From positions 496,001 through 560,000 of the forward strand of contig NZ_OW659496.1 in NCBI RefSeq assembly GCF_940143175.1: DNA of 64,000 nucleotides, read 5' to 3'. Below are positions 1 through 64,000 of this stretch, in pieces. Position 1 is the stretch's first letter. Each line of letters opens with the position of its first letter. This DNA comes from Erysipelothrix amsterdamensis (GTDB lineage Bacteria; Bacillota_I; Bacilli_A; Erysipelotrichales; Erysipelotrichaceae). The position numbers and the translations under genes are program-made. The notes beneath the pieces were generated by a model. That model ran no database searches and was not told the DNA's origin. It worked only from the letters and a program-made list of their open reading frames with translations.

Positions 1-647
1 GAACAATAGTCTTGATATATGCCACCCATGTCAATCAGTACTACATCGTCTTCGCGTAAGGTGCGACTTGATGGAACACCGTGGGGATCGGCAATGTTTT
101 CAGTAAACAGTACGATGGGTTCAAAACTTACCCCCGTTAACGGTGTTGTGCTTTGCTTTTCGCGAACAATTTCAGCGAGTTCAATTTCAGTCATACCAAC
201 TTTAAGCAAAGATTCCATTTCAAGCATAATGCGATCATTATGATGCGATGCTTCGATTAATGTTGATATTTCGAAATCATCTTTAAGGGTACGAATTTGT
301 TCAAGGTAAGGCGAACCATTTACAACCGTGTATCCTTTATTAATAAAAGGGATTAAAAAGCGGGAAGCCCAATTCCCATCGACTGCAATATTTTTGTGGG
401 TGAGATAATTTTCGATGAGCGATGTTGTATCGTCACCATCTTCATAGACAATTGTTTTTATATCTTTCGGTGCTTCAAAAAGTTTGTTTAAAAACAAAAT
501 GGGTTCATGGTCTTTTCCGACCAAGAGTGCAATCATGCGCTCACCAACGTCAAAACGATGTCCAGTATAGTAAAAAATCATCATTTTATCTGAGATGATC
601 AGTTGTGATTCCTGCATTAGATTTGTTAGTTTATCGATTCTTTTCAT
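1..647 (-). CDS. M24-family (Xaa-Pro aminopeptidase-like) peptidase, N-terminal part
   Basis: The first 215 codons of a minus-strand gene lie here; the C-terminus is beyond the window edge. The first ~115 residues look like a creatinase/prolidase N-terminal domain (MIALLVGKDHEPILFLNK, then a VDGNWASRF stretch). The start of the pita-bread catalytic domain follows, with LLKVGMTEIELAEIV, then GVSFEPIVLF and VLIDMGG. The IDMGG segment precedes the metal-binding Asp of M24 enzymes, which should lie just past the edge. The family removes N-terminal residues before proline using two metal ions in the cytoplasm. The ATG at 647 is preceded by AAGGAG at 7-nt spacing. Whether it is an aminopeptidase or a dipeptidase cannot be settled without the rest. 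Confidence 0.8.
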   Translation of the reverse strand, partial: MKRIDKLTNLMQESQLIISDKMMIFYYTGHRFDVGERMIALLVGKDHEPILFLNKLFEAPKDIKTIVYEDGDDTTSLIENYLTHKNIAVDGNWASRFLIPFINKGYTVVNGSPYLEQIRTLKDDFEISTLIEASHHNDRIMLEMESLLKVGMTEIELAEIVREKQSTTPLTGVSFEPIVLFTENIADPHGVPSSRTLREDDVVLIDMGGIYQDYC

Positions 648-666
648 AGTGTTACTCCTTTTCATC

Positions 667-696
667 ATTATACGCTTGGTATTAAGGCAAATGCAA
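667..696 (-). promoter_or_regulatory. Promoter of the M24 peptidase gene
   Basis: On the minus strand TTGCAT (691-696) and TATAAT (667-672) are separated by 18 nt and lie about 20 nt upstream of the peptidase start codon. This fits a sigma-A promoter with a very short leader. Confidence 0.55.
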
Positions 697-741
697 TGTA
701 CATATAAGTATGTTAGAATATGAAAGAAAGGATGATACTCT

Positions 742-1098
742 ATGAAACAAGGACATGAATCACAAGTTATTATCGTAAATCGTAATCCTTACGATTCCAG
801 TATTCAAATTGTCATACCGCCGTTTCGTCCGATAAATCTTTTTGAAATTGAAGATAATTTTGAAGAAGTTAAACTAGAAATCGAAACAAAAATTATGAAC
901 CAAGAGGTTGCTGAACGTATTGTTCTATTCGTTTCTGCTTTCAAAGAATCGATGGAAGAAGGGGATGTCTTACCGATTGTTGAGTATTTTATTTCAAGTG
1001 ATATTGAGAATATGGATCCTGATGAATTAAAGATGATCTTTGATGCAGTTAAGGAATTTATCACTTTGGTTAATGATGAGAATCGTTTAATGCATTAG
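742..1098 (+). CDS. Hypothetical acidic cytoplasmic protein, 118 aa
   Basis: I do not recognise this family. The protein is acidic, predicted mainly helical after an N-terminal beta-like stretch (QVIIVNRNPYDSSIQIVIPP), and has no signal peptide, membrane segment or cysteine. AAAGGA lies 10 nt before the ATG. It is transcribed away from the M24 peptidase gene. Its TAG stop falls at the outer end of a long inverted repeat surrounding the adjacent insertion element, so its 3' end may have been reshaped by the element. No function is proposed. Confidence 0.6.
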   Translation: MKQGHESQVIIVNRNPYDSSIQIVIPPFRPINLFEIEDNFEEVKLEIETKIMNQEVAERIVLFVSAFKESMEEGDVLPIVEYFISSDIENMDPDELKMIFDAVKEFITLVNDENRLMH

Positions 1099-1146
1099 AA
1101 AATCTCCTGCGATACTAGTACCTGTCAAGTTGACACTAAATAAAAA
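1094..1146 (+). repeat. Left arm of a 53-bp inverted repeat at the IS ends
   Basis: This pairs with 2299-2351 in inverted orientation with 46 of 53 positions identical. The inner 28 bp are the IS terminal repeat. The outer 25 bp extend to the stop codon of the upstream gene. Confidence 0.8.
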
Positions 1147-2011
1147 GTAGATTTATATTTGATAGGACTAAGATATCCAAGGTCTTTCTGGATACGTTCG
1201 GTATTATACCAATGAACGTATCCTTTTATTTTTGTTTTTGCTTCTTGTTTTGTTAATTTCCCATCGATTCTAATACATTCTTCCTTTAGTTGGGAAAACC
1301 AATTTTCTATTGGACTGTTTTGCCAGCAATGTCCAGGTTTCGACATACTCCTTATATACCCATGTTTTTCCAATTTATCAATATAGTACCCTGAATAGTA
1401 AAGAGAGCCTTGATCCGAATTGATCATTGCAATGTTAGAACTAGCCTTAGGAAGCCTCTTCATCGTATCTTTTTAATAATTCAATGTTATTTTTTGTAGA
1501 GAGAATATGCTATAATTTCATTATTAAAGAGATCTTTAATAGCAGATAGATACAGTAATCCGTCTGAACATTGAATGTAACTGACATCGGTTGAAAGCTT
1601 TTCTAGGGGTTTCGTTGATGTGAAGTCTTCATTCATTAGGTAAGGAGCCATTTTTCGATGGCTCTTTTCTTTTCTCAATTTTTCGAAAAACGGACGTCTT
1701 ACTCTAACTTTGGTTTTGATATTCAGTTCGTTTTTGTATCGCCTTATAAGTTTATGGTTCAAGACAACGCCATGCACTTGCTCGATATGGTACTTTAAAC
1801 GCATTGTTCCATATACTCCGTTTAATCTATTATGTTCACCTAATATAATATCAGCTGTCGCAGAATTAAAATTATTCATAACGGGTTTCCCGTTTTTTAA
1901 CCACTTATAATAACTTTGCCTTACAATTTGCAATACATCACACAGTCTTGAAACAGGGTACTCTTTTTTAAGAATATCTATAATCTGATATTTTTCTATT
2001 CGTGTTGCATT
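1125..2011 (-). pseudogene. IS3-family orfB transposase (DDE), frameshifted
   Basis: Conceptual translation gives an rve integrase core: TDVSYIQ (first Asp), INSDQGSLY (second Asp) and SPIENWF (catalytic Glu). The reading is broken twice. After SLYKK a run of six A needs one fewer base to continue as NNIELLKRYDEEAS. Then near 1450 one extra base shifts the frame again before KASSNIAMINSDQG. Both look like single-base insertions. The start region overlaps the end of orfA in the -1 frame, with an A5 run at 2010-2014 (minus strand) as a plausible slippage site for an OrfAB fusion. Confidence 0.85.
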
Positions 2012-2253
2012 TTTCGGATTTTCATGAGTAGAGTATAAGTCTTTTTAATAATTTCTATGTCCTCTACTTCTCCAGGTTTCTTTCCGCGTCTATCTAAATG
2101 TAGTGTTCCCTCCATAAGTTTTCTTTTCCAGTTTGCGATTGTGCCAGTGCGAACATTATATTTCTCACTGACACTTCTACATGATTTACCACTCAAAATC
2201 TCTTGTACAATCATTAACTTATCTTCATACGATCTTATCGTTTGTTTGCCCAT
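1996..2253 (-). CDS. IS3-family orfA, helix-turn-helix transposase subunit
   Basis: 85 aa. YEDKLMIVQEILSGKSCRSVSEKYNV followed by TGTIANWKRKL is the HTH of IS150-type OrfA proteins, which bind the element ends. The C-terminal half is basic and helical. GGAGG precedes the ATG at 2253. This frame is intact, but its partner orfB is broken, so alone it could only act as a repressor or be inert. Confidence 0.8.
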   Translation of the reverse strand: MGKQTIRSYEDKLMIVQEILSGKSCRSVSEKYNVRTGTIANWKRKLMEGTLHLDRRGKKPGEVEDIEIIKKTYTLLMKIRKMQHE

Positions 2254-2298
2254 AAAAAAATACCTCCAAAATTTAACTAAATATTAACACGATAGTGT

Positions 2299-2351
2299 TT
2301 TTTATTTAGTGTCAACTTTAAAGGTATTATAATCGCGGGAGATTTTTTAAT
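2299..2351 (-). repeat. Right arm of a 53-bp inverted repeat at the IS ends
   Basis: Inverted partner of 1094-1146. The outer 25 bp encode the last codons and the stop of the neighbouring histidine phosphatase gene (ending LKNLPRL). The left copy read the same way gives LENLLRY and then a stop. Confidence 0.8.
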
Positions 2352-2956
2352 TGGTAATGCGACGTATCATTACGATAAATTAAATGAGTTCCGTCTTCAT
2401 CAAGAACGATTTTAGTGAGACTAGTTGAATCAAAATCTTCTTGGGTTATAATGGATGTCAAATTATGGTTCATAAAATAATTCGTTAATACTTTAAGTGT
2501 TATACGATGGGATACAAGTGCGATTGTTTTGCCGACATATTGAGTTGTCAGGGTTTTGACCACTGGAACGATGCGATTGTGTACATCTTCAAATCGCTCG
2601 CCAGGACCAACGGGTGTGTATCGTAGCGGATCGTTAAAAAAAGCATGCCATTGATCCGAATACTGTTTTTTAACATCTTGATGCACCTGTCCTTCCCAAA
2701 CGCCCATTTCAATCTCTCGAATGCCTGGTTCTAATCGAATTGGTGTTTGTGGAAATACGAGTGACGCGGTTTCTTGTGCACGTTCACTGGTACTCACGAT
2801 GACTTCATCAAAGTCTATCGATTCTAAACGTTTTTGAAGAAACATTGCTTGCTGTTTTCCTTCAGCCGTTAAAGGTGAATTTTTTGATCCTTGCATTCGA
2901 TGTTCTTGATTCCATAAAGTTTTTCCATGGCGAATAAGATAAATTGTTGTTTTCAT
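2327..2956 (-). CDS. Histidine phosphatase family protein (phosphoglycerate mutase-like)
   Basis: 209 aa with the catalytic LIRHGKTLWN near the N-terminus (His accepts the phosphate), E-x-G-x-W at about 85-90 and the second catalytic His in ALVSHR near 150. This is the branch that includes broad phosphatases and cobalamin/sugar phosphatases, and substrate cannot be read from sequence. I chose the ATG at 2956 because AAGGAG sits 5 nt upstream; an in-frame ATG eight codons earlier has no Shine-Dalgarno. The last eight codons lie inside the outer part of the IS inverted repeat, so the native C-terminus may have been replaced or extended. Confidence 0.8.
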   Translation of the reverse strand: MKTTIYLIRHGKTLWNQEHRMQGSKNSPLTAEGKQQAMFLQKRLESIDFDEVIVSTSERAQETASLVFPQTPIRLEPGIREIEMGVWEGQVHQDVKKQYSDQWHAFFNDPLRYTPVGPGERFEDVHNRIVPVVKTLTTQYVGKTIALVSHRITLKVLTNYFMNHNLTSIITQEDFDSTSLTKIVLDEDGTHLIYRNDTSHYQLKNLPRL

Positions 2957-2980
2957 AATAACTCCTTGATTACAATTCAT

Positions 2981-3001
2981 AAAAAAAGCACATAAGTGCT
3001 A
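2981..3001 (-). terminator. Rho-independent terminator of the DUF2721 gene
   Basis: On the minus strand AGCAC-TTAT-GTGCT is followed by seven T. The hairpin begins at the stop codon. Confidence 0.7.
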
Positions 3002-3418
3002 ATTGTTTTCGTTTTTATTTTTAATATCTTGTAATTGAATGGTAAGAGCTTCGATCGATATTGAAAGTTCTTTGAGTAGATAAACTAAAGAAATTACGAG
3101 AAGCACTAAACTCAGCGCAAATATTATATGAGAAAACGTAACCATTGCTTCGTTATATTGTGCAAAAAGGGTTAGGAGCATACTGAGTACCGCTCCAATA
3201 AAACTCATGGCTCCGAGAACTTGCATTGACTTAATATATTTCATACGTTTTTGGAGGTTTATAATTTGTGCGAGAATCTGTTTATTCGGAGAATCTTGAT
3301 GTTTTTCGTAGAGGTCTCGAATAAGTCCTGCAAGTACCACAAAGCGATTTGTATATGCCAGCATAAGTAGCGAAATTGCGGGAAAAATCATTGCGGGTGT
3401 TTGTAATGTGAATTCCAT
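2999..3418 (-). CDS. DUF2721 family membrane protein
   Basis: 139 aa resembling DUF2721: an N-terminal hydrophobic helix (~8-30, TPAMIFPAISLLMLAYTNRF), a polar helical loop with basic and acidic residues (~34-62), then two adjacent membrane helices (~65-88 and ~93-117) and a charged C-terminal tail. The function of the family is unknown. AAGGAG lies 7 nt before the ATG. It sits just upstream of the histidine phosphatase on the same strand, but a terminator separates them. Confidence 0.7.
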   Translation of the reverse strand: MEFTLQTPAMIFPAISLLMLAYTNRFVVLAGLIRDLYEKHQDSPNKQILAQIINLQKRMKYIKSMQVLGAMSFIGAVLSMLLTLFAQYNEAMVTFSHIIFALSLVLLVISLVYLLKELSISIEALTIQLQDIKNKNENN

Positions 3419-3551
3419 AATTTAATCTCCTTTTTAGTTGTCAAAACGATAACGAAGTGAATGTGAAATATAAATTCACTTTAGTTGAATTATATCGCAA
3501 TGGTCTTTAAAATGAAAGTGGATGTGGGAGATAGAGAGTGAGGTAACAAGT

Positions 3552-4538
3552 ATGAGATACTTAAAAAATCCATCAACAAATCCTTATTTTAATTTAGCAC
3601 TTGATGAATATGCGATGAAGCATATCAATTGTGAGGAGGATTTTTTCTTTCTATGGCAGAATGAGCCAGCGGTAATTATTGGTAAAAATCAGAATACCGT
3701 AGAAGAAATTAATCAAAAATTTATTGATGATAACAAAATTAAGGTTGCCCGTCGCGTTTCAGGCGGTGGCGCAGTATATCATGATTTTGGAAATCTTAAT
3801 TTTACATTTGTGATTAATGTGGATGACCCAGGAAAAGTCAATTATAAGAAGTATGTTCAACCAATTATTGATGCGCTCGCAAGTATGGGTATCAATGCTG
3901 AGGCGTCGGGACGTAATGATATTTTAATTGATGGCCTTAAGATTTCAGGAAATGCGCAACGAATGGCAAATGGCAAGTTAATGCACCATGGTACTTTGTT
4001 GTTTGATGTTAATATTGAGGATATGGTTCAAGCGTTAAATGTTGATCCTGATAAAATTACATCAAAAGGTGTGAAATCAGTACGATCACGTGTAACCAAT
4101 ATTAAGGAACATTTACCTGAAGGGACAGATCTTAAAACCTTCTGGGATGAGTTACAATACTTTTTATCAAATAAGGGGCAAGATGCGGAAATTATTCTCG
4201 CACCTGAAGAAATTGCGAAAATCGAATATGAAGCAATCAATCGATTTGGCACATGGGATTGGATTTACGGTGCTTCCCCTGAGTTCAACCTAAAGAACAG
4301 TAAGCGATTTGCAGGCGGACGCGTTGAGGTCTTGATGGATGTAAGCGAAGGCCACATTGATAACGTTCGTTTTATTGGAGATTACCTAGGTTTAGAAGAT
4401 GTTGCGGATGTTGAAGGACGCCTCCAAGGAACGCGTTTTAAACAAAGTGATGTCGATGCCGTACTTTCAGAAATGGATTTACGAAAATACTTTGGTATTA
4501 TCACAAAAGAGGAATTATTAGAGTTGATGTTTGATTAG
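3552..4538 (+). CDS. lplA: Lipoate-protein ligase A
   Basis: 328 aa. The enzyme activates free lipoate with ATP and transfers it to lipoyl-domain lysines. Family marks are YFNLALDEY near the N-terminus, the lipoate-binding RRVSGGGAVYHD, and GLKISGNAQR with the conserved Lys. The C-terminal accessory domain (~250-328) is present as in Gram-positive LplA. The start at 3552 matches where the family normally begins (RYLKNPSTNPYFN) and has GAGGT upstream; an in-frame ATG at 3522 would add ten unusual residues. The gene directly precedes the pyruvate dehydrogenase operon, whose PdhC carries two lipoyl domains, so PDH is its obvious client. Confidence 0.95.
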   Translation: MRYLKNPSTNPYFNLALDEYAMKHINCEEDFFFLWQNEPAVIIGKNQNTVEEINQKFIDDNKIKVARRVSGGGAVYHDFGNLNFTFVINVDDPGKVNYKKYVQPIIDALASMGINAEASGRNDILIDGLKISGNAQRMANGKLMHHGTLLFDVNIEDMVQALNVDPDKITSKGVKSVRSRVTNIKEHLPEGTDLKTFWDELQYFLSNKGQDAEIILAPEEIAKIEYEAINRFGTWDWIYGASPEFNLKNSKRFAGGRVEVLMDVSEGHIDNVRFIGDYLGLEDVADVEGRLQGTRFKQSDVDAVLSEMDLRKYFGIITKEELLELMFD

Positions 4539-4581
4539 TTTCAAACAACACTATGAATTTTGCTCGAAAGTAGCAATATCG

Positions 4582-4610
4582 TTGAATGAAATGCGCTTAC
4601 GTGTTACATT
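4582..4610 (+). promoter_or_regulatory. Candidate promoter of the pdh operon
   Basis: TTGAAT (4582-4587) and TACATT (4605-4610) are separated by 17 nt. They lie in the 126-nt gap between lplA and pdhA, about 55 nt before the pdhA start. Confidence 0.4.
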
Positions 4611-4646
4611 TAAACTGTAATTAGGCATTACCACTTAATGACCTAA

Positions 4647-5794
<1,148 letters not shown>

Positions 5795-5795
<1 letters not shown>

Positions 5796-6775
5796 TGGCA
5801 CAACTAACAATGATTCAAGCCATTACTGAAGCGCTTGATATTGCCCTTGAACGTGACGAAAATACGTTGATTTTCGGTGAAGACGTTGGGAAAAACGGTG
5901 GAGTATTCCGTGCAACTGACGGACTTCAAGAAAAACACGGTGAAGACCGCGTATTTGATACACCATTAGCTGAATCAGGTATTGGTGGATTAGCAATCGG
6001 ATTGGCATTAGAAAAATACCGTCCAATTCCTGAAATCCAATTCTTCGGATTTGTATTCGAAGTTATGGACTCAGTTGTAGCACAAATGGCACGTACACGT
6101 TACCGTTTAGGAAATACACGTAACATGCCAATTACAATTCGTTCACCATTCGGTGGTGGTGTTCATACCCCTGAACTCCATTCAGATAACTTAGAAGGTT
6201 TAATGGCACAATCACCTGGAATTAAAGTGGTTATCCCATCAAATCCATATGATGCAAAAGGTTTACTTTTAGCTTCTATTGAAGATAACGATCCAGTTGT
6301 TTTCTTAGAACACATGAAATTATACCGTTCATTCCGTGATGAAGTTCCAGAAGGATACTATACAGTACCATTAGGAAAAGCAAATGTTGTAAAAGAAGGT
6401 AATGATGTAACAATTATTACTTATGGAGCAATGGTTCGTGAATCCATTAAAGCTGTTGAAACATTAGCAGCAGAAGGAATTTCTGCAGAAGTAATCGACT
6501 TACGTACAGTTTCACCAATTGATTTAGATACAATTATTGAATCTGTAACGAAAACAGGACGTTTAGTTGTTGTACAAGAAGCACAACGTCAAGCCGGAGT
6601 AGGGGCTCATGTTATGTCAGAAATCGCAGAACGCGCAATTCTTACATTAAAAGCACCTGTAGGTCGTGTTGCAGCACCAGATACAATTTTCCCATTTGGT
6701 TTAGCTGAAAACGATTGGTTACCAAACGAAGAAGACATCACAAATAAAGTACGTGAAATTGTTAACTTTGATTAA
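5795..6775 (+). CDS. pdhB: Pyruvate dehydrogenase E1 component, beta subunit
   Basis: 326 aa, normal for the family. It supplies the pyrimidine-domain half of the E1 active site and the C-terminal transketolase domain that docks on E2. Motifs include the catalytic-site [14 protein letters not shown] near 27-40, the [11 protein letters not shown] stretch, [17 protein letters not shown]-like substrate-site residues and the C-terminal [15 protein letters not shown] overlaps the pdhA TAA by one base; GGAGG lies upstream within pdhA. Second gene of the pdhABCD operon. Confidence 0.95.
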
Positions 6776-6795
6776 TTTAGGAGGCGAAGTGCATA

Positions 6796-8376
6796 ATGTC
6801 ATTTATATTTAAAATGCCTGACGTAGGTGAAGGAATTGCTGAAGGAGAAATCGTTAGTTGGTTCGTTAAAGAAGGCGACACAATTAAAGAAGATGAACCT
6901 CTATTAGAAGTTCAAAACGATAAACTTGTTCAAGAAATTCCATCCCCAGTAGCAGGAACAATTACAAAAATTATGGTCGCACCAGGAACTGTAGCAACAG
7001 TTGGTGACGATCTCGTAGAAATCGTAGCAGAAGGCGCAGTTGCATCTGCACCTGCTAAAGAAGAAACAGCAGCACCTGCACCCGCAGCAGCTGCAGGATC
7101 ATTTGTATTCAATATGCCAGATGTTGGTGAAGGTATCGCTGAAGGTGAAATTGTACAATGGTTTGTAAAAGTTGGTGATGACATTCAAGAAGATGCACCA
7201 CTATTAGAAGTTCAAAACGATAAGCTTGTTCAAGAAATCCCATCCCCAGTATCAGGTAAAGTCATGAATATCATGATTGAATCCGGTACAGTGGCAACAG
7301 TTGGACAACCACTTGTTGAATTTGCAGCAGAAGGACATGCTCCAGCAGCAGCTCCTGCGCAAGCAGCACCCGTTGCAGCAGCAAGCCAACAAGCTTCAGG
7401 AAATGGCGAAACTTTCGCACAGAATAAAATTGCTGGACGCGTTCTCGCAATGCCATCAATTCGTCAATTTGCACGTGAAAATAACATTGATTTAACACTT
7501 GTTACAGCAACAGGTAAACACGGTCATATCCGTAAATCAGATGTTGAAGCATTTATCGCAGGCGGCGCAACTGCACCAGTAGTTGAAGCACCAGTAGTTG
7601 AAGCAACAACATCCGTTGAAGCAGCACCAGTAGCAAAACCAGCAGCGAAACCAGCTCCAGTTGTTGTTACAGGATCTACGACACGTGAAAAAATGACTCC
7701 AACACGTAAAGCAATTTCAAAAGCTATGGTTACAAGTAAAGCAACAGCACCACACGTTACATTATTTGACGAAGTTGATGTTACAGAACTTGTAAATCAC
7801 CGTAAGAAATTTAAAGAAATTGCAGCAGCACAAGATGTTAAATTAACATTCTTACCTTATATTGTTAAGGCATTAACTGCAGTAGTACGTAAATATCCAA
7901 TCTTAAATTCAAGTGTTGATGATTCAACACAAGAAATTGTTTACAAAAACTTCATTAACATTGGTTTTGCAGCAGATACACCTCACGGTTTATATGTTCC
8001 AAATATCAAAAATGCTGATTCAAAAGGAATCTTTACAGTTGCTAAAGAAATCTCAACATTGGCAGCCGCAGCAAATGATAATACATTAGCTGGAGCAGAT
8101 ATGCGCGATGGTTCAATTACAATTAGTAATATTGGATCAGCACGTGGACTCTGGTTTACACCAATCATCAACTACCCAGAAGTAGCGATTTTAGGTGTAG
8201 GACGTATTGATAAGAAACCAGTTGTTTTAGCAGATGGAACAATCGGCGTTGGAAATATGTTAGCATTATCATTAAGCTTCGACCACCGTATTATCGATGG
8301 TGCCCTAGCACAAAATGCCATGAACGAACTCAAGAGATTGTTAAACAATCCTGAGCTTCTATTAATGGAATCTTAA
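6796..8376 (+). CDS. pdhC: Pyruvate dehydrogenase E2, dihydrolipoamide acetyltransferase with two lipoyl domains
   Basis: 526 aa core of the PDH complex. Two lipoyl domains (~1-77 and ~101-177) carry the lipoylation lysine in identical NDKLVQEIPSP segments (Lys43 and Lys143), joined by Ala/Pro-rich flexible linkers. A peripheral-subunit-binding domain (~212-254, AMPSIRQFARENNI...GHIRKSDVEAFI) follows. The catalytic acetyltransferase domain starts near 300 and ends with FDHRIIDG (His497, Asp501). The two lipoyl segments are also very similar as DNA, offset by exactly 300 bp, which suggests recent duplication or gene conversion. AGGAGG lies 8 nt upstream; the 20-nt gap to pdhB fits one operon. 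Confidence 0.96.
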   Translation: MSFIFKMPDVGEGIAEGEIVSWFVKEGDTIKEDEPLLEVQNDKLVQEIPSPVAGTITKIMVAPGTVATVGDDLVEIVAEGAVASAPAKEETAAPAPAAAAGSFVFNMPDVGEGIAEGEIVQWFVKVGDDIQEDAPLLEVQNDKLVQEIPSPVSGKVMNIMIESGTVATVGQPLVEFAAEGHAPAAAPAQAAPVAAASQQASGNGETFAQNKIAGRVLAMPSIRQFARENNIDLTLVTATGKHGHIRKSDVEAFIAGGATAPVVEAPVVEATTSVEAAPVAKPAAKPAPVVVTGSTTREKMTPTRKAISKAMVTSKATAPHVTLFDEVDVTELVNHRKKFKEIAAAQDVKLTFLPYIVKALTAVVRKYPILNSSVDDSTQEIVYKNFINIGFAADTPHGLYVPNIKNADSKGIFTVAKEISTLAAAANDNTLAGADMRDGSITISNIGSARGLWFTPIINYPEVAILGVGRIDKKPVVLADGTIGVGNMLALSLSFDHRIIDGALAQNAMNELKRLLNNPELLLMES

Positions 8377-8395
8377 TTGGAAGGTGGAATAGTAC

Positions 8396-9802
8396 ATGGT
8401 AGTAGGAGATTTAGCTCTTGAATTAGATACAATTGTTATTGGTTCAGGTCCTGGTGGATATGTTGCAGCAATTCGTGCAGCTCAATTAGGTCAAAAGGTA
8501 GCAATTATTGAAAAAGACAATATTGGTGGCGTTTGCCTTAACGTTGGATGTATTCCATCAAAAGCGTTAATTAATGCAGGTCATCGATACCAAGAATCAA
8601 TGAATTCAGAAACATTCGGTGTTACAGCTGAAAATGTTAAAATTGACTTCACAAAAACACAAGCATGGAAAGATGAGCAAGTTGTTAATAAACTTACATC
8701 TGGAATTGCAATGTTATTAAAGAAAAATAAAGTTGAAATCATTCGTGGTACAGCATTCTTTAATGACACACATCAATTACGTGTTGTAAATGATGAGTCA
8801 GCTCAATCATATACATTCAAACACTGTGTAATTGCAACTGGTAGCCGTCCAATCGAAATCAAAGGTTTCAAATTTGGAAAACGCATCATTGACTCAACAG
8901 GTGGATTAAAATTAAAAGAAATTCCTAAGAAACTTGTTGTTATCGGTGGAGGATATATTGGTTCAGAATTAGCAGGTGTTTATGCTAACTTAGGATCAGA
9001 AATTACAATCCTTGAAGGCGCTCCTTCAATCTTACCTCAATTCGATAAAGACATGATTAAACTTGTTGAAAACGAATTTAAGAAAAAAGACGTTACAATC
9101 GTAAACAACGCGATGGCTAAAGATGCTAAAGAAACAAAAGATGGTGTTGTCGTTACTTATGAAGTAGATGGCAAACCAGCAACAATCGAAGCAGATTACG
9201 TTATGGTTACTGTTGGACGTCGTCCTAACACGGATGATCTTGGTTTACAAGTAGCCGGTGTTGAGACAAACGAACGTGGTCTTATCACTGTAGATAAACA
9301 AGGACGCACAAGCCAAAAACATATTTTTGCAATTGGTGATGTTACTCCAGGTTTAGCATTAGCACACAAAGCTTCATACGAAGCAAAAGTTGCTGCTGAA
9401 GCAATCTCAGGCCAACCTTCAGAAATCGACTATGTTGCAATCCCAGCGGTATGTTTCACAGACCCTGAACTAGCAACTGTTGGATTAACTGAAAAAGAAG
9501 CTAAAGACCAAGGATTAACAGTTAAAGTATCAAAATTCCCATTTGGTGCAAACGGTCGTGCACTTTCACTTAATGCAGGTGAAGGGTTCGTAAGACTTGT
9601 ATCAGAAAAAGACACAGGATTACTACTTGGTGGACAAGTAGCCGGTGTTGGAGCAAGTGATATTATTGCTGAAATCGGATTAGCTGTTGAAGCACGCATG
9701 AATGTTGAAGATCTTTCATTAACAATCCATGCTCACCCAACACTATCAGAAACAGTTATGGATGCATCTGAAATTTCACTCGGATTGCCAATTCATATTT
9801 AA
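8396..9802 (+). CDS. pdhD: Dihydrolipoamide dehydrogenase (E3)
   Basis: 468 aa flavoprotein that reoxidises dihydrolipoamide on PdhC with NAD+. FAD-binding [10 protein letters not shown] at ~17-26, redox-active disulfide [11 protein letters not shown] (Cys47, Cys52), NAD-binding [10 protein letters not shown] at ~185-194, second FAD motif AIGDVTPG and the C-terminal catalytic HAHPTLSE. There is no N-terminal lipoyl domain, unlike some Gram-positive E3 proteins. Last gene of the operon, 19 nt after pdhC, and followed by a strong terminator. Confidence 0.96.
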
Positions 9803-9812
9803 TCTATATAAT

Positions 9813-9838
9813 AAGGATGCGAAAGCATCCTTTTTTTA
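9813..9838 (+). terminator. Terminator of the pdh operon
   Basis: AAGGATGC-GAAA-GCATCCTT is followed by a T-run; GNRA-type tetraloop, 8-bp stem, 11 nt after the pdhD stop. Confidence 0.9.
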
Positions 9839-10104
9839 TTTATTTCATTTAAACCATGATAATTTTGTATTATCTTGCATAAATTTCTGAAAGTTGTTTC
9901 AAGAATACTTGCCAAATCAACGAGTTCTATGGATTTCTTGTGATATTTAACGATTTATTTTCATACGATATTTTCATCCAGCACACAATTTGTATCTTTA
10001 AACCCACTAATTAGTGGTTTATTTGCTTAAATACGCTAAATGTAAATTGTTTCATAGATTTTATGATTTATTTTCATAAAATTGATAATATACTGAAAAA
10101 TCAA
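9839..10104 (+). promoter_or_regulatory. Long AT-rich regulatory region upstream of oppA
   Basis: No gene is visible in this stretch. It holds several symmetric elements. AAATTTCTGAAAGTT at 9881-9895 differs by two bases from the published CodY consensus. An imperfect inverted repeat lies at 10001-10020 around a perfect 12-bp palindrome CACTAATTAGTG (10005-10016). A perfect 9-bp inverted repeat ATTTTATGA / TCATAAAAT lies at 10058-10082. The 14-mer GATTTATTTTCATA occurs twice (9952 and 10065). Together they suggest binding of one or more regulators to the opp promoter; which ones is not known. Confidence 0.4.
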
Positions 10105-10132
10105 TTGACAAATTTTCTGTATCCTATATAAT
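10105..10132 (+). promoter_or_regulatory. oppA promoter
   Basis: Consensus TTGACA (10105-10110) and TATAAT (10127-10132) with a 16-nt spacer, 60 nt upstream of the oppA start codon. Confidence 0.75.
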
Positions 10133-10192
10133 ACATTCATACAGTATCACTTATCTGTATCAATGTTTGACAACAAAAGGAGGAGAATTACC

Positions 10193-11971
10193 ATGAAAAA
10201 ATTAATGATTGCATTCGTTGCAGCGTTATTGGTTCTTACTGGTTGTGGATCACAAGGTTCATCCAGTACATTAACGGTTGCAGCCCCTGCTTCACAAAAT
10301 GGTGACTTTGTGGCAGGGTTCGGATCAAATGCCTATGACCGATGGGCAACTAACTTAATGCACGTTGGTGCAAGCGTTTTCTATATTGATCGCGATACTT
10401 CGGAGATCAAGCCAAATCCTAACTTCGTAGAAAGTCACGAAGTAAAAGCAGACAGCGAAGGAAATAAAACTTATACCTTCAAAATCAAAGGTGGCAACAA
10501 ATACTCTGATGGAACAGAGATCACAGCAAAAGACTACGTTATGGCTATGTTGTTCCGTACACATCCAGCTTGGATGAAAGTTGCATCAATGGAAAGTACC
10601 GGAGACGAACTTTTAGGATACAACGCATATAGTACAGGGGAATCAAAAGTTTTCGAAGGGGTTAAATTAATCGATGACAACACATTCTCATTAACAATTG
10701 ATAAAGCAAACTTGCCTTACTACTTTGAAGCAAGTAAAGCGGATATCTCACCTGAACCAATGCATGTTTGGTTTAAGGATGCTAAATTAAATGCTGAAGG
10801 AAATGCATTCGACAACACACCTGAAGAAATTCAAGCAGCTGTTGAATATGTTTCAACAACTGAACGATACAAACCAACTGTAGTAGTCGGTGCGTATAAG
10901 TTAGAAAGCTATGAAAATGGTACAACAATTCTTGTTAAAAATGATCAATATGCAGGAAACTACGAAGGTAAAAAACCTGAAGTTGAAAAAGTTGTAATCC
11001 GTCAAGTTGACTCAAACGTTACAGTACAAGCGATCGAAAAAGGTGAAGTTGATTTATCACCAGGTAACATCGAAGGTGAATACATCAATAAAGCAAAAGA
11101 ACTTGAATTACAAACAGTTAACTATCCACGTAATGGATTCGGTAACATCACATTAAAAGCTAACAAAGGACCTACTCAATATAAAGAAGTACGTCAATCA
11201 ATTGGTTACATGTTAAACCGTAACGAATTTGTTCAAAAAATTGCTGGTGGATACGGTTCTGTAGTTAACGGACCATTTGGACTATCACAATGGTTCTATA
11301 AAGATAACAAGGACAAGATTGAAAGTTCACTTATTGACTATACTTACAACATTACTAAAGCAAACGAATTACTCGATCAATCAATCTACAAATTCGAAAA
11401 AGATGGTGTAACACCATTTGATGCAAGTAAAGCAAGTAAAGATTATGCTCGTTACGATGCAGATGGAAATAAACTTGTTGTTAAACACTTTGGTTCTGAA
11501 AAGAACTCAGTAACAGATTTAATTGTTTCTCAATTAGTTCCTGCAGCTGAAAAAGCTGGTATGGAATACTACATTGAGCAAGGAGAATTTGCTACATTAG
11601 GTGCATACATGCAAGGACGTGAAGAGAATGACTTTAATGCATTTAACCTTGCAACATCATTCACATCACTATACGATCCATGGCAAAACCATTCAAAATA
11701 TGTTGGTACAGGTTTAAACTGGAGTGATATTTCAGATCCAGAACTTGATGCAGCTATTGAAAAGGTACGTCGTATTGAACCAGGAAACCGTGAAGCTTAT
11801 TCAGAAGCAGTTGTAGAATACTTCCAACTTTGGAATGATCTCTTGTTCCAAATTCCTCTCTACTCAAATCTATACCATGATATCGCGTCAAACCGAGTTA
11901 AAGGTTTAGAAAAAGTAACACCAGAGATGGACTGGTCAAAAACTATAGAATATATCTCAATCGAAGGATAA
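10193..11971 (+). CDS. oppA: Oligopeptide ABC transporter, substrate-binding lipoprotein
   Basis: 592 aa SBP_bac_5 family protein that captures peptides outside the cell and delivers them to OppBC. A lipoprotein signal peptide (KKLMIAFVAALLVLTGC) ends in a lipobox with the lipidated Cys near residue 19. The mature part contains the typical YTFKIKGGNKYSDGTEITAKDY segment and a VVVGAYKLESYENG segment. I chose the ATG at 10193 because AAAGGAGG precedes it and the signal peptide starts there. The gene is followed by a strong hairpin before oppB, an arrangement that often keeps binding-protein mRNA in excess of permease mRNA. Confidence 0.93.
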   Translation: MKKLMIAFVAALLVLTGCGSQGSSSTLTVAAPASQNGDFVAGFGSNAYDRWATNLMHVGASVFYIDRDTSEIKPNPNFVESHEVKADSEGNKTYTFKIKGGNKYSDGTEITAKDYVMAMLFRTHPAWMKVASMESTGDELLGYNAYSTGESKVFEGVKLIDDNTFSLTIDKANLPYYFEASKADISPEPMHVWFKDAKLNAEGNAFDNTPEEIQAAVEYVSTTERYKPTVVVGAYKLESYENGTTILVKNDQYAGNYEGKKPEVEKVVIRQVDSNVTVQAIEKGEVDLSPGNIEGEYINKAKELELQTVNYPRNGFGNITLKANKGPTQYKEVRQSIGYMLNRNEFVQKIAGGYGSVVNGPFGLSQWFYKDNKDKIESSLIDYTYNITKANELLDQSIYKFEKDGVTPFDASKASKDYARYDADGNKLVVKHFGSEKNSVTDLIVSQLVPAAEKAGMEYYIEQGEFATLGAYMQGREENDFNAFNLATSFTSLYDPWQNHSKYVGTGLNWSDISDPELDAAIEKVRRIEPGNREAYSEAVVEYFQLWNDLLFQIPLYSNLYHDIASNRVKGLEKVTPEMDWSKTIEYISIEG

Positions 11972-11995
11972 TTTGAGTTATAATTGAATGTAAGT

Positions 11996-12029
11996 ACTAT
12001 AAGAAGTGTCAATCGGCACTTCTTATAGT
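11996..12029 (+). terminator. Intergenic hairpin between oppA and oppB (processing or partial termination)
   Basis: A perfect 13-bp stem ACTATAAGAAGTG / CACTTCTTATAGT with an 8-nt loop lies between oppA and oppB. No U-tract follows, so it is more likely an mRNA-stabilising or partial-termination element than a full terminator. Confidence 0.7.
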
Positions 12030-12050
12030 CGTGTTAAAAGGAGAAAAACG

Positions 12051-13022
12051 ATGTTTAAGTATATGATAAAACGGATTATGTCGTTGATTCCTGTTGTGAT
12101 CATCATTTCAATCATGCTATTTTCATTAGTGAAAATGATGCCTGGTGATCCCGTAATAGGAATGATAAACCCAGCGATTAAAGATCCAGTACAATACCAA
12201 AGGGCTTATGATGAAGCTGCAGAGCGCATCGGTCATAACAAGCCACTCCCAGAACAATATGTTCGCTGGGTAAAAAACACACTTTCGGGTGATTTAGGGA
12301 TTTCAACATCTAAAAATAAACCCGTAAAAGAGGTTATTGCAACACCACTAAAAAATACAGTATTTCTTAATATAATTTCTACAACAATTGCGTTTGTTAT
12401 CTCAATTATTGTAGGTATTAAATCAGCCGTGAATCGTGGCGGAAAATTTGATAAGTTTTGGCAAGTCTTTTCACTTGTCGGAATGTCAATGCCAACATTG
12501 TTAATCTCGATCTTGTTAATTTACTTCTTCGCAATTAAATTAAGCATCTTCCCTACAGGTGGGATGCCACTTGCTGGAACTACAGGGATTGCATATGTGG
12601 GTCAATGGTTCCGTTATGCAGCCTTACCAATTATCACCTTAACCATTGGTTCATTTGCATCGACAATTCGATATGTCCGAAATGCAATGATTGAAGTGTT
12701 AAACAGTGATTATATTCGTACTGCACGTGCTAAAGGGTTATCAGGAAAAGTCATTGTCTATTCGCATGCGTTTAGAAATGCTCTAATTCCAGTTGTAACG
12801 GTTCTTGCAGGTTCGATTGCTGGTATTTTTGGGGGTGCCGCAATTACCGAACAGATCTTCTCATGGAACGGGATTGGAAACGTCTTGATTCAAGGAGTTG
12901 GTAGTCGTGACCTCATGCTTGTATTAGCAATGAACATGTTCTATGCAATCCTATCACTCGTTTCAAACATTGTTATGGATATTGGATACGCGATGGTTGA
13001 CCCACGTGTTAAATTAGATTAG
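12051..13022 (+). CDS. oppB: Oligopeptide ABC transporter permease OppB
   Basis: 323 aa, six membrane helices, first at ~8-30. The coupling (EAA) loop YIRTARAKGLSGKVIVYSHAFRNA is intact at ~225-245 and contacts an ATPase subunit. The first extracellular loop contains the family segment MPGDPV followed by LPEQYVRWVKNTLSGDLG. AAAGGAG precedes the ATG at 12051; a longer in-frame reading would run back into the intergenic hairpin. The gene lies 10 nt before oppC. Confidence 0.93.
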   Translation: MFKYMIKRIMSLIPVVIIISIMLFSLVKMMPGDPVIGMINPAIKDPVQYQRAYDEAAERIGHNKPLPEQYVRWVKNTLSGDLGISTSKNKPVKEVIATPLKNTVFLNIISTTIAFVISIIVGIKSAVNRGGKFDKFWQVFSLVGMSMPTLLISILLIYFFAIKLSIFPTGGMPLAGTTGIAYVGQWFRYAALPIITLTIGSFASTIRYVRNAMIEVLNSDYIRTARAKGLSGKVIVYSHAFRNALIPVVTVLAGSIAGIFGGAAITEQIFSWNGIGNVLIQGVGSRDLMLVLAMNMFYAILSLVSNIVMDIGYAMVDPRVKLD

Positions 13023-13032
13023 GGGTTTTGAT

Positions 13033-14892
13033 ATGGACAACAATAAGAAAAATTCATTTTGGACAAGTATCAAATCGATGTTTGCTAATCTGTTTAAGAG
13101 CGGTGGGCAACGACGCGAAGAACTTGAAGATTTAATCGCTGATGATGTGGTAATTAGCCCATCAAAACAAATTGCGAGAAACTTTTTTGAAAATAAATTA
13201 GGTGTTACAGGACTTGTAGCATTCATATTAATATTTGTGGTTGTATTTGGTACCACAACATTTAGACCGTATAATTCATACGATCATGAAACAGTATTAA
13301 ATAACTTAGCGCCTGGGACAAAGTATTTAAATATTCCCAAGGAAATACAAGGCAAAAACATTGATACAATAAGCAGTGGTACTTCATACTCTGTTGCATT
13401 AGATGATGCAGGAAAAGTACATTTCTGGGGACAACGCCCTGATAAGAAATTTAAAGTGGATCAAATCGTTGAAAAAACTAAGAATAGTAAAATTAAGTCA
13501 CTTGCGTCAGGAGATAAATTTGTTGTTGCAGTCACCGAAAACAATCAATTTATTGGTGTAGGTGAAAATACATTCTCTCAAACAGAACTACCATTTGATG
13601 TCATGGAAGAACTTGGTAGTGACAACATTGTTAAAGTAGCAGCAGGAAAACGTTTTACTGCGATTGTTACAGATACAGGAAAAATCTATACATGGGGTAG
13701 TGTTCTTGAAAACAACCTCGATAATATTCCGAAAAGCATCCAAGGTCGTGTTAAAGATATCGCAATTGGACAATTTAACATCATCGCTTTACTTGATGAC
13801 GGTTCATTGACAGCATTTGGTCAAGGTGGTACTGAAGTAGGTGCCATTCCGACAGAATTAACAGATGGTTCTGTAAAAGTTACTCAAGTAGAACTTACTA
13901 AGACTTCAGCAATGGCTTTAGATGCTGATGGTAATGTTCATACATGGGGAGCACACGGTAAATATCAAAGCATTCCAGAACTTGATGGTAAAGTAGTGCA
14001 AATTGCATCAACCTTATCATCATTTAACGCACTTACAGAATCTGGAAGTGTTTATGCTTGGGGTGAAGGTAAATTTAATTTAACGGATGTTCCATCATCA
14101 GTAACAAACGTTAAAAACAAACAAATTTTCTCAGATCATTTCCAATCATTTGCTGTGAGCGAAGATAATCAAATTAATGGTTGGGGTAACAAAGGTTTTA
14201 TCTTGGGAACGGATGACATGGGACGCTCAATTGGAGAACGCTTGCTTTATGGTGGTCGTATCTCATTAACAGTTGGTGCGATTTCAATGATTATTTCTAC
14301 CCTCATCGGTGTGCTTGTTGGTTTAATTGCTGGATTCTACGGTGGTTGGGTTGATAACTTACTCATGCGTATTGCTGAAGTTATTAGTGCTTTCCCATTC
14401 TTACCGCTTGCAATTACCTTATCGGCTTTATTACCTTCCTCAACAACACAATCACAACGTCTTGCGATGATTATGGTTATTTTAGGGGTAATCTCTTGGC
14501 CGGGTGTTGCACGTCTTGTACGTGGCCAAATCCTAGCTGAACGTGAGAAAGATTTCGTTCTTGCTGCACGTGCATTAGGACTGAAAGAAAAAACAATTAT
14601 TATTCGCCATATTTTACCAAGTGTATTTAACTTTATTATTGTTAATATGACACTTGGATATGCATCAAGCTTACTTACAGAAGCTGGATTGTCATATTTA
14701 GGATTTGGTGTTAAGCCACCTTCACCATCATGGGGTAATATGCTCAATGGTGTTGCAAATACAACAGTTATTGAAAATTACTGGTGGCAATGGCTTCTAC
14801 CAGCACTCTGCGTTATGCTTACAGCCTTGTCTGTTAACTTAATGGGAGATGCACTTCGCGATGCAATGGATCCGAAGTCGAACCAGAAGTAG
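13033..14892 (+). CDS. oppC: Oligopeptide ABC transporter permease OppC with an inserted seven-repeat RCC1-like beta-propeller
   Basis: 619 aa, about twice the usual ~300. Order: cytoplasmic N-terminus; first membrane helix ~57-75; insert of about 300 residues; then a complete permease core from LGTDDMGRSIGERLLYGGRIS (~391 on) with five more helices and the EAA loop FVLAARALGLKEKTIIIRHI. The insert holds seven repeats of the RCC1 type beginning near 116, 160, 205, 246, 289, 328 and 368, each with the pattern G..S.AL...G.v..WG (for example TAIVTDTGKIYTWG, NALTESGSVYAWG). Seven blades make a closed propeller. By normal OppC topology this loop faces outside, next to the docking surface for OppA. 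The frame is continuous with no sign of a fusion artefact. Function of the insert is unknown to me. Confidence 0.93.
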   Translation: MDNNKKNSFWTSIKSMFANLFKSGGQRREELEDLIADDVVISPSKQIARNFFENKLGVTGLVAFILIFVVVFGTTTFRPYNSYDHETVLNNLAPGTKYLNIPKEIQGKNIDTISSGTSYSVALDDAGKVHFWGQRPDKKFKVDQIVEKTKNSKIKSLASGDKFVVAVTENNQFIGVGENTFSQTELPFDVMEELGSDNIVKVAAGKRFTAIVTDTGKIYTWGSVLENNLDNIPKSIQGRVKDIAIGQFNIIALLDDGSLTAFGQGGTEVGAIPTELTDGSVKVTQVELTKTSAMALDADGNVHTWGAHGKYQSIPELDGKVVQIASTLSSFNALTESGSVYAWGEGKFNLTDVPSSVTNVKNKQIFSDHFQSFAVSEDNQINGWGNKGFILGTDDMGRSIGERLLYGGRISLTVGAISMIISTLIGVLVGLIAGFYGGWVDNLLMRIAEVISAFPFLPLAITLSALLPSSTTQSQRLAMIMVILGVISWPGVARLVRGQILAEREKDFVLAARALGLKEKTIIIRHILPSVFNFIIVNMTLGYASSLLTEAGLSYLGFGVKPPSPSWGNMLNGVANTTVIENYWWQWLLPALCVMLTALSVNLMGDALRDAMDPKSNQK

Positions 14893-14950
14893 GGGATGGT
14901 AGATAAAATGAAAAATACAGTAAATTACAAAGTAAGGATGGGATTATATA

Positions 14951-16438
14951 ATGGAAAATAAAGATAATCGCGTTCTCATAAAGGTTGAACACTTACAAAA
15001 ATATTTCCCAATTAAAAAATCCAGTGTTTTCCAACGTAAACAAGAATATGTAAAAGCCAACAAAGATATCTCAATTGAAATTTTTGAAGGTGAAACATTA
15101 GGACTTGTTGGAGAATCCGGTTGTGGTAAATCCACGTTTGGTCGTACATTAATTCAATTGTACGATCAAACAGGTGGTGTATCACTTTATTATGGTGAAA
15201 CAATTGAAGAAATGATGCCTGAGTACGTACGCGGAGTATATAAATCAATACCAAAAGTTTTTGGTAAACATGATGCAGAATACAAAGCGATTAAAGACCT
15301 TGAATCAAAAATTGAAGGAACATCAGGCGAAGAATTTATTGAACTTAATGAATCTTTGCGTCTTTTAAAGATTGCATATGAGACAACATACGGAAATATT
15401 TTCCGTCTTGCAGGTGGACTTCTTGTTCATGATAATCTGAACGAAGTGAGTAAATTGCTTCTTTCAAAATATCAAAAAGGGAGTGCAGTAGCGAAGTTAC
15501 ATAAAGAACTTGAAATGGAAACATTGCGCAATACCATGCATGATAAAAAAGCAAATGGTAATGTATCAAGTTTAAAAGAAAAATTAGCAGCAGCTCAAAA
15601 AGAGCTTGATGACGTTAATGTGGTTATTAACGAAATGAAGGCAAAATTATCATCACATGATAATTTTGAAGAATATGAATCTTTACTTGATGATGGTATC
15701 GATTTATCATCATTAAACAAACAAGAGATGCGTTTCTTACGTAAGGATTTACAAATTATTTTCCAAGATCCATATTCATCACTTGATCCTCGTTTTACCG
15801 TAGGAAACATCATTGGAGAAGGGCTGATTGCTCATAAACTCTTCAAGGATGCAAACAGTGACGAATACAACGAATACATTATTGATATAATGGAAAAATG
15901 TGGACTTCAGAAAGAATTTATACACCGTTATCCTCACCAATTTTCAGGTGGACAACGTCAACGTATTGGGATTGCTCGTGCATTAGCGCTTCGTCCTAAG
16001 TTTATCGTTTGTGATGAAGCTGTTAGTGCATTGGATGTATCCATCCAGTCTCAAGTTATTAACTTACTTCAAGATCTTAAAGATGAGCACAACTTAACAT
16101 ACCTATTCATTACCCATGACTTGGGTGTGGTACGTTATATTAGTGACCGTATTGGTGTTATGTATTTTGGTAACTTGGTTGAACTTGCACCTGCTGAAGA
16201 AATCTTCAGTAATCCGCAACATCCATATACCAAACAATTGCTTGCAGCGATTCCTCGAATGGAAAAAGATGAAGCAGAGATTGCGGAACTTCTTAAAGTT
16301 GTTCCAAATGGCATTTTCGATTTCACATTTGAAGAAACTGGTGAAGCTGATAAAGATTGGTATGAAGTGGCACCAGATCACTTTGTAGCATGTCGTCTTC
16401 TCAATGCTGAAGCGAAAAATAAGAAAGGAGGTATGTAA
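14951..16438 (+). CDS. oppF: Oligopeptide ABC transporter ATPase OppF with a large helical insertion
   Basis: 495 aa, against ~310-330 for typical OppF. Walker A GESGCGKST (~54-62), Q-loop IIFQDPYSSLDP (~269-280), signature FSGGQRQR, Walker B FIVCDEAVSALD and the H-loop ITHD are all present, so ATP hydrolysis is expected. Between Walker A and the Q-loop (~85-252) are about 165 extra residues, predicted mostly helical and charged; the stretch SSLKEKLAAAQKELDDVN and after looks like coiled coil. RKDLQIIFQDPYSSLDPR identifies OppF rather than OppD. The C-terminus lacks the cysteine-rich motif of many OppF proteins and instead has DWYEVAPDHFVAC. The gap to oppC is 58 nt; the next gene follows after 2 nt. 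Confidence 0.92.
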   Translation: MENKDNRVLIKVEHLQKYFPIKKSSVFQRKQEYVKANKDISIEIFEGETLGLVGESGCGKSTFGRTLIQLYDQTGGVSLYYGETIEEMMPEYVRGVYKSIPKVFGKHDAEYKAIKDLESKIEGTSGEEFIELNESLRLLKIAYETTYGNIFRLAGGLLVHDNLNEVSKLLLSKYQKGSAVAKLHKELEMETLRNTMHDKKANGNVSSLKEKLAAAQKELDDVNVVINEMKAKLSSHDNFEEYESLLDDGIDLSSLNKQEMRFLRKDLQIIFQDPYSSLDPRFTVGNIIGEGLIAHKLFKDANSDEYNEYIIDIMEKCGLQKEFIHRYPHQFSGGQRQRIGIARALALRPKFIVCDEAVSALDVSIQSQVINLLQDLKDEHNLTYLFITHDLGVVRYISDRIGVMYFGNLVELAPAEEIFSNPQHPYTKQLLAAIPRMEKDEAEIAELLKVVPNGIFDFTFEETGEADKDWYEVAPDHFVACRLLNAEAKNKKGGM

Positions 16439-16440
16439 GC

Positions 16441-17382
16441 ATGGCTTTATTAGAAATTAAAAACCTACATACCTACTTTGATACAAAACGTGGCTTGGTA
16501 AAAGCTGTTAATGGTGTTTCTTTCTCTGTAGATGAAGGACGTACATTGGGTATTGTTGGTGAATCAGGAAGTGGAAAGAGTCAGACAGCAATGTCGATCT
16601 TACAATTGTTTGAATCAAACCAACGTATCTATGAAGGTGAGATTATCTTTAACGGTGAAGTTCTATCGGATTATACGGAAGAACAATTACGTAAAGTTCG
16701 TGGAAATGATATTTCTATGATTTTCCAAGAACCGATGACAAGTTTAAACCCGGTCTTCACGGTTGAACGTCAAATTAGTGAAGTATTAATGCTTCACCAA
16801 GGTATGACTAAGCAAGAAGCGAGTCAACGCGCACTGGAAATGCTTGCATCCGTTAAAATTCCTCGTCCAGAGAAAGTTCTAAAAAACTATCCTCACCAAT
16901 TATCAGGTGGGATGAGTCAACGTGTTATGATTGCGATGGCGCTTGCATGTAATCCTAAGCTTTTAATCGCTGATGAGCCTACAACGGCTCTTGATGTTAT
17001 TATTCAAGCAGAGATTCTTAAACTAATGAATGATCTTAAAACAGATTACAACACATCAATTCTCTTTATTACTCATGACCTCGGTGTTATCAGTCAAATG
17101 GCAGATGATGTTATTGTTATGTATGGTGGTAAGATTGTTGAAGCGGCACCAATCAAAGCAATCTTTTCAGATGCGAAACATCCATATACGAAGCGCTTAT
17201 TAAACGCGTTCTTAAAAACGGATATTAGTGGACGTAAAGATCGTAAAGAAGTTGAAGCGGATCTTTATTCTTCAGAAAACGAAGTTTATGACTTCTATAA
17301 CTTTAAGACAAACGCAATTGCGGATGTTGATTGGCATTGTGTTGGTGAAAACCACTACGTTGCATGTAATTTAAAGAAATAA
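16441..17382 (+). CDS. oppD: Oligopeptide ABC transporter ATPase OppD
   Basis: 313 aa. Walker A GESGSGKSQ, Q-loop IFQEPMTSLNPVFT, signature LSGGMSQRVMIAMAL (typical of OppD/DppD), Walker B LLIADEPTTALD and H-loop ITHDLG are intact. It has no insertion, unlike its partner OppF. The C-terminus ends VDWHCVGENHYVAC, closely parallel to the OppF C-terminus (DWYEVAPDHFVAC), so both subunits share a variant tail in place of the usual cysteine cluster. GGAGG lies inside the end of oppF. Confidence 0.93.
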   Translation: MALLEIKNLHTYFDTKRGLVKAVNGVSFSVDEGRTLGIVGESGSGKSQTAMSILQLFESNQRIYEGEIIFNGEVLSDYTEEQLRKVRGNDISMIFQEPMTSLNPVFTVERQISEVLMLHQGMTKQEASQRALEMLASVKIPRPEKVLKNYPHQLSGGMSQRVMIAMALACNPKLLIADEPTTALDVIIQAEILKLMNDLKTDYNTSILFITHDLGVISQMADDVIVMYGGKIVEAAPIKAIFSDAKHPYTKRLLNAFLKTDISGRKDRKEVEADLYSSENEVYDFYNFKTNAIADVDWHCVGENHYVACNLKK

Positions 17383-17384
17383 TT

Positions 17385-17573
17385 ATGTTGAATAAACGAA
17401 AAAAAAGAAAATTACTAACTGAAGAAGAAATTCAAGAAAAGTTTAAAGATGTTGAGTTTGAGAAAAATGATACGACGGCAATGATTATTGCCGCAATCGT
17501 AACACTCTTACCAGCGCTACTCCTTGTATTAGGATTGATCTATGGACTTTTATGGCTGATCTTCATTGGCTAA
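17385..17573 (+). CDS. Small single-pass membrane protein at the end of the opp operon
   Basis: 62 aa: a lysine/glutamate-rich cytoplasmic N-terminus (NKRKKRKLLTEEEIQEKF) and one or two packed hydrophobic helices (~32-61). The ATG follows the oppD stop by two bases and the operon terminator lies just downstream, so it is co-transcribed with opp. I do not recognise the family. An accessory or stabilising role for the transporter is possible but only inferred from position. Confidence 0.65.
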   Translation: MLNKRKKRKLLTEEEIQEKFKDVEFEKNDTTAMIIAAIVTLLPALLLVLGLIYGLLWLIFIG

Positions 17574-17584
17574 AGACACTAAGG

Positions 17585-17612
17585 AAGCCGTCTCAGGACG
17601 GCTTTCATTTAT
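17585..17612 (+). terminator. Terminator of the opp operon
   Basis: AAGCCGTC-TCAG-GACGGCTT is followed by TCATTTATTT; strong GC stem, moderate U-tract. Confidence 0.8.
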
Positions 17613-17639
17613 TTATCACAGTGTCTTTTTCTTTTTTGA

Positions 17640-17664
17640 TATAATTAGTTAGTCGTTTAACTAA
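17640..17664 (+). promoter_or_regulatory. MarR-gene -10 element with overlapping operator
   Basis: TATAAT at 17640-17645 is immediately followed by the inverted repeat TTAGTTA-N6-TAACTAA (17645-17664), of the size and spacing used by MarR-family repressors. Binding there would block its own promoter and the exporter genes behind it. I saw no convincing -35. Confidence 0.6.
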
Positions 17665-17675
17665 AGGAGAAGTCT

Positions 17676-18116
17676 ATGGAATCTGTCTTATCACAACTTT
17701 ATCGCGCATTAGAACGAAAACATCGAAGTGTTGTTCAAGCCTATTTAGATACTCTAGGGCTCTATATAGGGCAACCACGTTTTCTTTTTGAGCTGTATCG
17801 AAATCCTGGTTTGACACAAAGAGAGTTAGCAGAAATACTTGTGGTTACAAAGGAAACAGTATCTGTAGCTCTAAAACGTCTTGAACAAGGAGATTTTATT
17901 CGCAGGGAAATACCGGAAGATGATAAACGGTGTCGTCAGCTATACCTGACTGAAAAAGGGGAAGCGACGATTGTCGAGTTGAAGAAAAATTTTGATTCCA
18001 TAAACAATTCAATGTTCCTGAACTTAAGTACGGAACAACAACTTCAGTTAGAAGAATTACTTACAGAAATGATTAAAGGATTGGAGGCAAGAGAGACAAA
18101 TGAAAACGTTCTTTAA
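17676..18116 (+). CDS. MarR family transcriptional regulator
   Basis: 146 aa winged-helix protein: helix-turn-helix LTQRELAEILVVTKETVSVALKRLEQ (~48-73) followed by the wing FIRREIPEDDKRCRQLYLTEKG (~76-97), then helices of the dimer interface. It precedes and overlaps (17 nt) a two-gene ABC exporter, the classic layout of a drug-sensing repressor and its pump. AAAGGAG sits 6 nt from the ATG. The palindrome just downstream of its -10 is the probable operator. Ligand unknown. Confidence 0.88.
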   Translation: MESVLSQLYRALERKHRSVVQAYLDTLGLYIGQPRFLFELYRNPGLTQRELAEILVVTKETVSVALKRLEQGDFIRREIPEDDKRCRQLYLTEKGEATIVELKKNFDSINNSMFLNLSTEQQLQLEELLTEMIKGLEARETNENVL

Positions 18117-19830
18117 ATATTTTAAACCTGAGATCCCAATCGCATTATTGGGAATTATTTTTGTCGGTAGTGTCGCCTTCATCGAATTGTATCAAATTCA
18201 ATTGATGGCGCAAATTATCGACGTAGGGATTGCGAATCAAGATTTTACGGTAATCCTTAATGTTGGTCTGAAAATGGTTGGGCTTGCCTTGCTCGGGGCG
18301 GTCATTGCGATGCTTGGTTTGGTTTTTCCATCGCAAGCTTCCAACAATTTCGCCTTAAATTTACGTCGAGACATCTTTAAACGTGTACAAACATTTTCGT
18401 TAAAGAATATGTCTCAATTTCAAACGGCTTCTTTAGTAACCCGTTTGACGAATGATATCAACTTTCTACAGCGAACCATTATGATGTGCTTACGCTTATT
18501 AGTGCGTGCACCAGTATTCCTCATCAGTACAGTTGTGATGACCTATATGATAAGTCCTGATCTGTCCATTGTAATGTTAGGAGCGGTTGTGGTATTATCA
18601 CTGGTCTTGCTTTATGTTATTAAAGAAGGATTTCCACGATTTGTTAAGTTGCAAGATAAAGTGGATAAGATGAACCGAAAGGTTCAAGAATCCCTCATGA
18701 ACATTCGAGTTATTAAATCTTTTGTCCGTGAGGATGAAGAATCGCACAAATTTCAAGACGAAAACGGTGAGTTGTTTGATGCTTCCGTCAGCGCCATGAA
18801 TTTAATGGTGGTCATGAATCCAGCATTAATGGGTGCAATTCACTTTGCGACACTGTTTATCGTATGGATTTCAAGTTTCCTTATTGTTGATCAACATTTA
18901 ATTAATATTGGTGATTTACTCGTCTTTATAAACTATCTTCGTTTTACGATGTTCTCGATGATGATGATCACAAACGTTTTAATGATGATTTCACGATCGA
19001 AAGCATCCGTCATTCGTTTGAAAGAAGTGTTGGAAACTGAACCAGATATTACCAATGCAACAATACTGGATACACTTCCTGAAAATCCACGAGGTGATAT
19101 TCATTTTGATAATGTCTCATTCCGTTATTATGAGGATGCAAATGATATTCTCACAAACATTAATTTTGCCATTAAACCCGGTGAACATGTCGGGATTATT
19201 GGTTCTACAGGTTCAGGTAAGTCTACCTTAATTAATCTCATGGTACGTTTAATTGATGTGACTGAAGGAACAATCTACCTTGATGGAAAAGATATCCGTA
19301 CGCTTGATTTGAAATCGTTACGCAGTCAATTTGGATTTGTTCCCCAAAAAAATGTGCTGTTTACTGGAACCATTGAGTCGAACCTGAAACTTGGAAATCC
19401 AAATGCAAGTCAAGAAGATCTTATTCGTGCTACGAAAGCAGCTTCGATTTATGACTTTATCATGGAACAAGAAGAGGGATTTAAAGCACCAATCCAACAA
19501 GGTGGTACCAATTTATCGGGTGGTCAACGTCAACGGATGTGTATTGCTCGAGCACTGGTTGTGGAACCTAAAATTCTTGTTTTAGATGATAGTACGAGTG
19601 CCTTGGATGCTGCTACAGAACAACGCGTCAAAGAGTCCGTTCAAAGTCTTTATGAAGATGTTACGGTAATCAGCATTGCGCAAAAAATTAGTTCTGTTTC
19701 AGACAGTGATATGATTTTAGTTATGGATGAAGGCAAAATTGTTGGGCAAGGAACTCACACTACGCTGCTTGAGTCCTGTAGTGTTTACCAAGAAATCTAT
19801 GAAAGCCAACAACGAAAGGGGGATGAATAA
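18100..19830 (+). CDS. ABC exporter half-transporter, degenerate-site subunit
   Basis: 576 aa: six membrane helices (~15-300) and a nucleotide-binding domain. Walker A GSTGSGKST and signature LSGGQRQR are canonical. Walker B reads LVLDDSTSALD with Asp in place of the catalytic Glu, and the H-loop reads ISIAQKISS with Gln in place of His. This is the pattern of the TM287/LmrC-type subunit of heterodimeric multidrug exporters. Its start lies inside the marR end (17-nt overlap). With the next gene it should form one exporter with a single hydrolysing site. Confidence 0.9.
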   Translation: MKTFFKYFKPEIPIALLGIIFVGSVAFIELYQIQLMAQIIDVGIANQDFTVILNVGLKMVGLALLGAVIAMLGLVFPSQASNNFALNLRRDIFKRVQTFSLKNMSQFQTASLVTRLTNDINFLQRTIMMCLRLLVRAPVFLISTVVMTYMISPDLSIVMLGAVVVLSLVLLYVIKEGFPRFVKLQDKVDKMNRKVQESLMNIRVIKSFVREDEESHKFQDENGELFDASVSAMNLMVVMNPALMGAIHFATLFIVWISSFLIVDQHLINIGDLLVFINYLRFTMFSMMMITNVLMMISRSKASVIRLKEVLETEPDITNATILDTLPENPRGDIHFDNVSFRYYEDANDILTNINFAIKPGEHVGIIGSTGSGKSTLINLMVRLIDVTEGTIYLDGKDIRTLDLKSLRSQFGFVPQKNVLFTGTIESNLKLGNPNASQEDLIRATKAASIYDFIMEQEEGFKAPIQQGGTNLSGGQRQRMCIARALVVEPKILVLDDSTSALDAATEQRVKESVQSLYEDVTVISIAQKISSVSDSDMILVMDEGKIVGQGTHTTLLESCSVYQEIYESQQRKGDE

Positions 19831-19831
19831 G

Positions 19832-21622
19832 ATGAGTGAACGTAAAGTCGTCATTGGTCATAAACCACGAAACCAACAAAAAACACTGAAACGTCTCTTA
19901 GGCTATTTAGGACAAAATAAGATCTTGCTGATTATGGTAATCATCGCATCGATTGTCTCAACCCTGGGTGGACTTTATGGATCGTATTCGATCTCTCCAT
20001 TAATCAAAATTATTGAAAACGGATTAAATGGATCGATTTCACGAGATTTGATGTTCCAACAGCTCTTTAGTAAACTTATTTTTCTTGCCGTAATCTTTGT
20101 GGTTGAAGTTTTAGCGATGCTTTTCTCAAACCGCATGATGGTCAAAATCTCTCAACGTACAGTCGAAACAATTCGAAAAGATATGTTTGATCATGTGTTG
20201 AAGATGGATGTTAAGTATCACGATCAAAATGCTCATGGGGATTTAATGAGTCGTTTTACAAACGATATTGATCTTGTGGGGGAAGGCTTAAACTCTGCTG
20301 CTGCTTCAATTGTTATTAATATCTTCACGTTATTAGGAACAATCGTGGTAATGTTTATCCTGAGTCCTACGCTTTCCCTTGTGACCTTGCTGATCTTGCC
20401 ACTGCTTTCAATTATGGCAAATGCAATCGTAAAACGAAGTCGTATTTATTCTAAACGCCAACAACGTTCCCTTGGAACCCTCAATGGTTACATTGAAGAA
20501 TCCATGGAAGGCCAAATGGTTATGCAACTTTTTAATCATGAAGCAGAAGCTGAGAAAGATTTCCAAGTGCTAAATCAAGACTACCGAAAGAATTCTCAAA
20601 GTGCTCAGATTACATCGATTATGATGTACCCGTTGATGCAGAATGTGAATACCATTAGTTATGCGGTTATTGGGATTGTGGGGGGATACCTTGCAATTAA
20701 TCATGGATTAAGTATTGGAGACTTGGGTGCTTATGTAAATATGACACGGACTCAAGGAAAACCAATTAATGAAATCTCGAGTCAATTCACAACCCTTCAG
20801 TCTGCAATCGCTTCAGCTGAACGAATTTTTGAACTGCTGGACTGGAGTTTAGAGTCTGAAAATGAAACGGATTTAATTCTTGAAGATGTTGTAGGGTCAG
20901 TGCGTTTTGAAAATGTAACATTTGGATATAATCCAAGTGTTCCAGTCCTAAAAGATGTTTCGTTTTGGGCGAAGCCGGGACAGAAAATTGCTTTCGTAGG
21001 ATCTACTGGAGCAGGGAAAACGACCATCACAAACCTAATTTCTCGATTCTACGATATTGATGCAGGAACTATCTTAATTGATGACAAACCTCTCGATACG
21101 ATTAATCGTTACAGTTTGCGAAAACATATAGCGATGGTCCTTCAAGATACGCACTTGTTTAGTGGTACCGTTATGGAAAACATTCGTTATGGAAATCTTG
21201 AAGCAAGCGATGAAGCGTGTATCGAAGCCGCAAAACTTGCGAATGCGGATCATTTCATACGTCAACTCAAACATGGCTATCAAACGGTTCTTGGAGGCGA
21301 TGGGGATGATTTATCGCAAGGACAGATGCAATTACTGAATATTGCACGTGCTGCGGTAGCCAATCCTGAAATTCTCATCCTTGATGAGGCTACATCCTCC
21401 ATCGATACCCGTACTGAACGCATGGTTGAAAAAGGGATGGATTCAATTATGGAAGGACGTACAACCTTTGTGATTGCACACCGTCTGTCAACAGTTCGAA
21501 ATGCGGACGCGATTATTGTTTTAGAACATGGTGAAATTATTGAACGCGGAAGTCATGATGATTTAATTCAATTAGGCGGTCGTTATGCATCATTATATTC
21601 AGGACAATCTCAGTTAGCTTAG
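19832..21622 (+). CDS. ABC exporter half-transporter, catalytic-site subunit
   Basis: 596 aa with six membrane helices and an ATPase domain. Walker A GSTGAGKTT, Walker B LILDEATSSID with the catalytic Glu, and H-loop VIAHRLST are canonical, but the signature is LSQGQ instead of LSGGQ. That deviation complements the Asp and Gln substitutions in the preceding subunit, placing all defects in one composite site as in TM288/LmrD-type proteins. I chose ATG 19832 because AAGGGGG lies 9 nt before it and it follows the preceding stop by one base. Confidence 0.9.
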   Translation: MSERKVVIGHKPRNQQKTLKRLLGYLGQNKILLIMVIIASIVSTLGGLYGSYSISPLIKIIENGLNGSISRDLMFQQLFSKLIFLAVIFVVEVLAMLFSNRMMVKISQRTVETIRKDMFDHVLKMDVKYHDQNAHGDLMSRFTNDIDLVGEGLNSAAASIVINIFTLLGTIVVMFILSPTLSLVTLLILPLLSIMANAIVKRSRIYSKRQQRSLGTLNGYIEESMEGQMVMQLFNHEAEAEKDFQVLNQDYRKNSQSAQITSIMMYPLMQNVNTISYAVIGIVGGYLAINHGLSIGDLGAYVNMTRTQGKPINEISSQFTTLQSAIASAERIFELLDWSLESENETDLILEDVVGSVRFENVTFGYNPSVPVLKDVSFWAKPGQKIAFVGSTGAGKTTITNLISRFYDIDAGTILIDDKPLDTINRYSLRKHIAMVLQDTHLFSGTVMENIRYGNLEASDEACIEAAKLANADHFIRQLKHGYQTVLGGDGDDLSQGQMQLLNIARAAVANPEILILDEATSSIDTRTERMVEKGMDSIMEGRTTFVIAHRLSTVRNADAIIVLEHGEIIERGSHDDLIQLGGRYASLYSGQSQLA

Positions 21623-21645
21623 AGTAGCATTATGCTACTCTTTTT
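21621..21645 (+). terminator. Terminator of the marR-exporter operon
   Basis: GAGTAGCA-TTA-TGCTACTC followed by TTTTT, directly at the stop codon. Confidence 0.85.
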
Positions 21646-21674
21646 CGTGTTATAATAAAAACAAGGGGGGCATT

Positions 21675-22352
21675 ATGATGGTTAATGTAGAATATATTAA
21701 TAATGCGGGTTATGTTGTGGAAACGGAAAAAGCAGTTTATATTTTTGATTATGTTGAGGGTCTGTTGCCATCACGGTATTTATACAGTGAGAAAGAAACA
21801 TTCTTTTTCGTAACAAGTCGTCATCGCAATCATTACAATGAATCAATTTACAGTTATGGAAAGACGGTTATCCTGTCATCGGATATTTTAGTATCTCCGT
21901 ACCGTAATGTCTTTATGATGGAGCCAGGTGATGAAATTCACTTAGGTTTCGCGAAAGTGCGTACGTATGAAAGTACAGGTGGTGGTGTCTGTTATCTCAT
22001 TCAAGAAGGCGATTTAAAAATCTTACATGCCGGGTCGCTTAACAACTGGCATTGGAAGGATACGTTTACGCCTGCAGAATCTCGTTTTGAAACGCATCAC
22101 TTCCATGAAATTCTTCAAGATATTGCGGTCTATGCACCGATTGATATCTTAATGTTTACACTTGAACCTTCAATGGGTGAAGATTTTGATCGTGGTGCAC
22201 GCGAAGCTCTTGATTTACTTCAACCGCTTTGTTTCTTTCCAATTAAAACAAAGCATGATGATTCACGCTTTTTCAATTGGGCGATGTCACGTCCAATCAC
22301 AACATGTTATGAACCAAAACATGATAATCAAGTCTTTAGAAATGTAATTTAG
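21675..22352 (+). CDS. Metallo-beta-lactamase-fold protein with altered metal motif
   Basis: 225 aa. The beginning (VEYINNAGYVVETEKAVYIFDYVEG) and the IQEGDLKILHAGSLNNWHW segment follow the metallo-beta-lactamase fold. The usual HxHxDH is replaced by TSRHRNHYN (~47-55), so only part of the metal ligand set is visible. It may be a variant hydrolase or a non-enzymatic family member. GGGGGG precedes a double ATG (21675/21678). A HAD phosphatase gene follows 14 nt later, probably in the same transcript. Confidence 0.65.
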   Translation: MMVNVEYINNAGYVVETEKAVYIFDYVEGLLPSRYLYSEKETFFFVTSRHRNHYNESIYSYGKTVILSSDILVSPYRNVFMMEPGDEIHLGFAKVRTYESTGGGVCYLIQEGDLKILHAGSLNNWHWKDTFTPAESRFETHHFHEILQDIAVYAPIDILMFTLEPSMGEDFDRGAREALDLLQPLCFFPIKTKHDDSRFFNWAMSRPITTCYEPKHDNQVFRNVI

Positions 22353-22366
22353 AAAGTTGGACTCAC

Positions 22367-23011
22367 ATGGCATTTATTTTTGATTTAGATGGAACGTTAT
22401 TAGATTCCATTGATGATTTAGGGAATAATTTAAATACAGTGCTTACGCGTCATAATCTTCCCACTTATGATCGCGCACAGTATAAAAAGTTTGTAGGAAA
22501 TGGGATGAAAAAACTCGTTGAGCGGGCATTACCGAGCGATTACGAAGCATTTGATGTAATCCAGAAAGAATACCTTGATGAATACAGTCGCCACTACACA
22601 GAGGCGTCTGTGCCCTATAACAAGGTTTGCGAAACACTCAAGGAACTTAATCAACGTAATACTCCAATTGCAATCTGTACAAACAAGAAACAGGAATATA
22701 CAGATGGGATTGTGAAGCATTATTATGATGATATTCAATTTGTTGCGACAATAGGAGATACCTTTGATGGTAAACATAAGCCAGATCCCTATTACCCGTT
22801 GGTGATTGCATCAACGATGGGGATTGATCCTTCTTTAATTTATTTCGTAGGCGATAGTGATGTGGATATGAAAACAGCTAAGAATGCGGGAATGGTACCA
22901 GTAGGGGTGTCATGGGGCTTTAGAAGTGTTGAAGAACTTCGGGAACATGGTGCTCAGTATATTATCAATTCCATTGAAGAAGTACTTGATTTACCAAGAC
23001 TTACAAAATAA
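22367..23011 (+). CDS. HAD-superfamily phosphatase (phosphoglycolate phosphatase-like)
   Basis: 214 aa. HAD motif I FDLDGTLLDS (~5-14), motif II ICTNKK (~103), motif III Lys in GKHKPDP (~139) and motif IV FVGDSDVDMKTAKNAG (~163-178). The cap domain of ~15-90 places it in the Gph/PGMB subfamily I, whose members dephosphorylate 2-phosphoglycolate or small sugar phosphates. Exact substrate is not determined. It is followed by a strong terminator. Confidence 0.85.
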   Translation: MAFIFDLDGTLLDSIDDLGNNLNTVLTRHNLPTYDRAQYKKFVGNGMKKLVERALPSDYEAFDVIQKEYLDEYSRHYTEASVPYNKVCETLKELNQRNTPIAICTNKKQEYTDGIVKHYYDDIQFVATIGDTFDGKHKPDPYYPLVIASTMGIDPSLIYFVGDSDVDMKTAKNAGMVPVGVSWGFRSVEELREHGAQYIINSIEEVLDLPRLTK

Positions 23012-23021
23012 CTTTGTGTAG

Positions 23022-23065
23022 AAAAGCACAGAAATCACAAATGATTTGCTGTGCTTTTTATTTTA
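23022..23065 (+). terminator. Terminator after the HAD phosphatase gene
   Basis: AAAAGCACAG plus AAATCA pair with TGATTT and CTGTGCTTTT around a short loop, followed by a T-rich tail. Confidence 0.8.
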
Positions 23066-23219
23066 TGACATGAGTACCATTTTTTAGAACAAATCATTCT
23101 CATAAACGATACTTTGTGAATAATATCATCAATTTAACTTATGGAATGCTTGATTCATCGGTCAGGTTTGAATAAAATATACATAGAGAACTTACGATTT
23201 TAAAAAGGATGGTATCACA

Positions 23220-23522
23220 ATGAAATATGTAGAAGTTAAACATTTTGAAATGAAAAAAGGAACAGGTCGTGACTTTGCCGAGAATTTTTATAATCGTACG
23301 GTAGTTAAAGATTTTCCAGGATTTGTAAGTATTCGTGTAGGACTGAATGAGTCATGCCACAGTTATGATTGTGTGGATGTGTCATTTGTTTGGGAAAATG
23401 AAGATGCCTATACTAATTTTAAACGCAGTGACTTACATAAAGAAATTCACCGAACACGCAAACCAAATCCAAATATGATTAAACATTCATCTTATCGTTA
23501 CGATATGATTCATGAAGACTAA
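23220..23522 (+). CDS. Antibiotic biosynthesis monooxygenase (ABM)-domain protein
   Basis: 100 aa, one dimeric alpha-beta ABM barrel. The FAENFYNRTVVKDFPGFVSI segment is typical of the ABM fold and of the IsdG/HmoA heme-degrading branch. His77 sits where IsdG has its heme-ligating His. However the IsdG catalytic Asn7 and Trp67 are Lys7 and Phe67 here, so heme oxygenase activity is doubtful. AAAAGGATGG precedes the ATG. Single-gene transcript bounded by terminators. Confidence 0.65.
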   Translation: MKYVEVKHFEMKKGTGRDFAENFYNRTVVKDFPGFVSIRVGLNESCHSYDCVDVSFVWENEDAYTNFKRSDLHKEIHRTRKPNPNMIKHSSYRYDMIHED

Positions 23523-23547
23523 ACACTGAGAAATCAGTGTTTTTTTA
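23521..23547 (+). terminator. Terminator after the ABM-domain gene
   Basis: AACACTGA-GAAA-TCAGTGTT followed by seven T; GNRA loop. Confidence 0.9.
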
Positions 23548-23741
23548 TTTTGATAAAAAAAGCAAGATGATTTCAGAATTGCTGGTTTTGGAAGCGAAAC
23601 GGAATAATTAACGCAACATAGAATCAGATTTGGTCAGTTATACCTATAAATAGTGTTTAATCGTGGTTCTTTTTCACAGGGTCATCTTTATATATTAAGT
23701 AGATATGATAAACTTATATTAATCATTGAAAGGGAATTAAT

Positions 23742-25394
23742 ATGAAAAACGAAAAAGATTTAATCTATATTTGTGGACATCGTCATCCAGATACGGATTC
23801 AATTGTATCGTCAATTGCATATGCTCATCTCAAAAACATTCTTGGTGCTCCAGCAGTACCTTGTCGTTTGGGTGAACTGAGTGATGAAACCAGTTATCTT
23901 CTTGATCGCTTTGGTTTTGAAACACCAACACTTCTCAAAGATGCACGTGCAACACTTGATGAGATTGAAATGGATGATGCGGTAAAGATTCATCTGGATA
24001 CCTCCATTAAGGAAGCAATGGAAATTATCTCAGATAAGCGACAGACACTTGCGGTAGTTGATGATCGGGATCAACTGATTGGGCTTGTGACTAGTTCAAA
24101 TCTAGCTCATATCGCGATGGGTGATACAAAACACTCAATCGCACTCTTAAAGAAAACACCAATCTGTAATATTGCGCAAGCAATTGATGGTGAATTGATT
24201 TATGAACCAAAGCATTTTCATTTTAATGGGAAAACCAGTATTATTGCGATATCCAAGACAAAGTTGGATAATTATGAATTAACAGACCGCCTCGTGATTA
24301 TTGGGAATGATACGGAGTCACAGTTAACTGCAATTCGTAAAGGTGCATCCTGTATTGTGACGGTATGGACGGATGAAATCGAAGAATCGGTCTTATCGCT
24401 TGCGAAACTGCATGATTGTGGAATTATTCGATCAACACATGGAACCATGAATACCTCGCGTTATTTATTGTTTGCGCCAAGTGTTCGTGAAGTTATGTCG
24501 ACGGATTTAATTACATTTAATTGGAATGAGTTTGTGGATGATGTTGGGAAGCGTATGCTTAAAACACGTTATCGTGCATACCCAGTATTGGATGATCAAA
24601 ATAAGATTTATGGTTTTGTATCACGATACCATATTTTAAACTCATCAAGTAAAAAGATGATTCTTGTGGACCACAATGAAGCCTCACAGAGCGTGGATGG
24701 GATCCAACAAGCAGAAATACTTGAAATCATTGATCATCACCGTATTGGCGACCTACGCACCGTTAAACCGATTTATTTCAGAAATGAAATCATCGGATCA
24801 ACGGCATCGATCATCACAAAGATGTATTTAGAACATGGTGTCGAAATTCCAAAAGACATTGCTTCGTTATTACTTGCAGCACTGGTTTCCGATACGTTAA
24901 ATTTAAAATCACCAACGACAACACCTAAAGATTTTGAGATTGCGAACATTCTCCAAGATCGATCGGGTCTTGATCGTAATGAATTTGCACGTGATATGTA
25001 CGAAGTAACATCCGGATTAAAAAATAAACCGTATGAAGATATTATTAACCAGGATATTAAGAAATTCTATATTTCTCAAAAAGAGGTTATGGTATCTCAA
25101 CTCGTTATTTATCACTTTGATGAGTTGGATGATATTTTAGATTCATTTGAAGAAGTGATGGAACAATTTGTAGCACAGCATCACCTTGATCTATTGGTTG
25201 TTGTTTTTACCAGTGTTGAGGATAATGGATCCATTATTGTTGCTTCAGGAAGTCTAAAAGAAGCGGTCTTGGACGCATTCCCCAATAAAGACGGTGAAGC
25301 ACGTACCTTCTTACAAGACGTTGTTTCAAGAAAGAATCAAATCATACCACGCTTATCGGCAGCCATATCTCAGTACTTAGGAACAGGAATGTAA
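23742..25394 (+). CDS. ppaC: Manganese-dependent inorganic pyrophosphatase (family II) with CBS-DRTGG-CBS insert
   Basis: 550 aa. It hydrolyses pyrophosphate, pulling biosynthetic reactions forward. The DHH domain begins with CGHRHPDTDSI and contains the DHH signature IIDHHRIGDL near 330. Between them is a regulatory insert: a CBS motif (~70-125), a DRTGG-like segment (~135-240) and a second CBS (~245-305). The DHHA2 domain ends the protein. In studied relatives the CBS pair binds adenine nucleotides and the DRTGG form is activated by diadenosine polyphosphates. AAAGGGAA precedes the ATG. Confidence 0.93.
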   Translation: MKNEKDLIYICGHRHPDTDSIVSSIAYAHLKNILGAPAVPCRLGELSDETSYLLDRFGFETPTLLKDARATLDEIEMDDAVKIHLDTSIKEAMEIISDKRQTLAVVDDRDQLIGLVTSSNLAHIAMGDTKHSIALLKKTPICNIAQAIDGELIYEPKHFHFNGKTSIIAISKTKLDNYELTDRLVIIGNDTESQLTAIRKGASCIVTVWTDEIEESVLSLAKLHDCGIIRSTHGTMNTSRYLLFAPSVREVMSTDLITFNWNEFVDDVGKRMLKTRYRAYPVLDDQNKIYGFVSRYHILNSSSKKMILVDHNEASQSVDGIQQAEILEIIDHHRIGDLRTVKPIYFRNEIIGSTASIITKMYLEHGVEIPKDIASLLLAALVSDTLNLKSPTTTPKDFEIANILQDRSGLDRNEFARDMYEVTSGLKNKPYEDIINQDIKKFYISQKEVMVSQLVIYHFDELDDILDSFEEVMEQFVAQHHLDLLVVVFTSVEDNGSIIVASGSLKEAVLDAFPNKDGEARTFLQDVVSRKNQIIPRLSAAISQYLGTGM

Positions 25395-25395
25395 A

Positions 25396-25435
25396 TATAA
25401 AAAAACTTCTTAGTCATTTAAGAAGTTTTTTTTAG
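25396..25435. terminator. Bidirectional terminator between ppaC and zwf
   Basis: AAAAACTTCTTA-GTCATT-TAAGAAGTTTTT lies between convergent genes, with a run of T in each direction. Confidence 0.85.
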
Positions 25436-25437
25436 GT

Positions 25438-26871
25438 TTAGTATTTAAAAATTTCACCCATAACCTGTTCTTCAATCCATTGATTGCCATCACGTGCTAA
25501 TAAATCATGGGCACGTTTCGGACCGGATGAATAAGCATCGTAGCCTTCAGGTTTGTGGTTTCCTTTATGCTCTAGAATTGTCTCAACCAAACTCCAACTT
25601 AGATGGACTTGTTTAAAACTAGCGAAAAGGGATTGATCGGAATCCATGGCAGCCTTAAGGAGCCGTTCGTACGCTTCCGGTGTATTTTCTCTGTTCTCAT
25701 AATTACAGCTCTGACAGAAATCCATAAACACCGTTTGACTATCGTGGGTTTGTCCCGGTTTTTTAATATTGAAACGAAGATAGACTCCTTCATCTGGTTG
25801 AACTTTAATGATTAGGACATTGGGTTGTTCATGGTCTTTTTGATTAAATTCAATCATAATCTCCGTCGAACGTTTATGCATTCGTTTTCCCGTACGAATA
25901 TAGATAGGGGTATCTTGCCATTTGGGTAATGAAGAGGCAAGCTTTAAGGCAACATACGTTTCTGTAGTGGAATCACGTTCAACTTTATCTTCATCCGTAT
26001 AGGACTTCGAATCTTTGTTTTCAAGGTATTGACCATAAACAATATCATTTTCGTAATCTTCTACATACAGACTTTCCAACACAGCTTCTTGTTCATGATG
26101 AATGTCCGCAGCATTAAATGCATGGGGTTCATCCATGAGCACGATGGATAATAATTGAAGCAAGTGATTTTGAAACATATCTTTTAATGCACCTGTATGA
26201 TCGTAATAATTACCACGATTTTCAACCCCAACCGTTTCAGCGGCACTAATTTGTATATTATTGATGGACGCACCATTCCAACTATCCGCAAAAATCATAT
26301 TAGAAAAACGGATGGTAAAGATATTTTGAACCATCTCTTTTGCCACATAGTGATCAATACGGAAAATACGATCTTCAGCAAAGATATGCGTCAAGGTATT
26401 ATTAATATCGATTGCGGATTTTAAATCATTCCCAAAGGGTTTTTCAATAATGACTTTACTATTGGAAACCAATTGATGGCGATGGAGTTGTGTCGCAATG
26501 GTCTCAAAGAAAGAAGGCGCAACTGCGAAGTAGTAAAGAATTTGTGCTTGTGGATCAAGTGTCTCAAAGTATGTTTTAAGACGTGGATACCCTTCATCTT
26601 CGGTAAATGTCATCTTAAAATACGATACGTAATTTAGAAAGACATCCAAGATTTCCTCTTTCACATCAAAACGTGCTTGTTCTCGAAGCCAAGGTTTTGC
26701 CAACTCGTGATAGGCTTCTGTCGTTAAATCTTGTCGTCCAATCACAACAAGATGAAAGGACTCGGGGAGGCTTTTGGTTTCAAGAAGATTATAAAATGCA
26801 GGTAACAACTTTCGGTAGGTAAGGTCACCCGTACCTCCGAAAATTGCAACGATATGATTATTTGGCTTCAT
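25438..26871 (-). CDS. zwf: Glucose-6-phosphate 1-dehydrogenase
   Basis: 477 aa; first step of the oxidative pentose phosphate pathway, making NADPH. NADP-binding FGGTGDLTYRKLLPA at ~10-24, EKPFGNDL at ~145 and the active-site RIDHYVAKEMVQN (~170-182). ATG 26871 gives the normal N-terminus (KPNNHIVAIFGGTGDL); longer reading would run back into gnd. The start overlaps the gnd end by 14 nt, so the two NADPH-producing steps are translationally coupled, with gnd first. Confidence 0.93.
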   Translation of the reverse strand: MKPNNHIVAIFGGTGDLTYRKLLPAFYNLLETKSLPESFHLVVIGRQDLTTEAYHELAKPWLREQARFDVKEEILDVFLNYVSYFKMTFTEDEGYPRLKTYFETLDPQAQILYYFAVAPSFFETIATQLHRHQLVSNSKVIIEKPFGNDLKSAIDINNTLTHIFAEDRIFRIDHYVAKEMVQNIFTIRFSNMIFADSWNGASINNIQISAAETVGVENRGNYYDHTGALKDMFQNHLLQLLSIVLMDEPHAFNAADIHHEQEAVLESLYVEDYENDIVYGQYLENKDSKSYTDEDKVERDSTTETYVALKLASSLPKWQDTPIYIRTGKRMHKRSTEIMIEFNQKDHEQPNVLIIKVQPDEGVYLRFNIKKPGQTHDSQTVFMDFCQSCNYENRENTPEAYERLLKAAMDSDQSLFASFKQVHLSWSLVETILEHKGNHKPEGYDAYSSGPKRAHDLLARDGNQWIEEQVMGEIFKY

Positions 26872-28282
26872 TACTAGGATTCCATTCGTGGTGGAAACTG
26901 CCTTGTTTGTCAACGCGTTCAAAGGTATGAGCACCGAACAAGTCACGTTGAGCTTGAATCAAGTTTGCATTTGAACGGCCATTACGGTAAGCATCGAAAT
27001 AACTGATTGCATTGGTAAAGGCTGGAACACTGATTCCAGATTGAATGGCAAGACCACACACATCACGTAAACTGCCTTGGTAGTCAAGAAGACTTTCTTT
27101 GAAAGATGCATCCAACATTAAGTTTTGTAGCTCAGGATTTAATGTATATGCATCTGTAATACGGTTTAAGAATTTCGCACGGATAATGCATCCTTCGCGG
27201 AATACCTTCGCAATCGCGCCAAAGTCTAAGTCCCATCCGTATTCTACGGAAGCATTTTTCATCAAGTCAAAACCTTGTGCATAAGCAATAATCTTACTTG
27301 CATACAAGGCTTGACGAACTTGTTCAATAAACGCTTCACGGTCATTAATTTGCGCATGAGGTGCTTCAAATCCAAGAATATCTTGTGCTTGAACACGTTC
27401 TTCTTTTTTCGCTGAAATAAAGCGGGCAAAGACTGCGGATGCAAGTAAGGAAGCATCGGTACCGGTATTTAATGCTTCTTCGGCAGTCCATTTACCTGTT
27501 CCCTTTTGAGCAGCTGTATCTAAAATGACATCCACCATATGTTTACCAGTATCCGGATCCAATTCACCAAAGATTTGTGCTGTAATTTCAATTAAGAAAC
27601 TATCAAGTTCACCGTGATTCCAATCAGTAAAGATTGCTTCAAGTTCTTCATTCGAAAAACCACCAACATGTTTTAAAATTGAATAACTTTCCGCAATTAA
27701 TTGCATATCTGCATATTCAATTCCATTATGGACCATTTTGACATAATGACCTGCACCGTTTTCACCAATATAAGTACAGCATGGTTCGCCTTGCGCTTTT
27801 GCAGAAACATCTTCTAATATATTTGAAACAAATTGATAAGCGTCTTTACTTCCACCTGGCATAATAGCAGGACCAAAACGTGCACCTTCTTCACCACCAG
27901 AAATACCAACACCTAAATAACGGAATCCAAGTGCTTCGATTTCTTGGGTACGACGAATCGTATCTTTGAAATTTGAATTACCACCATCCATGATGATGTC
28001 ACCCTTGTTAAGGAGTGGAATTAAATTTTCAATTACTTTATCGACAGCAGGTCCCGCTTTAACCATAAGGATGATTTTACGAGGTGCTTCGAGTGAAGTA
28101 ACAAAATCTTCTAAGCTTTCGAAAAGACTTAAATTTTCGTGTGGGTTTTCTTGAATTACTTTTTGACCAACAGCATATGTACGATTATAGATCGATACAT
28201 TATAACCGTGATCAGCCATATTAAGGGCTAGGTTTGACCCCATGACTGCAAGTCCAATAACACCTATATCATTTTTTTTCAT
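26858..28282 (-). CDS. gnd: 6-phosphogluconate dehydrogenase (decarboxylating)
   Basis: 474 aa, full length. N-terminal NADP fold GVIGLAVMGSNLALN, then IMDGGNSNFKDT, the active-site ISGGEEGARFGPAIMPGG and KMVHNGIEY with the catalytic Lys. The C-terminal tail (RTD/RRD-type in the family) is shorter and ends WNPSNEAK. ATG 28282 is supported by GGAGG at 7-nt spacing. It is the first gene of the gnd-zwf operon. Confidence 0.95.
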   Translation of the reverse strand: MKKNDIGVIGLAVMGSNLALNMADHGYNVSIYNRTYAVGQKVIQENPHENLSLFESLEDFVTSLEAPRKIILMVKAGPAVDKVIENLIPLLNKGDIIMDGGNSNFKDTIRRTQEIEALGFRYLGVGISGGEEGARFGPAIMPGGSKDAYQFVSNILEDVSAKAQGEPCCTYIGENGAGHYVKMVHNGIEYADMQLIAESYSILKHVGGFSNEELEAIFTDWNHGELDSFLIEITAQIFGELDPDTGKHMVDVILDTAAQKGTGKWTAEEALNTGTDASLLASAVFARFISAKKEERVQAQDILGFEAPHAQINDREAFIEQVRQALYASKIIAYAQGFDLMKNASVEYGWDLDFGAIAKVFREGCIIRAKFLNRITDAYTLNPELQNLMLDASFKESLLDYQGSLRDVCGLAIQSGISVPAFTNAISYFDAYRNGRSNANLIQAQRDLFGAHTFERVDKQGSFHHEWNPSNEAK

Positions 28283-28320
28283 AATTACCTCCAAAGTCTA
28301 TAACTATTGTACAAAAATCC

Positions 28321-28338
28321 AGGCTAATAAACTAGCCT
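28321..28338 (-). promoter_or_regulatory. Inverted repeat in the gnd leader or promoter
   Basis: AGGCTA-N6-TAGCCT lies ~40 nt upstream of the gnd start, just ahead of a possible -10 TACAAT (28306-28311 on the minus strand). It could be an operator or a leader hairpin. Confidence 0.35.
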
Positions 28339-28356
28339 TATAACTTAGACCACAAA

Positions 28357-28386
28357 GAAAAAAAACGAGTTAGACTCGTTTTTTAA
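28357..28386 (-). terminator. Terminator of gpmA
   Basis: AAAACGAGT-N3-ACTCGTTTT with a T-run on the minus strand, directly after the gpmA stop. Confidence 0.8.
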
Positions 28387-28388
28387 AT

Positions 28389-29138
28389 TTATTTAGCTTT
28401 TCCTTGGTTTGCGACTGCTTCCATTTTAGCTTTAAGTGCTTCTTGGTCACCGAGGTAGTATTTGTTTACAACATTAAAGTCGTTATCAAATTCATAAACC
28501 AAAGGAACACCTGTAGGAATGTTTACCTTCATAATTTCGTCATCAGTCATATTGTCAAAATATTTAACAAGTGAACGTAATGAGTTACCATGAGCAACAA
28601 TAAGAACACGTTTTCCATCTAACATTTGAGGTTTAATTGTTTCTTCAAAATAAGGAACAGCACGTTCAATTGTTTCTTTTAAGGATTCGTGTAATGGTAA
28701 GATATCTTTATCTTCTACATTACGGTATGCTTCCATGTTACGTGGAGCACGTTCGTCAGTAGGATCTAATTCTGGAGGTTTAACGTCAAATGAACGTCTC
28801 CAAATAAGAACTTGGTCTTCACCATATTTCGCAGCTGTTTCAGCTTTATCTAAACCTTGTAACGCACCATAGTGACGTTCGTTAAGTCTCCAATCTTTAA
28901 CGATTGGTAACCATGTACGTTCCATTTCATTCAAAATATTGTCCATAGTATGGATTGCACGTTTTAAGTATGAAGTATAAACGATATCAAAATCGTAACC
29001 TTCTTCTTTAAGCATACGTCCACCAAGTTTAGCTTCTTCTACACCTTTTTCTGAAAGTTCTACATCAGCCCATCCAGTAAAGAGGTTCTTTTCGTTCCAT
29101 TCACTTTCACCGTGACGAACTACAACTAATTTCATCAT
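28389..29138 (-). CDS. gpmA: 2,3-bisphosphoglycerate-dependent phosphoglycerate mutase
   Basis: 249 aa, cofactor-dependent type. It interconverts 3- and 2-phosphoglycerate in glycolysis. Catalytic [10 protein letters not shown] at the N-terminus, [26 protein letters not shown] with the proton-donor Glu, RSFDVKPP and the second catalytic His in [14 protein letters not shown] lies 8 nt before ATG 29138. Monocistronic, between its own terminator and a divergent nitroreductase gene. Confidence 0.95.
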
Positions 29139-29252
29139 AATCAATTCCTCCTAGTTCTTTAATCATTTTACACCATTCCTTTTCTAAAATCTACATTAAC
29201 CAGACTAGTTCACAAACTTGAAAATTACACAAACATCTTTAGAGCATATGGT

Positions 29253-29282
29253 TTGAATTAACATAGTCAACAACTATATAAT
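29253..29282 (+). promoter_or_regulatory. Promoter of the nitroreductase gene
   Basis: TTGAAT (29253-29258), 18-nt spacer, TATAAT (29277-29282), 40 nt before the ATG. Confidence 0.55.
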
Positions 29283-29321
29283 ATAATTCGTAAAACATAG
29301 TGACTCAGGAGGTAAAATGTC

Positions 29322-29918
29322 ATGACTAAGATTTTTGAAGATTTAGAACTTAGACGTTCTCGATATGGATTATCAAAGGAAGCGGTTTTAACCGAAGAAG
29401 AAGTAATCGAATTGGTGGAAGCATCAGTTCAACATACACCTTCAGCATTTAACGCACAAACACAACGCGCAGTCGTTTTATTTGGAAAACACAGTGATGC
29501 ATTCTGGGACTTAACCCGCGAAGCATTACGCGAAGTAGCACCTGAAGAAGGATTTGAAAATACAGTAGCGAAATTAGAAAGTTTCAAACAAGGTCAAGGT
29601 ACAATTCTTTATTATATTGATACCGATGTTGTGAAAGGCTTACAAGATCAATTTGCACTTTATGCAGATAATTTCCCAATTTGGGCAGAACAAGAAAACG
29701 GAATGATGCAATTGGTAACATGGACTGCTCTTGCCGGAGCGGGAATCGGTGCATCCGTACAACATTACAACCCACTTGTGGATGCAAGTGCTGCAGAGGC
29801 ATTTGAAATTCCATCAAGTTGGAAATTAGTTGCGCAAATGCCATTTGGTAAAGCAATTGATGAAGTTCAACCTAAAACACTACAAGATGTGAAGGGTAAA
29901 GTTAAAGTCTTTAAATAA
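29322..29918 (+). CDS. Nitroreductase family FMN oxidoreductase
   Basis: 198 aa resembling the YdfN/HBN1-type nitroreductases. RRSRYGLSKE at the N-terminus and PSAFNAQTQRAVVLFG correspond to the FMN phosphate/isoalloxazine site, and GAGIGASVQHYNPLVD to the C-terminal FMN-contact segment. Such enzymes reduce nitro-compounds or quinones with NAD(P)H; the natural substrate is unknown. AGGAGG precedes the ATG. It is transcribed alone with a strong terminator. Confidence 0.85.
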   Translation: MTKIFEDLELRRSRYGLSKEAVLTEEEVIELVEASVQHTPSAFNAQTQRAVVLFGKHSDAFWDLTREALREVAPEEGFENTVAKLESFKQGQGTILYYIDTDVVKGLQDQFALYADNFPIWAEQENGMMQLVTWTALAGAGIGASVQHYNPLVDASAAEAFEIPSSWKLVAQMPFGKAIDEVQPKTLQDVKGKVKVFK

Positions 29919-29920
29919 GT

Positions 29921-29958
29921 AAAAAAAAACAATCAGATTGAGCTGATTGTTTTTTTTA
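29921..29958. terminator. Bidirectional terminator between nitroreductase and hydrolase genes
   Basis: AAAACAATCAG-ATTGAG-CTGATTGTTTT with A and T runs on both sides; convergent genes. Confidence 0.9.
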
Positions 29959-30732
29959 TTCTACTTTATATATTTGAATCGTGTCATCGTCATCAAAGAA
30001 ATGATAAGCTAAATCAGAAAACGATTCAGGATGGGCAAGCACCGCTGGATACTTCCCATTTTTAAACAAATAAATCGAGGTATGTCGAACTTTTTTAAGC
30101 AGACAATTATAAATATGAATGTAATGACATTTACGAATGCGCTGATCATCACGACAACCCGTTAAAAGAAGGGGAGCACGTAAGTTACTCAAATCATCGA
30201 AGTAGGGCGTATTCCCAAATTCTAAGATCGCTTTAGTTTCATTTACCACTGTTGTGTGCCATTTTTTCCCATGAATTCTTCGGAGGTTAAATTTTCCCGG
30301 TATACTGGAAAGTAACTTTCGACGCTCAAGTGCGAGCGATTCAAGAAATTGAGGACTTGATGATTCACCTTGAAAGTTATCAGCTATGATTTTATGGATA
30401 CGTCCTGGCTCTTTGAGGGCAATGTTAACAGCAACAATAGCACCACCACTCATTCCCACTAACTTCACATCACGATAATCTTTAATATGAATAAGTTCTA
30501 ACACTTGAGCGGCTTCATAAGCCCAAATATCAAGCGGGAATGCATCAATTTGTTCGGATTTTCCATAACCTAAAAAATCAATAAGCACGACTTTAAAGTC
30601 ATCTTTATATAAATCAATAATCGGTTTAAAAACATCAGATGATGATGCATTACCATGTAGGAAAATTAAGGGGTCTCCCATACCGAATTCTTCATAAAAG
30701 ATCTCATGCCCCATAAAATTAAAATAAGACAT
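29956..30732 (-). CDS. Alpha/beta hydrolase
   Basis: 258 aa. Oxyanion-hole LIFLHGNASSS (~22-32), DFLGYGKSEQ (~51-60) and the nucleophile elbow LVGMSGGAIVAV with Ser near 96. The acid is probably Asp in LLTGCRDDQR. The usual C-terminal catalytic His is probably in VLAHPESF. Substrate unknown. AGGTTACAC precedes the ATG weakly. It diverges from glmS. Confidence 0.75.
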   Translation of the reverse strand: MSYFNFMGHEIFYEEFGMGDPLIFLHGNASSSDVFKPIIDLYKDDFKVVLIDFLGYGKSEQIDAFPLDIWAYEAAQVLELIHIKDYRDVKLVGMSGGAIVAVNIALKEPGRIHKIIADNFQGESSSPQFLESLALERRKLLSSIPGKFNLRRIHGKKWHTTVVNETKAILEFGNTPYFDDLSNLRAPLLLTGCRDDQRIRKCHYIHIYNCLLKKVRHTSIYLFKNGKYPAVLAHPESFSDLAYHFFDDDDTIQIYKVE

Positions 30733-30860
30733 TGTGTAACCTCCAAAATTACAATATGCACATTATAGCAAACTCTTATGAATAAAACACAAAGAATGAT
30801 TAAGTTCTAATTATTACCCCAAATAGATGTTTAAGAAAAAAAATAATAAGGATAAAAAAG

Positions 30861-30873
30861 ACTGTGATAAAAT
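30861..30873 (+). promoter_or_regulatory. Possible extended -10 of glmS
   Basis: TGTGATAAAAT resembles an extended -10 about 30 nt upstream of the ribozyme cleavage site. No good -35 was seen. Confidence 0.3.
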
Positions 30874-30900
30874 AGAAAAAGAAAGGAGGATTTATAGGAA

Positions 30901-31030
30901 TACAAGCGCCTGGCTCATAGAGAGCGACGAGGAAAGAGGAGAATCGAGACTTCGGCGGATGCCTCTTCGGTTATATGGAATCGTAAGATAAGGACAAATA
31001 GAACAAATCCCTTATCAACCATAATCTTAA
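30901..31030 (+). ncRNA. glmS ribozyme/riboswitch
   Basis: The 5' leader of glmS contains the hallmark pieces in order: AAGCGCCTGG (cleavage expected between A30905 and G30906), GACGAGG, ATCGA, and CTTCGGCGGATGCCTC, followed by a pairing GATAAGG / CCTTATC that fits the distal stem. Glucosamine-6-phosphate acts as cofactor for self-cleavage, which leads to mRNA decay and feedback control of amino-sugar synthesis. Confidence 0.95.
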
Positions 31031-31050
31031 AATAATAGGAGATATATAAT

Positions 31051-32862
31051 ATGTGTGGAATTGTAGGATATGTTGGCACGCGAAATGCTGTCGACGTTTT
31101 AAGCGTGGGATTATCCCACTTAGAGTACCGAGGGTATGACTCAGTTGGTTTAGCGATTCAAGAAAGAAAAAAAATAAAAACGTATAAAGAAAAAGGAAAA
31201 ATTAAGAATTTAGAAAAGCAACTTGAAACAGCTCGTAAAGGTGAACCTTCCTGTGGTATTGGACATACGCGTTGGGCAACGCATGGTCGTGCGACTAAAA
31301 ATAACGCACACCCACATGGCACAGAAAATGTAGTGTTGGTACATAATGGCATTATTGAAAATTATTTAGAGTTGAAAGAAGAATTATTAGCACTTGGTTA
31401 CAGTTTTGTATCAGAGACAGATTCTGAGGTTGCGGCCAAGTATTTGGATTATCTAATAAAGCAATCAATCTCAAATCAAAAAGCCATTGAATTACTGTGT
31501 GACCGGATTCGTGGTAGTTATGCTTTTGCGATCATGTTTTTAAACGAACAGGATGTTCTTTATGGTGTTCGGCACGGCAGTCCATTGTGTTTAGGTATTG
31601 GAAAAGAAGAAATGTTTCTCGGTTCGGATATGTCACCCATTTTGAGTTATACCAATGAGTACATGCTGCTCGATGATCGTGAGATTGTTCGTCTTGAATC
31701 GGATTCGTTTGTGGTGTACCGATCCGATGGTATCGAAGTTAAAGATAAAGTAATTCATTTTGCGAATTGGAATCAAGAATCATCCGATCGACAATTGTTT
31801 GAGCATTTTATGCTTAAGGAAATACATGAACAACCTGATGTACTTGATCGAACTTTACGAACTTATACACAAGCTGATGATGAGGGTTCGTTAAATGTTT
31901 CCTTGCCCATCCCGTGTGATTTCTTTACAAACATTAAAACCATCCACATTATTGCATGTGGAACGGCCCTTTATGCAGGGTTATGCGCAAAGTATTGGAT
32001 TGAAGATGAAACAGATTATCGAGTCATGATTCATACAGCAAGTGAGTTCCGCTATAATCCTTTAAAACTCAATGACGCTGATTGTGCATGGTTTATTTCT
32101 CAAAGTGGGGAAACAGCAGACAGTCTTGCGTGTTTACGCATGGTGTCGAAACAAGGAATTCGAACACTTGGAATTGTGAACTCTCAAGGGTCTTCAATTG
32201 CGCGTGAGGTCGATGTGTGTATTTATACCTGTGCGGGATTTGAAAAGTCAGTTGCAAGTACAAAAGCATATACGGCGCAGTTAGCGTTGCTTTATCTCAT
32301 CACCTTAGTACTTCAAGACGCGAAACATCCCCACCAAGCACTTGTCAAGCTTCAACAATGTATCACCGCTCAACAATCTTTACTTGAACAAAAAGATGAG
32401 ATTCAGATACTTGCACGAAAGTTTATAGATGTCTCGGCTGTGTTTTTCTTAGGTCGAGGTCTAGACTATGCGACGTCCGTTGAGGCATCGCTTAAACTGA
32501 AAGAAGTTTCCTATGTTATGAGTGATGCTTATCCAGCAGGAGAGTTAAAACATGGAACGCTTGCCTTGATTGATTCGGATGTTCTTTCTATTTTTACTTT
32601 AACGCAAAGGAACACCAAAGAAAAAACACTCAGCAATGTGCAAGAAGTTCAAGCAAGAGCGGGTACGGTTCTCATCATCAGCAGTGACGTTGATCTATCG
32701 AGTACTTATGACGAAGTTCTAACGATACCGAAGGTTGATGATGCATTGATGCCTTTTATTAGTGTGATTGCACATCAATTATTCGCGTATTATAGTGCAA
32801 ATATCAGAGACTGTGATATTGATTGTCCGCGTAATCTTGCGAAATCAGTTACAGTAGAATAA
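31051..32862 (+). CDS. glmS: Glutamine-fructose-6-phosphate aminotransferase (isomerizing)
   Basis: 603 aa. It makes glucosamine-6-phosphate for peptidoglycan. Cys2 of MCGIVGYVG is the N-terminal nucleophile of the glutaminase domain, with HTRWATHG and HNGIIENY typical of that domain (~1-235). Two SIS isomerase domains follow (IIACGTALYAG ~305; SQSGETADSL ~350; SVASTKAYTAQ ~395) and the C-terminus ends NLAKSVTVE, as in the family. AGGAGAT precedes the ATG. Feedback control by the ribozyme upstream. Confidence 0.96.
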   Translation: MCGIVGYVGTRNAVDVLSVGLSHLEYRGYDSVGLAIQERKKIKTYKEKGKIKNLEKQLETARKGEPSCGIGHTRWATHGRATKNNAHPHGTENVVLVHNGIIENYLELKEELLALGYSFVSETDSEVAAKYLDYLIKQSISNQKAIELLCDRIRGSYAFAIMFLNEQDVLYGVRHGSPLCLGIGKEEMFLGSDMSPILSYTNEYMLLDDREIVRLESDSFVVYRSDGIEVKDKVIHFANWNQESSDRQLFEHFMLKEIHEQPDVLDRTLRTYTQADDEGSLNVSLPIPCDFFTNIKTIHIIACGTALYAGLCAKYWIEDETDYRVMIHTASEFRYNPLKLNDADCAWFISQSGETADSLACLRMVSKQGIRTLGIVNSQGSSIAREVDVCIYTCAGFEKSVASTKAYTAQLALLYLITLVLQDAKHPHQALVKLQQCITAQQSLLEQKDEIQILARKFIDVSAVFFLGRGLDYATSVEASLKLKEVSYVMSDAYPAGELKHGTLALIDSDVLSIFTLTQRNTKEKTLSNVQEVQARAGTVLIISSDVDLSSTYDEVLTIPKVDDALMPFISVIAHQLFAYYSANIRDCDIDCPRNLAKSVTVE

Positions 32863-32892
32863 AAAAAACGTATCTTCGGATACGTTTTTTCG
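32861..32892. terminator. Bidirectional terminator between glmS and pepC
   Basis: AAAAAACGTATC-TTCG-GATACGTTTTTT with a UUCG tetraloop; T-runs in both directions. Confidence 0.9.
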
Positions 32893-32923
32893 TTTATCGT
32901 TGTGATTCAAGATACACTCAGTG

Positions 32924-34243
32924 CTATTTCACAAACGCAAGAGCCCCCATTGGATCCCATGGTTCAAGTTCAATAACTTCATCGCTTTCGAGAGCTTCAA
33001 GATAATCTTTTGGTACATATTTCTTATCTACCATAACTTGGTAGTTGTATTCATCAAACCATTCATCCGTCATGGTGTAATAGCCTTTACGTGCATTACG
33101 ATCAGTTCCCCAACTGTTTTCAACGTTCCAACGTGTTGGTTTTCCATTTTCATCCAAATTAACGCCGACAAAAACCATTGCATGTGTCATTAAACTATCG
33201 CCATAATCAAGACGACCGGCTTTATCGAGATTTAATTCAGTATTCAAAACGCCTTTGAAATCAAAGGCATCTTTAGCCATAATACCATTATCGCGATCAT
33301 GCATTTGTCCAACATCACATCCAAACCAGACAGGTTTTCCATCTTGAAGTTGCGCAATTGCAGCCTCTTTTAAGATATGACTGGGTGCATTCACATACTT
33401 AATTGGATCGGCTTCTTTTACCGTACCGAGATATTTAACAGTAAATGCTTTTCCATAAGGCTTATCTTTAGTAGGGGCATTAATAATACTTACTTTATCC
33501 TTAAGATTCCAACCTACATACTTATTCATAAAATCAACCGGTGTAATGGTATCGATTTTTTTATAGTTGCCATCTTTATCATGGTATTCATAACTGAATG
33601 ATTCAGGTGGTGTTCCAAGACATAAACATAGAATATGATAAATTTCATATAACATTTCATCTTTACTACGTGGGTTTTCGGATTCGCGCAGTTCATAAGC
33701 AAATTCACGAAGTTTTGAAGTGATGATTTTATTCATAAATGCGGAATTTGAACTGTGGTAGGTTTCAGGCATTGCTTCTTTAGGAACAACACCGTATTTT
33801 TCTAAGATTCCTTTAAACATATCCCATTGACCACCATCTTGAATAGGACCTGATAAAAGATGTTGAATTAAACGACCATCGGTTGGTTCGTCTTTAGTTT
33901 CTAGAATGCTTTCGAGAAAGTAATTTGCTTTTTCGAGTTTATCCCAAAAGAATGGATACGTTTCCGAGAATTCGAATGAATCAACGTTTAGACATCCAAG
34001 AACATCGGCGCGCATTGTGTTAAGGGATGCGAACATCCAGCAACGTCCACTTGCCTTTTGATTTGTAATTTGACCTGTTTTTGCTTGAACAGAAAAGGCA
34101 TCAGGGTAGCGTGATGATAATGAATGATCTACAGCGATGTCGTGAATTCCGTTGTGTGTCACTGCGTTTTCGAGCGTACAAGCCGCTTTATTATTTTGAT
34201 ATTCCGATTTAAATTCGGATAACAATGATTTTGAAATAGTCAT
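32924..34243 (-). CDS. pepC: Aminopeptidase C (bleomycin hydrolase family, C1 peptidase)
   Basis: 439 aa cytoplasmic cysteine aminopeptidase. Catalytic Cys in KASGRCWMFASLN (~67-79), His in SLMTHAMVFVG (~360) and Asn in VENSWGTD (~383). The C-terminal arm of PepC enzymes, which blocks the active site to enforce exopeptidase activity, ends here in GALAFVK. AGGAGGT precedes the ATG. Together with OppABCDF it would complete peptide use for nutrition. Two metalloregulator-like boxes surround its promoter. Confidence 0.94.
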   Translation of the reverse strand: MTISKSLLSEFKSEYQNNKAACTLENAVTHNGIHDIAVDHSLSSRYPDAFSVQAKTGQITNQKASGRCWMFASLNTMRADVLGCLNVDSFEFSETYPFFWDKLEKANYFLESILETKDEPTDGRLIQHLLSGPIQDGGQWDMFKGILEKYGVVPKEAMPETYHSSNSAFMNKIITSKLREFAYELRESENPRSKDEMLYEIYHILCLCLGTPPESFSYEYHDKDGNYKKIDTITPVDFMNKYVGWNLKDKVSIINAPTKDKPYGKAFTVKYLGTVKEADPIKYVNAPSHILKEAAIAQLQDGKPVWFGCDVGQMHDRDNGIMAKDAFDFKGVLNTELNLDKAGRLDYGDSLMTHAMVFVGVNLDENGKPTRWNVENSWGTDRNARKGYYTMTDEWFDEYNYQVMVDKKYVPKDYLEALESDEVIELEPWDPMGALAFVK

Positions 34244-34258
34244 TATAGGACCTCCTGT

Positions 34259-34284
34259 ATTAAATTAGGGACACCTAATTTAAT
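34259..34284 (-). promoter_or_regulatory. Perfect 11-bp inverted repeat (MntR/SirR-like box) downstream of the pepC -10
   Basis: ATTAAATTAGG-N4-CCTAATTTAAT. The TTAGG-N4-CCTAA arrangement matches the arm sequence and spacing of Gram-positive MntR/SirR (DtxR-family) boxes. It covers the predicted transcription start of pepC. Confidence 0.6.
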
Positions 34285-34288
34285 TGGT

Positions 34289-34317
34289 ATTATACGCCTG
34301 TATAATAAGTGTGTCAA
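34289..34317 (-). promoter_or_regulatory. pepC promoter
   Basis: On the minus strand TTGACA (34312-34317) and TATAAT (34289-34294) with a 17-nt spacer: a perfect consensus sigma-A promoter, so repression is probably needed to control it. Confidence 0.8.
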
Positions 34318-34318
34318 G

Positions 34319-34335
34319 AAAGGCTAACCTAATTT
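34319..34335 (-). promoter_or_regulatory. Second MntR/SirR-like box, upstream of the pepC -35
   Basis: Minus strand AAATTAGGTTAGCCTTT keeps TTAGG-TTAG-CCT of the MntR/SirR consensus with a mismatched last two positions. It abuts the -35 of pepC. Confidence 0.5.
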
Positions 34336-34342
34336 CTATCCT

Positions 34343-34369
34343 TTAGCACTCTAATGTTGACAGTGCTAA
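34343..34369 (+). promoter_or_regulatory. CIRCE element 1 (HrcA operator)
   Basis: TTAGCACTC-N9-CAGTGCTAA, one mismatch from the CIRCE consensus, overlapping the -35 of hsp20. Confidence 0.9.
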
Positions 34370-34384
34370 AGGATGTGGTATACT
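34357..34384 (+). promoter_or_regulatory. hsp20 promoter
   Basis: TTGACA (34357-34362), 16-nt spacer, TATACT (34379-34384), lying between and partly within two CIRCE elements. Confidence 0.75.
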
Positions 34385-34393
34385 AAGGGTGTA

Positions 34394-34420
34394 ATAGCAC
34401 TCTGTTAATGGGAGTGCTAA
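34394..34420 (+). promoter_or_regulatory. CIRCE element 2 (HrcA operator)
   Basis: ATAGCACTC-N9-GAGTGCTAA, one mismatch from consensus, placed in the start region of the hsp20 transcript. Confidence 0.9.
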
Positions 34421-34436
34421 AATAGGAGGTAATTAT

Positions 34437-34829
34437 ATGAAACAAACAGTAAGACCGACAACACTTTTAGAAAGCTTGTTTGGAGACGATTTTATGAATA
34501 ACGCAGGTTATGGAACCGGTATTGATATCTATCGTGAAAATGGAAGTTATTACGTAGAAATTGAAATGCCAGGATTTGAAAAGGAAGATATTGATATCGA
34601 ATTTAGTGGTGATATCTTATCCATTCAAGCAACACGTCGTGAATCAGAAGAGAGCGAAGCGAAAAATTACTTTTATCGATCACGAAATCAAAGAAATATT
34701 AAACGACAAATTCGTTTTGCGGAAGTTGATGCGAATGCAATTGATGCAAGTTACGAACAAGGTGTACTCCAAATTACACTTCCAACAAAAGTTGAAGAAC
34801 AGAACTCTAGTAAGATTCGTGTTCAGTAG
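34437..34829 (+). CDS. hsp20: Small heat shock protein (Hsp20/alpha-crystallin)
   Basis: 130 aa. The alpha-crystallin domain (~25-118) contains GIDIYRENGSYYVEIEMPGF and the conserved A-x-x-x-x-G-x-L motif ASYEQGVLQITLP, followed by a short tail with IRV, the I-x-V motif used in oligomerisation. It holds unfolding proteins without ATP. Double CIRCE control indicates HrcA repression released on heat stress. AGGAGGT precedes the ATG. Confidence 0.93.
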   Translation: MKQTVRPTTLLESLFGDDFMNNAGYGTGIDIYRENGSYYVEIEMPGFEKEDIDIEFSGDILSIQATRRESEESEAKNYFYRSRNQRNIKRQIRFAEVDANAIDASYEQGVLQITLPTKVEEQNSSKIRVQ

Positions 34830-34858
34830 AAAAGAGGAGAAATCCTCTTTTTTTTATT
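34830..34858 (+). terminator. Terminator of hsp20
   Basis: AAAAGAGGA-GAAA-TCCTCTTTT followed by T-run, right after the stop. Confidence 0.9.
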
Positions 34859-34927
34859 TGTTAATTTTTGGTGAACAATGCTCACCTTCGAACGAAGGGT
34901 GTTATAATTTAAGTGGAGTTGATGCAA

Positions 34928-36253
34928 ATGATCGAATTATCTAAAAATATTGAAACCGTGATGATGGAGCTTACTGACCGTGGATTTGAAGTTTTTGTGG
35001 TTGGTGGCTTTGTTCGTGATGCGCTAATGGGACATCGATCATTTGATATAGACTTATGTACCAATGCTTTACCAGAACAACTTTTAAAAATTTATGAAAA
35101 ATATTCACTTGAATCAAACGGTCATGATTATGGTGTTAAGTTTATGTTCGGTGAAGAACATTTTGAAATCTCTACAATGCGGCTTGAAGGGGATTATGAG
35201 GATGGTAGACGGCCATCACGTGTAGAATTTATTAATCACCTTTTTGATGATTCAAAGCGTCGTGATTTTACGGTGAATGCTCTTTATTATCATCCGCGTC
35301 ATGGTTTAATTGATTACTATAATGGGGTCGATCATTTAAAAAATCATAAACTTCGTGTTATTGGCGATCCTAAAGTTCGTTTTAAAGAGGACGTATTACG
35401 AATTGCGCGTCTTTATCGCTTTAAATCGGAACTCGGTTTTGATATTGATGCAGAAACATTATTTGAGGTACAATCACAAATAGAGTCACTTCAACGTCTA
35501 AAACTTGTACAAATTTATCCTGAACTATCACGTTATTTGAAGGGACCCTATTTTTTAGAAACAAGCCTTCACTGTCCGGAATTCTTAATGACACTTTTTC
35601 CGCCGCTCAAGGCAACGCTAGGATTTGATCAGCATAACCCTTTCCATGAATACTCGCTATACGAGCATACCATTCGTACAATGCAAGGAATTCCAAATCG
35701 CGTTGATTTGAAATTGGTTGCTTTGTTTCATGATTTAGGAAAAATTAATGTGCAAACTGTAGATGATTTGGGTATTGCACACTATCCGGGTCATGCGCAA
35801 GCAAGTTGTATCATTGCGCGCCCTTATTTTGAAGCATTACAATTCTCAATTAAGAAGCGGACGTATTTAGAGAAATTGATTCTTGAACACGATTTAAAAG
35901 TACAACCAGTATCTGCGCAACTCCAACAACTCATCCGAGTTCATGGAATTGAGTGGGTTGAGGACTTAATGGCAGTAAAGCGTGCTGATAACTTAGCGAA
36001 AGGTTCGCGAGCACAGTATCAGCTACAACGATGTACGCATATAAGTCAAATTATCCAAGAAATTAGAGATCAAAAACATCCTACATCCATTCGTGATCTT
36101 GAGATCACGGCGTCGGACTTAAAAAAATTAGGTATTGAAGGAAAAACAATTAATAAGTATTTAAATATGTGTTTGGATTGTGTTATTGAAGGAACGCTTC
36201 CAAATACACATGAAGCACTGTTGAAGTGTCTTAAGGAGGTTATTGAAGGATGA
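34928..36253 (+). CDS. cca: CCA-adding tRNA nucleotidyltransferase / poly(A) polymerase family
   Basis: 441 aa class II nucleotidyltransferase that adds or repairs the tRNA 3' CCA end. Catalytic head VVGGFVRDALMG with DIDLCT (two Asp) at ~20-45, RRDFTVNALYY (~115), and the RRxxR-like base-selection helix FKEDVLRIARLYRF. A C-terminal HD domain (HDLGKINVQTVDD) is present. ATG 34928 is preferred because GGAG lies 9 nt upstream; alternatives at 34913 or 34922 are too close. The end overlaps the next gene by 4 nt. Confidence 0.9.
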   Translation: MIELSKNIETVMMELTDRGFEVFVVGGFVRDALMGHRSFDIDLCTNALPEQLLKIYEKYSLESNGHDYGVKFMFGEEHFEISTMRLEGDYEDGRRPSRVEFINHLFDDSKRRDFTVNALYYHPRHGLIDYYNGVDHLKNHKLRVIGDPKVRFKEDVLRIARLYRFKSELGFDIDAETLFEVQSQIESLQRLKLVQIYPELSRYLKGPYFLETSLHCPEFLMTLFPPLKATLGFDQHNPFHEYSLYEHTIRTMQGIPNRVDLKLVALFHDLGKINVQTVDDLGIAHYPGHAQASCIIARPYFEALQFSIKKRTYLEKLILEHDLKVQPVSAQLQQLIRVHGIEWVEDLMAVKRADNLAKGSRAQYQLQRCTHISQIIQEIRDQKHPTSIRDLEITASDLKKLGIEGKTINKYLNMCLDCVIEGTLPNTHEALLKCLKEVIEG

Positions 36254-36951
36254 GTTATATTGAAGTTAAAGATATTACAAAAGTATACAAAGTTGGAAAC
36301 GTTGAAATCTCAGCATGTGCAGGGGTGGATTTTTCTATTAATAAAGGTGAGTTTATCGTTATTGTTGGACCATCCGGTGCTGGGAAAACAACTGTAATGA
36401 ATATTATTGGTGGTATGGATACGCCCACTTCGGGGAGTGTTACCATCGATGGAAAAGCAATTACTGGCATGAGTGATCGAGAAATGACGGCTTATCGACG
36501 TGATGATGTTGGGTTTGTTTTTCAATCATATAACTTAATCCCTAATCTTACCGCTTTGGAGAATGTGGAACTTGCGACTCAGATATGTAAAGATGCTAAG
36601 AACCCTCAAATAATTTTAGAACAAGTGGGTCTAGAGAAACGTATGGGAAATTTCCCGGCGCAAATGTCAGGTGGCGAACAACAACGTGTTGCGATTGCAC
36701 GGGCAATTGCTAAGAATCCGAAGTTATTACTTTGTGATGAACCCACGGGAGCGCTGGATACTGAAACGGGGCAACAAGTTCTTCGGGTGCTTCGTGATTG
36801 TTCTGATATCTATAATATGACGGTAGTGATTATTACTCATAACCAAACCATCACACAAATTGCAGACCGAGTTATTGAAATAAAAAACGGTAAAGTTGAA
36901 CGAAATTGGGCTAATGATCATGTGAAGTCGGTGGATGACATCTCATGGTAA
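36250..36951 (+). CDS. ABC transporter ATP-binding protein (MacB/LolD type)
   Basis: 233 aa. Walker [11 protein letters not shown]-loop [12 protein letters not shown], signature [15 protein letters not shown], Walker [13 protein letters not shown] and H-loop ITHNQ. EPTGALD and SGGEQQR are typical of ATPases that pair with FtsX-like mechanotransmission permeases. It overlaps cca (ATGA) and the next gene (7 nt), so it is coupled to the permease that follows. Confidence 0.92.
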
Positions 36952-39900
36952 AAGATATCCTACGCGAAATTAAGGCGAAGTGGTTTCAGTTTGTTGCGAT
37001 CCTTATAATCACCGCGTTGGGGGTTGGTTTTTTTGTTGGGATTCGTGTAACAGGATATGACATGCGTGCTACGGGTGATCGATACATGAAAGAAAGCGAA
37101 GTGATGGATTTAGAATACCGTCACAGCCTTGGTATTGATCAAGCAATGTTGGAACAACTCAGTGGTATTGTGGACGGGGATGCAGTCGGTGTCTATGACG
37201 GCGATGCATTTATTGGCCTTCGCGATGTTGATGGTGTGATGAAAGTCATCGAAATAAATCAACAAACAGAAAAAGATATTACCCTTGTAGATGGACGAAT
37301 GCCCACTCAAAAAAATGAAGTAGTGGTTGATAAAGTACTTCATGAACACCGTGGTTTTGAACTCGGAGATACTGTAAAATTAAAGAAAAATGATGTATTT
37401 AAGGCAGCAAATCTTAAAATAGTCGGCTTTGCGGAATCCAGTTTGTATATGAATCTCGAACGGGGTCAAAGTAAAATAGGATCTGGAAATGTACTTGGGT
37501 TTATGTATGGTCTTGATTTGGATAAAGAAATTGATGTATTCACCAGTGCACGCTTTGTGTTTGGAGAAGATGTTAATATTGAAGCGCAAAAAGAACGTAT
37601 AAAAGAGCAGGAAGCGGCGATCTCATCGCAACGTTTTGACCGTGCTTCAAAGCCAGAGCTTGAAAAACTTCAAGATGCTCAAAAAGAATTAGATCAAAAA
37701 CGTCTCGAAGCAGATCAAGAATTTGCGAAAGGGTCCCAAACGCTAACGCAAACAAGACTACAGCTCCAAGATGCTCATGAAGAACTTGAAAACGGAATTC
37801 TTGAACTCTCATCTCAGCCTGGACCAGGAGACTTACAAACAAAACTTGATAGTGCAGTGCGTCGCTTTGCTCAGACTGTGGGAGAACGTGAAAACATTCT
37901 AAAAGGTTATGAAGCAGAGTTGGCTAAAGGTCAAGAACAATATAATTTAGGACTGACTGCTCTAGAGGCTAAACGCCCAGAAATTGATGCGTTAAAGGAA
38001 AATGTTGATACACTTCCTGAGCCTCAAAAAACAGAGGCATTGGCAGCAATTGCGGCTTTTGAAAAAACAGAAGCAACCCTTACTGCTTCCAAAGCGGAAC
38101 TTGATAAAAATGAGGCGGAAATTAAAGCTGGTTTTGAAAGTTTAGAGCAAGGGAAGGCGAAATTTAAAGAAGGACAAGTGCGGATTCAAAAAGGAATCCA
38201 AGAATATAATTCAGGACTTAAAAGTTTAACCGAAGCAGAACGTGCTTTTGATCTCAAGAAAACGGAAGTATATGGTCAAATTGAATCAGGTCAAAAAACA
38301 ATCGATGACGGTTTAAAAGAACTTGAAGAAACAGACCACGGAAAACTCTACCTACTTGATCGGGAAGATGTCCTTATCGGATATCGTGAATTTTACCAAG
38401 ACAGTGATCGCATTGAAGCGATTGGCCAAGTTTTTCCACTCATCTTCTTCGGTGTTGCGATTCTTGTAACACTAAGTACCGTGACGCGTATGGTCGATGA
38501 ATCACGCATGCAAATGGGTGTCTATAAGGCACTTGGGTATTCTTGGCTCGCATCAGCGATGAAGTTTGTTGGGTTTACCGGACTTGCATGGATTTTAGGC
38601 TCAATTCTTGGCTTAATCATGGGATTCTATATGATTCCCACGCTTATTTATAATGCATATCGCATTATGTATCTAACACCGGAACTTGAAAGTGGCTTTG
38701 TATGGAGTTATGCAGCGGTTCCACTACTCATTAGTTTTGTTTCCAGTGTTGGTGTTGCAATGATTAAATCGATGTCAGTGAGCCGTGAAAAGGCTGCAAA
38801 CTTGTTACGTCCACCACTTCCAAAAAGTGGTCAGCGAATTCTTCTTGAACGGATACCTATGTTTTGGAATCGACTCAGTTTTCTATATAAAGTTAGTCTA
38901 CGAAATCTTTTTAGAAACAAAACACGCTTTGCCATGACTGTTGTTGGGATTGGCGGATGTTGTGGTCTTCTTATAACTGGATTTGGTATCAAGCACTCAA
39001 TCTACTCAATTGTTGATAAACAATTTGATGAAGTTGTTCAATACGACGGTATGGTGCTCTACGATCAAGAAGTTTCTACAGAGAATATTACCGTTACAGA
39101 GTCAATTCATATTGCGACCGAAGCGGCAAAAGTAGATGATTTAGATGTAACGCTTTATGTTGCGGAAGATTTTAAAGCGTTACCAAATTTTATCCAATTA
39201 AAAGATCGTCATACAAAAGAACCAATCTCTATTGAAAAAGATCCAATTGTGATTACTGAAAAACTATCAATCTTAAAAAATGTGGATGTCGGTGATGTTC
39301 TCACGTTCAGAGTGAATGAACACGATTATGAGTTTGAAATTGGTGGGATTTCAGAGAACTATGTTGCCCACTATATCTTTATGAGTGAAGCACAACATCA
39401 AGCCATAACCGGAAAAAAATTACCTGAAAACATGTATCTCTTTAATACACCGGATGATCATGATCAGGTGGCAGAGCAATTGCTTCGTCAAGATTCTGTA
39501 TTTAACGTCAGTTTCTTAGGTGATATGCGTGAATCGTATCAAGACATGATGGGGAATTTCGATATTGTTATTTATGTTATCGTGGGTGCTGCATTCGCAC
39601 TGGAAGTGATTGTACTTCTAAACCTTATTACTATGAATATTAGTGAACGTTATAAAGAACTTGCGACCTTAAAAGTTCTTGGCTTTTATCCTAAAGAGCT
39701 TGCAACGTATATCCTACGTGAAAATATAATTCTGACCTTAATCAGCCTTATATTTGGTGTTGGATTTGGATATTTCCTCCACCAATTTGTGGTGGTACAA
39801 GCAGAATTGGATGCAATCATGTTTAATCGAGAGTTGTTACCAATGAGTATTGTAATGGCTATCGTATTAACATTCGCGCTTTCAATTATCATAAACGTCC

Positions 39901-39962
39901 TCATGGCTCGCCGTGCAAACCATGTGAATATGAGTGAAGCATTGAAGACATTTGATGATTAA
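36945..39962 (+). CDS. FtsX-like ABC permease with large extracytoplasmic coiled-coil domain
   Basis: 1005 aa. Membrane helix ~13-33, an extracytoplasmic MacB-like part (~40-200), a long charged heptad-rich coiled coil (~205-465, repeated Q, E, K, L, A), a first FtsX block of three helices (~490-620), another helix (~665-685), a second extracytoplasmic part, and a final FtsX block (~870-995). This duplicated FtsX architecture is used by MacB-type transporters that transmit force or release lipoproteins and peptides rather than pass substrate through the membrane. Substrate unknown. It pairs with the ATPase just upstream. Confidence 0.88.
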   Translation: MVKDILREIKAKWFQFVAILIITALGVGFFVGIRVTGYDMRATGDRYMKESEVMDLEYRHSLGIDQAMLEQLSGIVDGDAVGVYDGDAFIGLRDVDGVMKVIEINQQTEKDITLVDGRMPTQKNEVVVDKVLHEHRGFELGDTVKLKKNDVFKAANLKIVGFAESSLYMNLERGQSKIGSGNVLGFMYGLDLDKEIDVFTSARFVFGEDVNIEAQKERIKEQEAAISSQRFDRASKPELEKLQDAQKELDQKRLEADQEFAKGSQTLTQTRLQLQDAHEELENGILELSSQPGPGDLQTKLDSAVRRFAQTVGERENILKGYEAELAKGQEQYNLGLTALEAKRPEIDALKENVDTLPEPQKTEALAAIAAFEKTEATLTASKAELDKNEAEIKAGFESLEQGKAKFKEGQVRIQKGIQEYNSGLKSLTEAERAFDLKKTEVYGQIESGQKTIDDGLKELEETDHGKLYLLDREDVLIGYREFYQDSDRIEAIGQVFPLIFFGVAILVTLSTVTRMVDESRMQMGVYKALGYSWLASAMKFVGFTGLAWILGSILGLIMGFYMIPTLIYNAYRIMYLTPELESGFVWSYAAVPLLISFVSSVGVAMIKSMSVSREKAANLLRPPLPKSGQRILLERIPMFWNRLSFLYKVSLRNLFRNKTRFAMTVVGIGGCCGLLITGFGIKHSIYSIVDKQFDEVVQYDGMVLYDQEVSTENITVTESIHIATEAAKVDDLDVTLYVAEDFKALPNFIQLKDRHTKEPISIEKDPIVITEKLSILKNVDVGDVLTFRVNEHDYEFEIGGISENYVAHYIFMSEAQHQAITGKKLPENMYLFNTPDDHDQVAEQLLRQDSVFNVSFLGDMRESYQDMMGNFDIVIYVIVGAAFALEVIVLLNLITMNISERYKELATLKVLGFYPKELATYILRENIILTLISLIFGVGFGYFLHQFVVVQAELDAIMFNRELLPMSIVMAIVLTFALSIIINVLMARRANHVNMSEALKTFDD

Positions 39963-39967
39963 AATTT

Positions 39968-39990
39968 AAAAAGAGGCACATGCCTCTTTT
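39968..39990 (+). terminator. Terminator after the FtsX-like permease
   Basis: AAAAGAGGCA-CA-TGCCTCTTTT; stable stem but only four T after it. Confidence 0.65.
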
Positions 39991-40022
39991 CCATAGTTTG
40001 TCGTTTCACTTTGAAATTATGA

Positions 40023-40122
40023 TATAATATTAAATAATATCGTTTGAACGATTATGCCTCAGTATTGACAATTGAGGAGGTAGTTTGTAGAATTACTGTT
40101 ATAGAAAATTTGGAGGATTGTT
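40023..40122 (+). promoter_or_regulatory. Promoter -10 and leader of the CNNM/CorC gene
   Basis: TATAAT at 40023-40028 would start a leader of about 165 nt. It contains a CCTCA / TGAGG hairpin (40057-40078) and a GAGGAGG not followed by a usable start codon. No known riboswitch class is recognised. Confidence 0.4.
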
Positions 40123-40123
40123 T

Positions 40124-40198
40124 GTGGAAAACAGTGACCAGGATAGTTATCCTAAAAGGAATCAAAAATACAGTGTAATTATAGGGGGGGTTCAATAA
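40124..40198 (+). CDS. Possible leader peptide, 24 aa, overlapping the CNNM/CorC start
   Basis: A GTG start has TTTGGAGG 8 nt upstream, a strong Shine-Dalgarno. The frame runs 24 codons (ENSDQDSYPK...VIIGGVQ) and its TAA overlaps the ATG of the following gene in TAATG. The sequence is polar, with no run of one amino acid that would suggest attenuation. It could couple translation of the downstream gene. It contains a small hairpin AGGATA-GT-TATCCT. Confidence 0.45.
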   Translation: MENSDQDSYPKRNQKYSVIIGGVQ

Positions 40199-41526
40199 TG
40201 TTTGTACAAATCATAACCCTATTGTTTTTAGTACTCTTAAATGCTTTTTTTGCAGGAAGTGAATTAGCGTTTGTTTCAATTAATAATAACAAACTTAAAA
40301 GTATGGCAGAAGAAGGACATAAGAAAGCACAACGCGTCTTAGAACTTAAAGCAGTTCCGAACCGTTTCTTGTCAACCATTCAAATTGGTGTATCCTTGGC
40401 AAGTATTTTATCGGGGGCATTTGCTTCAGAAGCGTTTGCGCAAGTTCTTACAGATTGGGTCGTACAAAATGGTTGGATGGCTGCTTCGGTTATGAAGCCA
40501 ATTTCAATGATTTTGATTACACTGTTGACGTCATATTTAATGCTTGTTTTTGGGGAACTTGTTCCAAAGCGCATTGCGATGACCAGTCCAGAAAAATTTG
40601 CTTTTTTTGTAGTCTATCCCATTTCAGCCTTAGCAGTCTTTACGAAACCCTTGGTAAAAGTGTTGTCGGTATCGACGAATCTTGTACTGAGAATAATTGG
40701 AATTGATCCTGATAAAGCTGAAGATGAAGTGACGGAAGAGGAAATCCGAATTATGGTTGATGCGGGTGAAATTGATGTCACGGAAAAAGAAATGATTAAT
40801 AATATATTTGAATTTGATAATCTCGATGTAGCGGATATTATGACTCACCGTACAGAAGTTGTCGGTATTGATGTATCCAGTTCTTTTGCGGACATTATGG
40901 AACTTGTTGATGAAGAACGTTATACACGTTATCCCGTTTATGAGGATAGTATCGATAACATTATCGGTTTAATTCATTTACGTGATTTATTGCGTTATGT
41001 TAAAGATCATCGTGATGATGAAGTGTTTGAGATTAAAAAAATTATTCGCGAACCTTACTATGTTCCTGATTCAAAACGTACGGATGAACTATTTAGAGAA
41101 TTACAAAACAGTAAGATGCATTTTGCTGTCGTGATTGATGAGTACGGTGGTACTGCTGGCATTGTGACGATGGAAGATCTTATTGAAGAAATTATGGGTA
41201 ACATTATGGATGAATACGATGAAGAAGAGGAACAAGAGATTGTTGCTGTGAATTTGGATGAGTATTTAGTTGATGGGGCCTGTGATATTGAAGATTTAGA
41301 AGATGTACTCAATATTAATCTTCCTGTTGAAGATTACGATACTGTTAGTGGTTTTGTCGTCGGTCAAATTGGACGTCTTCCAACTGAAGAGGATGTACGC
41401 GAAGATTTATCAGATGTCATTTATCATGGATATCGTTTCTCCATTATGGAACTTGATGAAAAAGTTATTGCACGTGTTCGTGTAACAAAAGAAAAGGAAG
41501 TCGATCTCGACTCCCTTGAAGATTAG
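40198..41526 (+). CDS. CNNM/CorC (HlyC-TlyC family) membrane protein with CBS pair
   Basis: 442 aa. Order: CNNM/DUF21 transmembrane domain with helices in ~1-150 (LLFLVLLNAFFAGSELAFVSINNNKLK; the FAGSE segment is typical), a CBS pair (~205-335), and the CorC/HlyC C-terminal domain (~345-430, VDGACDIEDLEDVLNINLP). The family is linked to Mg2+ (or Co2+) export; the older name hemolysin is misleading. GGGGGGG precedes the ATG. Its stop overlaps the convergent Rrf2 gene by four bases. Confidence 0.9.
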   Translation: MFVQIITLLFLVLLNAFFAGSELAFVSINNNKLKSMAEEGHKKAQRVLELKAVPNRFLSTIQIGVSLASILSGAFASEAFAQVLTDWVVQNGWMAASVMKPISMILITLLTSYLMLVFGELVPKRIAMTSPEKFAFFVVYPISALAVFTKPLVKVLSVSTNLVLRIIGIDPDKAEDEVTEEEIRIMVDAGEIDVTEKEMINNIFEFDNLDVADIMTHRTEVVGIDVSSSFADIMELVDEERYTRYPVYEDSIDNIIGLIHLRDLLRYVKDHRDDEVFEIKKIIREPYYVPDSKRTDELFRELQNSKMHFAVVIDEYGGTAGIVTMEDLIEEIMGNIMDEYDEEEEQEIVAVNLDEYLVDGACDIEDLEDVLNINLPVEDYDTVSGFVVGQIGRLPTEEDVREDLSDVIYHGYRFSIMELDEKVIARVRVTKEKEVDLDSLED

Positions 41527-41948
41527 ATGTAATACATATTACCGTCGCCGGATTCATTCTTAATGAGTTCGGCGATTTCTTTTAGTTTAATGCCTTTTAA
41601 AGTCTCACGAAGTGCTGCATCAATGGGTGTGTATAAATGCGTACATAATGCTGCGTTTATAATATTATCATCTGTTGATGCTGGTGTTTTTTCGAAAAGC
41701 GATGGCTCTAAAGCATTAAGTATGTTAAACATATTACATTCTTTGGATTTTAAATAATAGCCTCCCGCAGGACCTTTAACTGCGTCAACGAGATTGGCTT
41801 GTTTTAAGCTGGAAAAAACTTGTTCAAGATAAATTTTAGAAATGTTTAGATGCTCAGCGATGTTCACAAGTGTTGTAAGTTCCTGATCGTTGATGTGCAT
41901 ATAAGTCATCGCGGCGATGCCGTAACGTGTTCGTGCGGATAATTTCAT
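41523..41948 (-). CDS. Rrf2 family transcriptional regulator (CymR-like)
   Basis: 141 aa. Winged helix: MKLSARTRYGIAAMTYM, then helix-turn-helix TLVNIAEHLNISKIYLEQVFSSLKQANLV and the wing KGPAGGYYLK. It lacks the three-Cys cluster of IscR/NsrR (a single Cys in ALCTHLY), so it should not bind an iron-sulfur cluster. It diverges from cysK; in Bacillus and Staphylococcus the Rrf2 protein CymR works with CysK as co-repressor of cysteine genes, so a CymR-like role is a reasonable inference. AAGGAG precedes the ATG. Confidence 0.85.
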   Translation of the reverse strand: MKLSARTRYGIAAMTYMHINDQELTTLVNIAEHLNISKIYLEQVFSSLKQANLVDAVKGPAGGYYLKSKECNMFNILNALEPSLFEKTPASTDDNIINAALCTHLYTPIDAALRETLKGIKLKEIAELIKNESGDGNMYYI

Positions 41949-41962
41949 GTCATCACTCCTTA

Positions 41963-41980
41963 TTACCTATAATGTTATGT
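41963..41980 (-). promoter_or_regulatory. Candidate Rrf2 operator A, overlapping the regulator's own -10
   Basis: TTACCTATAATGTTATGT on the plus strand. A near-copy in opposite orientation lies near the cysK start (operator B). It covers the -10 of the Rrf2 gene. Confidence 0.55.
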
Positions 41981-42000
41981 CTTTTAGTATGTAATGTCAA
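41972..42000 (-). promoter_or_regulatory. Promoter of the Rrf2 regulator gene
   Basis: Minus strand TTGACA (41995-42000), 17-nt spacer, TAACAT (41972-41977). Confidence 0.6.
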
Positions 42001-42022
42001 TGAAACTGAAAGAGTGTTTGGA

Positions 42023-42050
42023 TTGACACGAGTACAATTCGTTGTATAAT
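42023..42050 (+). promoter_or_regulatory. cysK promoter
   Basis: TTGACA (42023-42028), 16-nt spacer, TATAAT (42045-42050), followed directly by operator B. Confidence 0.8.
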
Positions 42051-42054
42051 ACAT

Positions 42055-42072
42055 ATATAACATATAGGTAAA
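42055..42072 (+). promoter_or_regulatory. Candidate Rrf2 operator B at the cysK transcription start
   Basis: Reverse complement reads TTTACCTATATGTTAT, matching operator A except for one missing A. It sits at the expected +1 of cysK. Confidence 0.55.
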
Positions 42073-42081
42073 GGTGATAAT

Positions 42082-43011
42082 ATGAAAACATATAAAAATA
42101 TAACAGAACTTATTGGTCGTACTCCACTTGTAGAATTGAATAATATCTCAAAAGAAGCAGGACTTAAGAAGCCAATTCTTGCGAAAGTAGAGTTTTTTAA
42201 TCCAGGTGGTAGTGTTAAGGATCGTATTGCATTCGCAATGTTGACGGAAGCACGTAAGCAAGGTCTCGTTAATGATGATACCGTCATTATTGAACCTACA
42301 AGTGGTAATACCGGGATTGGTCTTGCATCCATTGGTGCATCAATGGGTCTTAAAGTAATCTTAACAATGCCAGAAACAATGAGTGTTGAACGTCGTAATT
42401 TATTAAAAGCTTATGGTGCAGAGTTGATTCTTACGGATGGTGCTTCTGGAATGAAAGGGGCCATTGCTAAAGCTGAGGAACTTGCAAAAGAATATGAGAA
42501 TTCATTTATTCCATCACAATTTGATAACAGCGCTAATGTTCAGGCGCATTACACAACCACAGGTCCAGAAATCTATGCAGATACAGATGGCCAAGTTGAT
42601 ATCTTTATTGCGGGTATTGGTACTGGTGGAACCATTACAGGTACCGGAATGTATTTAAAAGAAAAAAATCCAAATGTTCAAGTTATTACGGTTGAACCTG
42701 AAAACTCAGCAGTTCTTTCTGGAGAAAAACCTGGACCGCATAAACTACAAGGTCTAGGTGCGGGTTTTGTTCCTTCAATTCTTCAAACAGATATCTATGA
42801 GGAAATTATTCGAATTACGGACTCAGAAGCATTTGTTGTTGGTCGTCAGTTAGCTCAAGAAGAAGGTTTGCTTGTTGGGGTATCTTCAGGTGCTGCGGTT
42901 GCTGCTGCTGTGAAGGTCGCACAACGTCCTGAAAATGAAGGGAAGACGATTGTTGTTGTTCTTCCAGATACCGGTGAACGTTACTTATCAACACCAATGT
43001 TTAACGAGTAA
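42082..43011 (+). CDS. cysK: Cysteine synthase A (O-acetylserine sulfhydrylase)
   Basis: 309 aa PLP enzyme that makes cysteine from O-acetylserine and sulfide. The PLP lysine lies in [11 protein letters not shown] (~Lys45), the substrate loop is TSGNTGIG, the phosphate loop is [10 protein letters not shown], and [10 protein letters not shown] is at the C-terminus. Closest to the CysK/CysM type of Bacillota. AAAGGTGA precedes the ATG. The divergent Rrf2 regulator and mirrored operators suggest control by cysteine supply. Confidence 0.95.
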
Positions 43012-43072
43012 TTAAAGTCTAAACCTAAAATTATAAATTCAATGTATGAGATTTTTTAGTTAAATTTAAATC

Positions 43073-43110
43073 AAAAGGTATTTTCTTATATGAAAGGAAA
43101 TGCCTTTTTT
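43073..43110 (+). terminator. Terminator of cysK
   Basis: AAAAGGTATTTTC pairs, with two G-U pairs, with GGAAATGCCTTTTTT around a loop. Confidence 0.65.
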
Positions 43111-43204
43111 AGTAATAGTACATTTTTAAGTTAGTGTTTTTTATTTAAACATAGAGAATCTATGGTAATATTTAAGATATAGAGTGAATGCGAGGTTAGA
43201 GATA

Positions 43205-43822
43205 ATGACACAGAAGAAACAAGCACGATATCAACAAATAGCACTTGATATTGCGGCGCGAATTGCACGTAATGATTTAATAGAAGGTGAACGTATTTCG
43301 GGTCGTTCTATTTTATCCAGTGAATATGGTGTATCTCCAGAAACAATTCGTAGAGCAATGAGTCTTCTTGAAGAGGTTGAAGTCGTGCATGTTGCGAATA
43401 ATTATGGAGTTATCATCGGTTCAAAAGAATCAGCCATTGCTTACTTAGATTCATTTTCCTCGGTTACAGATGTTACTCAGCTCAAACACCGTCTAAATGC
43501 ATTAATGGATAAACGTCATGAAATTGATGAAGAAATTCGGATTATTATTAGCCAAATCGTGGATTTATCAGGTCGATTTTCTTTTTCTGATCCTTTAAAA
43601 CGATTTGAATTTACATTACACTCGGGTTCGAAATTAATTGGTCAAACAATTGGAAGTTCTGCGTTTTACCAAACAACGAAGATGACAATTATTGCATTGA
43701 ATCGTCAAGGTACGATGATTTTATCGCCAGGACCGGATGCAATTTTTGAAGAAAATGATGTTCTCGTAGTAGTAGGGCATGTAGCGGATGTTGTTAAGGT
43801 AGAAATGTTAGTTCAAGGCTAG
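43205..43822 (+). CDS. GntR-type HTH regulator with C-terminal RCK_C domain (BusR-like)
   Basis: 206 aa. N-terminal GntR winged helix (~6-75, YQQIALDIAARIA...GRSILSSEYGVSPETIRRAMSLLEE), a helical linker (~85-125), and an RCK_C/TrkA-C domain (~133-206, FEFTLHSGSKLIGQTIG...ENDVLVVVGHVADV). This combination defines BusR of streptococci and lactococci, which binds c-di-AMP through RCK_C and represses osmolyte uptake. The target here is not next door, so a c-di-AMP role is by family only. AGGT lies 9 nt before ATG 43205; the upstream ATG at 43184 lacks one. Confidence 0.8.
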   Translation: MTQKKQARYQQIALDIAARIARNDLIEGERISGRSILSSEYGVSPETIRRAMSLLEEVEVVHVANNYGVIIGSKESAIAYLDSFSSVTDVTQLKHRLNALMDKRHEIDEEIRIIISQIVDLSGRFSFSDPLKRFEFTLHSGSKLIGQTIGSSAFYQTTKMTIIALNRQGTMILSPGPDAIFEENDVLVVVGHVADVVKVEMLVQG

Positions 43823-43849
43823 TCAAATAAAGTGTGATGTGGTAAGATT

Positions 43850-44062
43850 ATCATGAAAAATCGTACTAAAGATATATTGGTTTTGATGGAACTTTTAGAG
43901 ACAAGTTGGTTGGTGAAAAACTTGAGTGACATGAAATCGATGCTCCTTTAGAAGATGAGGAAACTCCGTATTGTTTGCGTTAAAAACAGGAGAGATGTAT
44001 ACACTTGTATAAATCAGGATGGTACCGCGTGAAAACGTTCCTGGATGGAATGTTTTTTTTAT
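43850..44062 (+). promoter_or_regulatory. T-box riboswitch of alaS (Ala specifier GCU)
   Basis: The leader holds the stem I pieces AGAGACAAG and TTGGTGAAAAACTTG, a specifier region ATCGATGCTCC with GCT (Ala) at 43942-43944, and the T-box sequence GGATGGTACCGCG at 44018-44030. The TGGT fits the A73-CCA end of tRNA-Ala. A terminator AACGTTCC / GGAATGTT plus T-run (44034-44060) follows. Uncharged tRNA-Ala should promote readthrough. Confidence 0.93.
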
Positions 44063-44077
44063 GTTTAGGAGGAAGTT

Positions 44078-46687
44078 ATGAAGCAACTTACAAGTAGTGA
44101 AATAAGAACAATGTTTTTGGATTATTTTAAAGCACAAGATCATATGATTGAACCGGGTGCACCCCTTGTTCCAATTGATGATGATACCCTTTTATGGATT
44201 AATTCGGGTGTTGCAGCGTTAAAGAAATATTTTGATGGTCGCGTTAAGCCGAAGAAACCGCGTATTGCGAATGTTCAAAAATCATTGCGTACTAATGATA
44301 TCGATAATGTTGGTAAGACTGCACGTCACCATACATTTTTTGAAATGCTCGGAAATTTCTCAATTGGAGATTATTTTAAAGAGGAAGCGATTGGATTCGC
44401 GTACGAGTTTTTATTTTCAAGTGAATGGCTTGATTTGGATGTAAATAAAGCATATTTTAGTGTGCATACTGATGACCAAGAAGCTTTTGATATTTGGGTT
44501 AATAAATATAATGTCAGCCCATCACGTATTTTACGTACTGATGATAACTTCTGGCAAATTGGTGATGGCCCTTGTGGTCCAAACTCAGAAATATTTTATG
44601 ATCGCGGTGAGAAGTATGATCCAGAGCATATTGGAGAACGTCTTTTCTTTGAAGATCTTGAGAATGACCGTTATGTTGAAGTATGGAATATCGTCTTTTC
44701 TCAATTTGATGGTGTTGAAGGTGGCGACATTCATACGTTTAAAGAGCTTCCACAAAAAAATATTGATACGGGAATGGGTTTTGAACGTCTTGTAAGTATT
44801 GTTCAAGATGGAGAGACAAACTTTGATACAGACTTATTTATTCCTATTATTCAAGCAATTGAAGCTTTAACACCTCTCAAATATAAAGATAATGTTATGG
44901 CATACCGTGTTATTTCAGACCATATTCGTTCGCTTGTATTTACACTAGCGGATGGAGCTGTGTTCTCAAATGAAGGTCGTGGTTATGTTTTACGTCGTAT
45001 TCTTCGTCGTGCGGTGCGTTTTGGTAAAGTTCTAGAGATTGAAGGAACATTCCTCCATGCATTGGTAGATGATGTGATTGCTGTTATGGGTGATTCGTAT
45101 CCAAACCTTGCTGAACATCGCGATATGATCGTTAAATTGATTTTGAGCGAAGAAGAACGTTTTGCGAAGACTTTAGCTGGTGGTGAAAAATTACTTCTTG
45201 ATACCATTGAAGCAAATCAAGAGGCTGTGATTACAGGGGATGTAGCCTTTAAACTTTACGATACATATGGTTTCCCTATTGAATTAACTCAAGAGATTGC
45301 TGAAGAGCATCATGTTTCAGTTGATCTAGAAGGTTTTAAAGCTTCACTTGAAGAGCAAAAAGAACGAGCACGCAGCAGCCGCCAAAAAGTTGAATCGATG
45401 GGTTCACAGCAAGAAGACCTCTTAAATTTCAAAGAAAATAGTGAATTCATTTACGATGTTTTTGAAACTCAAGGTCGTGTTGTAGGGTTGTTTGTTGATG
45501 GAAAACGTGTTGACGCATTTACAGGCAAAGGTCATGTTGTGTTCGATAAGACATGTTTCTATGCTGAAAGTGGTGGACAAGTGGCCGATACGGGTACAAT
45601 TGAGTCGGATAGTGCTAAAGGTAAGGTCTTGGATGTCAAAAAAGCGAACGGTGGACAACCACTTCATTTTGTTGATGTTGACGGAACGATTACGATGGGA
45701 CAACTCTTTGATTTGAAAATTGATGCGAAACGTCGTATTTTAATTCGAAAAAATCACTCATGTGTTCACTTATTACATTCTGCTTTAAAAGCGGTAGTAG
45801 GGGATCATGTTTCTCAAGCAGGTTCTTATGTAGACGAAAACTACTTCCGTTTTGACTTCTCACATTTTGAAAAAGTTACGGATGAACAACTTGAAAAAGT
45901 TGAACTCATGATCAATCAATGGATTGCTGAATCACTTCCAATAACTGTTGTTGAGAAACCGCTTGAAGAAGCAAAAGCAATGGGAGCCATGGCATTATTT
46001 TCAGAAAACTACGGATCTGTCGTTCGTGTTGTAACGATGGGGAATGCATCTATGGAATTATGTGGTGGTACTCACGCCCATGGTACTGGAGAAATTGGTG
46101 TCTTTAAATTAGTTTCTGAAGAGAGTGTTGGTTCAGGTGTGCGTCGTATTCTTGGGAAAACAAGCTTCGGTGCATACACATCTTATAAAGAAACAGAATT
46201 CGAAGTTGACGCGATTCGCACGCAACTTAAGTTATCACCGCAAAAATCAATCAAAACTAAGATTGAAGAAATGGAAGCAGAAATGAAGCTGTTAGAAGGT
46301 AAATATAAACTAATGATGGTGGATGTTCTTAAAGCTAAAACTCAAGAATATATTCAAATGGCGGAAGTTGTTGGAAATGACTTAAGTTTTGTATGGATTG
46401 ACATGGATGATCAAGAAATGAATGTTGTGAAAGAACTTGTTGAGCGCATCCGTGATCATGTGGATATCGTTTTTGTTGCAAATCATAAAGCGTCATCCGT
46501 TAATTTCGTTGTAGGATGTAGCGATAAGGCAATTAAAACAGGTGTTAAGGCAGGGGATTTAGCAAAAGAAGCTGCAATAACAACAGGTGGTAATGGTGGT
46601 GGAAAACCTAATTTTGCTCAAGCTGGTGGTAAAGATATCACCAAGATTGAAGATGCCAAATTAGTGATTTCTAACAAAATCGCTTAA
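44078..46687 (+). CDS. alaS: Alanyl-tRNA synthetase
   Basis: 869 aa, normal length. Class II aminoacylation domain with HHTFFEMLGNFSIGDYFK (motif 2 region) and GRGYVLRRILRRAVR (motif 3 region), an editing domain with the zinc ligands in NHSCVHLLHSAL and CGGTHAHGTGEIG, and a C-terminal DHHA1-type domain ending with NGGGKPNFAQAGGKD. AGGAGGAAG precedes the ATG. Controlled by the T-box upstream and followed by the ireB-ruvX cluster, the usual order in Bacillota. Confidence 0.97.
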   Translation: MKQLTSSEIRTMFLDYFKAQDHMIEPGAPLVPIDDDTLLWINSGVAALKKYFDGRVKPKKPRIANVQKSLRTNDIDNVGKTARHHTFFEMLGNFSIGDYFKEEAIGFAYEFLFSSEWLDLDVNKAYFSVHTDDQEAFDIWVNKYNVSPSRILRTDDNFWQIGDGPCGPNSEIFYDRGEKYDPEHIGERLFFEDLENDRYVEVWNIVFSQFDGVEGGDIHTFKELPQKNIDTGMGFERLVSIVQDGETNFDTDLFIPIIQAIEALTPLKYKDNVMAYRVISDHIRSLVFTLADGAVFSNEGRGYVLRRILRRAVRFGKVLEIEGTFLHALVDDVIAVMGDSYPNLAEHRDMIVKLILSEEERFAKTLAGGEKLLLDTIEANQEAVITGDVAFKLYDTYGFPIELTQEIAEEHHVSVDLEGFKASLEEQKERARSSRQKVESMGSQQEDLLNFKENSEFIYDVFETQGRVVGLFVDGKRVDAFTGKGHVVFDKTCFYAESGGQVADTGTIESDSAKGKVLDVKKANGGQPLHFVDVDGTITMGQLFDLKIDAKRRILIRKNHSCVHLLHSALKAVVGDHVSQAGSYVDENYFRFDFSHFEKVTDEQLEKVELMINQWIAESLPITVVEKPLEEAKAMGAMALFSENYGSVVRVVTMGNASMELCGGTHAHGTGEIGVFKLVSEESVGSGVRRILGKTSFGAYTSYKETEFEVDAIRTQLKLSPQKSIKTKIEEMEAEMKLLEGKYKLMMVDVLKAKTQEYIQMAEVVGNDLSFVWIDMDDQEMNVVKELVERIRDHVDIVFVANHKASSVNFVVGCSDKAIKTGVKAGDLAKEAAITTGGNGGGKPNFAQAGGKDITKIEDAKLVISNKIA

Positions 46688-46742
46688 TAACTTTATCTTT
46701 TAAGGTTTATACGATAAAATAAGAATAAAGGATGTGATATAA

Positions 46743-47003
46743 ATGTCGAAACACAATGTGACAGAAACAATGGCTTTCAATTCAGATGAAGTTCGTCGTG
46801 ATCGAATTAAAGAAATCCTTGCTGAAGTAGAATCAGCACTCGAGGATCGCGGCTATCAATCAGTAAGTCAGATTTCTGGGTATTTGATTTCAAATGACCC
46901 AGCATATATTTCTTCACACAATAACGCGCGTGTGAAGATTCAGGAAGTCGAACGTTACGAAATTATTGAAGAGTTAGTGCGTTTTTATCTTAGTGAGAAG
47001 TAA
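46743..47003 (+). CDS. ireB: IreB family regulatory phosphoprotein (DUF965/YrzL)
   Basis: 86 aa, nearly family consensus: ETMAFNSDEVRRDRIKEIL, then VESALEDRGYQSVSQISGYLISNDPAYISSHNNAR. In Enterococcus IreB is phosphorylated by the Ser/Thr kinase IreK and dampens cephalosporin resistance. The N-terminal Thr residues (NVTETMAF) include the likely phosphosites. AAAGGATGTG precedes the ATG, and the stop touches the ruvX start. Confidence 0.92.
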   Translation: MSKHNVTETMAFNSDEVRRDRIKEILAEVESALEDRGYQSVSQISGYLISNDPAYISSHNNARVKIQEVERYEIIEELVRFYLSEK

Positions 47004-47438
47004 ATGATTGGTAAGATAATTGGTCTCGATTTAGGGTCGAAAACATGCGGTGTAGCACTATCCGATGGGCTTGGAATGTATGCTCATCCAGTTGAAACAT
47101 TGTATTATAAAGTCTCAATAGACGAATTAAAGGAACCGTTGGATTCTTTAATTAAAAAAGAGCGCGTAAAAGTTATTGCACTGGGATTTCCTAAGATGAT
47201 GAATAATGATGTTGGGGAACGTGCACAAATTTCTGAAGAGTTTAAAAAGACATTGGAGTCTTGGTTTAACTGTGAGGTTGTTCTGATTGATGAACGACTT
47301 ACAAGTGTGGTTGCAAATCGCCAACTCATTGATCAAGATGTATCACGAAAAAAAAGAAAGAAAGTTGTCGATCAACTTGCGGCCGTTCACATACTACAAA
47401 CGTATTTGGATAAACGCCGTTTTATGGAGGGAAATTAA
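47004..47438 (+). CDS. ruvX: RuvX/YqgF Holliday junction resolvase-like protein
   Basis: 144 aa RNase H-fold protein. GLDLGSKTCGVALSD (~6-20, catalytic Asp), LGFPKMMNND, VVLIDERLTSVVANRQL with the conserved Glu, and VDQLAAVHILQTYLD with the last Asp. The family is proposed to resolve recombination intermediates and to process 16S rRNA ends. ATG directly abuts the ireB stop; translation is probably coupled. Confidence 0.92.
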   Translation: MIGKIIGLDLGSKTCGVALSDGLGMYAHPVETLYYKVSIDELKEPLDSLIKKERVKVIALGFPKMMNNDVGERAQISEEFKKTLESWFNCEVVLIDERLTSVVANRQLIDQDVSRKKRKKVVDQLAAVHILQTYLDKRRFMEGN

Positions 47439-47439
47439 A

Positions 47440-47781
47440 ATGGAAGAAAAATCACTTATTGTCATCAATGATGACGGAACCGAACAAGAAATGGATATCC
47501 TATTTACATTTGATGACGATACATTTAATAAAAAATACGTCTTATATGTAAGCCCTGAAGACACAACAGGTGAAGTTTTTGTTTCAAGTTATGTTGAAGA
47601 TGGAACATTAAATGCAGTTACCGATCCTAAAGAATGGGCAATGATTGAAGAAGTATTCAATGCTTTTGTAATCCAACACGATGAATCAAATGAAGAAGGC
47701 GCATGTGCTTGTGGTAAAGATCATGAAACGTCTGAAGATCATGAGTGCAGTTGTGGATGTGGACATGACCACTCACACTAA
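47440..47781 (+). CDS. DUF1292 family protein with Cys/His-rich C-terminal tail
   Basis: 113 aa. The first ~80 residues are DUF1292 (YrzB): LIVINDDGTEQEMDILFTF ... KKYVLYVSPEDTTGEVFVSSY. After residue ~86 the protein changes into GACACGKDHETSEDHEC followed by SCGCGHDHSH, a tail dense in Cys and His that looks metal-binding. I chose ATG 47440, one base after the ruvX stop, with GGAGGG upstream. The last 17 nt overlap the predicted mltG start. Function of DUF1292 is unknown. Confidence 0.88.
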   Translation: MEEKSLIVINDDGTEQEMDILFTFDDDTFNKKYVLYVSPEDTTGEVFVSSYVEDGTLNAVTDPKEWAMIEEVFNAFVIQHDESNEEGACACGKDHETSEDHECSCGCGHDHSH

Positions 47782-48847
47782 GAAAATTCTTGGTGGCCTC
47801 GTGCTTGTGTGTGTGATTGCGGTTGTAGGTTTTATGCTTCTATTCAATATCAACACACAAAGCATTTCAAAGGACAGTCAAACTGTTCTTTTTAATGTGA
47901 ATGAAGGTGACACGATGTCAACAGTGATCGACCGCTTAGCGGATGATGGAATTGTTCGTTCTGCTTTTTTTACTAAAATCAAAGCGAAGTTAGGGCATCA
48001 CGATCAACTCTATGAAGGTCAATTTAATCTTGATAAGAGTTGGGATGTCGATCGTATTCTTGAGTATCTCGAAAAACCATCTTATGAACATGATAAGACC
48101 GGTTCAGTTGCCATTACACTTATTGAGGGAAGCTGGGCCAAGGATATTGCTAAGAAAATTGCTTCTGAAACAAATACAACAGTAGAACGTTTTTTAGAAC
48201 TTTGGAATGATCCAAAATATATTGAATCATTAATGTCTCAATATGAGGTTCTATCAAAAGATTTACTCAAAAATAAAGATGCAAAAGTATTGTTAGAAGG
48301 ATATCTCTATCCAGATACATATGAGTTTAATGCTAATAATTCTGAGGAAGAAATTACAGAACGACTTATTGCTAACGGTAACGATAAGTATCAAAACTAT
48401 AAAGATCAAATTGATTCTTTAGGGATGACGCCATATCAACTTTTCAGCTTGGCGTCGATTGTTGAGTATGAAGCTCCGGGATATGAAAACATGCAAGATG
48501 TTGCAGGTGTATTTATGAATCGACTAAAACAAGGGATGAAACTTGAATCCAGTGTGACGATTTGTTACGCGCTTTATGAATTTGAAGATTGGGATGATTG
48601 TGAGTCAATGACCAATAATCAAATTGATTCCCCTTATAATACCTATCGTTATGAAGGCATTACTCCGGGACCGATTCTTAATCCTTCACAGTCTGCGATT
48701 GAAGCGGTGATTAACTATTCACATCATGACTATTTATTCTTTGTTGCGAATGTTAAGGCAGATAAAAACGATCCAGATTATGGAAAAATATATTATTCAA
48801 AAACATTTGAAGAACATGACCAACGTGTCAAAGAGATACTCAATTAA
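47765..48847 (+). CDS. mltG: Endolytic murein transglycosylase MltG (YceG)
   Basis: 361 aa. One N-terminal membrane helix (~9-28, GGLVLVCVIAVVGFMLLFN), a LysM-like region (~40-95), and the catalytic YceG domain with LASIVEYEA (catalytic Glu, ~225), VAGVFMNRL and PYNTYRYEGITPGPI-like substrate groove. It cleaves nascent glycan strands outside the membrane. Start 47765 is the last ATG before the membrane helix; it lies inside the DUF1292 gene, so an upstream start in that frame cannot be excluded. Confidence 0.92.
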   Translation: MTTHTKKILGGLVLVCVIAVVGFMLLFNINTQSISKDSQTVLFNVNEGDTMSTVIDRLADDGIVRSAFFTKIKAKLGHHDQLYEGQFNLDKSWDVDRILEYLEKPSYEHDKTGSVAITLIEGSWAKDIAKKIASETNTTVERFLELWNDPKYIESLMSQYEVLSKDLLKNKDAKVLLEGYLYPDTYEFNANNSEEEITERLIANGNDKYQNYKDQIDSLGMTPYQLFSLASIVEYEAPGYENMQDVAGVFMNRLKQGMKLESSVTICYALYEFEDWDDCESMTNNQIDSPYNTYRYEGITPGPILNPSQSAIEAVINYSHHDYLFFVANVKADKNDPDYGKIYYSKTFEEHDQRVKEILN

Positions 48848-48863
48848 GTATTAGGAGGCTATA

Positions 48864-49493
48864 ATGAGTCCAATTGTTATTGGGATTGCTGGTGGAAGTG
48901 CATCCGGTAAATCAAGTATTGCGAAAAAGTTAAAAAAACATTTTGATGAAACACAGAAAGTCGTCATTATTAAAATGGATGACTATTATAAAGATCAAAG
49001 CCACTTACCAATGGAAGAACGATTGGCTACCAATTACGATCATCCATTTGCATTTGATATGGATTTACTCGTTTCTGATATGGAGTCTTTAAAATCAGGT
49101 GTATCAATTCAAAAACCTGTATATGATTTTATGAATCATACCCGAAGTCAATATTCAGAAGAAATTCAGTGTAATGATGTTATTGTTTTGGAAGGGTTGA
49201 TGACGTTAGACGACGCTCGTTTACGTGATCTTCTCGATATTAAAGTTTTTGTGGATGCACCGGCAGATATTCGTTTTATTCGCCGTCTTGTACGTGATGT
49301 CAATAAACGTGGACGTACGTTGGAGCACGTTATTGAGCAATATATGTCTACAGTTCGTATTATGCATGAACAGTTCGTAGAACCCTCAAAACGTTATGCT
49401 GATATTATTATCCCCGAAGGGGCTCATAACACAGTTGCTATTGATTTACTTACAACTAAAATAAGTAGTATCATTGGTACGAGTGTGTTATAA
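48864..49493 (+). CDS. udk: Uridine kinase
   Basis: 209 aa. P-loop GIAGGSASGKSS at ~7-18, MDDYYKDQSHLPMEER (~34-49), NYDHPFAFD, and IRRLVRDVNKRGRTLEHVI lid region. It phosphorylates uridine and cytidine for salvage. AGGAGG precedes the ATG; 16 nt after mltG. Confidence 0.93.
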   Translation: MSPIVIGIAGGSASGKSSIAKKLKKHFDETQKVVIIKMDDYYKDQSHLPMEERLATNYDHPFAFDMDLLVSDMESLKSGVSIQKPVYDFMNHTRSQYSEEIQCNDVIVLEGLMTLDDARLRDLLDIKVFVDAPADIRFIRRLVRDVNKRGRTLEHVIEQYMSTVRIMHEQFVEPSKRYADIIIPEGAHNTVAIDLLTTKISSIIGTSVL

Positions 49494-49516
49494 TTTTTAT
49501 TCAAGGAGTGATGAAC

Positions 49517-49987
49517 ATGACAGAAAGAATTCCTGTAACACAGGCTGGTTTAGATGAATTAAATCGTGAACTTCGTCAATTAATCGAAGTAGAACGTCCA
49601 GAAGTTATTGAAGATTTAAAAGCAGCACGCGCACAAGGTGACTTGTCTGAAAATGCTGATTACGATGCAGCTCGTGATCGTCAAGCACGTGTTGAAGCTC
49701 GTATCCGTGAAATTGAAGCGACTTTAACTAAAGTTGAAATTATTGATGGAGACAAAGCAAAAAAACATAAGACAGTTGGTCTTGGTGCAACGGTTACAAT
49801 TTATGATATGGAAATGGAAATTGAAGAAACATTTTCAATCGTTGGTTCTGTTGAGGCAGATCCAGAAAATGGTAAACTTTCAAACGTTTCACCACTTGCT
49901 CAAGCTATGAACGAAGCTAAAGAAGGCGACGTTGTTGAAGTTCAAGTCGATGAACCTTATGAAGTTAAAGTTCTAAAAATTAACTAA
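49517..49987 (+). CDS. greA: Transcription elongation factor GreA
   Basis: 156 aa. N-terminal coiled-coil hairpin with the acidic tip DLSENADYDAARD (~41-53), which enters the RNA polymerase secondary channel, and a C-terminal FKBP-like domain (SPLAQAMNEAKEGDVVEV). ATG 49517 has AAGGAG at 9 nt; upstream in-frame starts are too close. Last gene before a strong terminator. Confidence 0.95.
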   Translation: MTERIPVTQAGLDELNRELRQLIEVERPEVIEDLKAARAQGDLSENADYDAARDRQARVEARIREIEATLTKVEIIDGDKAKKHKTVGLGATVTIYDMEMEIEETFSIVGSVEADPENGKLSNVSPLAQAMNEAKEGDVVEVQVDEPYEVKVLKIN

Positions 49988-50009
49988 GAAGCGAAAGCTT
50001 CTTTTTTTA
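49986..50009 (+). terminator. Terminator of the ireB-greA gene run
   Basis: AAGAAGC-GAAA-GCTTCTT plus T-run, starting at the greA stop. Confidence 0.9.
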
Positions 50010-50051
50010 TGGTTCTAAACTTTGGTTGCATAATTAACTAAGGGGTGGTTG

Positions 50052-50495
50052 ATGAAATTAATTGTGCTGTGTTTCTTCCTTGTAGGTTTTGTTTCCTTAG
50101 GATTGATTGGAAGGTTGGAGTATAAAAAAAAGCCGGAAATTACGGTTGAAGTGGATTCGAAATCATATCACGTGCCTGTTGAACACGACGATACATTTCA
50201 AAAAATTCTTAATCGTATTGGAATTCAGGTTTCAAATTTAAAAGAAATACCCGAAATAGATTCTTTTAAAGAAGGACAAGTGATTCGGCTTGAATCAAAA
50301 AAACAGTGTATCTCACTGAACATATCATCTGCCCAGGAGTTAATTCAAATAAAAGGTATTGGTCCTCGCAAGGCGGATGCGATTCTAAAATATCGCATTG
50401 AACATGAAAAGTTTATAAGCGTTGAAGAACTCTTAAATATTAAAGGCATTGGTCCAAAGCTTTTAGAACGTATTAAGGATTCGATATGTGTTTAG
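50052..50495 (+). CDS. comEA: ComEA-like DNA-binding protein (helix-hairpin-helix)
   Basis: 147 aa. N-terminal membrane anchor (~2-22), a middle domain (~30-80) in the position of the ComEA oligomerisation/SLBB-like domain, and two helix-hairpin-helix motifs (SAQELIQIKGIGPRKADAI and VEELLNIKGIGPKLLERI, ~95-143) that bind dsDNA. In transformable bacteria ComEA receives DNA at the outer face of the membrane and passes it to ComEC. AAGGGGTGG precedes ATG 50052. Overlaps comEC by 10 nt. Confidence 0.88.
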   Translation: MKLIVLCFFLVGFVSLGLIGRLEYKKKPEITVEVDSKSYHVPVEHDDTFQKILNRIGIQVSNLKEIPEIDSFKEGQVIRLESKKQCISLNISSAQELIQIKGIGPRKADAILKYRIEHEKFISVEELLNIKGIGPKLLERIKDSICV

Positions 50496-52213
50496 TCTAT
50501 GGATTGCTTCTTGGAACCTTGATAGACGACTTAAACTTAAAAATTATGGTGTGTTTTGCCTGGACTGGTTTTCTATTTTACCGTAAGCATTGTTTTCGAT
50601 ATCTGTTTCCATTCTTATTTCTCATTATGATTATGATTCATCAATGTATCATACCAATTGGTGTTGTTGTTTCGATGGGCGAGGGTGAATTGTGGCTCAA
50701 TGTTTTTAACCGAAAAATACGCATTCCGGTAAGCTATGAAGGCAATATTGGTGATGTGTTGTGGTTATCTAATGACCCTATGCAGTCGGGTCATTTTAAT
50801 AAACTTGGAACACTCCCATTGATGGGGACAATCTATAACGCGATGAGTGTGTATCCAAACATCCAATCCTATTTCTTTAGTCGAAAGGAATCATATTTAT
50901 CTTTAATTTCATTTCAGATTCGATCGCTTTCTGAATTTGTCGTAATCATAAAGAAACGGTTTGGTATTCCAATGAAGATGAAGACGATACGAGTTTGTGT
51001 GGCACTTTGGTATCAATATCTGTTTGGTGTAAATGCTTCAAATCTTAGTATTTTGTTGCGGCAAGTATGTTCTCAGAGAATCACGATGATCCTTTTGATT
51101 TTATTATTTCCACAACCACTTAAGAACCCATCATTTGTCATTGTCTATGGACCTCTGTTACTGAGAAATCTGTCCCGCATATTTCAAAACATACCAGAGT
51201 GGTTTCTTCGGTCTGTTTTGGTTTTTTATTCCTGTAAACGTTTGGATGTTATGAGTATGATTTTGGCCAAAATCTTAAAACCGCTTTTAGGATTCATACT
51301 ATTTACAATGTATGTACTTATTCTAATAGGTTTGCCGTTAGATTTACACGATTGTTTTTATTCATTATGGATTAATGTGAATGTTTTAATACAAGAGCGG
51401 TTTACGGTTTATGGCTTGCCACCATTGGTATGTTTATTATTTTTGTTTAGGTCAAACTCAGAATTCAAATCTGCAGTTAGATTGGTTTTGATCGCGTTTG
51501 TGACAGTCTATAATCCCAGCTATACTGTAACATTCATTGATGTTGGACAAGGGGATAGTATTTTGATACGAACTCCGTTTTCGTTTCATACAACATTGAT
51601 TGATACGGGAAGACCTTCTGCGTATTCTGAGGTTCGCCGTGTCTTATCAGATTACGGAATACGAACCATTGATCAGTTTATCATTACCCATGCAGATCAA
51701 GATCATGATGGATCAAGAAATAGAATTCTAGAGGATTATAAGGTCGGTTCAGTCATTGACAAGAAGGGGTCTTCACTTAAAGTGCTTCATGAGTTTTTGG
51801 AAGACAGATGCTATGCCACAAAAAATGATAACAGTCTTATATTGGGTTTGAAGATTAAGCATTATGTTTTTTTGTTTATGGGTGATGCGTCAAAAGCCCA
51901 AGAAAGAGATTTAACGCGATTATACCAATTTGAAGAACCGATATTTCTCATTAAATTGGGTCATCATGGTTCAAGAACTTCGACAGACCCGAGGTTTATT
52001 CACGACTTAAAACCTCGGTTTGGTCTTGTAAGTTCAGACCCATCCAAATATGGTCATCCTCATAGCGAGGTAATTAATACTCTCGATACATATGGGGTTG
52101 AAATATTAGAGACTTCAAAACTTGGAACCATTGATTTTGTGTTCACACCATTCTTTGATTACTTTGTGTCAAATCGCGGTCACTTTGGTATAATAGGTTT
52201 GGTGATAAGATGA
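50486..52213 (+). CDS. comEC: ComEC/Rec2-type DNA channel protein, short and divergent
   Basis: 575 aa, versus ~700-780 usually. The N-terminal OB-like and competence regions (~1-330) are compressed and divergent, though several membrane helices remain (~5-60, ~195-330). The C-terminal metallo-beta-lactamase domain is recognisable: FIDVGQGDSILIRTP (~350), THADQDHDGS (~397) and LGHHGSRTS (~495). The zinc motif reads HADQDHDG, so the nuclease-like fold is probably intact. Position after comEA and before holA is conserved in Bacillota. Whether the organism is competent cannot be inferred. Confidence 0.85.
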   Translation: MCLVYGLLLGTLIDDLNLKIMVCFAWTGFLFYRKHCFRYLFPFLFLIMIMIHQCIIPIGVVVSMGEGELWLNVFNRKIRIPVSYEGNIGDVLWLSNDPMQSGHFNKLGTLPLMGTIYNAMSVYPNIQSYFFSRKESYLSLISFQIRSLSEFVVIIKKRFGIPMKMKTIRVCVALWYQYLFGVNASNLSILLRQVCSQRITMILLILLFPQPLKNPSFVIVYGPLLLRNLSRIFQNIPEWFLRSVLVFYSCKRLDVMSMILAKILKPLLGFILFTMYVLILIGLPLDLHDCFYSLWINVNVLIQERFTVYGLPPLVCLLFLFRSNSEFKSAVRLVLIAFVTVYNPSYTVTFIDVGQGDSILIRTPFSFHTTLIDTGRPSAYSEVRRVLSDYGIRTIDQFIITHADQDHDGSRNRILEDYKVGSVIDKKGSSLKVLHEFLEDRCYATKNDNSLILGLKIKHYVFLFMGDASKAQERDLTRLYQFEEPIFLIKLGHHGSRTSTDPRFIHDLKPRFGLVSSDPSKYGHPHSEVINTLDTYGVEILETSKLGTIDFVFTPFFDYFVSNRGHFGIIGLVIR

Positions 52214-53145
52214 TAGATGTAATCGTAGGAAAAGAACCCTCTCTTGTTAAGAGCAAGGTTCAAAGTATCATAAAGGAATATGAAAATCAGTACGGTGTTT
52301 TTGATGTGTCACATTTTGACACGCGTGATAAAGGATTTGTTTTCGATCACGTTCTTGAGAGCGCTCTGACTGTATCGCTTTTTGGTGATAAAAAGGCGGT
52401 AGTTTTAAACACACATGATGAACTCATAAAAGAAGTGGAAACAGCACTGAGTACGTTGATGTCACAATCGATGTTTGATGTAAGTCTTATTGTAATCTTT
52501 GAGAAAAAACCATTGGTAAAGTCCGTTATCGGTAAAGCGATTGCGAAGCATGCACGTGTTCATCAAATTAAAGACATGGATGTTGGTCAACTTAGTTTGC
52601 TGATGAAGCAAGAAATTGAGCGCCTTGATTTTAAAATGTCCAATGCCGCTATGGTTGAATTGTTAGATCGTGTTGGTAATGATGTAGCACGTTTATATCA
52701 AGAGTTGAATAAATTGAGCTTGGTGGGTGAACCGATCGAACAAGAACAGGTTCGTCAACTCGTAGCTAAAAACATCGATGAAGATATTTTTGCGATTTCA
52801 AATGCACTTTTAGAAAAAAAAATTGGTAAAGCTTTTTCAGTTTATCAAAATTTACTTGCGCAAAAGGTAGACCCGCTCGCGCTTTTAGGTTTGATTGGCA
52901 GCAGTATTCGTAAAATCTACCAAATTAGTGCCTTGTATGAACAAGGTGTTTCAAACAAAGGAATTGCGGATCGTTTGTCACTTTCAGAAAAGCAGGTCTA
53001 TTATTTGGTTAAAAATCAGATGCGCCCTTCCTTCGGATTGTTGAGTTTATTAAATCAGCTAGCGCAGATTGATCAAGATGTTAAACAAGGAAAAATTGAT
53101 CGCTTTGTTGCCTTTGAGTTATTTATGTTGGAAGCGATGATATAA
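52210..53145 (+). CDS. holA: DNA polymerase III delta subunit
   Basis: 311 aa clamp-loader subunit. It opens the beta clamp. Recognised by the DLL-like N-terminal AAA+ region, ELLDRVGNDVARLYQELNKLSL (~150-171) and the C-terminal collar helices (LALLGLIGSSIRKIYQI ... FVAFELFMLEAMI). Overlaps comEC by 4 nt (ATGA). Confidence 0.9.
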   Translation: MIDVIVGKEPSLVKSKVQSIIKEYENQYGVFDVSHFDTRDKGFVFDHVLESALTVSLFGDKKAVVLNTHDELIKEVETALSTLMSQSMFDVSLIVIFEKKPLVKSVIGKAIAKHARVHQIKDMDVGQLSLLMKQEIERLDFKMSNAAMVELLDRVGNDVARLYQELNKLSLVGEPIEQEQVRQLVAKNIDEDIFAISNALLEKKIGKAFSVYQNLLAQKVDPLALLGLIGSSIRKIYQISALYEQGVSNKGIADRLSLSEKQVYYLVKNQMRPSFGLLSLLNQLAQIDQDVKQGKIDRFVAFELFMLEAMI

Positions 53146-53175
53146 AAAAATAACCTTCGTATGAAGGTTATTTTA
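53143..53175. terminator. Bidirectional terminator between holA and rpsT
   Basis: AATAACCTTC-GTAT-GAAGGTTATT between convergent genes; the rpsT stop codon lies in the stem. Confidence 0.8.
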
Positions 53176-53431
53176 ATGTGTTAAGTTTTAATGATAAATC
53201 TGATTTTTTTCGTGCTACGTAGTTTTTGTGATGAATATTACTTGTAATCGATTTATCCAACAATGAATTGGATTGATTGAATAGGATCACTGCCTTTTCC
53301 TTGTCGCCCGATTCAATTGCGGAATTAAAACTGCGTAGAGCTGTTTTTAAACTTGAACGTTGGCTCTTGTTTGCAGCTTCCGATTTGCGATTCGTTTTAG
53401 TACGTTTTGCATTACTTGCGATAATTGCCAT
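53168..53431 (-). CDS. rpsT: 30S ribosomal protein S20
   Basis: 87 aa basic helical protein. MAIIASNAKRTKTNRKSE... with NKSQRSSLKTALRSF is the family core; it binds 16S rRNA early in assembly. GGGAGGTGG precedes ATG 53431. A longer reading frame upstream lacks such a signal. Convergent with holA, the usual place in Bacillota. Confidence 0.95.
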   Translation of the reverse strand: MAIIASNAKRTKTNRKSEAANKSQRSSLKTALRSFNSAIESGDKEKAVILFNQSNSLLDKSITSNIHHKNYVARKKSDLSLKLNTLK

Positions 53432-53601
53432 AAATTGCCACCTCCCAGTATAGTCTAATTGTACCACGTTTAAAGTTTCCACTATGTGTAAGTTCAGTGA
53501 TATAAATTTCACATTGGAACGAATAATGTTTTTTCTAAATTTAGAATGAACGATGCACTTGTTTCAAGCACGTGTTATAATATGTGCTAGGATGTGATAA
53601 T

Positions 53602-54528
53602 ATGCGTGTTATGTTTATGGGAACAACACATTTTTCATGTGTTGTGTTACAACAATTATTAGATGATGGTTATGATGTCGTTGCGGTGGTAACGCAACCG
53701 GATCGACCTTTTGGTCGCAAGAAGGTACTAAAAGCGCCACCAGTTAAAGAATTAGCAATCGAGCATCAAATTCCAGTAATTCAACCAGTAAAAATTAAAG
53801 AATCAATTGATGATGTTCTAGCGTTTAAACCTGATTTAGTGGTTACTTGTGCCTATGGTCAAATTGTACCGAAAGCAATACTCGACTATCCAAAATTTCT
53901 TTGCTTGAATGTTCATGCTTCATTGCTTCCAAAATTTAGAGGCGGAGCACCGATACATTGGTCAATTATTCGTGGTGAAAAAGAGACGGGTGTAACGTTG
54001 ATGCGAATGGATGTGGGTATGGACAGCGGTGATATGCTTTCATCTCGCAGTGTATCAATTGAAGATCAAGATATGATGGGTGATGTAGAGGCTAAATTAA
54101 TGGAAGCTTCTAAAGTGCTTATTCGTGAGGATTTAAAATCTTATTTAGAAGGTAAGTTATCGTTTGTACCTCAAGATAAAGATCTTGTGACACTTGCTTA
54201 TACGATTCAACGTGATGATGAGTTCGTTTCATTTATGAGACCTGTTACAGATGTCTACAATCATATTCGTGGTCTTATTCCATGGCCTGTTGGATATGGT
54301 GTCGTGGAAGGAATGAATGTTAAGTTTCATGGTGTGACCATGTGTAGTTCAACGCATGCTTATGAACCAGGGGAAGTTGTATCAGTCGATGAAGATGGAC
54401 TTACAATTGCTTGTATCGGAGGTACCGTTACTATTTCTCTGATACAACCAGCAGGAAAACCGGTAACGTCTGCACATGATTTCGCAAACGGACTTGGTCG
54501 AAATTGGAAGGGGAAACGATTTGAATGA
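53602..54528 (+). CDS. fmt: Methionyl-tRNA formyltransferase
   Basis: 308 aa. N-terminal formyltransferase fold with MRVMFMGTTHFS, NVHASLLPKFRGGAPIHW (~105-122, catalytic Asn-His) and the Asp in MDVGMDSGD (~141-149); C-terminal OB-fold tRNA-binding domain (~205-308). AGGATGTG precedes ATG 53602. It overlaps the following membrane gene by 4 nt. Confidence 0.95.
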   Translation: MRVMFMGTTHFSCVVLQQLLDDGYDVVAVVTQPDRPFGRKKVLKAPPVKELAIEHQIPVIQPVKIKESIDDVLAFKPDLVVTCAYGQIVPKAILDYPKFLCLNVHASLLPKFRGGAPIHWSIIRGEKETGVTLMRMDVGMDSGDMLSSRSVSIEDQDMMGDVEAKLMEASKVLIREDLKSYLEGKLSFVPQDKDLVTLAYTIQRDDEFVSFMRPVTDVYNHIRGLIPWPVGYGVVEGMNVKFHGVTMCSSTHAYEPGEVVSVDEDGLTIACIGGTVTISLIQPAGKPVTSAHDFANGLGRNWKGKRFE

Positions 54529-55037
54529 GAGAAAACTATGAAATAAAACGTACCCAAACTTTAGTCATGATCGGAATTGTTACAGGGCTTATTGCGACCG
54601 TAACATTAATCATTAAGATTCCTTCCGCAACTGGAGGGTATCTCAACTTGAGTGATTTTGTTATCATGGTCTCTCCAATAATGCTTCCACTTGGTGGTGC
54701 GATTTTCGCGGCAGGGGTGGGTTGTGCGCTTGCTGATATTGCAGGAGGCTATGCAGTCTACGCGATTTTCTCGCTTTTTATTAAAGCTGGAGAAGTTATA
54801 ATTATTAAGCTTTTAGAACGCTATCTAGACACACGTCAACGATGGATTCCATTTTCACTTGCTGCACTGTGGATGATGACGATGTATGGGTTTGTTGCGG
54901 TTTTCTTAACAAAGAGCTGGCCATCATTTTTTGTGGCATTAAAAGGCGATTTGTTCCAAGGTGTTTTCGCAGTCATATTGGCGACAATTTTTTATCCAAG
55001 ATTACAAAAACTAATGAAATATTTAAGAGGTAACTAA
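54525..55037 (+). CDS. ECF-type transporter S-component-like membrane protein
   Basis: 170 aa with five to six hydrophobic helices. The pattern VMIGIVTGLIATVTLIIKIP, GYLNLSDFVIMVSPIMLPLGGAIFAAGVGCALADIAGG resembles vitamin-binding S components (ThiT/HmpT/PdxU-like), including the LNLSD... and ADIAGG segments. Substrate is unknown; no energising EcfAT genes are in the window. It overlaps fmt (GAATGAG) and is followed immediately by lepA. Confidence 0.75.
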   Translation: MRENYEIKRTQTLVMIGIVTGLIATVTLIIKIPSATGGYLNLSDFVIMVSPIMLPLGGAIFAAGVGCALADIAGGYAVYAIFSLFIKAGEVIIIKLLERYLDTRQRWIPFSLAALWMMTMYGFVAVFLTKSWPSFFVALKGDLFQGVFAVILATIFYPRLQKLMKYLRGN

Positions 55038-56840
55038 ATGAATCAAAAAAATATTCGAAATTTTTCAATTATCGCTCATATTGACCATGGAAAATCAACA
55101 TTAGCGGATCGTATTTTAGAACAAACGCATACTGTTGCTCATCGAGACATGCAAGCACAACTTCTGGATCAATTAGATCTTGAACGTGAGCGCGGCATTA
55201 CAATTAAGTTAAATGCGGTACAACTTGCTTATCAGGCAAATGATGGCCAAGAGTATATTTTCCATTTAATTGATACTCCAGGTCACGTTGACTTTACCTA
55301 CGAAGTGTCTCGATCACTTGCAGCGTGTGAAGGTGCCATTTTGATTGTGGATGCAACACAAGGTATTCAAGCACAGACGCTTGCGAATGCATATCTTGCA
55401 ATTGAGAATGATCTTGAAATTATGGTTGTTATCAATAAAGTTGATTTGCCATCAGCAGATCCAGAACGTGTGAAGCGTGAAATTGAAGATGTTCTCGGAA
55501 TTGATGCAAGCAACGCACCATTAATCAGTGCGAAAACAGGTCTAAATATTGACCAAGTGCTTGAAGGTATTGTTGCGCAAATTCCTGCACCGCAAGGTGA
55601 TGTTGAAGCGCCACTTCAAGCTCTAGTCTTTGACTCAATTTACGATTCTTATCGTGGTGTAATTGCATTTGTAAACATTAAACAAGGTCAAGTTAAAGTT
55701 GGCGATGAGATTAAGTTTATGGCTTCAGGCGCAGTGTTTGAGGTTACTGAGTTAGGTGTACGTACACCTACTGAAATTAAAAAAGATAAACTTGTAACAG
55801 GTGAAGTTGGTTGGATTAGCGCAAGCATCAAATCAATTAAAGAAATTGGTGTAGGGGATACAATTACCTTGGCTGATAATCCAGCAGCCGAAGCGTTACC
55901 GGGTTATCGTAAATTAAACCCGATGGTTTATTGTGGACTTTATCCAATTGATAGTAAACGTTATACGGATTTGAGAGAAGCTTTGGAAAAAATGCAACTC
56001 AATGATTCTTCTCTTGTTTTTGAACCTGAAACATCACAAGCACTTGGCTTCGGATTCCGTTGTGGATTCCTTGGGTTGCTTCATATGGATGTTATCCAAG
56101 AACGATTGGAACGTGAATATCAATTTGATTTAATCGCAACAGCACCTTCGGTTGAATTCCATGTTTTCCTTACAAATGGGGAAATGTTAAAGCTGGATAA
56201 TCCATCAAAAATGCCGATTTCAAATGTTATTGATCATGTTGAAGAGCCATTTGTAGAAGCGCAAATTATGGTGCCATCCGAGTATGTGGGTGCTGTTATG
56301 GAACTTTGTCAAAATAAACGTGGTATTTATGTTGATATGCAAACGATTGATGGTACACGCATGAACATTGTTTACCATCTACCACTTGTGGAAATTGTGT
56401 TCGATTTCTTTGATCGACTCAAATCAACAACACGTGGCTATGCATCGTTTGATTACGATTTTATCGGCTACCAACAATCTAATCTTGTGAAAATGGACAT
56501 TCTTCTTAATGGAGAAATTGTCGATGCTCTTTCCACAATCGTGCATCGTGACTTCGCATTTAATCGCGGAAAAGCGATTACTGAAAAGCTTAGAACATTG
56601 ATACCAAGACAACAATTTGAAGTTCCGATTCAAGCTGCGATTAACCAAAAGGTTATTGCTCGTTCTACCATTAAAGCACTTCGTAAAAACGTTATTGCGA
56701 AATGTTATGGTGGTGATATTTCTCGTAAGAAAAAACTTTTAGAGAAACAAAAAGAAGGTAAGAAACGCATGAAACAAGTAGGTTCTGTGGAAATACCTCA
56801 AGAGGCATTCATGTCTGTTCTATCAATGGATGATGAATAG
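55038..56840 (+). CDS. lepA: Elongation factor 4 (LepA) GTPase
   Basis: 600 aa. G1 [10 protein letters not shown]2 [10 protein letters not shown]3 DTPGHVDF, G4 NKVDLP, G5 SAKTG; then EF-G-like domains II, III and V, and the LepA-specific C-terminal domain ([21 protein letters not shown]...[24 protein letters not shown]). It remodels stalled or misplaced ribosomes. ATG directly follows the previous stop. The end overlaps the MazG-like gene. Confidence 0.96.
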
Positions 56841-57093
56841 TCACGTTTATAATCGCATCCAAGCGATGCGTAAACATTTTGGATGGGATAAAACAGACAC
56901 CATCGAATTTATGACTGCGTGTGTCGTTGAAGAAGCACTCGAACTCAAAGAGAGTTTGGATGATGAAGAGAATTTCAAGAAAGAAATTGCGGATGTTTTA
57001 ATGTATACGATTTCGATTTGCTTGGATCGAGACTATGATATTGAAGCGTTAATCAACGATAAAATTGATGAGGTGATGAAACGTGAGTACTAA
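56830..57093 (+). CDS. MazG-like nucleotide pyrophosphohydrolase
   Basis: 87 aa, single all-alpha NTP-PPase domain. The EExxE...ExxD metal site is visible as [10 protein letters not shown]...[11 protein letters not shown] (~32-62). Such proteins hydrolyse non-canonical or excess NTPs. Start is ATG 56830 or 56833, inside the lepA end; the stop overlaps the hemW start by 11 nt, so lepA-mazG-hemW are tightly packed. The exact substrate is not predictable. Confidence 0.85.
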
Positions 57094-58183
57094 AGCACTT
57101 TATGTCCATATCCCATTTTGTGATCATATTTGTGGGTATTGTGATTTTACGCGGTTTCACTACGCGCGACAAATTTCTGATCAATTTATGATTCGCTTGA
57201 TCCAACAAATTAATACTTTACCAGGAGATTTGAAGACAATCTATGTTGGTGGCGGTACACCAACTTCTCTTGAAAATGATCAGTTAGAGGCATTACTTAA
57301 GGCCTTGAAACCGAAATTAGCGGATGAATACGAATGGACCTTTGAAGGTAACCCAGAAAATCTTACTGAGGAAAACGTACAGATGCTTCATGACTACGGT
57401 GTAAACAGAATGAGTTTGGGTGTTCAAACAACTCATGATGACTTACTTGAGAAAATTGGGAGACATCATAAATTCTATGATGTTGAAGTGGGTGTTAAGC
57501 TTTTACGAAAGATTGGTATTGAAAACATATCTTTAGACTTAATGTATGGACTGCCAGGACAATCCTTGGAAAGTTTTGAATCATCCATGCGTGATGTTAT
57601 CGCCCTAAAACCTGATCATGTATCCATCTATGCTTTAACCGTTGAACCCAATTCGTTATTTGGAAGACGTGGTATTCAACCGGTACCGATTGAACTTGAA
57701 ACAGAAATGTTTCTTTCTTGCATTCAATTAATGGAAAGTGCGGGCTATGAACAGTACGAAATTTCAAACTTCGCTCTACCCGGATCAAGAAGTCAACATA
57801 ACCAAGTCTATTGGCGCTATGAAGATTTTTATGCGCTTGGGCCTGGATCAAGTTTAAAACATAATCATCAACGTAAAACATGGACGACAAAGCTTGGAAT
57901 GTACCTCAAAGAGGATGCCTACCATGAAGTCATCGACTTAACGCTTGAAGATGAAATGTTTGAGTTTATGATGATGGGACTTCGTCTTAAAGATGGCGTA
58001 GCCTATTCAAGATTTCAAGAACGTTTCGGAGTGGCATTGGAGGATGTCTTCGCAGATGCCATTTCAGAAGGTGTTTCGCGAAAACTTCTCTACAAATCAG
58101 ATGATGTTTTAAAAACTACTTTTGAAGGGTTTGTAATGTTAGATGATACATTACTGCCTTTTATGTCAATTTTAAATGATTAA
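57083..58183 (+). CDS. hemW: HemW-type radical SAM protein (heme chaperone)
   Basis: 366 aa. Radical SAM cluster motif CDHICGYCDF (CxxxCxxC) at ~13-22, SAM-binding YVGGGTPT (~54), PENL (~93), RMSLGVQT (~112) and the C-terminal HemN_C-like domain. It lacks the extra N-terminal Cys/Arg features of true HemN oxidases, so HemW, which transfers heme to target proteins, fits better. Start is GTG 57083, within the MazG-like gene. Confidence 0.9.
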   Translation: MSTKALYVHIPFCDHICGYCDFTRFHYARQISDQFMIRLIQQINTLPGDLKTIYVGGGTPTSLENDQLEALLKALKPKLADEYEWTFEGNPENLTEENVQMLHDYGVNRMSLGVQTTHDDLLEKIGRHHKFYDVEVGVKLLRKIGIENISLDLMYGLPGQSLESFESSMRDVIALKPDHVSIYALTVEPNSLFGRRGIQPVPIELETEMFLSCIQLMESAGYEQYEISNFALPGSRSQHNQVYWRYEDFYALGPGSSLKHNHQRKTWTTKLGMYLKEDAYHEVIDLTLEDEMFEFMMMGLRLKDGVAYSRFQERFGVALEDVFADAISEGVSRKLLYKSDDVLKTTFEGFVMLDDTLLPFMSILND

Positions 58184-58230
58184 AAAAACCTGTATGATTC
58201 CACCAATTTGGAATTTATACAGGTTTTTTA
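58182..58230. terminator. Bidirectional terminator between hemW and the small membrane gene
   Basis: AAAAAACCTGTAT and ATTCCA pair with TGGAAT and ATACAGGTTTTTT; convergent genes on each side. Confidence 0.85.
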
Positions 58231-58521
58231 TAAAGATACTAACACCAATACAATCGCAACAGCGATTAGCATAAGACACATACTGAGTCCAATCCATATA
58301 AGTTTCAAAAATTTTAATTCAAGTGCGTTTACACGCTTTGAAAGATGTTTATAAAGTCCAAACAGTAATGCATTTAGGCTACAAACCAATAGAATAACAA
58401 GTAAACTTATATTCATTGGAGTGAACTGTTCTTGTTTTAGATAAATATACACAAAGGCAATGAATGATAAAATTGCGGCTGTGATCAATACTAGAGTATT
58501 TCGATTACCTTTAAGCTTCAT
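58228..58521 (-). CDS. Small membrane protein, 97 aa, unknown
   Basis: Three predicted membrane helices (~10-27, ~37-57 and ~73-95) separated by short basic loops. I do not recognise the family. Its ATG overlaps the stop of the upstream dehydrogenase gene by one base, so it is the second gene of a two-gene operon, and it ends at a bidirectional terminator. Confidence 0.65.
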   Translation of the reverse strand: MKLKGNRNTLVLITAAILSFIAFVYIYLKQEQFTPMNISLLVILLVCSLNALLFGLYKHLSKRVNALELKFLKLIWIGLSMCLMLIAVAIVLVLVSL

Positions 58522-59372
58522 TATAATTGTTTAATATAATAATCGATAATGGCTTGTGTACCCATCTCGTCATACCCATTCTTACTTAGGGTTTCGTATA
58601 TTTTACATACACTTTCCACAACTGGAAGGTATAAATTCTCTTTTTCATCCATCACAAGTTTTAAATCTTTGAGGAAATGTTTTAGATAAAATCCAGGTTC
58701 AAAGTCTTTTGAAATCATTTTAGGACCATTATTTGCAGCTTGCCATGAGGAAGCAGATCCACCGGTAATAACATTAAGCATGGTAGTCATATCGATCTGA
58801 TGATGGTGTGCATAGTGTAATGCTTCTGCAGTACCCGCTAGAGCTCCTGCAATCGCTGTTTGATTTGCAAGTTTCGCATGTTGTCCATTACCATGTTTAC
58901 CCATATAATTAATTGTTTTACCCATTACATTTAGAAGGGGTAAAACGTCATCAAAATCCGACTGTTCTCCACCCACCATGATTGAGAGTGTTGCATTTAT
59001 TGCGCCTAAGTCTCCACCGGTGACGGGTGCATCAAGCATTCTGAATCCGTGTTCTTTTGCATCTCTTGCCAATGATTTCGCAAGTGAAGGTGATGATGTT
59101 GTCATATCCACCAAGAGACAACCTGGTTTCGCATGGTTCATGACTTCTTCAAAAACATCCTTTACATCACTTGGATACCCAACAATCGCAAAAACAACAT
59201 CTGCATCATGCACTACTTCTTCAATCGTTTTACAGGCAGTTACCATGGGTTCCATTAGTTTAGCTTTTGAGAATGTTCGATTGTAAACTGAAACTGAATA
59301 ACCCGCTTTAGCCAAATGCTCCGCCATGGGTTTTCCCATGACTCCTGTACCAATCCACGCTATTTTTTTCAT
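58521..59372 (-). CDS. Beta-hydroxyacid dehydrogenase (3-hydroxyisobutyrate / tartronate semialdehyde reductase family)
   Basis: 283 aa. NAD(P)-binding GTGVMGKPMAEHL (~8-20) and VYNRTFSKA; substrate motif DAPVTGGDLGA (~115-125); catalytic Lys in HAKLANQTAIAG (~166-177); GSASSWQ and DLKLVMDE late. Enzymes of this family reduce or oxidise small beta-hydroxyacids such as tartronate semialdehyde, 3-hydroxyisobutyrate or succinic semialdehyde; which applies is unknown. AAGGAGGG precedes the ATG. Confidence 0.88.
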   Translation of the reverse strand: MKKIAWIGTGVMGKPMAEHLAKAGYSVSVYNRTFSKAKLMEPMVTACKTIEEVVHDADVVFAIVGYPSDVKDVFEEVMNHAKPGCLLVDMTTSSPSLAKSLARDAKEHGFRMLDAPVTGGDLGAINATLSIMVGGEQSDFDDVLPLLNVMGKTINYMGKHGNGQHAKLANQTAIAGALAGTAEALHYAHHHQIDMTTMLNVITGGSASSWQAANNGPKMISKDFEPGFYLKHFLKDLKLVMDEKENLYLPVVESVCKIYETLSKNGYDEMGTQAIIDYYIKQL

Positions 59373-59410
59373 ATATATACCCTCCTTAAGTACCCTTAAT
59401 TATACCATGC

Positions 59411-59422
59411 TTGTGCTATAAT
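59411..59422 (+). promoter_or_regulatory. Extended -10 promoter of the secreted unknown gene
   Basis: TTGTGC followed by TATAAT at 59417-59422 gives TGC-TATAAT, an extended -10, 20 nt before the ATG. Confidence 0.5.
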
Positions 59423-59441
59423 AATAAAAAAAGGGGGAACT

Positions 59442-59972
59442 ATGAAATATAAAACGATGTTTTTGGGGCTTGTTGTGGTGGTTGCATTCGGAATCATGAT
59501 TCAAGTGATGAATCCAAGCGCTGATCTTGTGCTTACCAAATACAATACCCTCGTTCTTTCAAAACGCCTTCAGACTCAAGATTTTCAATTAAATCGTGTT
59601 TTGATTCGTGATGGTACGATTGTTGAGAATAAAGTATTATTAAATCAAAATCGTCTTCAAGAAGAAAATGGTGGCGAAATACGACTCAATACGATTCAGT
59701 TTGAGTTATTGCCTGATAAGGTTGTTTTGGCGCTTGAGATGGCAAATAAGCGGGTTGTAACCGTCGAAGAACGAATTGATATCTCATTGGGTCCCAATTT
59801 ATTTCTATTGAATGACAGCCTTGAAAGACTTGAATTTGGAGAGACGTATCTTCTTGCGTACGCTTCACAATCCATCTATCCTGATAGTATGACCCTAAGT
59901 GATCTATATACGCAGATCACAAATAATTCAAACATGGATGAATTTCTTGTTCTAACACTTCAATTTATTTAG
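59442..59972 (+). CDS. Hypothetical membrane-anchored extracytoplasmic protein
   Basis: 176 aa: short N-terminal hydrophobic segment (~5-25, MFLGLVVVVAFGIMIQV) then a polar, beta-rich domain with no cysteine and no cell-wall sorting motif. It looks like a secreted or membrane-anchored protein, but I do not recognise the family. AAGGGGGAA precedes the ATG. Located between a divergent dehydrogenase operon and rpsO. Confidence 0.6.
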   Translation: MKYKTMFLGLVVVVAFGIMIQVMNPSADLVLTKYNTLVLSKRLQTQDFQLNRVLIRDGTIVENKVLLNQNRLQEENGGEIRLNTIQFELLPDKVVLALEMANKRVVTVEERIDISLGPNLFLLNDSLERLEFGETYLLAYASQSIYPDSMTLSDLYTQITNNSNMDEFLVLTLQFI

Positions 59973-60017
59973 AAGTAAGCTGTATGATATATAAACGAGT
60001 GGATAAAGACGTCGTTA

Positions 60018-60159
60018 TATAATCTTGGACAAGGCGGTAAGGAATTTAACTTGCCTAACAGACATCAGTATGTTATTATTTATAGGCTTTATGACTGGGA
60101 TATCCGTTTCCTCGACGATACTCTCGGTGATGAAGGTCTGAAAACAGGAGGATACATAC
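60018..60159 (+). promoter_or_regulatory. rpsO 5' leader, candidate S15 autoregulatory RNA
   Basis: From TATAAT (60018-60023) the leader runs ~130 nt with several pairings: AGGC...GCCT around 60032-60057 and CAGT...ACTG around 60067-60100. A TCCTC (60112) can pair with the rpsO Shine-Dalgarno region AGGAGGA. Long leaders that bind S15 are known in other bacteria with unrelated structures; this one I do not recognise as a specific known class. Confidence 0.4.
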
Positions 60160-60426
60160 ATGTTATCAAAATCAGAAAAACAAGCAATCATGACTCAATA
60201 TGCACGTCATGAAGGCGATACAGGTTCAGCAGAAGTTCAAGTAGCTGTTCTTACAGCAGAAATCAACTTGCTTACAGAACACATGAAAGAACACAAAAAA
60301 GATTTCCACTCAAACCGTGGTCTTCTTAAAAAAGTTGGACGTCGTCGTAATTTATTAACTTACCTACGTAACGAAGACATTAACCGTTACCGTGAATTAA
60401 TCACAAGCCTAGGATTAAGAAAATAA
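60160..60426 (+). CDS. rpsO: 30S ribosomal protein S15
   Basis: 88 aa. The core [23 protein letters not shown] and [25 protein letters not shown] is the family signature. It binds the central domain of 16S rRNA. AGGAGG precedes the ATG. The next gene is pnp, the conserved order, but a terminator lies between them. Confidence 0.97.
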
Positions 60427-60437
60427 TAAAAAACATC

Positions 60438-60462
60438 AAAAGGAGCAGTTGCTCCTTTTTTG
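60438..60462 (+). terminator. Terminator between rpsO and pnp
   Basis: AAAAGGAGC-AGTT-GCTCCTTTT plus T; readthrough into pnp is possible. Confidence 0.8.
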
Positions 60463-60518
60463 TTATATCAAATACGTATAGAATGTGTTAAAATTGAATA
60501 AGATATTGAGGTGAATCT

Positions 60519-62657
60519 ATGAACAAGAGAGTATTTGAACTAGATTTTTGTGGAAAAAATCTAAAAGTTGAAACGGGAGAATTAGCGAAACAGGCTGGTG
60601 GGTCTGTTTTAGTGCGTTATGAAGATACTGTAGTATTATCAGCTGCAACTGCAAGTAAGAAAGCGAAAGATATCGATTTCTTCCCACTAACAGTTACATA
60701 TGAAGAAAAATTATATTCAGTTGGTAAGATTCCAGGTGGATTTTTACGTCGTGAAGGGCGTCCAAGTGAACATGCAACATTAACATCACGTTTAATTGAT
60801 CGTACAATTCGTCCATTGTTTGCGGAAGGATTCCGTAATGAAGTACAAGTTGTAAATACAGTATTATCTGTTGATCAAGACAGCGCACCCGATATGGCTG
60901 CAATGTTTGGAGCATCTTTATCTTTAATGGTATCCGATATTCCATTTGAAGGTCCTATTGCGGGAGTTACAGTAGGTTATATTGATGAAACATTTGTAAT
61001 TAATCCAACCCTTGAAGAACAAGCAAAATCAAAAATGCATTTGATTGTTGCAGGTACTAAAGATGCTATTAATATGGTTGAAGCAGGTGCGGAAGAAGTT
61101 TCTGAAGAACTTATGCTTGAAGCGATGTTATTTGGTCATGAATGGATCAAACGATTGTGTGCATTCCAAATTGAAATTGCTCAAGAAGTAGCGAAAGAAA
61201 AAATGGAAGTTACGCTTTATGAAGTACCTTCTGAAATCGTTGAAGAAGTAGAAGCACTTGTAGGTAAAGACTTACGTGAAGCAGTCGCAATCCATGAAAA
61301 ACTAAAACGTTATGGCATGATTGATGAACTTGAAGAAAAAGCTGTATTACATTTTGAAGCGAAATCATATGAAACAGAATCTGAAAAACATAAAACAGTG
61401 AAGTACGTAAAAGAAGTAACACACGGCATGGTTGCGGATGAAGTCCGTCGACTCATTTCGATTGAAAAAATTCGTCCAGATGGTCGTGGTGTTGATGAAG
61501 TACGTCCATTAAATGTTCAAATTGATTTATTAAGTCGTGTACACGGTAGTGGACTCTTTACACGCGGTGAAACTCAAGTACTCTCTGTTTGTACATTAGG
61601 TGCAATGGCAGATACTCAAATAATTGATGACTTATCCGATGTGGATTCAAAACGTTTCTTACATCATTATAATTTCCCACCATACAGTGTTGGTGAAACA
61701 GGCCGTATGGGTGCACCAGGACGTCGTGAAATTGGACATGGCGCTTTAGGTGAACGTGCTTTATCCTATGTAATTCCATCTGAAGAGGAATTCCCATATA
61801 CAATTCGTTTAGTAGCGGAAGTTTTAGAATCAAACGGTTCTTCTTCACAAGCAAGTATTTGTGCAGGTTCATTAGCACTTATGGCAGCAGGTGTTCCAGT
61901 AAAAGCTGCAGTGAGTGGTATTGCTATGGGTCTTGTTCAATACGGAGATGATTATACAATCCTTACAGATATTCAAGGAATGGAAGATCATTTCGGTGAT
62001 ATGGACTTTAAAGTAGCTGGAACTAAAAAAGGGATTACAGCCCTACAAATGGATATTAAGATTAAAGGCTTATCCGAAGACATTTTACGCGAAGCATTAG
62101 CACAAGCGAAAACAGGTCGTGCGGAAATGATGGCTGCGATGGATGAAGTAATTTCAGAACCTCGTACCTTTGTTGGTGAATATGCACCTAAGATTGCGCA
62201 AATGAACATCAAACCGGACAAAATCCGTGACGTTATTGGTGCAGGTGGAAAAATCATTAACCAAATCATTGAAGAATGCAACGATGTTAAGATTGATATT
62301 GAAGATGACGGTCGTGTTGTAATTTACCATACAGATCAAGCGTCAATTGACAAAGCGAAAGCAATGATTGAAAATATCGTTCGTGTAGCTGCTGTTGGAG
62401 AAATTTACGATGCGAAAGTAGTACGTATTGAAAAATTCGGAGCATTCGTAAATCTATTCCAAGGTACTGATGCACTCTTACACGTTTCTAAGATGGATCA
62501 TAACCGTGTTGAAAAACCAGAAGATGTCGTTAAATTAGGAGACATCGTTAAAGTTAAGGTTATGGAAATTGATGAAAAGGGACGCGTAAACGTATCCCGT
62601 AAAGCATTATTACCAAAACCAGAAGTTAAAAAAGAAGATGTAAAGTCTGCTGAATAA
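60519..62657 (+). CDS. pnp: Polyribonucleotide nucleotidyltransferase (PNPase)
   Basis: 712 aa phosphorolytic 3'-5' exoribonuclease of the RNA degradosome. Two RNase PH domains (~10-225 and ~310-540; [27 protein letters not shown], and the catalytic site region GQTQVLS-like [12 protein letters not shown] and FMDFKVAGT-like [22 protein letters not shown]), an all-alpha linker, a KH domain (~555-620, [17 protein letters not shown]) and an S1 domain (~625-695, [20 protein letters not shown]). Full length. ATG at 60519 follows GAGGTGAA. Confidence 0.97.
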
Positions 62658-62667
62658 TGAATTAAAG

Positions 62668-62706
62668 TTAAAAAAACATCAATCACAAGGATTGATGTTT
62701 TTTTTG
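62668..62706. terminator. Bidirectional terminator between pnp and the LLM oxidoreductase gene
   Basis: AAAAAACATCAATC-ACAAG-GATTGATGTTTTTT; convergent genes. Confidence 0.9.
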
Positions 62707-63756
62707 TTATTTATCTTTAAAGTATTCACGAACCGCAGGAGCTACTTGAGTTCCAAACAATTCAATTGCGTGCATAACGTCTTCATGTTCCATGGAACCA
62801 ATTGGTAAATGGAGCATGAATCGGTTAAGACCGAGATCTTCAATCATTTTGATGAGTTTGGTTGTTACTTCTTCAGGACTACCTACAAACATCGCGCCAC
62901 CGGGTCCAGTTGCGATATCAAAATCTTGACGTCGATAATTTTGAACCCAATTTGAGCGGTCTTTCGCAATCTGTTCGATCAGCAATTTAGTTGGATAGAA
63001 GTATTTATCTTTTGCTTCTTGTGACGTATCTGCAATAAATCCCCACGAATGTGCGGCAACTTGCATTTGGTCTTTAGGGTATCCCATTTGTTTTCCAATT
63101 GCGTGATAGGCTTCGATGAGTGATTTAAAACGCAAGGGATTTCCACCTATGATTGCATAGGTAATCGGCAATCCTTGGCGGGCAATGTTAACGGTTGATT
63201 CCACATTTCCCCCTGTTGCGACCCAGATTGGGAGCTTTTCTTGTACAGAACGGGGGTAGATACCTGTATTATCAAGAGATTGGGTATGATTACCTTCCCA
63301 AGTAACTGTTTCATTTTCAACGATAGTACGAAGCATCTGTAGTTTTTCCGTAAATAAAGCTTCATAGTTCTTTAAATCGTAGCCAAACAGTGGAAAGGAC
63401 TCTGTAAAGGAACCACGTCCTACCATCATCTCCGCACGACCGTTTGATAAAGCGTCGATCGTTGCGTATTGTTGGTACGCGCGTACTGGGTCAATGGATG
63501 AAAGAACAGTAACTGCAGAGCTCAAACGAATGTGTTTCGTATTTACGGCACCCGCAGCAAGAATAATTTCAGGTGCAGAAACTGCAAAATCAGCTCGATG
63601 GTGTTCCCCAATTCCATAAATATCAAGCCCTACGCGATCCGCAAGTTCAATTTCTTTTACGAGTTGACGAATACGTTCAGCATGAGAAGGGGCTATGCCT
63701 GTATTTTCAAGTGGTGTTGTTTCACCAAAGGTACTGATACCTAATTCAATTTTCAT
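62707..63756 (-). CDS. LLM class flavin-dependent oxidoreductase (bacterial luciferase-like)
   Basis: 349 aa TIM-barrel flavoprotein. FGETTPLENTG at the N-terminus, GLDIYGIGEHHRADFAVSAPEIILAAGA (~44-70), IRLSSAVTVLSS, GRAEMMVGRGSFTESFPLFG (~105-124) and PIWVATGGN are shared by MupA/Atu2307-type LLM proteins. These use FMNH2 and O2, but the natural substrate is unknown for most. AAAGGAG precedes the ATG. Convergent with pnp. Confidence 0.88.
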   Translation of the reverse strand: MKIELGISTFGETTPLENTGIAPSHAERIRQLVKEIELADRVGLDIYGIGEHHRADFAVSAPEIILAAGAVNTKHIRLSSAVTVLSSIDPVRAYQQYATIDALSNGRAEMMVGRGSFTESFPLFGYDLKNYEALFTEKLQMLRTIVENETVTWEGNHTQSLDNTGIYPRSVQEKLPIWVATGGNVESTVNIARQGLPITYAIIGGNPLRFKSLIEAYHAIGKQMGYPKDQMQVAAHSWGFIADTSQEAKDKYFYPTKLLIEQIAKDRSNWVQNYRRQDFDIATGPGGAMFVGSPEEVTTKLIKMIEDLGLNRFMLHLPIGSMEHEDVMHAIELFGTQVAPAVREYFKDK

Positions 63757-63881
63757 GGTAATTACTCCTTTTCTAAATATTGAAATACTTTTGAAGTCAT
63801 AGAAAGCATTTTTTGAAATACGAATTTAAAATTACCTTATATGATCTAATTTGATTATATACTATGTAAATTATTCTTTTC

Positions 63882-63909
63882 AATGAGGATGACTTAGCGG
63901 TGCCTCATT
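63882..63909. repeat. Inverted repeat upstream of the LLM oxidoreductase gene
   Basis: AATGAGG-N14-CCTCATT between the LLM gene and the right-hand terminator. Too loose a loop to be a terminator by itself; the rest of the 200-nt gap is AT-rich and shows nothing else clear. Confidence 0.3.
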
Positions 63910-63910
63910 A

Positions 63911-63955
63911 AAATAAAAAGTATTGATGTGTTGTGCATCAATACTTTGTTTATTT
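63911..63955 (-). terminator. Terminator of the gene entering from the right edge
   Basis: AAAGTATTGATG-N7-CATCAATACTTT; on the minus strand the stem is followed by TTTTATTTTA, just after a stop codon at 63956-63958. Confidence 0.75.
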
Positions 63956-64000
63956 TTAAAGTGTAAGATTTTTTTCTTGAAAGATTTTAAAGACCTCATC
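63956..64000 (-). CDS. C-terminal 14 codons of a gene beyond the right edge
   Basis: Minus strand reading from the edge is DEVFKIFQEKNLTL followed by TAA, and a terminator hairpin begins right after. The frame and position fit a real gene end, but nothing can be said about function. Confidence 0.45.
   Translation of the reverse strand, partial: DEVFKIFQEKNLTL

Follow-up and report, generated by a model that had tools for sequence, protein, structure and literature searches.

In the usual view of Type I peptide importers, a substrate-binding protein (SBP) docks directly onto two permeases. Among the described systems, the OppC and DppC permeases of Escherichia coli (8z21, 8z1v-8z1y; PMC12136057) and Mycobacterium tuberculosis (8j5q-t, 8wd9) have a short periplasmic region between TM1 and TM2. 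Cryo-EM structures of DppBCDF revealed six helices per permease, with a periplasmic TM1-TM2 region and a cytoplasmic TM4-TM5 EAA coupling loop; in DppB the TM1-TM2 region forms a scoop motif reaching into the cleft of the SBP, and in E. coli DppC is in contact with the ATPase DppF (PMC12136057). A protein of a different kind, BLIP-II (beta-lactamase inhibitor protein II), is a secreted beta-propeller whose known job is the tight binding of another protein (PMC9218822). The locus presented here combines these two kinds of protein in one reading frame.

This locus lies in a stretch of 64,000 nucleotides of the Erysipelothrix amsterdamensis genome (the window), and all of its features are on the + strand. 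A consensus sigma-70-type promoter (TTGACA-16-TATAAT at 10105..10132, a consensus match only, at 12 of 12 positions) lies downstream of a terminator-like hairpin (9813-9832) and upstream of the gene of an OppA-like substrate-binding lipoprotein (10193..11971; SBP_bac_5, 4.8e-43; lipobox LTGC), whose likely start is the ATG at 10193, preceded by GGAGGAG (the listed ORF starts at 10163). It is followed by the OppB permease (12006..13022; BPD_transp_1, 5.1e-39; closest NCBIfam family Opp4B), which ends 10 bp upstream of a stop-free ORF of 619 codons (13033..14892), annotated here as an OppC permease with a propeller insert on the basis of the ORF, Pfam and an AlphaFold2 (AF2) model. Two Opp ATPase genes lie downstream, one OppF-type (495 aa, 14951..16438; closest solved chain 8z21_D of E. 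coli OppBCDF, Z 36.2) and one OppD-type (313 aa, 16441..17382; identified by NCBIfam search), and a terminator-like hairpin seen in the sequence (17583..17606) closes the operon. The genome holds a single SBP_bac_5 protein, that of this operon, and although 23 of its proteins carry BPD_transp_1, Opp queries matched only the operon OppB and OppC, which leaves this operon as the sole Opp/Dpp-type importer found there. No second RCC1_2 protein was found in the genome beside the propeller-bearing OppC.

Pfam recognised the two ends of the 619-aa protein as OppC_N (residues 42-94; 2e-6, 28.0 bits against a cut-off of 23.9) and BPD_transp_1 (426-615; 3.5e-30, 105.5 bits, cut-off 26.4). Between them, RCC1_2 (PF13540) was matched in four stretches (1.4e-28, 98.3 bits, cut-off 22), together with RCC1 (PF00415; 3.2e-8, 34.5 bits, cut-off 21.7), while the whole-domain RCC1 model PF25390 scored 117.9 bits, under its cut-off of 150. 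A blade-end motif occurs in six copies, compared to 0.48 expected by shuffling and a maximum of four in 2000 shuffles. Opp4C (NF045476) was the best-scoring NCBIfam permease family for the core (1.4e-95), although the score of 319.7 bits is below the equivalog cut-off of 350, the match spans residues 381-615 only and the Opp4C model is propeller-free. OppC_N, BPD_transp_1, the GTD..GR and EAA motifs and an OppABCDF-like operon are shared with the E. coli and M. tuberculosis OppC/DppC. Its domains, predicted membrane fold and operon (SBP, OppB, OppD and OppF) thus argue for an OppC-type oligopeptide permease.

The AF2 model, built from 57 homologues (mean pLDDT 85, mostly above 90 in the insert), predicts exactly seven three-stranded blades. 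From the N-terminus, membrane helix TM1 (residues 55-77; 13195..13263; AF2 helix, hydropathy and OppC_N) is followed by a linker (78-109; 13264..13359) with a conserved N-x-A-P-G motif, which aligns with the 'LAPGxEH' of insert-free OppC proteins. The seven-bladed RCC1/BLIP-II-type beta-propeller itself, supported by Pfam, AF2 and fold and profile matches, covers residues 110-385 (13360..14187; domain about 95-385). In the AF2 model it is divided into blade 1 (110-153, strands 110-133; 13360..13491), blade 2 (154-198, strands 154-177; 13492..13626), blade 3 (199-239, strands 199-222; 13627..13749), blade 4 (240-282, strands 240-263; 13750..13878), blade 5 (283-320, strands 283-306; 13879..13992), blade 6 (321-361, strands 321-344; 13993..14115) and blade 7 (362-385, strands 362-385; 14116..14187). 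The remainder (386-619; 14188..14889), delimited by BPD_transp_1 and by alignment to 8z21_B, comprises the linker NKGFI, the LGTDDMGR motif and the permease core, with the next membrane helix starting at residue 400.

Structure comparison of the insert with VIA-align placed BLIP-II at the top (3qi0_A, Z 31.4, rmsd 2.0 Å over 257 residues, with 1jtd and 3qhy tied), followed by UVR8 and HERC2; VIA-align and Foldseek together matched the fold to BLIP-II, UVR8 and RCC1 structures, and a sequence profile of the insert matched BLIP-II (1.5e-30) and RCC1. Over the BLIP-II entries (1jtd, 3qhy and 3qi0) the superposition reached Z 31 and rmsd 2.0-2.1 Å over 257-258 residues at 27% identity, and both domains are compact, bacterial, extracytoplasmic seven-bladed rings of ~270 residues. 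However, BLIP-II is a free inhibitor, whereas the present propeller belongs to a permease loop in a transport context, with no hint of beta-lactamase binding. The eukaryotic RCC1-like domains (RCC1, UVR8, HERC2 and RPGR) belong to the same superfamily by sequence and fold, but are longer (~360-400 residues), intracellular and have different partners. On the permease side, the whole fold of the E. coli and M. tuberculosis OppC/DppC aligned with the model (residues ~40-614, Z 24-28); E. coli OppC (8z21_B) gave Z 28.3 against residues 40-614, with 276 residues aligned on both sides of the insert and the propeller, which these permeases lack, skipped. As modelled, the product of the ORF is therefore an RCC1/BLIP-II superfamily propeller set in an otherwise ordinary OppC.

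The EAA loop of this OppC lies at ~503-520, and counting the helices back from it on the DppBCDF topology places the propeller outside the membrane; by homology it would be extracellular, in the TM1-TM2 loop. The insertion site could be located exactly by alignment, within a short loop that in insert-free OppC proteins is 'LAPGxEH|LGTD': the junctions read LAPGTKYL ... GFILGTDDMGR here, and APSAEHWLGTD and APGGEHLLGTD in two OppCs from the same taxonomic family that lack the insert (L166 and L167, respectively). These results agree with a preliminary description of the locus, which had recognised seven complete RCC1-type repeats outside the membrane and proposed the AlphaFold analysis, in which the propeller and its linkers to TM1 and to the helix from residue 400 indeed appeared; only the repeat starts that it listed (116, 160, 205 and so on) need to be reread, since these positions correspond to the AB-turns of the blades rather than to blade starts. 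Three other OppCs without RCC1 (L168, L171 and L190) carry different extra sequence ahead of the GTD motif, which suggests that the TM1-TM2 loop repeatedly tolerates insertions.

The insert was used as a query against 60 near genomes, of which 16 were matched, fifteen of them (the window's own included) through long OppCs. Besides the window's genome, the propeller-bearing frame was thus present, at 600-640 aa, in 14 near genomes, and over all the independent genomes examined, complete as well as draft, the open frames measured 597-642 aa. A frame fusion or assembly artefact, one of the conditions under which the preliminary description would have been abandoned, is effectively ruled out by the recurrence of the same open frame in these independent genomes, and the low dN/dS across the insert and the single clade presented below also speak against it. 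In four of the 13 Erysipelothrix genomes the insert was not matched, so the propeller-bearing OppC is not universal in the genus. The sixteenth match (G014, L017 979-2724), in a related genus, is an RCC1-like extracytoplasmic protein with an HTH and a membrane helix, possibly a sensor.

A scan of the genome collection returned 145 related loci, and 80 of these were retained; as a match had to include the propeller-permease junction, divergent cases would escape the scan. The hosts are Erysipelothrix and other Erysipelotrichaceae, Lachnospiraceae, Oscillospiraceae, Peptoniphilaceae and Acholeplasmataceae, and include Anaerococcus porci, the cultured Mollicute Peloplasma aerotolerans, other Mollicutes, many metagenome-assembled genomes (MAGs) from rumen and gut, and anaerobic-digester lineages. 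The full-length or near full-length architecture was found in about 20 of the 395 genomes of the class and in 14 of the 398 of the clostridial phylum. Three MAGs labelled as Chloroflexi or Anaerolineaceae also contain it (L046, L047 and L065); L046 falls among clostridial sequences on a short branch of a quick tree with all rows, so mislabelling or recent transfer is possible. OppB adjoins the propeller-bearing OppC in all 80 loci, an SBP was recognised upstream in 74 and OppD/F downstream in 76, and nine of the ten subunit gaps fall at contig ends. The exception is L065, where the contig reaches upstream and yet no SBP was recognised. A shorter and divergent propeller-bearing OppC of 538 aa was observed in L112.

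A tree of the permease core only (residues 391 onwards) was computed from 46 propeller-bearing and 25 insert-free OppCs. A single branch separated all propeller-bearing proteins from the insert-free ones (bootstrap 100, SH-aLRT 98, recovered in 100% of 200 bootstrap trees); one acquisition followed by retention, a single change of state, is the simplest reading. The propeller was thus apparently acquired once, with the direction of the change unproved on this unrooted tree; the insert-free rows came from 31 genomes picked for absence of the insert, so rare losses within the clade could be missed. The nearest named relative in the tree is E. tonsillarum (99% identity in the core), and the nearest insert-free sisters in the quick tree are L166 and L167, which have 48-50% core identity and share the loop motif, but lack the propeller.

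When the window species was compared with three close relatives, dN/dS was 0.040-0.048 in the insert and 0.009-0.033 in the core, and on these sequence comparisons the propeller is under purifying selection. At longer distances, identity to the window protein was 33-60% in the insert compared to 57-85% in the core, and mean conservation was 0.49 for the propeller compared to 0.66 for the permease core. The length of the insert is nearly constant (284-308 aa in 57 aligned sequences), and conservation is highest in the linkers and in blades 7 and 1; among the blades, 7 is the most and 4 the least conserved. These values bear on the idea that the propeller shields the transporter or acts as a host-facing decoy, either against antibodies or by binding host proteins. 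The domain is large and outside the membrane, and Erysipelothrix includes animal pathogens, but selection on it is strongly purifying and shows no diversification, its length is nearly constant, and it occurs in lineages from the rumen, the gut and anaerobic digesters as well as in Peloplasma aerotolerans, all of which makes such a role very improbable. Of the roles put forward in the preliminary description, host-protein capture and antibody shielding therefore fit poorly, while docking or gating of OppA stands as the best remaining one.

For the transporter as a whole, the data point to an OppABCDF-type oligopeptide importer that forms a distinct, apparently single-origin subfamily, in which the propeller quite possibly captures or orients the SBP. 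In this reading, which we tentatively prefer, the propeller would serve as an extracytoplasmic module for protein binding, capturing or orienting the SBP lipoprotein on the OppC half. Placed opposite the OppB scoop motif, it could increase the concentration of SBP locally or pick out SBP loaded with ligand ahead of the ATP-driven transfer. Such a role is supported by the protein-binding role of the fold, the position beside the SBP-docking face, the fixed operon with an SBP, the purifying selection and the conservation of the anchor edge. The conserved linkers and blades 7 and 1 are consistent with a functional anchor-proximal side, although this conservation could equally come from packing on the membrane domain. 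On the other hand, ordinary Opp/Dpp systems function without a propeller, and OppB already contacts the SBP. Covariation with the propeller in distance matrices also counts against SBP capture, as it does not single out the SBP (partial r of 0.20, compared to 0.23 for OppB and 0.25 for the insert in OppF described below).

A less probable but realistic explanation is that the propeller recruits some other extracellular protein or large ligand, for example a secreted or cell-wall peptidase producing peptides beside the importer. BLIP-II and the eukaryotic RCC1-like domains are protein-binding scaffolds (PMC9218822), and the greater variability of the propeller than of the core is what would be expected if the partner differs by lineage. 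Three propellers have large insertions inside the ring (L116, L117 and L118; the L118 frame is 1149 aa, with a long helical-looking stretch), which also favours another partner. However, no recurrent non-Opp gene was seen in the collected operons, whose neighbours were searched for Opp subunits only, and a constant partner would need to be encoded elsewhere, with no candidate identified here.

A second insert was found in the OppF-type ATPase of the same operon. Between Walker A and the Q-loop, AF2 and motif spacing delimit an all-helical insert (OppF residues ~83-248; 15197..15694), the helices of which span residues 85-243 and include three long ones predicted with high confidence (126-159, 163-196 and 203-233). 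It adds ~175 residues, with a Walker A-Q-loop spacing of ~222 in 70 of the 72 measurable loci with a propeller-bearing OppC. In contrast, the spacing is 43-47 in eight OppFs from propeller-free operons; the OppFs of the L166 and L167 operons and the E. coli and M. tuberculosis ATPases likewise lack the insert. In the two exceptions, L026 and L027, the propeller is present, but the OppF spacing is 47 and the helical insert is absent, so that these loci could serve as natural controls. No Pfam or NCBIfam family matched the insert except weak coiled-coil-like ones, and a fold search with OppF returned match lists filled by the ATPase core. The cysteines that ligate [4Fe-4S] in E. coli DppD/DppF appear to be largely lost in the window's OppF and OppD (14951-17382), but the consensus of the OppF alignment contains them.

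Given the DppC-DppF contact in E. coli (PMC12136057), the propeller and the OppF insert would share one half-transporter, and we hypothesise that they act jointly. In combination with SBP capture, the helical insert, carried by the partner ATPase of OppC, may be a cytoplasmic counterpart that tunes coupling. A stricter form, in which the two inserts make up a coupled transmembrane control device allowing uptake only while the correct binding protein or ligand is bound to the propeller, is considered unlikely. The propeller could also be a regulatory or gating module that, with the OppF insert, senses outside conditions and sets transport activity. Co-occurrence of the inserts in 70 of 72 loci, their absence together in the eight propeller-free operons and their expected position on the same half all favour gating, and a sensing extracellular permease loop is known in the unrelated VraG (PMC7951975). 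Nevertheless, the propeller occurs in L026 and L027 in the absence of the OppF insert, and the window operon has no sensor kinase; we regard this role as fairly improbable.

No paper combining RCC1 with OppC, or RCC1 with Erysipelothrix, was found in the open literature searched, in line with the preliminary description, which knew of no RCC1-bearing permease. While the parts belong to known families, their combination, its single clade and the companion OppF insert are undescribed within that literature. Beyond what the preliminary description covered, the locus represents a widespread, apparently single-origin subfamily, present in many Bacillota from gut, rumen and environmental sources, with a second, co-occurring insert in OppF. 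One permease has gained a large and defined domain for protein binding, apparently in a single event, and has retained it in Bacillota and Mollicutes alongside an ATPase insert, which offers a natural test case for changes in SBP docking and coupling.

Regulatory elements were also searched for in the window. Control by CodY was rejected, as the window contains three CodY-like boxes compared to 1.8 expected by chance, and the genome has no CodY. No riboswitch or T-box was found for the opp operon at gathering threshold. Elsewhere in the window, a glmS riboswitch was identified at 30894-31026, upstream of an ORF at 31051.

Follow-up and report, generated by a model that had tools for sequence, protein, structure and literature searches.

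The promoter of pepC, in the stretch of Erysipelothrix DNA analysed here (the window, 64,000 nucleotides), carries two palindromic boxes which we read, with a probability of roughly 0.8, as operators of the cell's own MntR, a regulator of the SloR/ScaR type; the manganese-bound repressor would block pepC and manganese starvation would release it. That pepC might stand under the control of a metal regulator was proposed in the initial annotation, and the proposal is supported, at the level of sequence, by a DtxR-family gene in the genome, by the conservation of the boxes and by a palindrome shared with the promoter of the mntR run.

The pepC promoter and its product

The window belongs to a genome, here G000, that consists of a single contig (C1; 1,908,712 bp) and is one of the 13 Erysipelothrix genomes compared (G000–G012). 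In the window, pepC (32924–34243, minus strand) and hsp20 (34437–34829, plus strand) are divergent. The features of pepC and of the intergenic region are as follows:

32924–34243, minus strand: pepC, encoding a 439-aa C1B cysteine aminopeptidase of the bleomycin-hydrolase family (PF03051, E 2.8e-175)
34259–34284, no strand: box 1, a palindrome of two 11-bp arms (34259–34269 and 34274–34284), 100% complementary, with a 4-nt loop
34289–34294, minus strand: pepC -10, TATAAT, invariant across the four pepC genomes
34312–34317, minus strand: pepC -35, TTGACA, with a 17-bp spacer to the -10, invariant across the four pepC genomes
34319–34332, minus strand: box 2, TTAGGTTAGCCTTT, a weaker copy that differs from the core at 2 positions and stands one base upstream of the -35
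34343–34369 and 34394–34420, no strand: two CIRCE-like inverted repeats in the divergent hsp20 promoter, with one mismatch each to TTAGCACTC-N9-GAGTGCTAA

Box 1 is an exact TTAGG-N4-CCTAA palindrome, with the 14-bp core TTAGGGACACCTAA at 34265–34278, and box 2 follows the same pattern with two mismatches. In its 18-bp form box 1 reads AATTAGG-N4-CCTAATT, a form that the mntR promoter shares. The initial annotation had described a perfect 11-bp inverted repeat around a TTAGG-N4-CCTAA core, a TTGACA-17-TATAAT promoter between two boxes and a second box against the -35; the sequence bears out this description, with the promoter on the minus strand and box 2 (34332–34319) one base away from the -35. 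The further statement that the repeat covers the start site holds for the 26-bp palindrome, at the edge of which lies the start predicted from the -10 (about 34282); it fails for the 14-bp core, as this starts about 4 bp downstream of the predicted start. The pepC boxes overlap the core promoter and the start, as far as the latter is predicted.

PepC aligned with PF03051 over residues 3–433 (profile positions 2–438 of 438), as a full-length member of the C1B family, and its best solved relative was 4k7c, Aminopeptidase C (E 6e-130, residues 5–436); no NCBIfam family was found for it. The stretches GRCWMF, THAMV and ENSWG align with 4k7c, with Cys, His and Asn in place, and we take these to be the catalytic triad. 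PepC is thus, by profile and structure match, a papain-type cysteine peptidase. Such an enzyme as PepC needs no metal, and the M29 and M42 aminopeptidases are, as families, metal-dependent. The nearest named relative is that of E. tonsillarum DSM 14972 (95%), in a listing which may omit the window's own species.

As for the divergent promoter, TTAGCACTC-N9-GAGTGCTAA is presumably the CIRCE motif and we assume that the CIRCE-like repeats at hsp20 stand for control by HrcA, which is probably independent of the pepC boxes. A CIRCE-like pair (≤3 mismatches) was also seen beside the hsp20 relatives of G001, G002, G006, G007 and G012; in G010 a single repeat was seen.

The regulator and its transporter run

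The DtxR/MntR-family regulator to which the initial annotation had pointed was found in G000, where one PF01325 gene (C1 48382–49032) lies above the Pfam cut-off and three weak matches lie below it. Its PF01325 (DNA-binding), PF02742 (dimerisation/metal) and PF04023 (FeoA-like) domains all scored above cut-off, and the closest solved structures by sequence were SloR, 6o5c and ScaR. It has all eight SloR ligands, namely H76, E80, C123 and H125 of site 1 and D7, E99, E102 and H103 of site 2, as these are listed in section 9 of PMC9253540. Twelve of the 13 MntR copies of the genus have the complete set, while that of G009 holds seven of the eight, with Asp at 99. Glu 99 presumably corresponds to the position of DtxR Cys102. 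Such a ligand set favours manganese over iron or zinc as the predicted effector. The curated NCBIfam cut-offs for MntR were missed by the G000 protein, both by the equivalog, which was the best model (121.2 vs 350 bits), and by the general MntR model (61.9 vs 138). The protein is therefore not an NCBIfam MntR equivalog, and we group it, by its ligands, domains and closest structures, with SloR/ScaR as a putative regulator of that type.

The mntR gene opens a run in which genes for a PF01297 binding protein, an ATPase and two permeases (PF00950) follow. Among the NCBIfam models, zinc AztC ranked first for the binding protein, followed by manganese/iron EfaA and MntC, all below cut-off, and the manganese/iron and manganese models scored best for the ATPase, again below cut-off. 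The mntR promoter carries an exact AATTAGGTTAGCCTAATT, with 20 bp between the end of its 14-bp core and the start codon, and by reading the core begins 9 bp after the -10 at mntR and 10 bp after it at pepC. A divergent 220-aa frame is found 113 bp from the mntR box. Thus, the genome holds a cognate regulator with the same motif at the promoter of its own regulator and transporter run. The expectation that TTAGG-N4-CCTAA would be met upstream of mnt-type transporter genes was confirmed before the mntR-ABC run, as well as before mntR or transporters in species without pepC. No NRAMP (mntH-like) gene was found in any of the 13 Erysipelothrix genomes, by a search that was positive in 7 of 14 controls.

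An extra TTAGG half-site, some 22 bp away from the full box, stands right before the mntR -10 (G000:C1:about 48320–48363; L021 around 520–565), and likewise in the mntR promoters of G005, G011, G003 and G007.

Conservation and motif counts in the genus

All 13 genomes have mntR, the copy of G010 being just 33% identical. The exact core was found upstream of mntR in 10 of them and with one mismatch in G004; a box within 1 mismatch was absent at mntR in G009 and G010, which have the two most divergent copies. When strands were merged, WTTAGG-N4-CCTAA occurred at 27 distinct sites in 12 of the 13 genomes. Seven of these lie inside long frames, and 19 of the other 20 precede mntR (9 sites; G000, G001, G002, G003, G005, G006, G008, G011 and G012), a metal transporter (6) or pepC (4). 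The transporter sites stand before an ABC ATPase in G001, G002, G003 and G012, where the best NCBIfam matches of the ATPases were manganese or manganese/iron models, below their curated cut-offs, and before a PF01297 lipoprotein in G006 and G007, where the binding proteins scored above the PF01297 cut-off. In G009, one of the 27 sites coincides in part with the end of a 177-aa frame and precedes a transposase-like frame. A divergent frame 157 bp from the G003 site resembles, by eye, methionine sulfoxide reductase.

In four of the 13 genomes (G000, G004, G005 and G011) pepC was found, and they form one group on the MntR tree (98/99 support), which is built from this one gene and has long outer branches. 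As the four belong to one clade, they do not represent four independent gains. The initial annotation had made its proposal depend on conserved boxes, and conserved they are in each Erysipelothrix genome with pepC. The intergenic alignment of the four shows no change in TTGACA or GTATAAT. In box 1, TTAAATTAGG and CCTAATT are likewise constant, around N4 spacers that read TGTC, TGAC, TGGC and GATA; the outer arms lose their symmetry in G011, where TTAGG-N4-CCTAATT is kept. Box 2 lies at the same place in every one of the four as TTAGG-N4-CC[T/A]TT, with TTAGG, CC and TT invariant and with the spacers TTAG, CTAA, GATA and TATG, and the distance between the boxes is always 54 bp, which is about five helical turns. 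Fixed arms with changing spacers would be the trace expected of a dimeric repressor that contacts the arms. Because the mean column identity of the whole alignment is 82%, the invariance of the arms is less telling than it would be at a greater distance.

Upstream of PepC elsewhere, a box within 1 mismatch was absent from the 350 bp examined at 77 of 78 testable loci, the exception being Erysipelothrix tonsillarum; the 78 came from 80 of 301 matches, two of the 80 having been left out as their match begins near a contig end. Another 26 PepC loci, from 88 non-Erysipelothrix genomes of the family or order with a match, had no box within 1 mismatch in the 300 bp upstream, where three loci (L212, L218 and L229) have fewer than 300 bases; one match with 2 mismatches was seen at L212.

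The PepC proteins of G000 and G011 are 95% identical, while the adjoining hsp20 and cca are at 69% and 72% (32924–34243 vs 34437–36253), which would reflect either an unusually strong constraint on PepC or a recent exchange.

Matches to M29 and M42 were found in all 13 genomes. Two M29 genes are present in seven of the nine genomes without pepC (G009 and G010 have one); by their coordinates the paired genes adjoin in G001, G002, G003, G006, G007 and G008 and are apart in G012. Of the four pepC genomes, three carry a single M29 gene, and in G004 the sole M29 (L242) is broken across frames as assembled. The single M29 of G000 (C1:1160206–1161420, L243) lies, by reading, between the same flanks as the pair of G001, one thrS-like and the other sugar-kinase-like. 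No box within 1 mismatch was found at the M29 loci of G000 (L243), G001 (L244) or G006 (L245). This pattern may fit a replacement of a lost metalloaminopeptidase by PepC, and it may also be a coincidence, as the pepC genomes are one clade and G009 and G010 have a single M29 as well.

For the motif counts, a first-order Markov model, built on the window, supplied the chance expectations. The 14-bp core by itself is not rare: genome-wide, 0.9 exact matches are expected and 3 were found, one of them within a gene. The 18-bp AATTAGG-N4-CCTAATT, on the other hand, is expected 0.012 times per genome and was found twice in G000 as an exact match, in the promoters of mntR and pepC. In G005 and G011, too, the sole exact 18-bp matches are those at mntR and pepC, and G004 has the exact form at pepC and one mismatch at mntR. 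Box 2 alone is uninformative since matches at its level (≤2 mismatches) come at chance number (about 20 expected per window, 22 found), and its support as a candidate operator is its conserved position in the four genomes.

The perfect 11-bp palindrome was rejected as stand-alone proof, as such palindromes are over-represented in the window: 16 overlapping records (11-bp arms, loops 3–8), several of them a single repeat counted at adjacent positions, were obtained against 0, 0, 0, 1 and 0 in five Markov controls. Terminators may be behind most of them. A large regulon, built on cores with 0–1 mismatch, was also rejected since the reversed-pattern control outnumbers the motif in G000 (127 sites vs 65). 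The 65 sites are made up of 49 that were classified, the pepC site and 15 extra copies of one repeated 14-mer. With one 2-mismatch site added, 44 of the 50 classified rows lie inside frames of at least 100 aa and six lie outside, namely the exact mntR site and five with one mismatch. Among these sites outside long frames, the one at G000:C1:647621 has identical letters in G004 and G005 and is without a clear promoter; it is possibly a third site. The sequence TTAGGTACCCCAAA occurs 18 times in G000, on either strand, and the three copies that were checked (L005, L006 and L013) share one 283-aa frame, which is probably an insertion-sequence gene.

Over the 13 genomes, exact strand-wise matches to WTTAGG-N4-CCTAA summed to 42 against 41 for the reversed control, with no enrichment of the motif by number, and the 18-bp form at ≤2 mismatches stayed below its control in four of four genomes (7 vs 22 in G000). 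Mismatch-tolerant counts are without weight because the reversed controls give equal or higher numbers. The case for the motif as a putative operator rests on its position and conservation and not on its count.

Proposed mechanism, rival explanations and known systems

In a manganese-replete cell, metal-loaded MntR dimers would occupy box 1, which lies at the start site. They would also fill box 2, which adjoins the -35, probably aided by the box 1 dimer through a cooperativity that we infer. Repression by a block of RNA polymerase is predicted from this placement of the two boxes, and MntR on both of them would keep the polymerase off the consensus pepC promoter. Under scarce manganese MntR would release its sites, and pepC would be induced together with the mntR-transporter genes. 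The co-repressor of MntR at pepC is presumably manganese. The presumed benefit is that PepC would take over the trimming of peptides when M29 and M42 lose their metal; a manganese-sparing role is plausible because PepC, as a cysteine peptidase, has no need of a metal. Tentatively, and with somewhat more doubt than confidence, we extend this to a manganese-sparing peptidase switch in one clade, in which the strong-site MntR regulon would consist of metal uptake and PepC, PepC would have been under MntR since its gain and would offset the loss of the second M29, and the use of host peptides would be kept up while the host withholds manganese.

It is unlikely, in our judgement, that the operator is real and bound by MntR while the effective metal is iron (SirR-like), iron and manganese, or zinc, with pepC answering to another metal. 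PF01297 proteins serve manganese, zinc or iron, and for the binding protein of the run zinc AztC ranked above manganese/iron EfaA and MntC, all below cut-off. Moreover, some regulators of the DtxR family answer to iron or to both metals, such as SirR of S. epidermidis and TroR of T. denticola in excerpts of PMC1764749 and PMC2628430, respectively. However, Glu at 99 and the full SloR sets of sites 1 and 2 argue for manganese, as do the manganese regulators SloR and ScaR among the best solved matches and the run ATPase, which scored best with manganese/iron and manganese models, though below cut-off.

The perfect 11-bp palindrome, starting from about +1, could fold in the transcript, and box 1 might then be a 5′ RNA stem-loop that stabilises the pepC mRNA or tunes its translation, with an incidental likeness to an MntR box; we give this hardly any credence, since it is the same primary sequence, and not just any stem, that recurs at the mntR and transporter promoters, the outer arms of G011 are asymmetric and yet retain TTAGG-N4-CCTAATT, Rfam gave no match at gathering scores, and box 2 lies outside the predicted transcript. 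That the boxes are relics or have no effect, pepC having been acquired behind an mnt-type promoter with neutral regulation, would agree with the restriction of pepC to one clade and with the presence of hsp20 and cca together, without pepC, in G010 and G012, which is consistent with an insertion of pepC there (in G001, G002, G006 and G007, the 1.5 kb examined beside hsp20 did not include cca). We regard it as quite improbable, as the arms stayed fixed while the spacers varied in a clade where the adjoining hsp20 is down to 69% identity.

Control of pepC by MntR, as proposed here, resembles the streptococcal SloR/ScaR/MtsR/PsaR regulons in the regulator family, the ligands, a metal ABC transporter as the core target and paired palindromes over the promoter. 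Binding of SloR to paired sites is cooperative, with an overlap between one site and the -35 (excerpts of PMC12096823), and oligomerisation of MtsR and control of the secreted serine protease PrtA by PsaR are reported in the sections of PMC9253540 compared. The second target here would be, unlike in those regulons, a cytoplasmic cysteine aminopeptidase, and the SloR element is of a 6-6-6 type, as given in excerpts of PMC12096823, whereas a TTAGG-N4-CCTAA palindrome is present here. The putative pepC operator matches the 14-bp consensus TTAGGNNNNCCTAA, suggested in part of PMC8464063 as a redefinition of the IdeR/DtxR target. The staphylococcal sir-box overlaps the sitABC start (excerpt of PMC1764749). 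In the portions of text compared, the IdeR/DtxR and SirR systems are chiefly iron regulons, unlike the manganese-favouring regulator predicted here.

The regulon descriptions in the compared parts of PMC9253540 and PMC3616900 name manganese transporters, metal exporters, ribonucleotide reductases, sugar and citrate metabolism and PrtA, and among these we found no cytoplasmic aminopeptidase; SloR affects 686 genes according to the same portions (PMC9253540 / PMC3616900), and the comparison covered the targets that these portions name. In the open-licence literature, no work joining MntR, SirR or manganese with pepC was found by title among the matches listed, none was found that joins PsaR, pepC and manganese, and no description of a metal regulon of Erysipelothrix was found among the matches listed. 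Thus, control of pepC by MntR seems to be undescribed, and we see a known kind of system with an apparently new target, because the regulator is SloR/ScaR-like and yet the regulon descriptions compared hold no cytoplasmic aminopeptidase. For Erysipelothrix, the finding offers a regulator together with its predicted operator motif. If it is confirmed, the supply of amino acids from peptides would join uptake and glycolysis among the processes rewired against the withholding of manganese by the host, and this through a very small regulon of two strong sites.

Manganese sparing is described for S. aureus, where a metal-independent enzyme helps in manganese starvation (a manganese-independent aldolase, and RsaC; excerpts of PMC9973326 and PMC12421985). 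That aldolase is glycolytic, whereas the peptidase here would be directly under the manganese repressor, with a sparing role that is presumed. The nearest peptidase case found is mapA, a methionine aminopeptidase gene which the compared part of PMC524172 tabulates among the predicted DtxR operons of C. diphtheriae.
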